The notes under the pieces are model-generated. The model saw nothing but the letters and a program-made list of their open reading frames with translations, was not told the origin of the DNA and searched no databases. A stretch of DNA of 36,034 nucleotides from positions 1 through 36,034 of the forward strand of contig JAMXLN010000293.1 of the NCBI GenBank assembly GCA_024281145.1, read 5' to 3'. Shown here in pieces: positions 1 to 36,034 of this stretch. This DNA comes from Hyphomicrobiaceae bacterium (GTDB lineage Bacteria; Pseudomonadota; Alphaproteobacteria; Rhizobiales; Hyphomicrobiaceae). The position numbers were made by a program, and so were the translations under genes. How positions within the stretch are numbered: the stretch's first letter is position 1; every line of letters starts with the position of its first letter.

Positions 1-714
1 CCGGAAAACGTGGAGATCTCGCTGCGCGAGAGCCCGAACGTGGTCGGCGCGCTCTATCGTGAGCAAGCCGCGCGCTACACCATCGATCTGGTGCGCGGTG
101 AGCTCCTGCCCACGGCACAGCTGGAAGCCAACTACGCCAAGCGCTTTGACGATACGCCCGGGCTTGACTCCACCGAGACCGGCAGCTTCACAGGCAGACT
201 GACTGTCCCCTTCTACACCGGCGGCGAAGTGCAGGCCCGCGTGCGGCAGGCCAAGCAGACCCACATCCAGCGTCTGCAGGAGATTGAACAAGCGCGTACC
301 GAAACGCAGGCCAATGTGGTCACAGCTTGGGCGCAGCTACAGGCCGCGAAGGCGGCCGTGGAATCGGACCAGACAGCCGTCGACGCCAACCGGATTGCAC
401 TCGCTGGCGTGCGCGAGGAGGAGCGCGTGGGGCAGCGTACGTTGCTTGACGTGCTGAACGCCGAGCAAGAACTGCTGAACGCCGAGGTCAACCTTGTCAC
501 CGACCAACGCAACGTGGTGGTGGCATCCTACACCGTTCTCTCCACCATCGGCCGGCTGGACTCGCAGGAGCTTAACCTGGCGTCGCTCGTCTACGACCCG
601 GACGCGCACTACCACGACGTGCGCAACAAGTGGTTCGACATCTCCGTTACGCACTCCGATGGCCGTCACGAGGTCATCGATGCCGCCCCGCCACCTCACG
701 CGCCGGCAAAATAA
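1..714 (+). CDS. tolC: TolC family outer-membrane efflux channel, C-terminal part (5' truncated by window)
   Basis: The reading frame is open from base 1 and ends at a TAA, so only the C-terminal ~237 residues are present. It reads as the second half of an OEP/TolC protein: a long alpha-helical hairpin with a beta-strand turn (FYTGGEVQARVRQA, residues ~71-84 of the fragment) and the conserved helix RTLLDVLNAEQELLNAE near residue 145. TolC-type trimers form the outer-membrane duct for RND pumps and type I secretion. A PopZ-like gene and valS follow on the same strand, an order I know from Rhizobiales chromosomes and typical of the housekeeping tolC copy rather than a pump-linked paralogue. The last ~40 residues are polar, proline-rich and unlike the family core. 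Partner proteins are not in view. Confidence 0.88.
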   Translation, partial: PENVEISLRESPNVVGALYREQAARYTIDLVRGELLPTAQLEANYAKRFDDTPGLDSTETGSFTGRLTVPFYTGGEVQARVRQAKQTHIQRLQEIEQARTETQANVVTAWAQLQAAKAAVESDQTAVDANRIALAGVREEERVGQRTLLDVLNAEQELLNAEVNLVTDQRNVVVASYTVLSTIGRLDSQELNLASLVYDPDAHYHDVRNKWFDISVTHSDGRHEVIDAAPPPHAPAK

Positions 715-912
715 CGGCGCACCCCGTTGCTTTGCTTGGGAGCCGACGCACCGGCGCGCAATGCCGTGCGCCATCGCCTTGCGGTCGACGCACCTGGTGC
801 GGCGCGCATGCCTCCGCTATAGAGAGCTGGGGCCGACAAGTTAAACATGTCGTTTGGAACCGGTCCGCTTCTGGACCGCGACGCGGGCCGCGGCATGGAA
901 GTGAGGTTGGGT

Positions 913-1890
913 ATGACGAAGTCAGATGCGACCGGGGCTATGAGCCTCGAGGAGATCCTCGCGCAAATAAAGAGGAGCGTGGCAGGGGAGGCGAGCCCGG
1001 CCAGGACAGGAGGGGCGGCGAGCACCGGCGGGGAGGCGAGCAGTCGCCCCGTTGACGGGGGATTGTCGGCACGGCTGGCGGGCGTGCTCAAGGATGCGGG
1101 CAGTGCCGCGCCCCCTGACGACGACGCCGAGCTGCTGGCGGAGGGTGAAACGGCCCACGCGCCAGCGGCGACCGCTCCGGCCACGCTCACGGGGGGCCGC
1201 CAAGCCGCGGACCCCCTGTGGTTTCTGCGCCAGCCGGCGGGCTCAGCGCCGCAAGACGGCACGCCCGCACAGGCGCCCCCCGAGGCGGGAGCAGCGTTGC
1301 AGGACAGCGAAATCAGGCTTTCGCGGCCGCAGGATCTGCGCCCCTCTCTGCCACCGCTCTTTGGGGAGGAAGCACCATCTCCTGCTCGGACGTCCGGGGC
1401 CGAGCCCGAGCCGAGCCCTGCGCAGTCCGCGTCACCCGGCCATACGGCGGCTCCTGCCCAGGACAACATTCACACAGCCAAGACGCAGCCCCTGATGCCC
1501 GCACCCGACCTGGCAGACGAGAGCCCTGACGACGGCGGCTCGCCGGAACCCGGGCCAGCGGCTGCAATGCAAGCCGTGGCCCAGGCCGCGGCCGCCTTAG
1601 CCGTGCCCTCAGCGGAATCGCCCACTGTCGAGGCCAAGCTCGGTGGCCAGCCGCAGCCACAGGCTGCATCGATGGCGTCGCCCACTCCGCTTGCCGAGCC
1701 CGCCGGCGTCACGTCGACATCACCTGGCGCAGGCCCACAGGCGCGCACCCTCGAACAGGTCATTGGCGAGCTGCTCGAACCTGTGATCCGCCAGTGGCTC
1801 GAGGCCAACCTGCCGCGCCTCGTCGAGGAGGTCGTGCGCAAAGAGGTGGCGCGTGCCCTCGCCGTCGAGCGCCCCACGTCCGTGGTGTGA
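913..1890 (+). CDS. popZ: PopZ-like cell-pole organising protein (DUF2497)
   Basis: The protein has ~325 residues and the PopZ layout: a short N-terminal helix (MSLEEILAQIKRSV) matching the family's MEEILASIRR-type motif, a very long Pro/Ala/Glu-rich disordered middle, and a C-terminal helical oligomerisation region (LEQVIGELLEPVIRQWLE, then LPRLVEEVVRKEVARAL). In Caulobacter PopZ forms polar condensates that anchor ParB-parS and recruit cell-cycle regulators. The frame is open from ATG 847. I chose ATG 913 because it has a GAGGT-like ribosome site just upstream and places the conserved helix near the N-terminus. The linker is much longer than in Caulobacter PopZ (about 177 residues), a common kind of variation in this family. 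valS follows after 56 bases. Assignment to the family is firm; a polar role is inferred. Confidence 0.85.
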   Translation: MTKSDATGAMSLEEILAQIKRSVAGEASPARTGGAASTGGEASSRPVDGGLSARLAGVLKDAGSAAPPDDDAELLAEGETAHAPAATAPATLTGGRQAADPLWFLRQPAGSAPQDGTPAQAPPEAGAALQDSEIRLSRPQDLRPSLPPLFGEEAPSPARTSGAEPEPSPAQSASPGHTAAPAQDNIHTAKTQPLMPAPDLADESPDDGGSPEPGPAAAMQAVAQAAAALAVPSAESPTVEAKLGGQPQPQAASMASPTPLAEPAGVTSTSPGAGPQARTLEQVIGELLEPVIRQWLEANLPRLVEEVVRKEVARALAVERPTSVV

Positions 1891-1946
1891 TGCGGCCCCA
1901 ACCTGGCGCCCGCGCCCCGCATCCCCAACACGTGACCCGTCAAGAA

Positions 1947-4613
1947 ATGCTCGAGAAAACCTATCACTCAACTGACATCGAAGCGCGCATACACGCGGCA
2001 TGGATGAAGGCCCAAGCCTTCAAGGCAGGCCGGCCAGAGCGCGCCAGGGCGGAGCCCTACGCGATCGTCATCCCCCCGCCCAATGTAACAGGCTCGTTGC
2101 ACATGGGGCACGCCCTCAACAATACGTTGCAGGACGTGCTCTGCCGGTTCGAGCGCATGCGCGGCAAGGACGTCTTGTGGCAACCGGGCACGGACCACGC
2201 CGGCATCGCGACGCAGCTTGTGGTCGAGCGCCAGATGATGGAGCGACAAGAGCCTGGGCGCCATCAAATTGGTCGCGACAAATTCATCGAGAAGGTGTGG
2301 GAGTGGAAAGCCGAGAGCGGCGGGACCATCGTCAATCAACTGCAGCGGCTTGGCGCCTCGTGCGATTGGAGCCGCGAGCGGTTCACCATGGACGAGGGCT
2401 TGAGCAGGGCCGTGCTCAAGGTATTCGTCGATCTTTACAAGGCGGGCTTGATCTACAAAGACAAGCGCCTCGTCAACTGGGACCCGGAATTCCAAAGCGC
2501 CATCTCCGACCTTGAGGTCGACATGGTCGAGGTCAAAGGGTACCTGTGGCATCTCAAGTATCCGCTCAAAGACGACCCCACACGCTTCATCGTCGTCGCC
2601 ACCACGCGACCGGAAACGATGTTGGGTGACACGGCGGTGGCCGTACATCCCGACGACGCGCGCTACATGGACCTGGTGGGCAGGACCGTTGTGCTGCCGC
2701 TGGTCGGACGTGAAATCCCGATCATCGCCGATGCGTATTCGGATCCCGAAAAGGGTTCCGGCGCAGTCAAGATCACGCCGGCGCATGACTTCAACGACTA
2801 CGAGGTAGGCAAGCGCCACGCGCTTCCGCTGATCAACATCTTCGACGCAAGCGCGAGCTTGAACGACAACGTTCCCAGTCAGTACCGCGGACTCGACCGG
2901 TGCACCGCGCGCAAGCGCGTCATCGCCGATCTGGAGGCGTTAGGGCTCGTTGCCAAGATTGAGCCCAATACGCACCCCGTACCCCACGCGCAGCGTGGCA
3001 GCGCCGTAGTGGAGCCCTGGCTGACCGACCAGTGGTACGTCAACGCCGCAGAGCTGGCCAAGCGCGCCATCGCCGCCGTCGAGGCGGGTGACACAAGGAT
3101 CATCCCGAAGAGCTGGGAGAAAACTTACTTCGAGTGGATGCGCAACATCCAACCTTGGTGCATCTCGCGGCAGATCTGGTGGGGTCATCAAATTCCCGCT
3201 TGGTATGGCCCCGATGGCAAGGTCTTCGTTGCCGAAGCCGAAGCAGCCGCGGTGACCGCAGCTGCGGCCCATTACGGGCAGAACGTTGCCCTCACGCGCG
3301 ATCCAGACGTGCTCGACACCTGGTTCTCCTCGGCGCTGTGGCCATTCTCCACGTTGGGCTGGCCCGAGCGAACGGCGGAGCTCGCCCGCTTCTATCCAAC
3401 CAGTGCTCTCGTCACGGGCTTCGATATCATCTTCTTCTGGGTCGCGCGCATGATGATGATGGGCCTCCATTTCCTGGAGGAGGTCCCGTTCCATGATGTC
3501 TACATCCACGCCCTCGTGCGCGACGAGAAGGGCGCCAAGATGTCGAAGACCAAGGGCAATGTCATGGATCCCCTGGTGCTCATCGACAAGTATGGTGCCG
3601 ATGCGCTGCGCTTCACGCTGGCGGCCATGGCCGCACAGGGCCGCGACATCAAGCTGTCCACGCAGCGCATCGAGGGATACCGGAACTTCGCGACCAAGCT
3701 GTGGAATGCGGCGCGCTTTGCGGAGATGAACGAGTGCGTGCGCCAGAAAGAATTTGATCCGGGCGCGGTCAGGCAAAGCATCAACCGCTGGATCGCCGGT
3801 GAAGTCGAACGCACCTCGGCCGCCGTTACCGACGGCATCGTGTCCTACAAGTTCAACGAGGCAGCGACGGCGGTCTACGAGTTCACCTGGGGTACCTTCT
3901 GCGATTGGTACCTGGAGCTCGCCAAACCCATCCTCACCGGCAACGACGAGACGGCCAAGGCGGAGACGCGCGCGACCACCGCCTGGGCACTCGACCAGGT
4001 CCTTAAGCTGCTGCACCCGTTTATGCCGTTCATCACCGAGGAGCTGTGGGCGCGTCTCGTCGAGGTGGGCATCGAGCGTGAAAACCTGCTGTGCATCAGC
4101 TCCTGGCCGGCATTTGCCGGGCTGGCCAACAAGGAGGCGGATGAGGAGATCGGCTGGCTCGTCAAGCTCGTCAGCGAGGTGCGCTCGGTCCGTTCGGAGA
4201 TGAACGTGCCGGCCGCCGCCAAGATCCCGTTGCTTCTGGTGGGGGCGTCCAAGACGACGCGCGCGCGCGCCGAACAGCACGAGGAGACGATCGCACGGTT
4301 GGCGCGGCTGGCTGGCATTTCCGTCGCCAAGATGCCGCCCAAGGGCGCCGCGCAGATCGTACTGGGCGAAGCAATTGCGGCCTTGCCCCTCGCCGGCGTC
4401 ATCGACACGGAGGCCGAGCGGGCCCGTCTCAAGCGCGAGATGGAGAAATGTGCGGCTGAGATCCGCAAGATCGACACCAAGCTCGCCAACGCCAGCTTCG
4501 TTGCCAAGGCGCCACCTGAGGTGGTGGAGGAAAATCGCGAACGCAGAGCTGCCCTCGAGGCAACCGAGCACAAGTTGCAAGCCGCACTGAAAAGGGTCGA
4601 AACGGCACTCTAG
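1947..4613 (+). CDS. valS: Valine--tRNA ligase (ValRS)
   Basis: This is a class Ia aminoacyl-tRNA synthetase of ~888 residues, normal for bacterial ValRS. It charges tRNA-Val with valine using ATP in the cytoplasm. The HIGH signature appears as HMGH at residues 52-55, after the typical PPPNVTGSL. The CP1 editing domain carries TTRPETMLGDTAVAVHPDD (~residue 219 on). WWGHQIPAWYG lies near 411, and the KMSKS loop is KMSKT at 531-535. The C-terminus ends in the ValRS-type tRNA-arm coiled coil (from EAERARLKREMEK to the end). The start is ATG 1947 (MLEKTYHSTDIE). GTG 1932 is in frame and possible, but neither has a strong ribosome site. The frame is open further upstream inside the PopZ gene, which is not meaningful. 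A hairpin directly follows the stop. Confidence 0.98.
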   Translation: MLEKTYHSTDIEARIHAAWMKAQAFKAGRPERARAEPYAIVIPPPNVTGSLHMGHALNNTLQDVLCRFERMRGKDVLWQPGTDHAGIATQLVVERQMMERQEPGRHQIGRDKFIEKVWEWKAESGGTIVNQLQRLGASCDWSRERFTMDEGLSRAVLKVFVDLYKAGLIYKDKRLVNWDPEFQSAISDLEVDMVEVKGYLWHLKYPLKDDPTRFIVVATTRPETMLGDTAVAVHPDDARYMDLVGRTVVLPLVGREIPIIADAYSDPEKGSGAVKITPAHDFNDYEVGKRHALPLINIFDASASLNDNVPSQYRGLDRCTARKRVIADLEALGLVAKIEPNTHPVPHAQRGSAVVEPWLTDQWYVNAAELAKRAIAAVEAGDTRIIPKSWEKTYFEWMRNIQPWCISRQIWWGHQIPAWYGPDGKVFVAEAEAAAVTAAAAHYGQNVALTRDPDVLDTWFSSALWPFSTLGWPERTAELARFYPTSALVTGFDIIFFWVARMMMMGLHFLEEVPFHDVYIHALVRDEKGAKMSKTKGNVMDPLVLIDKYGADALRFTLAAMAAQGRDIKLSTQRIEGYRNFATKLWNAARFAEMNECVRQKEFDPGAVRQSINRWIAGEVERTSAAVTDGIVSYKFNEAATAVYEFTWGTFCDWYLELAKPILTGNDETAKAETRATTAWALDQVLKLLHPFMPFITEELWARLVEVGIERENLLCISSWPAFAGLANKEADEEIGWLVKLVSEVRSVRSEMNVPAAAKIPLLLVGASKTTRARAEQHEETIARLARLAGISVAKMPPKGAAQIVLGEAIAALPLAGVIDTEAERARLKREMEKCAAEIRKIDTKLANASFVAKAPPEVVEENRERRAALEATEHKLQAALKRVETAL

Positions 4614-4646
4614 CTGGCAGCGATGGCTGGGGGCCATCGTTGGCAG
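4614..4646 (+). terminator. Hairpin directly after valS
   Basis: Arms 4614-4627 and 4633-4646 pair over 14 positions with one mismatch and one G-T wobble around a 5-base loop. The hairpin begins at the first base after the valS stop. No T-run follows, so it may be a Rho-assisted or 3'-end-stabilising structure rather than a classical intrinsic terminator. Confidence 0.5.
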
Positions 4647-4669
4647 TTCGCGCCACGTGCGGCCTTGCC

Positions 4670-5050
4670 TTATGGGCGAGCGCTCGCGTCAGCCTGCCGC
4701 AGGGGCGGAGCATGGCCAAGACAGGGCCCAGCGGTGGTGTGGCCCTGGCGGCGGTCGAGGGTGAGCACGGTACACTCGGGCTCCCACGCCGGTGACATCC
4801 CCGACGCGGGTCCGCCTTTGGGTTGGTGCACCCCAAGGAGACCCCAAAACGCCGCTCCGAGCAATAAACTGGCGACGCCGCCCACGATTGCCCCAGCGAC
4901 GGCGACGCGTCGACCTGGCCCGTCGGGTCCTGCGCGAGCAATCCCCTCCACAGCCAAGCCCGCTTGCCCACCCGACCGTCGTCGCAACGGCCGTTCCCCG
5001 CCAACCATGCTCGACCTCGCAATTCCCGCTCTTGCCCAAGGTCTTGCCAA
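4670..5050 (-). CDS. Possible small single-pass membrane protein, unknown function
   Basis: I do not recognise this as a named family. The frame (up to 126 residues) has an Arg/Gly-rich N-terminus, one convincing hydrophobic helix (residues ~49-73, RRVAVAGAIVGGVASLLLG then AAFWGLLGV) and a short non-hydrophobic tail with two cysteines (C93 in WEPECTVLTLDR and C110 in TTAGPC). That layout resembles many short Rhizobiales membrane proteins. The start is unclear: ATG 5050, ATG 5008 or GTG 4951 (minus strand) are possible and none has a good ribosome site. It is convergent with valS and divergent from the SDR gene. In such GC-rich DNA a spurious frame is a real alternative. Confidence 0.4.
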   Translation of the reverse strand: MARPWARAGIARSSMVGGERPLRRRSGGQAGLAVEGIARAGPDGPGRRVAVAGAIVGGVASLLLGAAFWGLLGVHQPKGGPASGMSPAWEPECTVLTLDRRQGHTTAGPCLGHAPPLRQADASARP

Positions 5051-5122
5051 CCAAGCTCAGTCTGGGGTTCGTGCGCGCCCCAGGCAAGCGCCGCACGCCC
5101 GCACCCAAGACGAGCACAGCAC

Positions 5123-5131
5123 TTATCCACA
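5123..5131 (+). promoter_or_regulatory. Isolated DnaA-box-like 9-mer
   Basis: The sequence TTATCCACA is a perfect match to the E. coli R1-type DnaA box, in the region upstream of the SDR gene. It is single, with no cluster and no AT-rich unwinding element, so it is not an origin. A role in DnaA binding is possible but unproven. Confidence 0.25.
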
Positions 5132-5202
5132 ACGAAGAGATACGCTAACGCTGGGCAATCCCGCAGCGTGCCCGCGGGGCGCAGGAGAGGAGAGCGGTAG
5201 GG

Positions 5203-5940
5203 ATGGCAGGCAACACCGACCTTGGAGGCCGAATCGCGCTCGTGACGGGCGCCTCGCGCGGCATAGGCAAAGCAATCGCTCTCGCGTTGGCCCAGGCCGG
5301 CGCCGACGTGGCGGTGAACTATCGCGAGCGCGCAGCGGATGCTCTGGTCGTGGCAGATAGGGTGCGCGACCTCGGCCGTCGCACCTTGACCGTTCGCGCC
5401 GACGTCTCGGACAACAGCGCGGTTAAGTCCATGATCGACGCCATCGCCGGTGAGCTCGGTGGCGTGGACGTGCTCGTCAACAATGCAGGAATGGCCATTC
5501 GCCGGGGGCTTGACGATCTCACCGAAGCCGACTTCGACCGCACCATCGCCGTCAACCTGAAATCCGCCTTCCTTTGCACACAGGCGGTCCTGCCCAACAT
5601 GCGCGCTCGGCGCTGGGGTCGCATCGTCAACATCTCCTCGGGCGCTGCACGCGGAGCCGGTGTGGTGGGCCTGCACTACAACGCCTCCAAAGCCGGCATG
5701 GAGGGTCTCACGCGAGGCTATTCGGCCCGCCTCGCAAAGGAGGGTATCACTGTCAATGCGGTCGCGCCGTCGCTGATCGAAACCGACATGTCGCCGGGCC
5801 GACCGGAGGTTGCCGCGCGCATTCCCCTGGGACGCCTGGGCCTCCCCCACGAGGTCGCACAGGCGGTGCTGATGGTGGTCGCCAACGCCTACATGACCGG
5901 TCAGACCGTCCAGGTTAACGGCGGCTTGCACTTCAATTGA
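5203..5940 (+). CDS. SDR family NAD(P)-dependent oxidoreductase (FabG-like)
   Basis: This is a classical short-chain dehydrogenase/reductase of 245 residues. The cofactor motif TGASRGIG is at 15-22, NNAG at 93-96, and the catalytic set is N118, S146, Y159 and K163 (YNASK). It ends in the usual GQTVQVNGGLHFN segment. The substrate cannot be read from sequence. The closest general resemblance is to 3-oxoacyl-ACP reductase-like SDRs, but nothing nearby is a fatty-acid synthesis gene, so it is probably not the housekeeping fabG. The ATG start at 5203 follows a purine-rich ribosome site (GGAGAGGAGAG). It stands alone, with ~460 bases before the next gene on the same strand. Confidence 0.93.
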   Translation: MAGNTDLGGRIALVTGASRGIGKAIALALAQAGADVAVNYRERAADALVVADRVRDLGRRTLTVRADVSDNSAVKSMIDAIAGELGGVDVLVNNAGMAIRRGLDDLTEADFDRTIAVNLKSAFLCTQAVLPNMRARRWGRIVNISSGAARGAGVVGLHYNASKAGMEGLTRGYSARLAKEGITVNAVAPSLIETDMSPGRPEVAARIPLGRLGLPHEVAQAVLMVVANAYMTGQTVQVNGGLHFN

Positions 5941-6399
5941 CTGAATTACACCGCCCCACCAAACGGGCACTTGCGTTTGGGTTAGGCCGTGCATCGGGCA
6001 CCCCTGATGCGCTCGCCGCGACCGCCCCGTTGGAGGTCGCCGAGACGTCAGCGCCCGTCCCACTCCCGCAAGGGTGCCTTCGCTCACGAGCTGGTGCGCA
6101 CCGAGGCCTTCTGGCAGCAGTGCCTTGGCTTATCGCAACCACCCCGATGGGGTGGGCCCCGGCACGAGGTCTCTGCCCTGCAGCCCATTCGCCAATGCTC
6201 ATCGACCAGGCGGCCGTACAGGGTGCTCGCAAAATTGCCCCACGCCCCCTCGTTCAATGGTGCCATCGCGCTTGCCAAGAGCCTGCGGCAGCGTCCATGC
6301 TGGATTGGTTGCATGAGACAAGAAACAACAACGGCATTCGTCCCTCACGCGCTTGCCCGACACTGCGCATGCCAGAACGGTGCTGAAGCGAGGATCCAC
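5941..6399. other. Non-coding gap between the SDR and binding-protein genes
   Basis: No convincing gene is seen, although several frames stay open because of high GC. Two hairpins are visible. One at 5959-5980 (CCAAACG / CGTTTGG, 8-base loop) begins 18 bases after the SDR stop and could end that transcript. One at 6139-6155 is a perfect 7-bp GC-rich stem with a 3-base loop. Neither has a T-run. The promoter of the downstream binding-protein gene should lie in this stretch, but I cannot point to clear -35/-10 boxes. Confidence 0.5.
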
Positions 6400-7992
6400 A
6401 TGCTCCAGCGCTTGTCGATCGGGGTCCTTGCCCTCGCCGCCCTTGTGCTCCAGACGAGCGCTGCGCTCGCCCAACAGCAAGGCGGCACGCTGCGCATGTA
6501 CATCTGGGACAACCCGCCCAGTGCCTCGATTCATGAGGAGGCTACGGTCTCCACGGTGACCCCGTTCATGAGTCTCTTCAACAACCTTGTCCTCTTCGAT
6601 CAGCACGAGAAGCTCAACAACTCCGACAATATCCGTCCCGAACTCGCCACCAGCTGGACTTGGAATGCCGAGAAGACGCGGCTCACGTTCAAGTTGCGCG
6701 AGGGCGTCAAGTGGCACGACGGGGCGCCCTTCACTGCCAAAGATGTCGCCTGCACGCTCGAAAAACTGCAGGACAAGGCAGCCGACAAGTTCCGCAAGAA
6801 CCCGCGCGCGGTTTGGTGGCACAATCTCAAGCAAGTCGTGGTCAACAGCGACCACGAGGTGACCTTGGTGCTCGGCCGTCCGCAGCCCTCGTTCCTCTCC
6901 TTCTTCGCCACCGGTTATACGCCGATCTATCCCTGTCACGTATCGGCCGCGCAAATGCGCACCAGACCGGTGGGCACGGGCCCCTTCAAATTCGTCGAGT
7001 TCAAGAGCAACGAATCGGTCAAGGTCGTGCGCAATCCGGACTACTGGCGTCCGGGCCACCCTTACCTCGACGGCATCGACTGGCGCATCATCTCCAACCG
7101 CTCCACGCGCGCCCTGGCTTTCGTCGCTGGCGAGTTTGATATGACCTTCTCGCTCGATCTCACCGTCGCTTTGATGAAGGATGTCCAAGCGCAATTGCCG
7201 AACGCCATCTGCGAGCTGCAGCCGACCAACAATTCCTTCAACCTGCTCATCAATCGCGAAGTCGCGCCCTTCAATAATCCCCAGATCCGCTCCGCACTTG
7301 CCTTAACCCTCGACCGCAAGGACTTCATCGACATCATCACCGACGGCAAGGGCAAGATCGGCGGCGTCATGCTGGCTGGACCCGAAGGCCTTTGGGGGAT
7401 GCCGCCAGAGCTCGTCGCTGCGCTGCCGGGCTATGGCGCCGACATTGGCAAAAACCGCGGCGAGGCGCGCAAGATCATGGAAGCTTTGGGCTATAGCCCC
7501 ACCAACCCGCTCAAGATCAAGGTTGCGACGCGCAACATCCCGCTCTATCGCGACCCCGCGGTGCTGCTGATCGACCAGCTCAAACACATCCACGTCCAGG
7601 GTGAACTCGAGGTGATCGACACCAGCGTGTGGTTCGCCAAGGTCGCGCGTGGCGAGTACTCGGTTGGCATGAACCTCACTGCCGGTGCCATCGACGACCC
7701 CGATGTCAACTTCTACGAGAACTACGCCTGCGGTTCGGAGCGCAACTACACCAAGTATTGCAACCCGCATGTGGAGACGCTGATCGAGGCGCAATCCAAC
7801 GAACTCGATTTCGCCAAGCGCCGACAGCTCGTCTGGGATATCGAGAAGCAACTTGCCGAGGACGTGGCGCGGCCCATCATCTCGCAAGGCGTAGCCGGCC
7901 TGTGTTGGCAGCCCTACGTCAAGGGCTTCGTTCTGCAGCACAATAGCCTCTACAACAACTGGCGCTTGGATGATGTGTGGCTCGACAAGTGA
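6400..7992 (+). CDS. ABC transporter substrate-binding protein, family 5 (peptide/nickel/opine type)
   Basis: This is a periplasmic solute-binding protein of ~530 residues in the SBP_bac_5 (DppA/OppA-like) family. It starts with a Sec signal peptide (MLQRLSIGVLALAALVLQ, cleavage near AALA-QQQ). Typical family stretches are LTFKLREGVKWHDG, GTGPFKF, NPDYWRPGHPYLDGI and a C-terminal WRLDDVWL. The ATG at 6400 was chosen because it begins the signal peptide and follows AGCGAGG. The frame is open upstream without meaning. The ligand is unknown. No permease or ATPase gene lies beside it. Instead its TGA overlaps the ATG of a GMC oxidoreductase (TGATG), suggesting translational coupling and perhaps a shared substrate. 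It would need permeases encoded elsewhere. Confidence 0.94.
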   Translation: MLQRLSIGVLALAALVLQTSAALAQQQGGTLRMYIWDNPPSASIHEEATVSTVTPFMSLFNNLVLFDQHEKLNNSDNIRPELATSWTWNAEKTRLTFKLREGVKWHDGAPFTAKDVACTLEKLQDKAADKFRKNPRAVWWHNLKQVVVNSDHEVTLVLGRPQPSFLSFFATGYTPIYPCHVSAAQMRTRPVGTGPFKFVEFKSNESVKVVRNPDYWRPGHPYLDGIDWRIISNRSTRALAFVAGEFDMTFSLDLTVALMKDVQAQLPNAICELQPTNNSFNLLINREVAPFNNPQIRSALALTLDRKDFIDIITDGKGKIGGVMLAGPEGLWGMPPELVAALPGYGADIGKNRGEARKIMEALGYSPTNPLKIKVATRNIPLYRDPAVLLIDQLKHIHVQGELEVIDTSVWFAKVARGEYSVGMNLTAGAIDDPDVNFYENYACGSERNYTKYCNPHVETLIEAQSNELDFAKRRQLVWDIEKQLAEDVARPIISQGVAGLCWQPYVKGFVLQHNSLYNNWRLDDVWLDK

Positions 7993-9674
7993 TGCAGGCC
8001 GTTGGCCGCGTGCACGACATATGGGGGCGCCGGGTGCAGACCTGTGACTACGTCATCGTCGGCGCAGGCTCAGCCGGCAGCGTGCTCGCCAACCGGCTGA
8101 CCGCGGACGGCAAAACCACGGTGTGCGTGCTCGAAGCAGGCCCGCGCGATTGGCACCCCTACATCCACATCCCTGCCGGCTTCATCAAGACCTATCACGA
8201 TCCGCGCGTGAACTGGCTCTACAGCATGGAGCCCGGCGCGTGGACGGGTGGGCGTCGCATCCTCGCCCCGCGCGGGAAGACGCTTGGCGGCTCGAGCTCT
8301 ATCAACGGGCACATCTACAATCGCGGTCAGTCCATGGATTTTGATACCTGGGCGCAGCTCGGCAATCGCGGTTGGGGCTACGCCGACGTGCTCCCCTATT
8401 TCCGGCGCATGGAACGGCGCATCGGCGACGGCGATCCGGTCTTTCGCGGCCGCGATGGAGCCCTCACCGTCACCGACATCGACTGGCGCCACCCGCTCTG
8501 TGACGCCTTCATCGCTGGTGCCGTAGAGGCCGGCATTCCCCGCAACCCCGATTACAACGCTAAAGCCCAAGAAGGTATCGCCTACGCTCAGCGCACCATC
8601 CTCAACGGCCGGCGGATGAGCGCAGCGCGCGCCTTCCTTTATCCGGCCATGCGTCGGCCGAACTTGCGCGTCGTTACACACGCACACACCACCAACATCA
8701 TTCTCGAAGGCAAGCGGGCCGTGGGCGTGCGCTATCTCAAGGGCGGGCGCGGCGGCAGCGCTTACACTCTCCACGCCCGGCGCGAGGTCATCCTCTCCGC
8801 CGGCTCCTACAATTCGCCCCAGCTCCTCCTGCTCTCCGGGATCGGGCCGCCGTCACACCTTCAGGGGCTCGGCATCGCAGTGCGTCATGCTCTGGCCGGC
8901 GTCGGGGAGAACCTGCGCGATCATTACGCCCCCCGCTTCGTCGCCCGCGTCAAAAACATAGATACCATCAACGAACGCTCGCGCGGCCTCAAGCTAGCCG
9001 GCGAGATCACCAAGTGGGTATTCACGCGCAGGGGCATCCTGTCGCTGAGCCCCACCCACGTCTACTGCTTCTGGCGGTCTGATCCGGCGGTGGCGAGCTG
9101 CGACGTCCAGCTCACCTTCACACCGGCAAGCTACAGGGAGGGAGTGCAAGGCGAGCTCGAGCGCGAGCCCGGCATGACGGTTGCCTCCTGGCAGCAACGC
9201 CCGGAGAGCAAGGGTTACGTGCGTCTGAGATCGAACGATCCGTTCGAGGCGCCCATCATCCAGCCCAATTACCTGGCGCTGGAATCGGACCGGCGGGTCC
9301 TGCTTGCAGCCATGAAGCTCGCCCGCCGTCTGCTCAAGTCGAAACCCCTTGAGCCCTATTACGAACGCGAGGATTTTCCCGGCCCCGACGTGGTAAGTGA
9401 CGATGAGCTGTTGGGGGCCGCCAAACAGCGCGGCACCACGACCTTCCATCCGGCCGGCACCTGCCGCATGGCTCCCGCCAGCGATCCTCTGGCCGTTGTC
9501 GACGAAGAGCTGCGCGTGTGCGGCATCGAGCGCCTGCGGGTGATCGACGCCTCCATCATGCCAACGATGCTTTCGGCAAACCTCAACGCCGCTACGTTGA
9601 TGATCGCGGAGAAAGCCTCCGACCTGGTGCTCGGTCGCTCCGCGCCTGATCCCATCGTGCTGGCAGCAGAATGA
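7992..9674 (+). CDS. GMC family FAD-dependent oxidoreductase (choline/alcohol dehydrogenase type)
   Basis: This is a glucose-methanol-choline oxidoreductase of about 560 residues, oxidising an alcohol to an aldehyde with FAD. The FAD-binding GAGSAGSVLANRL lies near the N-terminus. Then come GMC signature 1 (GKTLGGSSSINGHIYNRG), signature 2 (SAGSYNSPQLLLLSGIG), the catalytic His in HPAGTCRMAP (~H486) and the C-terminal NLNAATLMIAEKASD. The ATG at 7992 overlaps the preceding stop by one base. An in-frame GTG at 8034 would give MQTCDYVIVGAGSAG, closer to the usual family N-terminus, so the true start is open. No signal peptide is seen. It is coupled to a peptide-type binding protein. Choline is a guess only: no betaine aldehyde dehydrogenase or betI gene is near. 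Confidence 0.95.
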   Translation: MQAVGRVHDIWGRRVQTCDYVIVGAGSAGSVLANRLTADGKTTVCVLEAGPRDWHPYIHIPAGFIKTYHDPRVNWLYSMEPGAWTGGRRILAPRGKTLGGSSSINGHIYNRGQSMDFDTWAQLGNRGWGYADVLPYFRRMERRIGDGDPVFRGRDGALTVTDIDWRHPLCDAFIAGAVEAGIPRNPDYNAKAQEGIAYAQRTILNGRRMSAARAFLYPAMRRPNLRVVTHAHTTNIILEGKRAVGVRYLKGGRGGSAYTLHARREVILSAGSYNSPQLLLLSGIGPPSHLQGLGIAVRHALAGVGENLRDHYAPRFVARVKNIDTINERSRGLKLAGEITKWVFTRRGILSLSPTHVYCFWRSDPAVASCDVQLTFTPASYREGVQGELEREPGMTVASWQQRPESKGYVRLRSNDPFEAPIIQPNYLALESDRRVLLAAMKLARRLLKSKPLEPYYEREDFPGPDVVSDDELLGAAKQRGTTTFHPAGTCRMAPASDPLAVVDEELRVCGIERLRVIDASIMPTMLSANLNAATLMIAEKASDLVLGRSAPDPIVLAAE

Positions 9675-9749
9675 CGCCACACCTCGGGCGGAGCCACTTC
9701 GCGTCGGCCTGCGCGCGCGATCAGCCAAGCGTGGGACCGCGGCACGCGC

Positions 9750-10241
9750 TCAGGAGACGCCAGCCAAAATCGCGGCAATGAGCTTCCGCGCCGGTGCGTA
9801 AATGCCCGGCGCTTCGCTCTCGCGCGGACCACCGATGCTGAGGACCATGTCGCCGCCAAACCGCTTCTGCTGAGCCCGCAGCCAAGCCATCGCCCGTCCA
9901 GGCGCCGTGTGCTCGCTCGCATCAACGACCAGTTCCGGTTTGCCGTGCTGGTGCGCCCACTGATGAGCCCGCCGCGAGCCGATCGACACCGCAAGGCCTG
10001 AACCATCGGTGATGATGAGAGCCGCATCGCTGTCGCGCACGTTCCACTCCGTGCGCTGCACCGGATTGCGCAGCGGCGTTTCTTTCAATCTTGGATATTT
10101 CGCCAGCACGCCCGGCGGATTGGTCAGGTCCTCGGCCCAACCGCCCTTAGGACACCAGCCGCCCCAGTCCATGCCCCGCTCGATAGCCACGTCGAGCGCG
10201 GCTCGGTCGACCCCGGTCTGACCGCCGCTGATGATCTTCAT
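9750..10241 (-). CDS. Putative molybdenum carrier / circularly permuted YpsA-like SLOG protein
   Basis: A 163-residue protein matching the family annotated as 'putative molybdenum carrier', now placed as a permuted YpsA in the SLOG (Rossmann-like) superfamily. The N-terminal KIISGGQTGVDRAALDVAI is the hallmark Gly-rich nucleotide-binding motif. It is followed by GWCPKGGWAEDL and the second-half ALIITDGSGLAVSIGSRRA. Members are thought to bind nucleotides or cofactors; the molybdenum link comes from a structural resemblance and is weak. It lies 36 bases downstream of the Rieske oxygenase on the same strand, so the two may be co-transcribed. No molybdoenzyme is present in the window. The ATG at 10241 has only a weak ribosome site. 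Confidence 0.85.
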   Translation of the reverse strand: MKIISGGQTGVDRAALDVAIERGMDWGGWCPKGGWAEDLTNPPGVLAKYPRLKETPLRNPVQRTEWNVRDSDAALIITDGSGLAVSIGSRRAHQWAHQHGKPELVVDASEHTAPGRAMAWLRAQQKRFGGDMVLSIGGPRESEAPGIYAPARKLIAAILAGVS

Positions 10242-10277
10242 AGCCCATCATGCCTGAACCGGGCGCGACCTGTCACC

Positions 10278-11612
10278 TCAATCTGCCAGCGCGGACATGC
10301 CGCCGACGTAGCCGCTTGGGTCGCCAAAGCGCTCCGCCATCACCGCAGCGAGGTCCTTGCTCTTGTGGGTGATGCAGGCGCCCGCGCGCACGTGGTAGCG
10401 GTCCGCGCGGTGAGCGGCGTCGGGCTCCTTTCCCCGCGCCAACTCCCTCGCGCAGTCCATCACCAGCTTGCGGAACCGCAGGATGCCAAGGTCGGTGGGC
10501 CCAAGGTGCTCGCGGGTCCGGTCCGCAATCGGCCCCTGGCTGTCCTGCACGGCCGCGTCCTGCTCCGAAACGCCGGTTATGCCGGTGTAGCTTTTGGTCT
10601 TCTGCAGTTTGCGATCAATCAGGTAGTCGTTGCCCTTGTGCCGTAAGGGCACGTAGCTCTCGTCCACCTCGGCGATGACGCCGTTGCCGCCCATGTAGAG
10701 TGCGCGTTCGGCCTCCGTGATGGGGCGGTCCGGGTTCCAGGCATAGGTGTAGATCCAGCAGGTCGTGTCCGTGACCGGCACGAACGTCTGGCCAAACATG
10801 TTCTCGCCTGGCAAGGCGCTCGGGGCGTAGGCGTGCGCCGGCATCAAGAATTGGGCGATGCGCCAATAGAGATTGTCGTCCCGCGCCAGGCGCCCTCCGG
10901 CGATGGTAAGGCCCGCCGCGTGCGAGTCCACTTTGATGACGGGGCGCGGATCGTCGGCAATCCAGCGCACGTGATCGAAGTTCATGCGTGACATTGGGCT
11001 GGAGAGGTGTTTGCAGACGTCAAGGTCCTCATCCTGCCCCTTGTCGAACGTCAGATGGGCGAACGAGAAGTGTGCCGTGTCAATGCTCCCCTCCACGGCC
11101 TGAACCCAGTTGCAGTCCTGCCATTTCTTGGAGACGTGCCGATGCGAGGCTGGCACGAGAGCCACCTCCATCTCCGGCAGCTTCGGCATGCGTTCGCGCG
11201 GTCCCATATAGGCCCAGACCATTCCCCCGTGCTCGCGCGCGGGATAGGCCTTGATGGCCATCTTGTCCTTGGCGTTGAGGTCGGGATAGGAGGTCGGCAT
11301 GTCGAGGCAGCGCCCTTCGACATCAAACTTCCAACCGTGATAGACGCAGCGAATTCCGCACTCCTCGTTGCGACCGAGCCAAAGATTGGCGCCGCGATGC
11401 GGGCAATGCTGGTCGATGATGCCGACCCGGCCGCGCGTGTCGCGGAAGCCGAGCAGCGGCTCGCCCATCACCACGATCTTCTTGGGCGGGCCGTCGGGCT
11501 CGGGTAGTTCCTCCGACAGCAGCACAGGCAGCCAGAACCGACGCAACAGCTCGCCCATCAGCGTCCCCGCACCGCTCTGCGTAAGCACCCTGTTGTCTTC
11601 GGCACTGAGCAT
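10278..11612 (-). CDS. Rieske non-heme iron aromatic ring-hydroxylating oxygenase, alpha subunit
   Basis: An oxygenase component of ~444 residues. The Rieske [2Fe-2S] ligands are C70-x-H72 (QHCPHRGANLW) and C89-x2-H92 (RCVYHGWKFD). The catalytic-domain iron motif is GSIDTAHFSFAH, with H181 and H186. The overall pattern resembles phthalate 4,5-dioxygenase-like alpha subunits. These enzymes insert oxygen into aromatic or other cyclic substrates and need a reductase, which is not encoded nearby. ATG at 11612 (MLSAEDNRVLTQSG) was chosen over longer in-frame starts because family proteins begin here and GGGGA lies about 9 bases upstream. It is divergent from the dehydrogenase gene at 11810 across 197 bases, suggesting a shared control region. 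The substrate is not deducible. Confidence 0.93.
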   Translation of the reverse strand: MLSAEDNRVLTQSGAGTLMGELLRRFWLPVLLSEELPEPDGPPKKIVVMGEPLLGFRDTRGRVGIIDQHCPHRGANLWLGRNEECGIRCVYHGWKFDVEGRCLDMPTSYPDLNAKDKMAIKAYPAREHGGMVWAYMGPRERMPKLPEMEVALVPASHRHVSKKWQDCNWVQAVEGSIDTAHFSFAHLTFDKGQDEDLDVCKHLSSPMSRMNFDHVRWIADDPRPVIKVDSHAAGLTIAGGRLARDDNLYWRIAQFLMPAHAYAPSALPGENMFGQTFVPVTDTTCWIYTYAWNPDRPITEAERALYMGGNGVIAEVDESYVPLRHKGNDYLIDRKLQKTKSYTGITGVSEQDAAVQDSQGPIADRTREHLGPTDLGILRFRKLVMDCARELARGKEPDAAHRADRYHVRAGACITHKSKDLAAVMAERFGDPSGYVGGMSALAD

Positions 11613-11809
11613 GGACGGTTTTCCCCAGCGGACTTGAGCCTTGGAGCTCCAATAACAGAACGCCTGCGTGATTGCCACGCGCGGCCGGCCGGCAAACCGC
11701 GACGGCGAGCAATGCGTGTGCCGCGCGGCCCGTCCGCGTTCAGGCTCTGTGCGCGGCGCCGCCTCGCGCATACACTCCAGTGGTTGCAAACGCCCGTGAG
11801 GAGGAAGTC

Positions 11810-12769
11810 ATGCAGGTAGGGTTCATCGGTCTTGGCATCATGGGTGCCAGCATGGCAGCCAATCTGCAGAAGGCGGGCTACAAGCTTACGGTGCACGATC
11901 TGCAGCGGCAAAACGCCAGCGCTCATCTGGCCGCGGGAGCGCAATGGGCAGCCACGCCAAAGGCCGTCGCCGAGGCATGCAAGGTGGTGTTCACCTCACT
12001 GCCAGGACCGTCCGAGTTCGAAGCCGTGGCGCTTGGCAACGACGGGCTGGCCGACGGCTTCGCGAAAGGCTCCGTGCTATTTGACCTCACGACCAATGCC
12101 CCCTCCCTGGTGCGCCGGCTGCATCGCGTCTACGCCGAGCGGGGCATCCATCTGCTCGATGCCCCCGTGAGCGGCGGGCCGGCCGGCGCCAAGTCCGGAC
12201 GTCTGGCAATTTGGGTCGGTGGCGATAAAGCGATCTTCGAGAAGCACAAGAAGGAGCTCGACGCCATCGGCGATGCAGCCCGCTACATCGGCCCCATCGG
12301 TGCGGGCTCGGTGGCCAAGCTCGTGCACAACTGTGCAGGCTATGCCATCCAGACGGCGCTCGCTGAGGTGTTCTCCATGGGGATCAAGGGCGGCGTCGAA
12401 CCGGTGGCCTTGTGGGAAGCCGTGCGCAGCGGCGCGCAGGGACGCTCGCGCACTTTCGACCGGCTTGGGGACCGCTTCCTCATCAATTCCTACGATCCAC
12501 CGAGCTTCGCCCTCAAGCTCGCACACAAGGATATGCGGCTTGCCACCGAGCTCGGCCGCGAACTGGGGGTGCCTATGCGCATCGCCAATCTCGCCTATGC
12601 CGAGTTGACGGAGGCGCTCAACCGCGGCTGGGAAAATCGCGACAGCCGCTCGCCCATGCTGTTGCAGCTTGAACGCTCCGGCCTTCAGGTGGAAGTGGAT
12701 CCAGGACGCGTCCAGGAGGTGCTCGAACGCGACCCACCGTTCGGTGGGCTTGATCCCAAGCGAGGGTAA
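11810..12769 (+). CDS. NAD(P)-dependent beta-hydroxyacid dehydrogenase (3-hydroxyisobutyrate dehydrogenase family)
   Basis: A 319-residue member of the HIBADH / tartronate semialdehyde reductase family. The N-terminal Rossmann motif is GFIGLGIMGASMAANL. The substrate loop DAPVSGGPAGAKSGRL (~residues 118-133) and the catalytic lysine K170 in VAKLVHNCAGYA are present. It oxidises a beta-hydroxyacid (or reduces the semialdehyde) with NAD(P). The ATG at 11810 has an excellent ribosome site (GAGGAGG). It is followed after 7 bases by a flavin-dependent oxidoreductase, so the two form a likely operon. The pair is divergent from a Rieske oxygenase, which may point to a shared catabolic role, but that is inference. 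Confidence 0.95.
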   Translation: MQVGFIGLGIMGASMAANLQKAGYKLTVHDLQRQNASAHLAAGAQWAATPKAVAEACKVVFTSLPGPSEFEAVALGNDGLADGFAKGSVLFDLTTNAPSLVRRLHRVYAERGIHLLDAPVSGGPAGAKSGRLAIWVGGDKAIFEKHKKELDAIGDAARYIGPIGAGSVAKLVHNCAGYAIQTALAEVFSMGIKGGVEPVALWEAVRSGAQGRSRTFDRLGDRFLINSYDPPSFALKLAHKDMRLATELGRELGVPMRIANLAYAELTEALNRGWENRDSRSPMLLQLERSGLQVEVDPGRVQEVLERDPPFGGLDPKRG

Positions 12770-12776
12770 CACGAAG

Positions 12777-13847
12777 GTGCGCTTGTCGGTTCTGGATCAA
12801 TCGATCGCCGTGGTCGGTCGTCCGCATGGGGAGGCGATCCGTGCGACGATCGCGCTCGCCCAGCACTGCGAGGCGTTGGGCTACGACCGGTTTTGGCTGT
12901 CCGAGCACCACAGCAATGACACCATCGTGGGTACCGCACCCGAAATCTTGATCGCCGCTATCGCCAGCACGACACAGCGCATCCGCGTCGGCAGTGCGGG
13001 CGTGATGCTGCCACACTACGCGCCGTTCAAAGTTGCCGAGCAGTTCCGCGTGCTCGACGCCATCGCACCTGGCCGCATCGACTTAGGGCTCGGACGTGCG
13101 CCGGGCTCCGACGGCCGCACCGCGTTCGCCCTCAATCCGCTCGCCAACGAACGGCCCGCAGCCTTCCCGGCCGATGTGCGCGATCTCACCGCCTGGGTGA
13201 CGGGTGCGCCGCTTCCTGAGGGGCACCCTTTCCGCCAGGTGAAGGCCAACCCGGCCGGGGAGACCGCGCCCGAAATCTGGATGCTCGGCAGTTCGGACTA
13301 CGGTGCGCAGGTGGCGGCACACTTCGGCCTGCCCTACGCCTTCGCCTGGTTCTTCGCCGATGGCCTCGCCGGTGCCCACGCACTTGATGTCTACCGCAAG
13401 CTCTACAAGCCAAGCCCCCGCCATCCCGCTCCGCATACGGCACTGTGCGTGTGGGCGTTGGCGGCCGACACGCAGGCGCAGGCGCACCACCACTTCGCCT
13501 CCCGCGCGCGCTTCCGGCTGCTGCGCGACCGCGGCATCTTCGCCCCTCTTGAACCCCCCGAGGCCGCGCTCGCCTACACCTATACGGAAGCGGAGCTCGC
13601 ACGCATGGCCGACTATCGCAGAGCCGCCTTCATCGGTACTGGCGCTGAAGTGGCCGAGCGCATCGATGAGCTGGCCACCCGCCTTCAGGTACAGGAGATC
13701 GCAGTGGTAACGTGGGCCACCGATGAGACGGCGCGGCAGCACAGCTATCGGCTGCTCGCCCAAGCCATGGGTTTTGCGCCTGCCGCTTCGTCCCAGCGTG
13801 AGCCGGTCGAGGACGTGGCTAAAACCCCAGCTTCTGGAACTGCTTGA
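12777..13847 (+). CDS. LLM class flavin-dependent oxidoreductase (bacterial luciferase-like)
   Basis: About 356 residues with the luciferase-like monooxygenase TIM-barrel fold: RLSVLDQSIAVV at the N-terminus, GYDRFWLSEHHSND (~residues 37-50), RIRVGSAGVMLPHYAPFKVAEQ and RIDLGLGRAPGSD. This matches the subgroup with the 'MsnO8 / alkanal monooxygenase alpha-like' annotation. Such enzymes use FMN or F420; an alphaproteobacterium would most plausibly use FMNH2. I place the start at GTG 12777 because a GAGGG site overlapping the previous stop lies 10 bases upstream and the family N-terminus begins there. The frame is open upstream without meaning. Its 3' end overlaps the convergent next gene by 29 bases. 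The substrate is unknown. Confidence 0.93.
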   Translation: MRLSVLDQSIAVVGRPHGEAIRATIALAQHCEALGYDRFWLSEHHSNDTIVGTAPEILIAAIASTTQRIRVGSAGVMLPHYAPFKVAEQFRVLDAIAPGRIDLGLGRAPGSDGRTAFALNPLANERPAAFPADVRDLTAWVTGAPLPEGHPFRQVKANPAGETAPEIWMLGSSDYGAQVAAHFGLPYAFAWFFADGLAGAHALDVYRKLYKPSPRHPAPHTALCVWALAADTQAQAHHHFASRARFRLLRDRGIFAPLEPPEAALAYTYTEAELARMADYRRAAFIGTGAEVAERIDELATRLQVQEIAVVTWATDETARQHSYRLLAQAMGFAPAASSQREPVEDVAKTPASGTA

Positions 13848-14634
13848 AGATCGCAAACCCAAAAAAGCTCGCCTGCCCCCGTCGCCGCTTTGCCCCCGCG
13901 GCGCGAACCATCCCCGGTGCGGCGGTGGATGCCTGACCGGGCGCGTTGATGCCCATTGCAGGCAGTGGCTGGCCGGGCTGGCCGACACCCTGTTCGCCCA
14001 CGACAAGCCCCATGCGCGCTCCATCTGCTGCTAGCGGCGGTGCAGCTGCGCTCCCCAGGCCCTGGTCGACCCGGGCGTTGGCCGGGGCCGCATTTGGCGC
14101 GAACTTCCGTGCCGCCAGAACGACGTTGGGGATGCAACGACCCTCGGCGAGCGTTTCCCCCGCCGGACAGGCAGCACCGCACACTCTCTCCCGCGCGGCC
14201 TCGACCAATGCAAGCTGGATGCGGTCTGGCGCCTCCGTCGGCAGCGCCGCATTGACCCGATCCATGAAGGCCTTAAGTGCCCGGCGCGTCGCCGGCGTCC
14301 AAACACCGTTAATTTCCCCGTCGTAGCAGCCCACCCGGGCGAGCTCGCGTTGCAGCTGCTGTGCCAACGGTAGGTGATCCGACCATGGCGATGCCAGGGT
14401 GTGCGAGGAAGCAGGCCCGCCGCGCGGCGCCAGCACCACAACCTCTGGAGCGGCCGGCGCGTGCTCCGCATGCGACGTCGCTGCCGTCTGCCGTGCTACT
14501 TGAGCCTTGGAGTCTTGGGCTGGGGTGAGCGCTGCCTGCAACGTGTCGGTGTGCTTCATCCATATGAGGAGACAGACCACACCCAGCGTTGCCGCTACAG
14601 CCAGCATCAGCCAGAGGCCACGCACCACATCCAT
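13819..14634 (-). CDS. Membrane-anchored protein with peptidoglycan-binding-type domain
   Basis: A 271-residue protein: one N-terminal membrane segment (residues ~5-25), an Ala/Pro-rich linker, then a PG_binding_1-like helical repeat (residues ~88-145, LQRELARVGCYDGEINGVW and TPATRRALKAFMDRVNAAL). A short Cys-rich segment follows (C152, C156, C167), and the tail is low-complexity, Ala/Gly/Pro-rich and ends basic. Similar domain-plus-cysteine arrangements occur in many Rhizobiales proteins that I cannot name more precisely. The domain suggests a periplasmic location and contact with the wall. It is divergent from a YcbB-type L,D-transpeptidase across ~820 bases. The start is ATG 14634 with a weak ribosome site. 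The 3' end overlaps the convergent LLM gene by 29 bases. Confidence 0.82.
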   Translation of the reverse strand: MDVVRGLWLMLAVAATLGVVCLLIWMKHTDTLQAALTPAQDSKAQVARQTAATSHAEHAPAAPEVVVLAPRGGPASSHTLASPWSDHLPLAQQLQRELARVGCYDGEINGVWTPATRRALKAFMDRVNAALPTEAPDRIQLALVEAARERVCGAACPAGETLAEGRCIPNVVLAARKFAPNAAPANARVDQGLGSAAAPPLAADGARMGLVVGEQGVGQPGQPLPAMGINAPGQASTAAPGMVRAAGAKRRRGQASFFGFAIFKQFQKLGF

Positions 14635-15454
14635 ACCGAACTACCTACGCGCCGCACGCATGAAGGCCGCAGCCGTCCTTGGCGTGCACTATCCTGGGAT
14701 GAGAGCGGAGAAGCTTTAAGAACGCGCTAACGGCGGGGCTGTGCACCATGGCGGCCGCAACCCTTGAGGCAGCGCCCCTGCGGCCGGCCGGCGCGCAATT
14801 TGCCCGCGGCGACCGGCTGGTAAATCTCTGCAATCGCCATAAGCATTGAGATTGAGCCGCTTGGCCGACCGATCGGCGAACTTTCTGCGATCTCGGAGCC
14901 GATCAAACGTTGGCGTAGAGCTTGACCATGCCAGACGAATGATGAACCGCACACGCCAATCCCCCGATCCAGTTCCGCGTGCCTGCGCTCGCGGGGTGGC
15001 GCGGCGACTGCACGGCTTGCGGTCAAGCACTGCACGGCGCGTTCTGGAGGGACAGGGAAACTTTGGCCGGCGTTACGCCCTGAGCGGGGCTCAGGCTTAC
15101 CGCGCTCCTGGGGGCCCGAGGCCCGACCATTGCCGATGCCGACGCCCCCTTGCCGTTGCCGACCTCCATGGGTTCATCCGCGGCTCAGCAAGGCGGGCGT
15201 TGCGAATCACGAGGTCCATGCGCGCCCTGCCACGTCAGGTTCAAGGGCCTAGGGTGGGATGCCGACGGGGGTGCGAAGGCCCGCTCGTCTCGCCGCGGCC
15301 GTATTTTCCGGGCATCCTCGCCCCGACGGGTGCACGATTGCCACACTGTCACAGATACTTCCAGCGTGCGGGCTGGCGGAGCGGGGAGCCGGCAAATTAC
15401 CATGCGGCGAAACTGACGATTTGGCTCGGCAACGAGCTTTGCGGGGATCCTTGC
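14635..15454. other. Long non-coding gap between divergent cell-wall genes
   Basis: I see no gene I can support in these 820 bases. The frame of the downstream transpeptidase stays open from 14846, but its signal peptide starts only at 15455. A perfect 7-bp stem with a 3-base loop lies at 15079-15095 (CCTGAGC / GCTCAGG). Short TTGCCGA-like repeats occur around 15129-15165. The stretch must hold two divergent promoters and could hide a small RNA or a decayed gene. Confidence 0.5.
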
Positions 15455-17344
15455 ATGATCAATAGGCGCTTACTCGCCATCGCGCTTGTCATGGCGCTGA
15501 TGGGCGGTCTTGCGGTGCCGGCCTGGTGCCAGGGCCTCGACGCGGGGCCAGCAACGCCCGATCCATTGGCACCTGTCGAGGTCAGCAAGCCGGCACCCGC
15601 CGCACCCGGTGCACCGGTCGCGCCAACGGCGGGGCCCGCCGACACCGTGCATCCAATCGTGGCGCTCGTGCGCGAGCGCCTGGCGGCGACGCCGGCCCGG
15701 GGCAGCGAAGCCGATAAAGAAGACTACGCCGGTCTCGTTGCCTTCTATGCCGAGAGCCACGGCCCGCCGATTTGGACGAGCAAGGACGGCTTCACCCCTC
15801 GCGCCATGCAGGCCATGGCCGAGATCCGAAGGGCCGACGACTGGGGGCTCAAAGCCTCCGCATTTGAATTGCCGACCCTGCCAGACAGTCAGGCAACGGA
15901 CGAGGTGCTGGCCGACGCTGAGATCAAGCTCAGCCTTGCCGCCCTGAAATACGGCCGATTTGCCCGCGGCGGCCGGCTAGATCCACCCTCGGTCAGCCGC
16001 ATGTTTGACCGCAAGCCCGTGATCTATGATCCCAAGAGCCTGCTGCAGGCCCTGGCCGTCACTGACGACACGGAAACCGCCGACGCTTACCTGCGCAATT
16101 TGCACCCCAAGCACCCGCAATTTGCGCGCTTGCGCCAAGCCATGCTCGCAGCCCGCGGCGCACGAGCTGACGACCCACTGCCCCTCGTGAAGATACCGCC
16201 GGGGCCCGCCATCAAGCCCGGGCAGGAGCATCCACACGTTGCCTTGCTGCGCCAGCGGCTTGCCATTCCCGCGGCAGCCGACGGCAACGAGACGCTCTAT
16301 GACGACGGGCTGGCCACCGCGGTAAAAGCCATTCAGGTCGAGAACGGACTGGATCAGACTGGCGTCATCAACACCGCCACGCGCAATGCCCTCAACGGCG
16401 CCGACCGGACATCCCCCGGCAGCAACCTGCAGCGCATCATCGTCAATATGGAGCGGTGGCGCTGGATGCCCGAGAACCTCGGCGACATCTACGTCTGGGA
16501 CAGCGTGCCCGAGCAGATGACGAGCGTCTACGAGCAGGGCAAGCAGGTCCTTTCCGAGAAAATCGTGGTTGGCAAACCGAGTTCTCCTACGCCGATCTTC
16601 TCAGCCGACATGCAGTTCATCATCTTCCACCCGTCCTGGGGCGTGCCGCCGGGTATGAAGGCCTCCGAGCTGGCCCCGCTGCTGCGCAATGCCGGGGGCG
16701 GATGGTTCTTCTTCTCCAGCGGAGCCTCCGCGGTGCTTAGGGGTTATGGCCTGCAGGTCAGCCGCGGCGGGCATCCAGTCAATCCCGATTCCATCAACTG
16801 GTCGAGCGTCGACATCCAGAGCTTCGACTTCACTCAGCCACCGGGTCCCAGCAACGTGCTCGGCATCGTCAAGTTCCGTTTTCCCAACAAACATGACGTT
16901 TATATGCACGACACCCCCGAACGCAACCTCTTTGGCGGTGCGATCCGCGCCTTCAGCCACGGCTGCATGCGTGTGCAAAATCCCGTCAAACTGGCGGAGG
17001 TGCTGCTCGCTCACGACAAGGGGTTGTCGAGCGACCAAGTGCAGGAGTACGTGCGTCGCGGGGGTGAGATCAAGCTCACCACCCCCATCCCCGTGCACGT
17101 CACCTATTTCACGGCAGTCGTAGACGACGACGGCAAGATCCAGTTCCCACCTGACATCTACGGTCTCGACGGCCGCGTCGCCTCCAGGCTTGAGGGGCAG
17201 GCCGTGCACCTCACTACCTCCTCCACCGAACGGCCGGAGGTCATCGAGAAATCCAATCTGCCTGCGCGTGCGAAGGCGCGCCCGCGCCAGAAGGCAGCCT
17301 CCTCCCAGTCCTATAATCCATTCGCGGCAATCTTTGGCAATTAG
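15455..17344 (+). CDS. L,D-transpeptidase, YcbB/LdtD type
   Basis: A 629-residue exported enzyme that makes 3-3 crosslinks in peptidoglycan. The order is: signal peptide (MINRRLLAIALVMALMGGLA, cleavage near AWC-Q), a Pro/Ala linker, a YcbB-type scaffold domain (e.g. LAALKYGRFARGGRLDP, residues ~165-181), a PG_binding_1 repeat (ATAVKAIQVENGLDQTGVIN, ~residues 289-308) and the YkuD catalytic domain (from IIVNMERWRWMP). Catalytic residues are in the YkuD motif S501-H-G-C504 (SHGCMRVQNP), with the upstream H485 in VYMHDTPERNLF. The start at ATG 15455 follows GCGGGGAT and begins the signal peptide. The basic C-terminal tail (ARAKARPRQKA) is not family-typical. It is divergent from a peptidoglycan-binding-type protein. 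Confidence 0.95.
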   Translation: MINRRLLAIALVMALMGGLAVPAWCQGLDAGPATPDPLAPVEVSKPAPAAPGAPVAPTAGPADTVHPIVALVRERLAATPARGSEADKEDYAGLVAFYAESHGPPIWTSKDGFTPRAMQAMAEIRRADDWGLKASAFELPTLPDSQATDEVLADAEIKLSLAALKYGRFARGGRLDPPSVSRMFDRKPVIYDPKSLLQALAVTDDTETADAYLRNLHPKHPQFARLRQAMLAARGARADDPLPLVKIPPGPAIKPGQEHPHVALLRQRLAIPAAADGNETLYDDGLATAVKAIQVENGLDQTGVINTATRNALNGADRTSPGSNLQRIIVNMERWRWMPENLGDIYVWDSVPEQMTSVYEQGKQVLSEKIVVGKPSSPTPIFSADMQFIIFHPSWGVPPGMKASELAPLLRNAGGGWFFFSSGASAVLRGYGLQVSRGGHPVNPDSINWSSVDIQSFDFTQPPGPSNVLGIVKFRFPNKHDVYMHDTPERNLFGGAIRAFSHGCMRVQNPVKLAEVLLAHDKGLSSDQVQEYVRRGGEIKLTTPIPVHVTYFTAVVDDDGKIQFPPDIYGLDGRVASRLEGQAVHLTTSSTERPEVIEKSNLPARAKARPRQKAASSQSYNPFAAIFGN

Positions 17345-17360
17345 CGGGGCGCGCGGGGGA

Positions 17361-17386
17361 CGGAAGCGAGCGGCCTCCGCCTTCCG
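17361..17386. terminator. Hairpin between convergent genes
   Basis: CGGAAG (17361) pairs with CTTCCG (ending 17386), with an inner GAG/CTC helix and a small bulge. It lies between two convergent stops (17344 and 17400) and could serve both directions. No clear T-run is seen on either side. Confidence 0.35.
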
Positions 17387-17399
17387 CCCAAATCTCACG

Positions 17400-18740
17400 C
17401 TAGCTGCGCATGAAGCCTTCAACCTCCCGCTCCGCCCATCCCAGGGTCGCCTCCATCGGTTCGCCCTGCAGATGGCGCACGGTCATCTTGGTCATGATGC
17501 CCTGCGCATAGATCTGCTGTGCGATCTTCGGCGGCGAGGGCGCCGCCGCCACCGACAACACCTGGTGGTTGTAAGGGTTGGGATAGTGGTAGAGCGTGCC
17601 CTTCGGCGGGCCCTCATTCGCCCAGACCTTGAGCGTCTTCATGTTGCTGAAAGAGGGCACATCATAACCCCCGCTCGCCACCACCAGCTTCTCGATCGCC
17701 GACGGCTGGGACAAGTGCGCAAGCAAGCTCTTGGCCGCGGACTTGTTCTTGCTGAAGTTCCAGATCGCCCAGTAGTTGGGGGTGAAGGGCGCAAATCGTC
17801 CCTTGGGTCCCGCGGGCATACCGTGCGTCCACAGCTGTTCAGCGATCTTGGGCGCATCGCGTTTGGCCACTGCCCAGGCGCTGGGTGGGTTCATGATGAG
17901 GGCACCCCTGCCCGCCAACAGCCACTTGTTGTTCGAAGCATCGTCCCAGGACGGCGCATCGGGCGGGAAGAACTGGGCGAGGCGCTTGTAGAAATCGAGC
18001 GCCTGGCGCACCGCGTCACTCTTGACCGTGACGTTCTCGTTGGCATCGACCAGGGCCGCACCAAACGAGCGGAAGATCGCACCCGCAGTGTCGACCGAAT
18101 CCGCGGTGGTGCCGAGCCCAATGCCGAAGGGATAGCCGGCCTTGTGGCAGTCTTCCGCCGCCTTGAAAAACGTTTCAAGCGTCCAATTCTCCGCCTTCGG
18201 CGGAGCATCGGGCGGATACATCTCCTGCACATCGATACCCGCGTGTTGCTTCATGAGGTCGATGCGCGAGCAGGGTCCCTTGATCTGACTGCCGGTCGTG
18301 GCCGGTACGGCGACCCACCGATTCTGGGCGCGACCAAGATAGGTCACCGAATCATCGATGCTGCCATTCAGTTTGATGAGCTCAGCAACAAGATCGTCGA
18401 CCGGCTCCAGCTGGTTGGCGTAGGCATGCGGCCACCAGGACCCCATCAGCAGAACGTCATGGCCGGACCGCGCCTGCGACTCCGCTGCAATGGTCAGGCG
18501 CAACTTTTCGCCCTGTGAGGTGATGTAGTCGAGCTGGACGTCGACCTTTTCTTTCGCTGCCCACTCCTCTACCAGCGCCCTTGAGACATCGTTGGCGCCC
18601 GGGACCCAGTGGTCCCAGAAGCCGACCGACAGCTTGCCGGCCGCGTGTGCCGTGCGCACGAACGGCTGGGTCAACATGGTCGCGGACACAGCCGTCGACG
18701 CGGTCACGAACCGGCGGCGCGTCAACACCTTCCTCTGCAT
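17400..18740 (-). CDS. ABC transporter substrate-binding protein, family 1, Tat-exported
   Basis: A 446-residue extracellular solute-binding protein of the sugar-type family 1. It starts at ATG 18740 (MQRKVLTRRRFVTAS), chosen because GGGAG lies ~10 bases upstream and because it begins a twin-arginine signal (TRRRFV, hydrophobic stretch, cleavage near AHA-AGK). The mature part has family features: GFWDHWVPGANDVSRAL, a mid-region VAVPATTGSQIKGPC and a C-terminal ALAHL/LVVASGGYDVPSF-type lobe. Tat export implies folding, perhaps with a cofactor, before export. No permease or ATPase gene is adjacent, so it is an orphan here. The ligand is unknown; a sugar or polyol is usual for the family. It is convergent with the L,D-transpeptidase and divergent from pgi. 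Confidence 0.92.
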   Translation of the reverse strand: MQRKVLTRRRFVTASTAVSATMLTQPFVRTAHAAGKLSVGFWDHWVPGANDVSRALVEEWAAKEKVDVQLDYITSQGEKLRLTIAAESQARSGHDVLLMGSWWPHAYANQLEPVDDLVAELIKLNGSIDDSVTYLGRAQNRWVAVPATTGSQIKGPCSRIDLMKQHAGIDVQEMYPPDAPPKAENWTLETFFKAAEDCHKAGYPFGIGLGTTADSVDTAGAIFRSFGAALVDANENVTVKSDAVRQALDFYKRLAQFFPPDAPSWDDASNNKWLLAGRGALIMNPPSAWAVAKRDAPKIAEQLWTHGMPAGPKGRFAPFTPNYWAIWNFSKNKSAAKSLLAHLSQPSAIEKLVVASGGYDVPSFSNMKTLKVWANEGPPKGTLYHYPNPYNHQVLSVAAAPSPPKIAQQIYAQGIMTKMTVRHLQGEPMEATLGWAEREVEGFMRS

Positions 18741-18969
18741 TGCGTCTTCTCCCTTCGTTGCCAGAGCAGCGCACCGGAAGGAGCAAGCCATCGATGAAAG
18801 TACGGTCGCGGCGCCATCCAACCATGTCGCTGCGCTGATGCTGAAAGCGTGCGCTCAGCATGGGCCGTACGCAAATCAAATCGTCACACGGCAGGGCGCG
18901 CGTGCCTGCCGGTCTGCGGCCCGTCCGCTGGGGTGACAGGGGCTTCTTTTCGCGCTAGGGCTCGCGCCC

Positions 18970-20346
18970 ATGAGCAGGGAACCCGCTACGGGCGGCACGG
19001 CCCCCTCCACGCAGTCGATCGCCCCCTACACGCAATCGATCGATGGATGTCTGGAGGCTGCCATCGACAAGCATGGCCTGGCCCCGACCGAGCTCGGCCG
19101 ATGGCTGGACCCTCTCGCCCCCGCGCTTGCCGCCTTGCAGGTGGATTATCGCTCGCGCCAGCTGCCGCATTTGCGCATCGCCGAGGAGACGGCGGACGTG
19201 ACCGCGGCACAAGCCGCGCTCGCCAGACTGTCTGAGGGCGCCGAAACCATCGTCTTCTTCGGCATCGGCGGGTCCAGCCTGGGCGGCCAGACCCTGGCGC
19301 AGCTCGGCGGTTGGAACATCCCCGGCATGGCGGACGCGGCGCAGCGCCGCCGGCCGCGCACGCGCTTTTACGACAACCTCGATCCTGTCACGTTGCAATC
19401 AGCGCTTGGTGCCTTCGATCTCGCGGCCACACGCTTTGTCGTAACCTCCAAGTCAGGCAGCACGCCGGAGACGCTGGTGCAGGCCCTGGCCGCGCTCGCC
19501 GCTGCCAAGGACGCGGGCCTGGCTGCCCGTCTGCCAGCGCTGTTCCTCGGCATCACCGAGCCTGCCGCCCCCGGTAAGGCCAACGGGCTGCGCACGCTGC
19601 TCGAGGCCCATGCCATTCCGATCCTTGACCACCATCCAGGGATCGGCGGGCGCTACTCGGTGTTCACCAATGTCGGTCTGTTGCCGGCCATGGCGCGCGG
19701 CCTCGACGCATTGGCCGTGCGCGCCGGCGGCCGCGATGTGATCGCAGCTTTGATGGCTGCCACATCGCCACGCGAGTTTGCGCCTGCCCTGGGCGCCGCC
19801 GTCGTGGTCGGTATGGCCCGCGAGCGGGGCGTACGCGCCCAGGTCATGATGCCCTATTCCGACCGGCTCGGCCGGCTCGGTCACTGGTTTGTGCAGCTGT
19901 GGGCGGAGAGCCTAGGCAAGAACGGCCGGGGCACTGCGCCCATCGCCGCACTGGGCCCCGCCGACCAGCACAGCCAGCTGCAGCTCTTCATGGACGGACC
20001 GCGCGAATACCTCCTCAACGTGGTGCGCGCCCCGACCGCTGGGCTCGGCCCGCGCATTTCATCACCGCTTGCGCGCGCCGCCGGCCTCGACTACCTGGCC
20101 GGCCGGGCGGCAGGTGACCTCGTGGCCGCCCAGGCGGCAGCCGTGCCGGAAGCCTTGCAGCGCGCCGGTCGGCCGGTGCGCGTCTTCGACCTCGCTGGTC
20201 TTGACGAGCGAAGCGTTGGGGCGCTGATGATGCACTTCATGCTGGAGACGATTCTCGCTGCCCGGCTCATGGGTGTCGATCCCTTCGATCAACCGGCGGT
20301 GGAGTTGGCGAAGGCGATTGCACGCGAGCGCGTGGCGGCACTTTGA
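18970..20346 (+). CDS. pgi: Glucose-6-phosphate isomerase
   Basis: A 458-residue phosphoglucose isomerase interconverting glucose-6-phosphate and fructose-6-phosphate in glycolysis, gluconeogenesis and Entner-Doudoroff recycling. Motifs seen: FFGIGGSSLGGQT (from ~residue 96), the sugar-phosphate site TSKSGSTPETLVQ (~160-172), LWAESLGKNG, GPADQHSQLQLFMDG, and the C-terminal PGI signature VDPFDQPAVELAKAIA. This is shorter than the E. coli enzyme (549 residues) and matches the compact form found in many alphaproteobacteria. ATG 18970 lacks a strong ribosome site. The first ~25 residues are a poorly conserved extension containing a 7-residue tandem repeat. A hairpin follows the stop; mutL lies 153 bases downstream. 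Confidence 0.97.
   Translation: MSREPATGGTAPSTQSIAPYTQSIDGCLEAAIDKHGLAPTELGRWLDPLAPALAALQVDYRSRQLPHLRIAEETADVTAAQAALARLSEGAETIVFFGIGGSSLGGQTLAQLGGWNIPGMADAAQRRRPRTRFYDNLDPVTLQSALGAFDLAATRFVVTSKSGSTPETLVQALAALAAAKDAGLAARLPALFLGITEPAAPGKANGLRTLLEAHAIPILDHHPGIGGRYSVFTNVGLLPAMARGLDALAVRAGGRDVIAALMAATSPREFAPALGAAVVVGMARERGVRAQVMMPYSDRLGRLGHWFVQLWAESLGKNGRGTAPIAALGPADQHSQLQLFMDGPREYLLNVVRAPTAGLGPRISSPLARAAGLDYLAGRAAGDLVAAQAAAVPEALQRAGRPVRVFDLAGLDERSVGALMMHFMLETILAARLMGVDPFDQPAVELAKAIARERVAAL
19000..19041 (+). repeat. In-frame 21-bp tandem repeat in pgi
   Basis: Two direct copies (19000-19020 and 19021-19041) differ at two bases. They encode APSTQSI and APYTQSI. The unit is a multiple of three, so the frame is kept. 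It lies in the variable N-terminal extension of the isomerase. Confidence 0.85.
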
Positions 20347-20351
20347 TGCCT

Positions 20352-20370
20352 CTGCGCAATCTCTGCGCAG
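20352..20370 (+). terminator. Hairpin after pgi
   Basis: A perfect 7-bp stem (CTGCGCA / TGCGCAG) with a 5-base loop begins 6 bases after the pgi stop. No T-run follows. It may end or protect the pgi transcript. Confidence 0.4.
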
Positions 20371-20499
20371 GGCGCGTTCTTGCTACCGCAAGCGCATCTG
20401 GGAACGGGTTCGGCGCGCGATGAGGGTTGAGGACGGAGGGCGCGCTTGCGGCAGGTGGGTCAGGTTGCCGTTTCCTTGTGACGGCCGAGGGAGGCGCCA

Positions 20500-22341
20500 T
20501 TGCCCATCCGCCAGCTGAGCGCCGAGACGATCAATCGCATTGCTGCCGGCGAGGTGATCGAACGGCCCGCCAGCGTCGTGAAGGAACTCGTGGAGAACGC
20601 GCTCGACGCCGGCGCGCGGCAAATCGAGGTGGTGACAGTCGCGGGTGGGCTTTCCCTCATTCGTGTCGGCGACGACGGCGTGGGCATCGGTGCGGCCGAC
20701 CTCACCCTCGCCGTGGAGCGACACGCCACCTCCAAGCTCGGCGACGAGGACCTCTTCAATATCACCACGCTGGGTTTCCGCGGCGAGGCACTCCCCTCCA
20801 TCGGCGCCATCGCTCGACTGTCCATCAAGTCGCGGCAGCGCGAGGCCAACACGGGTTATGAGATCGTCGTCGATCGCGGCGTCAAGGAGACGGTCCGGCC
20901 GGCGGCACTCAACGCTGGCACCTCAGCAGAGGTGCGCGAGCTCTTCTCGGCAACCCCGGCCCGACTGAAATTCCTCAAATCCGAACGCGCCGAGAACATG
21001 GCCATTGCGGAGGTGGTAAAGCGGCTGGCGATGGCGCATCCAACGGTTGCCTTCACCCTCACTACAGGCGAGCGCACTGGGCTCAGGCTGCAAGCCCAGC
21101 CGCCGGGTGCTGACGGCCACCTAGCACGCCTTGCCCGCATCATGGGTCGCGACTTTCTCGACGACGCACTGCCGGTCGATGCCGCGCGCGAAGGCGTGCG
21201 CGTGATGGGTTTTGCGGGGCTGCCCACGCTGCACCGGCCCGATCCAGGACAGCAGTACCTGTTTGTCAATGACCGACCAGTGAAGGATAAGCTGCTGATC
21301 GGCGCCGTGCGCTCAGCCTACGGCGACCTGTTGCCCAAGGCGCGCTATCCCCTGCTCGCCCTGTTCATCACGCTCCGGCCCTGCGAGGTCGACGTGAACG
21401 TCCACCCGAGCAAGGCCGAAGTGCGCTTCCGTGATGCCGGGGGCGTTCGCACCCTCCTCGCCGGCGCCCTGCGCCAGGCGCTTGAGGCCGCCGGCCATCG
21501 CGCGTCGGCAGGCGGCGGGGCAGCGACGCTCGAGGCGCTCGCGCGCACAGGTGGCGTCTGGTCTCGAGCGCCAGCACCGCGAGGGGCTTGGCCCAACGCG
21601 CACGGGCCTGCCTTCCAATCCCTCCGGGGCGCGCCCCGCCTGCCGACCGGCGGAGACACCTTGGGCGTTGCCGAGGATTGGCAAGCGCCGCTGGCAGGCA
21701 TCGCTGTTCCCAGCGCCGATACCCGCACCGGCGCCGCCCCGGCCCCGGAGGACCTACTCGATCGACCACTGGGGGCGGCGCGCACGCAGCTGCACGAGAC
21801 CTATATCGTGGCGCAGACGCGCGCGTCCGTGGTGATCGTCGACCAACATGCCGCCCACGAGCGCCTCGTCTATGAACGCCTGAAGGCCGCGCTCGCCAAC
21901 GGTGGCGTACCACGCCAGGTGTTGTTGATCCCCGAGGTCGTCGAGCTCGATGACGACGCCGCGGCCGCCCTCATCGAGGCGTCGGGCGCATTGGCCAGCC
22001 TTGGACTGGTGCTCGAGCCGTTCGGACCCGGCGCGGTGATGGCACGCGAGGTGCCCGCGCTGCTGGGTGACACGGACGTCAAGGGCCTGGTGGGCGACTT
22101 GGCGCGCGAAGCGCAGAACGAGGCAAGTGGCAGTCTCCTGGAGGAGCGCCTGGCAGCGGTCTGCTCCACCATGGCTTGCCACGGCAGCGTGCGTGCCGGT
22201 CGCCGGCTCACCGCCGAGGAAATGAACGCCCTCCTACGCGAGATGGAGGCGACACCCCACTCCGGCCAGTGCAATCACGGCCGCCCCACCTACGTTGAAC
22301 TCAAACTCGCTGATATCGAGCGCCTGTTCGGCAGGCGCTAA
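20500..22341 (+). CDS. mutL: DNA mismatch repair protein MutL (endonuclease type)
   Basis: A 613-residue MutL. The N-terminal GHKL ATPase has all key elements: E29 and N33 ([11 protein letters not shown]), D58 (VGDDGVGIG) and [11 protein letters not shown]. The C-terminal part carries the metal-dependent nicking motif DQHA(x2)E(x4)E as [12 protein letters not shown] (D448-E459) plus CNHGRP at ~591-596. The usual ACR element is ACH here (ACHGSVRAG). MutL acts after MutS recognises a mismatch. This type nicks DNA itself, as expected in bacteria lacking MutH. The TTG start at 20500 is supported by GAGGGAGG just upstream and by the family N-terminus. A Pro/Ala-rich linker joins the two halves. 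A tnpB relic follows closely. Confidence 0.97.
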
Positions 22342-22481
22342 TTGCCAGCCATTGCGGGCGTGCGCGGCGTGCCTCAGGTCCTTACGGTGAGGCACCGCAA
22401 ACGCGACGGGTGGGGTGTGGTGCACGGGACGCTGGCTCCAGGCGACCAACGGCAAGTCGGCCGTCGACGCCGGCACGGGGG

Positions 22482-22740
22482 ATGTCGCGCAACATGCTGC
22501 GGTATAAGGCGATGGCGCGCAAAGCGAGGTTTGTGGGGCGTCTGCGAATACCTCGCGACTGAGACCTGTTCCAAGTGCGGTGCACTCGGCGGCCCCAAAG
22601 GCAGCTCAGGTCTTGAAATAAGGGCGTGGCACTGTGGCGGTTGCGGTTCGGTTCATGATCGAGACGTAAATGCTGCACGCGTCATTCTCCGCCTGGGATG
22701 TCAGGCGCTTGCTGAAGCAAGCTCCACCCTGAGCGCCTAG
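22482..22740 (+). pseudogene. TnpB/OrfB (IS200/IS605-type) 3' fragment with frameshift
   Basis: Only the C-terminal end of a TnpB-like protein remains. From 22482 one frame reads MSRNMLRYKAMARKARFVG. A one-base shift at about 22536-22540 (extra base after GGGG) moves to the next frame, which continues VCEYLATETCSKCGALGG, then WHCGGCGSVHDRDVNAARVI and ends at 22740. The joined product matches the conserved TnpB end: the MLRYKA helix, the four-Cys zinc ribbon (CSKC and CGGC) and the RuvC-III DRDVNAARNIL motif. The first two-thirds of the gene, including the other RuvC residues, are gone. It starts about 140 bases after mutL. No terminal hairpins or omega RNA could be identified. Confidence 0.85.
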
Positions 22741-22959
22741 TCGCTAGACTGGAGAGGACATCACTCCACGCTCGGATGCTGCTCTAGGGTTGGCCAGCTT
22801 CCTCGCCCCCTGCCGATCCCACCGGTGGGCGAGCAAAACGTGGATTTTCGGGGGCCCGCTCGGCTCACTTGCTCGCAGTCCGCCAAATCGTCCTGCGCAC
22901 GGGCGCGAATATGTTGCACTATGCCGACGCTCCACTGCAACGCCGCTCGGCAAGGCACC

Positions 22960-24765
22960 ATGGCCGCAACCACCATCAACATCGATGCCTACGGCGACGC
23001 GCTGATCGTGCTCGCCACCGCCGGCATCGTCGTGCCCATCGTTGCGCGGTGGCGCGTGAGCCCAGTGCTGGGCTATCTCGGAGCCGGGGCTCTGCTCGGA
23101 CCCTACGGCCTCGGTTCGTTGCAAACTGCCGCCCCGTTTCTCTACTGGATCACCATCGCCGACGCCCAGCGCGTCGCCGGCATCGCCGAACTCGGCGTCG
23201 TGTTCTTGATGTTCCTCATCGGCCTTGAGCTCTCCTTCCAGCGCCTGCTCACCATGCGGCGCTTGGTGTTCGGCTTGGGTATGCTGCAAGTCGTCGTGAC
23301 GGCAGCCGTCATCGCGGCCATCGCCGCGCTGTTCGGCAACGGTGGGGCGGCATCCCTGATCGTGGGCCTCTCCCTTGCGCTCTCGTCCACGGCCATCGTG
23401 CTCGAGGTACTGTCCCGTCAAGGACGGCTGATGACAAGCACCGGCCGGTCGTGCTTTGCCATCCTGCTAGCGCAGGATCTGGCGGTCGTGCCGCTGTTGC
23501 TCCTGGTCTCGATCTTGGGTGGGCGTTCCGGTGGTTCGGCGCTGATGGGCCTCGCCCTGGCGCTCGGCCATGCAGCCTTGGCAGTAGGCCTGATCGGCGT
23601 CACCGGCCAGCTCCTGCTGCGCCCGCTGTTTCGGCTGGTCGCCTCCAGCGGCGCGACCGAGCTGTTCGTGGCGGCCACACTGTTCGTTGTCATCGCCACG
23701 GGCGTGATTGCCGGAATCGCCGGCCTGTCGATGGCCCTCGGCGCCTTCATCGCCGGCTTGCTGCTGGCCGAGACGGAGTTTCGCAAAGCCATCGAGGCCA
23801 CCATCGATCCATTCAAGGGGCTTCTGCTCGGCCTCTTCTTCTTCACCGTCGGCATGGGGATCGACATCCGCGAGCTCGCCCGCAACCCGTTCTGGCTGCT
23901 GGCCTCGGTGGCGGGCCTCATCGTCATCAAGGCTGGATGCGTCACGGGTCTGGCGCGACTTTTCCGCGTACCTCTGCCCGCCGCGATCGAGACGGGCCTG
24001 CTCCTGGGGCCTGGCGGCGAGTTCGCCTTCGTTGCTCTCGGCCTGGCATCGTTGCTCGGCATCATCGGCACACCGGTCGCCAATTTTGTGTTGGCCGTTA
24101 CTTCCCTGACGATGGCGATGATGCCGCTTTTGGCAATGGCCGCGCACCGCATCACCAGCCGGCTCGAGCGCCACCGGGCGATCGACCCACAGCTGACGGT
24201 CCCACCGCCGACAGACCTCAGCGCGCACGCCATTGTCATCGGGCACGGCCGTGTCGGGCAAATCGTTTGCGCCATGCTCGAGCATCATCACTTCCCATTC
24301 ATCGCCAGCGACAGCGACCCGGCGGCTGTCGCCCACTATCGCCGACGTGGCCGGCAGGTCTATTACGGCGACGCCACGAACCTCACCTTCCTGCAAAGCT
24401 GCGGGCTCATGCAGGCAGCCGCCGTGATCGTCACCATTCACACCCAGGCCGCCATCGACGAGATCGTGCAGGCCGTACGCTCCTTGCGGCCCGACCTGCT
24501 CATCGTGTCGCGCGCCCGCGATGCGGTGCACGCCCGGCACCTCTATGCCATCGGCGTCACCGACGCCGTACCAGAAACCATCGAGGCAAGCCTGCAGCTC
24601 TCTGAGGCCGCACTCGTGGGCCTTGGCTTGCCAACTGGCCCGGTCATCGCGTCGATCCATGAGAAGCGCGACGAATTTCGCCACGAGCTGCAGGAGGCGG
24701 CCGGGCGCGCGGGCCTTGCGCAGACGCGCTCAATTCGCGCCAAGACCTTGCGCGGCGCCTCGTAA
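22960..24765 (+). CDS. CPA2 family cation:proton antiporter with TrkA-N domain (Kef type)
   Basis: A 601-residue inner-membrane antiporter. The first ~390 residues contain about a dozen hydrophobic helices with CPA2 features (VSPVLGYLGAGALLGPYGLG, LGVVFLMFLIGLELS, LALSSTAIVLEVLSRQG, FFFTVGMGIDI, LLLGPGGEFAFVALGLAS). A cytosolic Rossmann domain follows (IVIGHGRVGQIVCAML, ~residue 422 on), which in Kef and related proteins binds nucleotides and gates transport. No TrkA-C domain is seen. Probable role: K+/H+ or Na+/H+ exchange in pH or osmotic stress. ATG 22960 was chosen for the family N-terminus and an AAGG nearby; ATG 22921 is in frame but adds Cys-rich, unlikely sequence. No KefF/KefG ancillary gene is adjacent. 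Confidence 0.94.
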   Translation: MAATTINIDAYGDALIVLATAGIVVPIVARWRVSPVLGYLGAGALLGPYGLGSLQTAAPFLYWITIADAQRVAGIAELGVVFLMFLIGLELSFQRLLTMRRLVFGLGMLQVVVTAAVIAAIAALFGNGGAASLIVGLSLALSSTAIVLEVLSRQGRLMTSTGRSCFAILLAQDLAVVPLLLLVSILGGRSGGSALMGLALALGHAALAVGLIGVTGQLLLRPLFRLVASSGATELFVAATLFVVIATGVIAGIAGLSMALGAFIAGLLLAETEFRKAIEATIDPFKGLLLGLFFFTVGMGIDIRELARNPFWLLASVAGLIVIKAGCVTGLARLFRVPLPAAIETGLLLGPGGEFAFVALGLASLLGIIGTPVANFVLAVTSLTMAMMPLLAMAAHRITSRLERHRAIDPQLTVPPPTDLSAHAIVIGHGRVGQIVCAMLEHHHFPFIASDSDPAAVAHYRRRGRQVYYGDATNLTFLQSCGLMQAAAVIVTIHTQAAIDEIVQAVRSLRPDLLIVSRARDAVHARHLYAIGVTDAVPETIEASLQLSEAALVGLGLPTGPVIASIHEKRDEFRHELQEAAGRAGLAQTRSIRAKTLRGAS

Positions 24766-24897
24766 TAAGCACCCGCGATCGCCGCTTTGAGCCTGTTTGG
24801 GCGCTTGCGTGTTCGCCGGCCTGCCGAGGCCGCACCTGACCGGCTGGGTCACGCGCGCGCCGGGACCGCAGACCGACACCGGGGCAATTCCCGCTCC

Positions 24898-25371
24898 TCA
24901 CTCCTTCGCCACGTCGCCAACCCGACCCTGGGTCAGGCGGATGAGATCGGCCGGGGCAATGCGGAACACGGCGTTCGGCGTGCCGCCCGCCGCCCACACA
25001 TAAGGGAAACGTTCCAGATCTCTGTCGATCAATACGACGGGCCTGCTGGCGTGACCGACGGGTGGTACCCCGCCAATCGCAAAGCCGGTGCGGTCGCGCA
25101 CGAAATCGGCGTCCGCCCGGCTGATGCGCTGCCCCAGCAGCGTCTGTACCTTCTTCTCATCAACCCGATTGACGCCCGATGCGACGACCAGCACCGCCCT
25201 GCCTTCGGCCGATTTGAAGATCAGCGCCTTGGCGATTTCGGCCACCGTGCAGCCGATGGCGGCGGCCGCCTCCTGCGACGTCCGGGTGCTCGCCTCGAAC
25301 TCCAGCACCTGAAAGTCTCCTCCCAGCACCGCCTGAACCTTGAGGGCGCTGGGCGCAGTGGCGGGCTTCAT
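24898..25371 (-). CDS. YbaK/EbsC (INS superfamily) aminoacyl-tRNA deacylase-like protein
   Basis: A 157-residue, single-domain protein with the YbaK/ProX fold. Family stretches seen are RTSQEAAAAIGCTVAEIAKA, the lysine-containing IAKALIFKSAEGRAVLVVAS, the loop TGFAIGGVPPVGHA and the C-terminal AAGGTPNAVFRIAPADLIRL. Members hydrolyse mischarged tRNAs such as Cys-tRNA-Pro or Ala-tRNA-Pro in trans; the specificity here cannot be told. Start ATG 25371, ribosome site weak. It lies ~190 bases downstream of an acyl-CoA dehydrogenase on the same strand, with no obvious functional link. Confidence 0.92.
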   Translation of the reverse strand: MKPATAPSALKVQAVLGGDFQVLEFEASTRTSQEAAAAIGCTVAEIAKALIFKSAEGRAVLVVASGVNRVDEKKVQTLLGQRISRADADFVRDRTGFAIGGVPPVGHASRPVVLIDRDLERFPYVWAAGGTPNAVFRIAPADLIRLTQGRVGDVAKE

Positions 25372-25564
25372 GGCGTCGGTCGCTGCAGGAAAAAATCGCT
25401 GTCGGCTGAACCAGTGCCGCCGTGGCCCCGCTCGACTGGGGCTCGGGGCTCGTCAGCTTGCACCATGCTCTCCCTCCTCAGGTCGGCCTGGGTGATTGAC
25501 GCGGGCGCCAGGGGCATTGCCCCGCGCGGGCTCCGATATTTCCAGCCGCGGCAGATGTGCCCGC

Positions 25565-26704
25565 TCACAGCGACCGCGCCACCAGCTCCTTCATGATTTC
25601 CGTGGTACCGGCGTAGATGCGATGCACGCGGGCGTCGGCGTAGGCGCGCGCGATCGGATACTCCAGCATGTAGCCGTAGCCGCCGAACATCTGCAAGCAG
25701 GTGTCGAGTACCTTGTTGTCGAGCTCGGAGAGCCACCATTTGCTCATGGCAGCCGTGGCAGCATCGAGGTCGCCCGCCAGGAATAACTCCAGGCAGTGAT
25801 TGAGGAACACGCGCGCGACCGTGACCTCGGTCTTTACCTCAGCCAGCTTGAAGCGCGTGTTCTGGAACTCCGCGATCGGTTTGCCAAAGGCCCTTCTGTC
25901 GCGCGTGTAGGCGATCGTCCAGGCCAGCGCCGCCTCCATGATGGCGACCGAGGCGATGGCGACCAAGAGCCGCTCACGGGGCAACTGGCTCATCAGATAC
26001 GTAAATCCAGCCCCCTCCTCCCCCAACACATTGTCGGGCGGCACGTGCACTTGGTCGAAGAAGATCTCTGCCGTATCCTGCGCATTCTGACCAATTTTCT
26101 TTAGGTTACGTCCGCGCCTGAAGCCTGGTCGGTCGGCTTCCACCAGGACCAAAGTCACCCCTTTGGCACCGGCGGAGGCGTCGGTCTTGGCGACGACGAC
26201 CATGAGATCCGCCATGCCGCCATTGGTGATGAAGGTCTTCTGGCCAGTCACCACAAGCTCATTGCCTCGGCGTAGAGCGGTGGTGCGCACGGCCTGTAGA
26301 TCGCTGCCCGTGCCGGGCTCGGTCATGGCGATGGCGGTGATCACCTCACCCTTGGCCATGGCCGGCAGCCACCTGCGCTTCTGTGCCTCGCTGCCGTAGT
26401 TCAAGATGTAGGGCGCGACGATGTCGGAGTGGAGCCGAAAGCCAGGTGCCGTAAAGACGCGCTTGGCCATCTCTTCAATCATCACGGCGCTGTAGAGGAA
26501 ATCGGCGCCCGCGCCACCGTATTCTTCCGGGACGTCTGTAAGGAGGAGTCGGGCCTCGCCCGCCTTGCGCCACACCTCGCGACTGACCTGCCCCTCTTTC
26601 TCCCAGCGCTCGTAGTTGGGTGCAATCTCGCGCTCAAGGAAGGCGGCGACAGTTTTGCGGAAGAGTTCGTGCTCCTCCTGGTAGATGGTGCGCGGGCTCG
26701 CCAC
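25565..26704 (-). CDS. Acyl-CoA dehydrogenase, LCAD-like
   Basis: A 379-residue FAD-dependent acyl-CoA dehydrogenase forming a trans-2-enoyl-CoA. Seen are the FAD/substrate motif AMTEPGTGSDLQ (~126-137), TGQKTFITNGGMADLMVV, RRAFGKPIAEFQNTRFKLAE and the C-terminal QMFGGYGYMLEYPIARAYAD, then IYAGTTEIMKEL. The glutamate used as base by short- and medium-chain enzymes (YEGTSEI) is alanine here (YAGTTEI). E244 in QLPRERLLVA occupies the place of the base in long-chain and isovaleryl-CoA dehydrogenases, so the enzyme is probably active. The GTG start at 26704 follows AGGGAGAGG. It is alone: no ETF, enoyl-CoA hydratase or CoA ligase is adjacent. Confidence 0.95.
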   Translation of the reverse strand: MASPRTIYQEEHELFRKTVAAFLEREIAPNYERWEKEGQVSREVWRKAGEARLLLTDVPEEYGGAGADFLYSAVMIEEMAKRVFTAPGFRLHSDIVAPYILNYGSEAQKRRWLPAMAKGEVITAIAMTEPGTGSDLQAVRTTALRRGNELVVTGQKTFITNGGMADLMVVVAKTDASAGAKGVTLVLVEADRPGFRRGRNLKKIGQNAQDTAEIFFDQVHVPPDNVLGEEGAGFTYLMSQLPRERLLVAIASVAIMEAALAWTIAYTRDRRAFGKPIAEFQNTRFKLAEVKTEVTVARVFLNHCLELFLAGDLDAATAAMSKWWLSELDNKVLDTCLQMFGGYGYMLEYPIARAYADARVHRIYAGTTEIMKELVARSL

Positions 26705-26828
26705 GAGGTCCTCTCCCTGGGTCGGTACGCATGCGCCAACGCACCCTAATCAACGGCACCGCACAAGACTACCCTCAACTACCTTCCGGGCGGTCGCTCG
26801 CATCGGCGCTCCCCTGCGAGCAGGTCCA

Positions 26829-27905
26829 TCACTGATGGGCCACGCGGCGTGCGTGCGAGGCCACGCGCGCCCGGCGCACCGCCGCATGGCTGGCACGCCC
26901 GCTGCGTCCCGCTGCACGGCGTATCTTGGCCCGCATCGCCACGCGGTGGACGCGAGCCGCCACCTGAGCAATACGCTCCGCCTCCGGGCCAGCGAGCGGC
27001 ACGATGCCCACCATGGCATCCTCGCAGATGTCAAAGGCGGTCGGCGCACCATTGTCCGGAGGCGCTGCAACCTCCTCGGCGCGATCACTCTCGCGGATGA
27101 TGTACCGCCGATCGCAGACGCTCACCCGCGGGGGCAGGTGCGTGCGCTCGAAGATGTCGTAGGCCTCCTTGAGGTTGAGCCAGAACGCCAACCACTGGCT
27201 TTGCGCGTGCGCCGCCAGGTTGGCTTGGCTCATGCGGAACGGGAACACCTGCACCTCAATCCGGTCCTGACCCTCGCGGAGCGCCCGCTCGCTCAAGGCA
27301 TAAATCTCGTCCATCACGGGGTCGGTCATGGCGAAACACCCCGTCGAGCTGCAGCCCCCATGCACGAGAATGTAAGAGCCCGTGCGGGCAAGCGAGCGGT
27401 CAAAGGTATTGGGATAGCCGATGTCAAAGGAGCGCGGGCGTCGCCCCTTCGGATAGAGCTGCTTTATTCCAACGCTGTAAAACCCCTCGGGCGCCTGCCT
27501 GTCCCCCTCGCGCATTTTCGGCCCCAGACCACCCGACCAGAAGCAGACGCGATACGTGTTGAAGAGCTCGAAGCGACCCTCGCGCGCAATCCACAACTCA
27601 AGTTCCGAATCCTGCTTGAAGATGCGGATCATCACCGGGCTGCCCGCCGTGAGACCCTTCTCGGCGAGGCGACGCTCGCGGTCGGCGGGGGAGAAGGGGG
27701 TGCCAGGCGACGGCTCCACGCCGGGTCCGCTTGGGACGGTGGGCTCGGTGGGCGCCGGCGAAGGCGCCGTGAGCATACCATTGCCAACGCCTCCGTCCGG
27801 GGCCACGGCCCCAACGGGCTCAGCCGCAAGGCTTGCAAGCACAGCCAGACCAATCGAGGGAAAGGTTCTCCAGGAACGCACCCAGCGCACGCGCATGTCG
27901 TTCAT
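26829..27905 (-). CDS. YafK/DpaA-like L,D-transpeptidase-fold protein, exported (third of the trio)
   Basis: About 358 residues with a YafK-type YkuD domain. A signal-like hydrophobic segment (TFPSIGLAVLASLAAEPVGA) is followed by a Pro-rich linker (residues ~48-72). The catalytic domain has VMIRIFKQDSELELWI, FWSGGLGPKMREGDRQAPEG, DIGYPNTFDR and the active-site loop H182-G-G-C-S-S-T-G-C190-FAMTD. In E. coli YafK (DpaA/LdtF) this fold releases Braun lipoprotein from peptidoglycan. The C-terminus continues with a cysteine pair (C264, C294) and ends in a strongly basic Arg/Ala/His tail (~residues 318-358) that the other two copies lack. The start could be ATG 27905 or 27896; both have GAGG nearby. 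It follows the second copy after 118 bases. Confidence 0.9.
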   Translation of the reverse strand: MNDMRVRWVRSWRTFPSIGLAVLASLAAEPVGAVAPDGGVGNGMLTAPSPAPTEPTVPSGPGVEPSPGTPFSPADRERRLAEKGLTAGSPVMIRIFKQDSELELWIAREGRFELFNTYRVCFWSGGLGPKMREGDRQAPEGFYSVGIKQLYPKGRRPRSFDIGYPNTFDRSLARTGSYILVHGGCSSTGCFAMTDPVMDEIYALSERALREGQDRIEVQVFPFRMSQANLAAHAQSQWLAFWLNLKEAYDIFERTHLPPRVSVCDRRYIIRESDRAEEVAAPPDNGAPTAFDICEDAMVGIVPLAGPEAERIAQVAARVHRVAMRAKIRRAAGRSGRASHAAVRRARVASHARRVAHQ

Positions 27906-28023
27906 CACCTCGTCCGTCACCTCAAGCGAGTGGGATGGTGGCATGCCCCCCAGGGCGCGCCCGTTAGGCAAAGGCGGGTATTGCACCCGCCCGGATTGAA
28001 GTTTGCTGGCCGACCCGCAAGGA

Positions 28024-28914
28024 TCAGCCCTTGTGACCGCCTAGGTCCATGCAACTGTTGGCAATTTCATGGCCGCCGGCTTGGCGATCGGCGGATTGGG
28101 CCACAATGTAGCGTCCGGCGCAGACCCCGACGATCGGCGGCACATGCGTGGTCTCGAAGGCCGCATATCCGCGCTCCAGCTCCTGCCAGAAGGCCCCCCA
28201 GCGCGGATTTCGCGGGCTGGCGAGGTTCTCGGGCGTCATCCGGAACGGAAAGACGTGCACGTGAAAGCGTGGCTGACCACCGTTCAGCGCCGCCGTAATC
28301 AGGCGCCAAATCTCATCGACCACCGGATCCGTCATGGCAAAGCAGCCGACCGATGCACACCCGCCATGCACCATCAGCAGCGAACCCGTGCGGGCGTGGG
28401 CTCGATCGAACGCATTGGGAAAGCCAAGGTCGAAGGCGCGATGCCAGCGGCTCGCCGCATTGAGCGCCTTCGCCGTCACGGTGTAGAAGCCTTCCGGCGC
28501 CTGCCGGTCGCCTTCCCGCAGCTTGGGGCCAAGCTCCCCCGACCAACGGCAAATGGGATAGGTCGCAAAGCGCTCGAAGCGATCGCCGCGTTGCATCCAC
28601 AGCTCCAGTTCGAATTCGCGCTTGAAGATGCGCACGAACACCGGGGCGCCGAGCGTCAGGCCCTGAGCAGCCAGGCGGCCGGAGAGGTTGGCAAGATCTG
28701 GTGTCCCGGGTAGCGGCTGCCCCGATGCGACGTACGCCAGTCGACGCGCACGCTCCAGCTCGATTGCGATGGGCTCGAGGGCATTGAGCCACCAATCGAT
28801 CAGCGGATGGCTCAGCAGCGCCGCAGCCGCGAGGGCCGCGACAGCCGCCACGACGACGCTCAGGGTGCGAGCCCGCTCGATCGGGTGGCCGCTCGGGCGC
28901 TCTCGGTCGCTCAC
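28024..28914 (-). CDS. YafK/DpaA-like L,D-transpeptidase-fold protein, membrane anchored (second of the trio)
   Basis: A 296-residue protein: a charged cytosolic N-terminus, one membrane segment (residues ~18-36) without an obvious cleavage site, a helical spacer, then the YafK-type domain. That domain has FVRIFKREFELELW, CRWSGELGPKLREGDRQAPE, DLGFPNAFDR and the loop H183-G-G-C-A-S-V-G-C191-FAMTDPVVDE. C191 is the expected nucleophile. It lacks an SHGC motif in strict form, as YafK proteins do. A C-terminal cysteine pair (C265, C288) is shared with its neighbours. The GTG start at 28914 overlaps the stop of the upstream lipoprotein copy by 4 bases (GTGA), so the two are translationally coupled. 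Bond specificity is unknown. Confidence 0.9.
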   Translation of the reverse strand: MSDRERPSGHPIERARTLSVVVAAVAALAAAALLSHPLIDWWLNALEPIAIELERARRLAYVASGQPLPGTPDLANLSGRLAAQGLTLGAPVFVRIFKREFELELWMQRGDRFERFATYPICRWSGELGPKLREGDRQAPEGFYTVTAKALNAASRWHRAFDLGFPNAFDRAHARTGSLLMVHGGCASVGCFAMTDPVVDEIWRLITAALNGGQPRFHVHVFPFRMTPENLASPRNPRWGAFWQELERGYAAFETTHVPPIVGVCAGRYIVAQSADRQAGGHEIANSCMDLGGHKG

Positions 28915-29900
28915 CGGACCGGCGCGAGGCTCGCGCCCGGCAGGCTCGGCGCGCCGCCGGAGCCCCCCGTGCCCGTCGAGCCGGTCGACAGCAGCCCCGA
29001 GCGGGTCACCTCGTCGGCGTTTGCCAGGCTGCGCATCTTTGCGCCGGGCACAACAATGCGCTGGTCGGCAAACTGCTCACCGGGCCGCGGCTTGAACGGA
29101 TCGGGTCTGGGCTTGAGGAATGCCGGGCAGGCGGCTTCCGGATCAAGGTGGGAGAGATCACCGTTCCTGAGCGCAACATTGACCACATAGTGGCGACTGC
29201 ACACGGCGACGTTGGGCAGCTTGCGCGTCAGCTCAAAGTAATCATAGCCCTCCTTTATGGTCAGCCAGAACGGATAGGCCTCATGGCCGGCAAAGCGCGC
29301 CATGTTCTCCTGTGTCATGCGGAACGGGAATGCATGGACTGGAATGGTGTCGTTCCCGCCGATGAAGGATTCGCGCGCAATGGCGTAGATTTCCTCGATC
29401 AGCGCATCCGTCATGGCGTAGCAGCCCGCCGACTTGCAACCCCCATGGATCATGAGGGCATCGCCGCTGCGCTTCCACGCTCGGTCGAACGCGTTGGGAT
29501 AGCCGAGGTTCATGGCCAGGTGATACTTGGAATCTGGGTTCATCTGTTCCCTTTGGATGGTGTAGAACCCCTCCGGCGCCTGACGGTCACCGTATCTCAC
29601 CTTGGGCCCAAGGTCCCCCGACCAGTTGCAGATCGGATAGGTCTTGAAGTGGTAGTAGCGCCCATCATCGCGCTGCTTCCAGAGTTCCAGCTCCGATTCC
29701 TCCTTGAAGATGCGGATGAGGATCGGCGCCTGTGGATCCATGCCCTTCTTGCCGAGCAGCATCATGGTGTCCTGCGCCAGGGGGCGAAGGTGCGGTGCCA
29801 CCTCGATTTGATTGGCGCAGGACACAAGCACAAGCACCGCCGCCGCCAGGCCAGCGCAGCAGACGAAGTGCAGCAGGGTCCCGAGGATGATGCGACTCAT
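28911..29900 (-). CDS. YafK/DpaA-like L,D-transpeptidase-fold lipoprotein (first of the trio)
   Basis: A 329-residue protein with a type II signal peptide and lipobox L-V-S-C28, so it should be lipidated in the inner or outer membrane. The catalytic domain is the closest of the three to E. coli YafK: LIRIFKEESELELWKQ, CNWSGDLGPKVRYGDRQAPE, NLGYPNAFDRA and the active-site loop H152-G-G-C-K-S-A-G-C160-YAMTDALIEEI. Probable role: cutting or making an L,D bond between peptidoglycan and a tethered outer-membrane protein, by analogy with DpaA. The tail holds C234 and C258 and a Gly/Ser/Thr-rich end. The ATG at 29900 follows GGGGGC. A CtrA-type box lies ~47 bases upstream, so this is probably the operon head. 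Confidence 0.92.
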   Translation of the reverse strand: MSRIILGTLLHFVCCAGLAAAVLVLVSCANQIEVAPHLRPLAQDTMMLLGKKGMDPQAPILIRIFKEESELELWKQRDDGRYYHFKTYPICNWSGDLGPKVRYGDRQAPEGFYTIQREQMNPDSKYHLAMNLGYPNAFDRAWKRSGDALMIHGGCKSAGCYAMTDALIEEIYAIARESFIGGNDTIPVHAFPFRMTQENMARFAGHEAYPFWLTIKEGYDYFELTRKLPNVAVCSRHYVVNVALRNGDLSHLDPEAACPAFLKPRPDPFKPRPGEQFADQRIVVPGAKMRSLANADEVTRSGLLSTGSTGTGGSGGAPSLPGASLAPVR

Positions 29901-29935
29901 ACACTGTGCCCCCAGGTGTGATGCCGATCATCAGT

Positions 29936-29963
29936 GATTCGTAAACGTTAACATTGGCTTAAC
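29936..29963 (-). promoter_or_regulatory. CtrA-type box with adjacent GANTC site
   Basis: 29947-29963 reads GTTAA-N7-TTAAC, a perfect full CtrA site (TTAA-N7-TTAAC) on both strands. GATTC at 29936-29940 is a CcrM methylation site. The box is 47 bases upstream of the lipoprotein start. The pairing of CtrA and CcrM sites is known from cell-cycle promoters in Alphaproteobacteria. Binding is inferred. Confidence 0.65.
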
Positions 29964-30131
29964 GCCGGAGAAACCCCCTCTTCGCCGAGGCCCAGCACCT
30001 CTGTTGCAGCGGCGCCTCAATTGGGGCGCGAGGGGGCACCCTTCGCGGCTTCAGCGGTTCGTCTTTTTATCAAGCAACACAAATGGCTTAGTGCCATTCC
30101 GCACGTTGCGAGCTGCCCACCCCCGGCGAGG

Positions 30132-31295
30132 TCAGAGCAGCTGAAAACGCTCGAACCGATGGAGCGCCTCCTCGAGGCAGCGCTTGTGGCGGCGCGCCGA
30201 GCCCCGACCGACCCAGGTCCATTGCTGGATTGCGAGCTTGCGGGCGCTGCGGTCCGCCTTGAGATCGATGGCGGCCACCACCTCGTCGCCGACCAGCACC
30301 GGTAGCGCGAGATAGCCAAAGACGCGCTTCTCCTTCGGCAGGTAGGCCTCGAAGCGATGCTCGTAGTCGAAAAACAGCGCCAGGCGCTTGCGCTGAATGA
30401 CGAGCGGATCAAAGGGGGAGAGAATGTGCACCCGCTCTGCAGCCGCCTCGGCGTTCATCTCGAGGTCTGCGGGCCGCGCCCAGTGCTCTAACTTGCCAGC
30501 CGCCTCGAGGGCGACCCGCACCAGCTCCCCGCGCCGCACGCAGGCCTCGATCAGCTGCCGCATCGCGGGTTTGCGCCGGGCGTCCTGATGACAAACGGAA
30601 TCGACACTGATGAGCCCTTGCGTGCGCAATCCGCGCTCGAGCAGATAATGCACGAATTGGCGCTCCGAGGTCGGCCGGGGCCGCTCTTCCCACCCGAAAT
30701 GGCGCTCCATCAGCTCGTAGCTCTTGAGCATCCCCGAGCGCGCATTGATGGTGACGAGCCCCGTATAGAAGGCCACCTGCAGCGCCCGCTTTGAGGGCTT
30801 GCGACTGGCCCAGGGATGCACCTTCTCAACCAGCACGTCATCGTCGATGTCGCGAATGGTGAGCGGGCCACCCTTCCTGATGAGGGCCACCACTTTGCGC
30901 ACATCCGCCCGCGTCACAGCGCCGAACCAGCGGTTGGGGCGATAGCGCCGCATGGCGCCAATGAAGAACCGAATGTCCCGCGAGGGCACGTACGACAGCG
31001 CGTGCGTCCAGTATTCGAACACCGTCTTGTCGACGCTCTGGGCTTGATGCAGATGCGCACGTTGGTAGTTGGGAATGCGCGTGAACAGGATGTGATGATG
31101 GCAGCGCTCGATCACGTTGATCGTGTCGATCTGCACATAACCCAAGTGCTCTACCGCCGCGCGTGTGGCCTGGGCGCCCTCGCCGAATGGCGCTTCGGTC
31201 TCAAGCCGCTGCGCCCGCAGCCAGAGGCGTCTGGCGCGCGCCTTGGAGAGCGCATAAGTCTGCTTGGCAATCGCGCGCATCAACATGGGTCGCAT
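30132..31295 (-). CDS. YcaQ-type winged-helix DNA glycosylase (AlkZ/AlkX superfamily, HTH_42)
   Basis: A 387-residue winged-helix protein of the DUF1006/HTH_42 family. The diagnostic QxD catalytic motif is present as Q55-I-D57 in VQIDTINVIERCHHH, as in E. coli YcaQ (AlkX), rather than the QxQ of the AlkZ type. Other family stretches are FEYWTHALSYVPSRDIRFF and LSPFDPLVIQRKRLALFFDY. Related enzymes excise alkylated bases and can unhook interstrand crosslinks. The first ATG (31295) and two nearby ATGs (31286, 31280) are all possible; none has a good ribosome site. It lies 41 bases downstream of accA on the same strand, so co-transcription is likely. Function is inferred from family. Confidence 0.92.
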   Translation of the reverse strand: MRPMLMRAIAKQTYALSKARARRLWLRAQRLETEAPFGEGAQATRAAVEHLGYVQIDTINVIERCHHHILFTRIPNYQRAHLHQAQSVDKTVFEYWTHALSYVPSRDIRFFIGAMRRYRPNRWFGAVTRADVRKVVALIRKGGPLTIRDIDDDVLVEKVHPWASRKPSKRALQVAFYTGLVTINARSGMLKSYELMERHFGWEERPRPTSERQFVHYLLERGLRTQGLISVDSVCHQDARRKPAMRQLIEACVRRGELVRVALEAAGKLEHWARPADLEMNAEAAAERVHILSPFDPLVIQRKRLALFFDYEHRFEAYLPKEKRVFGYLALPVLVGDEVVAAIDLKADRSARKLAIQQWTWVGRGSARRHKRCLEEALHRFERFQLL

Positions 31296-31336
31296 GTCTT
31301 GTATTGGATGTGGCGGACAAGCCTTGCCACAGCCAA

Positions 31337-32308
31337 TCAGAGATTGCGCCCAATAGCCAAGAACTTCTCGTGCCGTTGCCGGCGGATCGCCTCCGCTGGC
31401 ATGCCGGCGAACTCGCGCAGGGCACCGGCGACGGCATCCCCCGTCCTCTTGAAGATGGCGGCCGTGTCGCGATGGGCCCCGCCCACCGGCTCGGTGATGA
31501 TGACATCAATAACGCCCAGGGACTTTAGATCCTGCGCAGTGACCTTCATGTTGGTGGCCGCGTCGATGGCACGCGCCGCGTCGCGCCACAGGATCGACGC
31601 CGCCGCCTCCGGCGAGGCCACCGTATAGATGGCATGCTCCAGCATGAGCACGCGGTTGGCCGTGGCGATTGCCACCGCGCCTCCCGAACCACCCTCGCCG
31701 ATGACGACTGAGACGAGGGGCACGCCGAGCGAGAGGCATCGGTCGGTCGAACGGGCAATGGCCTCGGCCTGGCCGCGCTCCTCGGCGCCGATCCCCGGGT
31801 AGGCGCCGGCCGTGTCGACGAGGGTCAGCACCGGCAACCCAAACTTGTCAGCCATGTCCATCAGTCGTACCGCCTTACGGTATCCCTCTGGACGTGCCAT
31901 GCCGAAGTTGTGCTTGATGCGGCTCTCAGTATCGGAACCCTTCTCATTTCCGATCACGACAACGGCGCGGTCATGGAACCGGCCGAGCCCCCCCATGATG
32001 GCGGCGTCTTCGGCGAAGTAGCGGTCGCCGGCGAGCGGCGTAAAATCCTCGATCAGCGCGCGCACGTAGTCGAGGCAGTGTGGCCGGTCGGGATGGCGCG
32101 CCACCTGCGTCTTCTGCCAGGGTGTGAGCTTCGCATAGGTGTCGGCAAGGGTCTGCTGCGCCTTCTGCTCGAGCTTGACGACCTCCTCGGCAATGCCCGC
32201 GGAACCCTCGTCGACGTTGATCGCCCGAAGTTCGGCGACCTTGCTTTCGAGCTCGGCGATCGGCTTCTCGAAGTCGAGATAGGTGCGCACGGTTGCGGGA
32301 CGGTCCAT
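31337..32308 (-). CDS. accA: Acetyl-CoA carboxylase carboxyltransferase subunit alpha
   Basis: A 323-residue AccA, the normal length. With AccD it moves carboxyl from biotin to acetyl-CoA, giving malonyl-CoA for fatty-acid synthesis. The N-terminal [20 protein letters not shown] is the family's opening helix. Further motifs are [34 protein letters not shown] and the oxyanion-hole region [19 protein letters not shown] followed by [14 protein letters not shown]. The start is ATG 32308 ([13 protein letters not shown]); the longer open frame upstream is not conserved. xerD lies upstream after a 234-base gap and ycaQ downstream after 41 bases. accD and the biotin subunits are not in the window, as is usual. 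Confidence 0.98.
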
Positions 32309-32542
32309 GGCTGCGTGCTGCCTTGCCTCCGGGTCAACGGCTTGGAAGCCCGACACTTCCCGCCCCACGCTGCGGGTGTCAAGGCGCTCAACGCGCGGTC
32401 GGGCCTTGAGCTGCCGCCTGTGGGCGCAAGCCGCTAGCCGCAGGCCGCACTCTGGCCAAGCATGGCGCCCGAGAGCAGGTTTGTCGACCCACGCCTAGAT
32501 TGCCCTGACGGGATTACCTGACGCGCCGCCTCCCGGCCAGCG

Positions 32543-33487
32543 TCAGCTCCGCGACGCTAGCGGATGATGCTCAAGGACGAGCTTCTTCAGCCGCTCCTCC
32601 AGAACGTGAGTGTAGATCTGAGTGGTCGAGATGTCTGCATGGCCGAGCAGCTGCTGCACGGAACGCAGGTCTGCGCCGCGGTCCAGCAAATGGCTGGCGA
32701 ACGCATGACGCAGAACGTGCGGAGAGACGCGCTCGGGCTCGATGCCAGCTTCGAGAGCCAGCCCCTTCAGTTCCTGCGCCAAGCGCTGGCGCGTGAGATG
32801 GCCCTGCGCTCCGCGCGAGGCAAACAGCCACTTGCGGGCAATCCTGCCGACGTCCACGTCGCCCTGGCGGACAACGTTGAGATAGCTGTCAAGGGCGGCG
32901 CGGGCCGACGGCGTCAAGGGGACGATGCGTTCGCGCCCGCCCTTGCCCTTGACGGTGAGGATGCGACCATCGTCGGCGAGCACCGAGCGCGGCAGTGTGA
33001 TGAGTTCCGTCACGCGCAGCCCAGTGGCGTAAAGGGTCTCAAGCAGCGCGTAGAGCCGCAGCGCCCGCATGCGATCGCGCCCTTGCGTGGTCTGCGCGCG
33101 CCGCCACGCCGCCGCGATCAGACGATCCACCTCGGCGACGGAGAGCGTCTTGGGGAGCGGCCGTCCTTGTTTGGGGCCCTTAAGGCCCAACGTCGGGTCC
33201 TCGGCGACCAGTCCCTCGCCAACCAGGAACTTGAATAACTGCCGGATAGCGGAGAGCCGACGCGCCCGCGAAGTCGCCGCCAACCCCGCCTCCGACCGGG
33301 CGCGCAGGAAAGCCCTGATCTCGGCCGGCGCGACACGCGCAAGCTCATTGCCGCGCCCCTCAAGGAAACTCAAGAAATCTTCCAGGTCGCGGCGGTAAGC
33401 CTGCAACGTGTTGGAGGCAGCGCCGCGCTCCGCCGCCAGCATCTCCAGAAACTCCTCCAGATGCCGCTGCCGGTTCACAACCGTCAT
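32543..33487 (-). CDS. xerD: Tyrosine recombinase XerD
   Basis: A 314-residue site-specific recombinase. With XerC it resolves chromosome dimers at dif during FtsK-driven segregation. The N-terminal core-binding SAM-like domain (EFLEMLAAERGAASNTLQAY) is followed by the catalytic domain with all active residues in place: R158 (TGLRVTE), K182 (KGKGGRER), H257 and R260 (HVLRHAFASHLL), H283 (LGHADISTTQ) and the nucleophile Y292 (IYTHV). Their spacing equals E. coli XerD (R148, K172, H244, R247, H270, Y279), and the position between accA and aroK is typical of the chromosomal copy. ATG 33487 has AGGGAT upstream. It starts 16 bases after the preceding gene ends, so they are probably co-transcribed. 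Confidence 0.97.
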   Translation of the reverse strand: MTVVNRQRHLEEFLEMLAAERGAASNTLQAYRRDLEDFLSFLEGRGNELARVAPAEIRAFLRARSEAGLAATSRARRLSAIRQLFKFLVGEGLVAEDPTLGLKGPKQGRPLPKTLSVAEVDRLIAAAWRRAQTTQGRDRMRALRLYALLETLYATGLRVTELITLPRSVLADDGRILTVKGKGGRERIVPLTPSARAALDSYLNVVRQGDVDVGRIARKWLFASRGAQGHLTRQRLAQELKGLALEAGIEPERVSPHVLRHAFASHLLDRGADLRSVQQLLGHADISTTQIYTHVLEERLKKLVLEHHPLASRS

Positions 33488-33503
33488 ATCCCCTGCCGTC
33501 CCC

Positions 33504-35309
33504 TCAATTGGCAGCCATCCGCGGCCACACCGCCACCAAGGCCTCGAGCGCCAGCTGACGCGCAGCGGCCTCGAGCCCCACACGCCGCAGCGCCCGCAGG
33601 CTATCGCCGAGCGCCAAAAGGTTGGCACCCTCGGGACCAGCTGGGCCCAGCGCGCGCATGACAAGCAAGATGGCGCGGGCTGCATCTCCGTGCTCGGCCG
33701 CCTGCGCGAGGGCGGCCAGAACGCCGGTTTCGGGCAAATGTCCGCTCGCAGGTTGCGACGCCCGGTTGGCCGCGTCCCACACGCTGATCGGCACGTCTAT
33801 GTCGAGGGCGTCGAGCACTGTGGCGAGCCTCTGCAATGTCTCGCCACCGAGCCGACCGGCCTGCGCTAGGTCCGCTATCGGCGCCAACGACGCCAACCGC
33901 CCGCCCCGGCGCTCGGGATCGGCCACGTCGATCAACGCCAACCAGTGCCTGAGATTGGCGGCTTCGGCCCAGCGGCGCGCCAGCTCGAACCGGCCGGCGA
34001 TGAGCTCGGTTTCGAGCGCCGTCTCGGCAAACCAAAGGGCATCGGGGGTGATCACCAGATCGCCAATCAAGGGCGCCAGCACGCGTGCCATCTGCAGCTG
34101 GGTTCCCCGCTGGCGCGCATCCGCAAGGAGGGCGCGCAGGAAGCGCCCCTTCTGCGTTCCCGCGCGCGCCGCTGCAAGGGCTTGGAAATAGAGCGCGTGC
34201 CGAAGCGCGGGCTCGGTCGTGGTCGCAGCGGGATCGACACCGCCAGCGCTGGTGAGGGATGCGCGCCGGTAAACCTCTGCCATCCGCTCTGGCGGCAGGG
34301 CATTGAGGCCCAGCGCCGCCTCGGCTGCGGCAATCCGCACGCGCGGGCTGAGCTCGCTGTCGGCGGCCAGCGCCGCTATGAGAGCTGGCTCGGCTCGGTC
34401 AAAGACTTGCGCGACATCGACAGGTCCCAACAGCTCCAAGAACCGGTAGTCGAGCAGCAACACGCGCGCCGGCAACGTGAGCTTGGGCTTGGTCCCTTCG
34501 GCAAACCCCGCCAGCACCGCCAGTGGCAACTCCGCCTCAACGCCTTCCTCGCGCGCCAGATCAGCGGCGAGCGCCGCCGCCCGCGCGTCCCCGCCTGCGG
34601 CAGCGCAGTAGCCCGACAGCAGCTGCATCTCGCCCTTGAGCCGGCCTGGCAGCCCGGAACTCGGAGCAGCCAACGCCGCGACCCCGCGGCAGCCAATCTC
34701 GCGCCGGCCGAGCCCGATGTTGCGCCGCGCGCGCAGCATCTCGACGACGGGACCGGACAACCCGGTCTGGCTCAGCACAACCTCCATGTCGGACAGCAGC
34801 CCGGAGCGATAGAGCGCTTCGAGCCGCAATGCCACGAAGTGCTCCACGGTCGGTGAACCTGCCGGCGGCGTGGCCGCAGCGAGCAGGACGCGCCGCCACA
34901 ATTGGTGCACGGCCGGCGACCGCGGCGGCAGGTCGAGGCCCGTCAATAGCTCTTCGACCGCCTTGAGATCGAGCCCGCGCCACAGCTCGAGCGGCAGGCC
35001 CGTGCCATCCGTGGCCATGATCGGCGCCAGCTCACTTCGCTCAACGGAGCCACCGCGCGGCGCCACCCACGGCGCCGTCGGCTGAGCCATGGGCGTCGAT
35101 GCCGATCCCCGCATGAGGACCGATGGCTCGGCCGTTAGAGGCCCAGGGGCACCTTGCGGGGCGGCTGCATCGCTGGCGCGCGGGCGCGGGCCGGCATTGG
35201 CCTTGAAGGGGTTCCAGCTGTCTTGAGCGACCGCGGGCAGGGAGCCCAAACCGGCCACAAGACCCAGCAGGGCCCCGCTCAGCGCGGCGATGTGTCCGGG
35301 GACGCGCAT
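33504..35309 (-). CDS. Exported protein of unknown function between aroK and xerD
   Basis: A 601-residue protein that I cannot place in a named domain family. A Sec signal peptide is clear (MRVPGHIAALSGALLGLVAG, cleavage near AVA-QDS), followed by the WNPFKA stretch and a Pro/Ala-rich linker (residues ~45-90). The rest is mostly alpha-helical and Ala/Leu-rich, with pairs of helices of ~35 residues that look like degenerate TPR/SEL1-type repeats. Three cysteines are seen in the mid-part. I recall similar proteins in this position in Rhizobiales, sometimes labelled 'antifreeze glycopeptide-related', a label that carries no functional evidence. ATG 35309 begins the signal peptide; the frame is open upstream without meaning. 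Confidence 0.82.
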   Translation of the reverse strand: MRVPGHIAALSGALLGLVAGLGSLPAVAQDSWNPFKANAGPRPRASDAAAPQGAPGPLTAEPSVLMRGSASTPMAQPTAPWVAPRGGSVERSELAPIMATDGTGLPLELWRGLDLKAVEELLTGLDLPPRSPAVHQLWRRVLLAAATPPAGSPTVEHFVALRLEALYRSGLLSDMEVVLSQTGLSGPVVEMLRARRNIGLGRREIGCRGVAALAAPSSGLPGRLKGEMQLLSGYCAAAGGDARAAALAADLAREEGVEAELPLAVLAGFAEGTKPKLTLPARVLLLDYRFLELLGPVDVAQVFDRAEPALIAALAADSELSPRVRIAAAEAALGLNALPPERMAEVYRRASLTSAGGVDPAATTTEPALRHALYFQALAAARAGTQKGRFLRALLADARQRGTQLQMARVLAPLIGDLVITPDALWFAETALETELIAGRFELARRWAEAANLRHWLALIDVADPERRGGRLASLAPIADLAQAGRLGGETLQRLATVLDALDIDVPISVWDAANRASQPASGHLPETGVLAALAQAAEHGDAARAILLVMRALGPAGPEGANLLALGDSLRALRRVGLEAAARQLALEALVAVWPRMAAN

Positions 35310-35344
35310 GGGCTTGCCACCGCCAGCCGGGGCGCATGCATCGG

Positions 35345-35488
35345 TCAGCGACGCACCTTGACCCCCGGCACGGGCGTGGCCGTCTCCTTCGGTACGGGCT
35401 CGAAAAATGCCTGCATGGCGTAGAGTGCACCAAAGACAACCGCGCCCACGATCCCCGCTACCACGAGAAATCGGAAGAGGCTTGGCAT
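35345..35488 (-). CDS. Small single-pass membrane protein, conserved next to aroK
   Basis: A 47-residue protein: MPSLFRFLVVAGIVGAVVFG, then ALYAMQAFFEPVPKE and a short basic tail ending KVRR. One membrane segment covers residues ~5-24. Short proteins of this form with an F/V-E-P-x-P-x-E motif after the helix occur upstream of aroK in Rhizobiales, as I remember. The start is ATG 35488, with GGGAG about 12 bases upstream; the frame extends upstream but without the conserved pattern. It is 35 bases before the exported protein gene and divergent from aroK over 190 bases. Function unknown. Confidence 0.7.
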   Translation of the reverse strand: MPSLFRFLVVAGIVGAVVFGALYAMQAFFEPVPKETATPVPGVKVRR

Positions 35489-35678
35489 ATAGCGAAGTTG
35501 CTCCCTGGCCTGTATGGTCCAAACGCAAGGTGACGCCATTATGTCGCACGCTATGGGATCGGGCGCTCATGCCGAAATGCCTCACCCCGATTGCGCAAGA
35601 CCTTGCCGCGGCAAGAAAACTGGCAACCGACGCTTGCGCCGTTGGCGGCGGCTCGGAAAGGGGAGACACGCGCCACAG

Positions 35679-36034
35679 ATGATCCGATTCGGCGCACGAG
35701 GCAAAAGCGAAGGGACACAGGCGGACGCTATCCGATCGATCCGCGCGCACCTTGGCGCGCGCTCGATCGTGCTCGTGGGCATGCCGGGCAGCGGCAAATC
35801 GGCGGTGGGGCGTCGTCTGGCCGTCCGCCTCGATCTGGCCTTCCTTGACGCTGATGAAGAGATTGAGCGTGCGGCGGGCAAACCCATCACCGACATCTTC
35901 AAGGATCACGGCGAGCCCTACTTCCGCGAGGGCGAGCGCAAGGTCATCGCCCGCCTGCTGCGCACGGGCCCGCAGGTATTGGCAACGGGCGGCGGCGCCT
36001 TCATGGTAGCGGAAACCCGCGACTGCATCCGCCA
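35679..36034 (+). CDS. aroK: Shikimate kinase, N-terminal part (cut by window end)
   Basis: The frame runs from ATG 35679 to the last base without a stop, giving 118 residues. It is a P-loop kinase: Walker A GMPGSGKSAVGRRLA (residues ~34-48), DADEEIERAAGKPITDIF, FREGERKVIARLL and the shikimate-site LATGGGAFM. It phosphorylates shikimate at the 3-OH in the chorismate pathway. The ~30-residue N-terminal extension before the P-loop is typical of alphaproteobacterial AroK. An AGGGGAG lies ~13 bases upstream, slightly far for a ribosome site. aroB usually follows but is outside the window. Confidence 0.95.
   Translation, partial: MIRFGARGKSEGTQADAIRSIRAHLGARSIVLVGMPGSGKSAVGRRLAVRLDLAFLDADEEIERAAGKPITDIFKDHGEPYFREGERKVIARLLRTGPQVLATGGGAFMVAETRDCIR

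Follow-up and report, generated by a model that had tools for sequence, protein, structure and literature searches.

What do three neighbouring genes of the DpaA/YafK type do in one bacterium, and do their products differ? The question was raised by a window of 36,034 nucleotides (the whole stretch of DNA that was analyzed, contig JAMXLN010000293.1 of a Hyphomicrobiaceae bacterium). For this window an earlier note had claimed three intact paralogues in one block on one strand, a 4-base overlap of the first two genes, and N-termini of a lipoprotein, a membrane protein and an exported protein. All of this was found again. The three open frames, here called Ya, Yb and Yc, are present on the minus strand, Ya and Yb share the bases GTGA, and Ya carries a lipobox with Cys28, Yb one strong hydrophobic segment and Yc a signal peptide. 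The features are as follows.

28911..29900, minus strand: Ya, DpaA-like lipoprotein of 329 aa, with lipobox LVSC including Cys28, catalytic Cys160 and a conserved C-terminal Cys pair (Cys234 and Cys258)
29817..29828, minus strand: lipobox LVSC of Ya, residues 25-28, read from the sequence; Cys28 invariant in 33 aligned Ya
28024..28914, minus strand: Yb, DpaA-like protein of 296 aa, whose N-terminal membrane anchor is predicted to stay uncleaved, with catalytic Cys191 (counted by hand)
28810..28866, minus strand: transmembrane segment predicted for Yb, roughly residues 17-35, limits set by eye on the sequence, with the class statistics as further evidence
26829..27986, minus strand: Yc, predicted exported DpaA-like protein of 385 aa as called, with catalytic Cys217 and a class-specific L2 loop
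26835..26987, minus strand: Yc residues 334-384, a basic C-terminal tail that forms one long helix in the model
29948..29962, minus strand: CtrA-like full site TTAAGCCAATGTTAA, -48 to -62 from the Ya start codon
31337..32368, minus strand: accA, context, often upstream of the trio in relatives
32543..33685, minus strand: xerD, context, often farther upstream of the trio in relatives

Among the NCBIfam models NF040599 (LdtF_DpaA_YafK) was the sole match of Ya, Yb and Yc (E 5.9e-65 to 1e-69), with scores of 218.7, 233.7 and 234.3 bits for the trio of the window, all below the curated cut-off of 365. Pfam YkuD was matched by all three, Yb at 21.8 bits lying slightly below the cut-off of 23.4. The true start of Yc may be Met28 (27905) or Met31 (27896) and not the GTG at 27986, because both directly precede the signal peptide; start codons in relatives were set by our own rule, which lends the Yc start no independent support. 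Basic tails were common but variable among 37 Yc proteins.

The domains of the three proteins of the window showed 47-57% identity to each other and 44-48% identity to E. coli DpaA. Across 46 loci with all three genes the copies were 42-58% identical to each other, without homogenising. In the tree Yb and Yc formed well-supported clades and Ya a third clade, consistent with the gene order, and the order accA-Ya-Yb-Yc recurred across genera in relatives. A recent tandem duplication was therefore ruled out. The earlier note had named recent near-identical duplicates as a finding that would speak against its reading; instead, the copies proved to be old and divergent and the order of the trio conserved in relatives.

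Of the 58 loci in named genomes that leave room behind Ya, 41 carried the full trio. Cultured carriers of all three genes include Hyphomicrobium zavarzinii ATCC 27496, H. sulfonivorans S1 and Filomicrobium insigne. One or two of its members were missing in the other 17/58, some of them outside the family; at one such locus (L068) Yb consisted of partial frames, and as two frames with less than 80% of the domain were dropped, this locus was counted as Ya-Yc. At least three copies were found in 67/79 Hyphomicrobiaceae genomes (query Yc) versus 21/142 in the rest of the order (query Ya), with 130 entries in the copy-number tally outside the family. Two genes without a usable start were dropped. 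Three deeper-branching rows (the third copies of L087 and L099 and the second copy of L045) sit in the Ya group by exclusion; these were kept as Ya in the residue counts and dropped from the counts of identity, gene order, anchors and CtrA sites.

Do such enzymes attach proteins to the wall or detach them? Using E. coli DpaA numbering (residues 83, 99-113, 109, 133, 135, 140, 143 and 145), Cys143, His135 and Lys83 were invariant in 244/244 aligned domain rows, which hold some genomes twice as identical rows. The SxGC motif had Ser140 in 243 rows and Thr in 1. Residue 145, two after the catalytic Cys, was Ala in 239 rows, Ser in 5 and Arg in none, and in most DpaA-like proteins Ala or Asn, not Arg, is found here (PMC8263019). 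The comparison of predicted models with the DpaA structure 8ikr, as the earlier note had suggested, showed DpaA as the nearest solved fold for both Yc (Z 27.0, rmsd 1.7, 191 residues aligned; next Csd6 with Z 13.5) and Ya (Z 20.9; next fold 8.7), and Foldseek with the Yc model agreed. We consider it very improbable that the three are L,D-transpeptidases attaching proteins or forming 3-3 crosslinks, even though Pfam YkuD also contains transpeptidases and the Agrobacterium homologues are classed with its LDTs in the available part of PMC11527210, since the Arg of transpeptidases was replaced by Ala or Ser throughout and the nearest fold was that of DpaA. From the alternative "detaching or attaching" of the earlier note, the first part thus was favoured and the second was not borne out. 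Judged from sequence, Ya, Yb and Yc probably free proteins that are bound to the cell wall.

Cleavage could also serve the tailoring of stem peptides by an LD-carboxypeptidase type of activity, for instance by removing a position-4 residue such as Gly or an unusual one, in place of protein detachment. DpaA itself, a relative of Csd6 and Pgp2, removes position-4 Gly (PMC10653827, PMC8263019). The LD-carboxypeptidases Csd6, Pgp2 and Bd1075 have a related single-entrance pocket fold and were the next best structural matches after DpaA for the Yc and Ya models, and DpaA position 109, one of two that belong to their D-Ala pocket, was aromatic in most rows. However, the pocket Trp of these carboxypeptidases aligns with residue 133, which was Met in 112/114 Ya and 78/78 Yb and Leu in 52/52 Yc (overall 242/244 Met or Leu, 2 Gln), and DpaA was structurally nearer by a wide margin, so that we regard stem-peptide tailoring as unlikely. 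Detachment of proteins, in turn, may not follow E. coli in every respect. Lys83 binds mDAP, and Lys83 and Tyr109 are both required for DpaA activity (PMC10653827). At position 109 Ya had Phe or Tyr (Asn in 2 rows), and 61/78 Yb and 42/52 Yc had Trp; given these departures from the Tyr109 of E. coli DpaA, another substrate or even another reaction is possible.

The classes differed at the N-termini and in the loop L2, taken by us as residues 99-113. A lipobox was found in 106/109 Ya genes and in 1/78 Yb; directly after the lipobox Cys of the window's Ya stands Ala, not Asp, in the sequence. The Yb clade was more hydrophobic than Ya and Yc; an AxA-like triplet in 20/78 Yb makes cleavage of some of them possible. 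Most Yc had a predicted cleavable signal peptide. The claim of a DpaA-like set with three different predicted anchors was supported, and the anchor types were class-conserved among relatives; by these signals Ya is probably placed at the outer membrane, Yb at the inner membrane and Yc free between the membranes. In the 46 full-trio loci the L2 stretch diverged more than any other of 173 equal windows when Yc was compared with either Ya or Yb, whereas between Ya and Yb it was ordinary (28/173 windows equally divergent). In the alignment, the loop predicted to flank the residue that is released has a form particular to each class, most markedly in Yc. The trio might nevertheless serve dosage or back-up, with three copies of a single activity that can replace each other and anchors of no meaning; relatives with only one or two copies (the 17 loci above) would fit this, as would the high redundancy of Agrobacterium LDTs described in the available part of PMC11527210. 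Anchor signals and the L2 loop, constant within each class and different between classes, and the low identity between copies in the 46 loci speak against it, and we judge it to be quite improbable.

Which proteins would be released by three distinct detaching enzymes? Lpp (PF04728) was over the Pfam cut-off in 0/40 genomes, with none in the own genome and a positive E. coli control; the match of one relative was slightly below the threshold (28.2 versus 29.1 bits). With no Lpp found, other tethered proteins would be the substrates. In Brucella and Agrobacterium the N-terminal Ala or Gly of outer-membrane barrels is joined to mDAP. Release of beta-barrels by alphaproteobacterial DpaA homologues is an idea already in print, proposed in 2021 (PMC8263019). 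Eight PF13505 barrels were detected in the genome, and in 7 of the 8 an Asp or Glu lies at or adjacent to the likely signal-peptide cut (by eye, with one start unreadable). Beta-barrels are plausible candidate substrates. Porin_2, the alphaproteobacterial porin family, was considered as well and had no match in this genome.

Upstream of Ya the sequence TTAA-N7-TTAA, which we take to be the CtrA motif, was found exactly in 32/106 regions and with at most one mismatch in 74/106, compared to 1.0 and 9.2 in dinucleotide shuffles of the same regions. Upstream of Yb there were 0 exact and 2/78 within one mismatch, upstream of Yc 0 exact and 1/52. After removal of near relatives 45/63 Ya regions had a site with at most one mismatch, and 41 of these 45 sites lay 40-130 bases from the start. 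Regions shorter than 200 bases were left out of the site counts, and those shorter than 300 bases out of the anchor and motif tally. A small excess was seen upstream of accA (5/60 within one mismatch versus 1.0 expected), and the further controls, with too few rows, gave 0 for an acyl-CoA dehydrogenase (n=2) and one site with at most one mismatch for the LdtD of the window (n=1). The conserved CtrA-like site just before Ya is newly noted here. A CtrA homologue of 83% identity is encoded in the genome, and the consensus used in the available part of PMC11527210 is consistent with the motif.

Genome-wide the exact motif was without clear enrichment, with 14 places versus 10 for the reversed pattern. 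For the other 13 exact sites one chosen frame was scanned beside each of 10 (L159, L164 and L170 were left out). At or near these sites a LysM-M23 lipoprotein, a PAS protein, a phosphodiesterase, a solute-binding protein, a weak glucosaminidase match and unrelated genes were found; the site near a prepilin peptidase falls within its called frame, and two scanned frames had no family. These neighbours neither establish nor rule out CtrA control. Between 26600 and 30200 no sigma-70-type promoters were found, and two terminator-like sites were counted versus 2.8 in shuffles. In relatives Yb and Yc are 68-303 bases apart (starts by rule), which would allow a separate Yc promoter. The trio may be jointly switched on through a cell-cycle control site.

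How does the trio compare with known systems? E. coli DpaA (YafK, LdtF) has the fold, the Cys-His-Lys active site and the Ala two after Cys in common with it, but is the only such enzyme of E. coli, soluble and active on Lpp, whereas the trio has three anchor signals, an altered L2 loop and a CtrA-like site, and no Lpp was detected. The Agrobacterium LdtF homologues Atu3332 and Atu3631, from the same order, are likened to the trio by description, not by sequence. In the accessible portions of the two sources Atu3332 is listed as a lipoprotein, as is Ya (PMC12729407), and a CtrA motif is predicted upstream of both genes, as before Ya (PMC11527210). By the same portions, however, the pair has distant locus numbers, Atu3631 has no predicted signal peptide, and neither a membrane-anchored copy nor a tandem trio is described. 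GFP fusions of the group 1 LDTs, both LdtF homologues included, were dispersed and deletion of the group left growth unaltered, as far as the available text of PMC11527210 goes; the dispersed fusions are one published hint against a role in polar growth. Legionella Lpg1514 has a YafK fold with the catalytic Cys and Lys conserved as here, and is reported with serine-dependent beta-lactam turnover in the part of PMC13400389 that was available; from that part its Ser132 was impossible to place on Ya, Yb or Yc, because the numbering offset shifts across the stretch.

Taking the data together, we give a probability of about 0.58 to a model of one operon of three DpaA-type amide hydrolases with different anchors and different targets, tied to CtrA. 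For this model we infer hydrolysis, substrates, actual location, co-transcription, CtrA regulation and cellular role. The Cys-His site would cut the amide through which a protein, attached by an L,D-transpeptidase, is joined to mDAP in the peptidoglycan stem. Ya would work from the outer membrane and Yb, by its N-terminal anchor, from the inner membrane; Yc would be soluble and perhaps bound to an anionic surface by its basic tail. All three would read the mDAP side alike through the invariant Lys83, while toward the released residue each would have its own conserved wall, so that probably different tethered proteins or differently exposed ends are released. Likely substrates would be beta-barrels tethered by their N-termini, along with further envelope proteins that are tied to the wall. 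The CtrA-like site upstream of Ya probably couples the operon to the cell cycle, and tethers would be cut during envelope rebuilding for budding or division. A more far-reaching version, possible and in our view rather doubtful, is a CtrA-timed detachment in three compartments, in which outer-membrane-bound, inner-membrane-bound and soluble hydrolases would free wall-tethered proteins of different classes, Yb acting on inner-membrane tethers and Yc on a new leaving group, and a budding cell could so loosen both membranes from its wall while new envelope is made.

Among the matches listed in the open-licence literature, no title or abstract dealt with a YafK/DpaA trio or with wall tethers of Hyphomicrobium. 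The trio bears on the question of how covalent tethers to the wall are undone in diderm bacteria that lack Lpp. The carriers are relatives of the budding bacterium Hyphomicrobium, and a lineage with three such enzymes, each with its own predicted anchor and binding wall, and with a conserved site of the cell-cycle type, would make this question testable in cultured Hyphomicrobium or Filomicrobium.

Three adjacent DpaA/YafK-like genes (Ya, Yb, Yc) and an exact match to the CtrA-like motif TTAA-N7-TTAA were located in the window:

28911-29900, minus strand: Ya, intact gene
28024-28914, minus strand: Yb, intact gene
26829-27986, minus strand: Yc, intact gene
29948-29962: exact CtrA-like site before Ya, at -48 to -62 from Ya

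These coordinates bear out the earlier note, which had described three intact paralogues in one block on one strand, the end of Ya overlapping the start of Yb by 4 bases. The true start of Yc may lie further downstream than the called one. Each protein carries a single YkuD domain and was matched by the NCBIfam DpaA model, always below its curated cut-off. Among solved structures, DpaA (8ikr) was the top match for Ya by sequence. The draft genome itself (388 contigs, 4.44 Mb) yielded 15 YkuD matches. A fourth DpaA-like copy (L014 on contig C233), cut by the contig end, resembles Yc in its L2 loop and catalytic motif. An LdtD/YcbB-like L,D-transpeptidase gene (14846-17344, plus) with Scaffold, peptidoglycan-binding and YkuD domains was found on the opposite strand, about 9.5 kb away from the trio; in this single case a CtrA-like site within one mismatch was found in the upstream 300 bases.

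For comparison, the best 80 of 92 loci from named genomes were used, with Ya as query, so that the sample is biased toward near relatives retaining Ya; their labels were mostly Hyphomicrobiaceae, Hyphomicrobium and Filomicrobium, plus some others, and Hyphomicrobiaceae was taken as the family of the window. The gene order xerD-accA-Ya-Yb-Yc was seen again in many of them. Of the loci, 58 had 3.6 kb or more of sequence following Ya. The trio was complete and in order in 41 of them, a point that the earlier note had proposed to check, and all copies were on a single strand in every one of the 58. The remaining 17, some of them outside the family (e.g., Nitratireductor), held Ya-Yc (5), Ya-Yb (5), Ya alone (6) or Ya-Yb with another copy (1). 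With starts picked by rule, the Ya-Yb gap was -4 to 224 bases with a single exception of 2027, and the Yb-Yc gap 68 to 303. Where accA was found, it lay on the same strand at most 1.5 kb upstream in 58 of 62 loci; it was absent in 10 further loci having at least 1.7 kb of upstream sequence. In the window, an AlkZ-like DNA glycosylase gene (30132-31295, minus) sits between accA and Ya, and no match to it was found in any of the loci L046-L125, some of these being short. Upstream of xerD, an 842-residue open frame (33507-36032, minus), cut by the window end, gave no Pfam match; many loci hold positional relatives of about 30-60% identity.

Copy numbers were counted per genome, tandem arrangement not being implied. 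At least three copies were found in 67 of 79 family genomes (query Yc, at least 90% complete; one copy in 1, two in 11, three in 25, four in 39, five in 3) and in 21 of 142 genomes of the order outside the family (query Ya, at least 95% complete; none in 12, one in 76, two in 33, three in 18, four in 2, five in 1). Within genomes, identities across 46 loci were 45-56% (Ya-Yb), 42-53% (Ya-Yc) and 47-58% (Yb-Yc). The copies are old and divergent, not the recent near-identical duplicates among single-copy homologues that would have spoken against the earlier note. In a maximum-likelihood tree built from 108 domains, for which E. coli DpaA (a long branch in its own right) served as root, Ya (53 rows, support 100/99), Yb (33, 99/88) and Yc (18, 100/99) formed separate clades, with Yb and Yc as sisters (96/77) and weak forks near the root (97/37, 80/31). 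Ya followed by Yb also occurs in four other families of the order (f2, f8, f29, f30). Yc was absent despite room at L116 and L119, named loci identical to those of f2 and f8, and two copies were counted in each of the five f29 genomes; the f30 genomes carry a third copy, through which Yc may be present outside the family. This pattern is most simply read as two duplications, the first predating the family and the second close to its stem. Third tandem copies at L087 (2219) and L099 (11019) sit on deeper branches than Ya, Yb and Yc and look like an independent addition in the same place.

Cys143, His135 and Lys83 (E. coli DpaA numbering) were invariant in 244 aligned domain rows, some genomes being counted twice, and residue 145 was Ala in 239 and Ser in 5. 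Published work on E. coli DpaA describes a need for Lys83 and Tyr109, Arg at position 145 in many transpeptidases, and a pocket with one entrance (PMC10653827; PMC8263019); in published docking the segment containing Arg108 and Tyr109 lies packed against the released residue. With limits of our own choosing (99-113), this segment showed the largest class divergence among 173 equal windows both for Yc versus Ya and for Yc versus Yb, and was unexceptional for Ya versus Yb (28 of 173 as high). From these residues, the chemistry and the meso-diaminopimelate side look shared by all three, while the released partner probably differs between classes, most clearly for Yc. The structural comparison suggested earlier placed DpaA far ahead of other chains for the models of Yc (Z 27.0, next best chain compared 13.5) and Ya (20.9 versus 8.7, with low confidence in parts of the catalytic loops).

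The three predicted localisations proposed earlier recurred as class-wide signals. With starts picked by rule, a lipobox after a hydrophobic core was present in 106 of 109 Ya, 1 of 78 Yb and 6 of 52 Yc. In E. coli, a residue other than Asp after the lipidated Cys fits the outer membrane, a rule that may not hold in this group; Asp was found in 0 of 106 Ya, which by this rule would fit an outer-membrane position. Yb had the most hydrophobic segment (median Kyte-Doolittle 2.54 versus 2.12 and 1.86) and the most positive N-terminus (4 versus 2 and 2), as would be expected of an uncleaved anchor; an AxA-like triplet was still present in 20 of 78. In Yc the triplet occurred in 41 of 52, followed by a common mature start in most of 37 aligned proteins. 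Because examples of Yb from two-copy families already have an anchor-like segment, the export type of Yc probably changed after the second duplication. The Yc of the window, like that of many relatives, has a basic C-terminal tail; many relatives have a Cys-pair motif there, which the window tail lacks, its residues 334-384 being modelled as a long helix.

CtrA-like sites were searched in the 300 bases before each gene, with expectations from dinucleotide shuffles.

Genes with a CtrA-like site in the upstream 300 bases
Ya: exact 32/106 (1.0 in shuffles); at most one mismatch 74/106 (9.2)
Yb: exact 0/78; at most one mismatch 2/78
Yc: exact 0/52; at most one mismatch 1/52
xerD: exact 0/46; at most one mismatch 1/46
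accA: exact 1/60 (0.2 expected); at most one mismatch 5/60 (1.0)

After dropping domains at least 85% alike, 63 Ya remained, and 45 of them kept a site within one mismatch; in 41 of the 45 it lay 40-130 bases from the start. Flanking bases were mostly near background. As 14 exact motifs were counted in the genome versus 10 for a reversed control pattern, the argument for CtrA stands on conservation at a single location rather than on the motif being rare across the genome. The genome encodes a CtrA homologue 83% identical to the Caulobacter protein. In loci without Yc, Ya had a site within one mismatch in 36 of 57 (7.0 expected), in agreement with the published prediction of a CtrA motif upstream of the two Agrobacterium LdtF homologues (PMC11527210); both observations suggest that CtrA-like control is probably older than the trio. 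At L163, an exact site (1482) precedes the called start of a LysM-M23 peptidase lipoprotein gene by 34 bases, which makes this gene a candidate for a second wall hydrolase controlled in the same way.

Regarding substrates, Lpp was found over the cut-off in 0 of 40 genomes, with E. coli as positive control; one relative's match fell just under it. Barrels joined via N-terminal Ala or Gly are described in alpha- and gammaproteobacteria, and their release by DpaA homologues is a published proposal (PMC8263019; PMC12274547). The eight PF13505 barrels of the genome have N-termini pointing neither way on tethering. By analogy with a wall-tethered inner-membrane protein of Dickeya (PMC12274547), a Yb substrate on the inner-membrane side is conceivable.

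A member missing in 17 of 58 loci counts against over-reading the trio's role. By analogy, so would Agrobacterium, where the group 1 LDTs, including both LdtF homologues, are described as deletable with growth unchanged and their fusions as dispersed (PMC11527210). The three-gene arrangement is real, old and family-marking, and the best reading, from sequence, is a CtrA-linked operon of three putative DpaA-like hydrolases on three predicted anchors.
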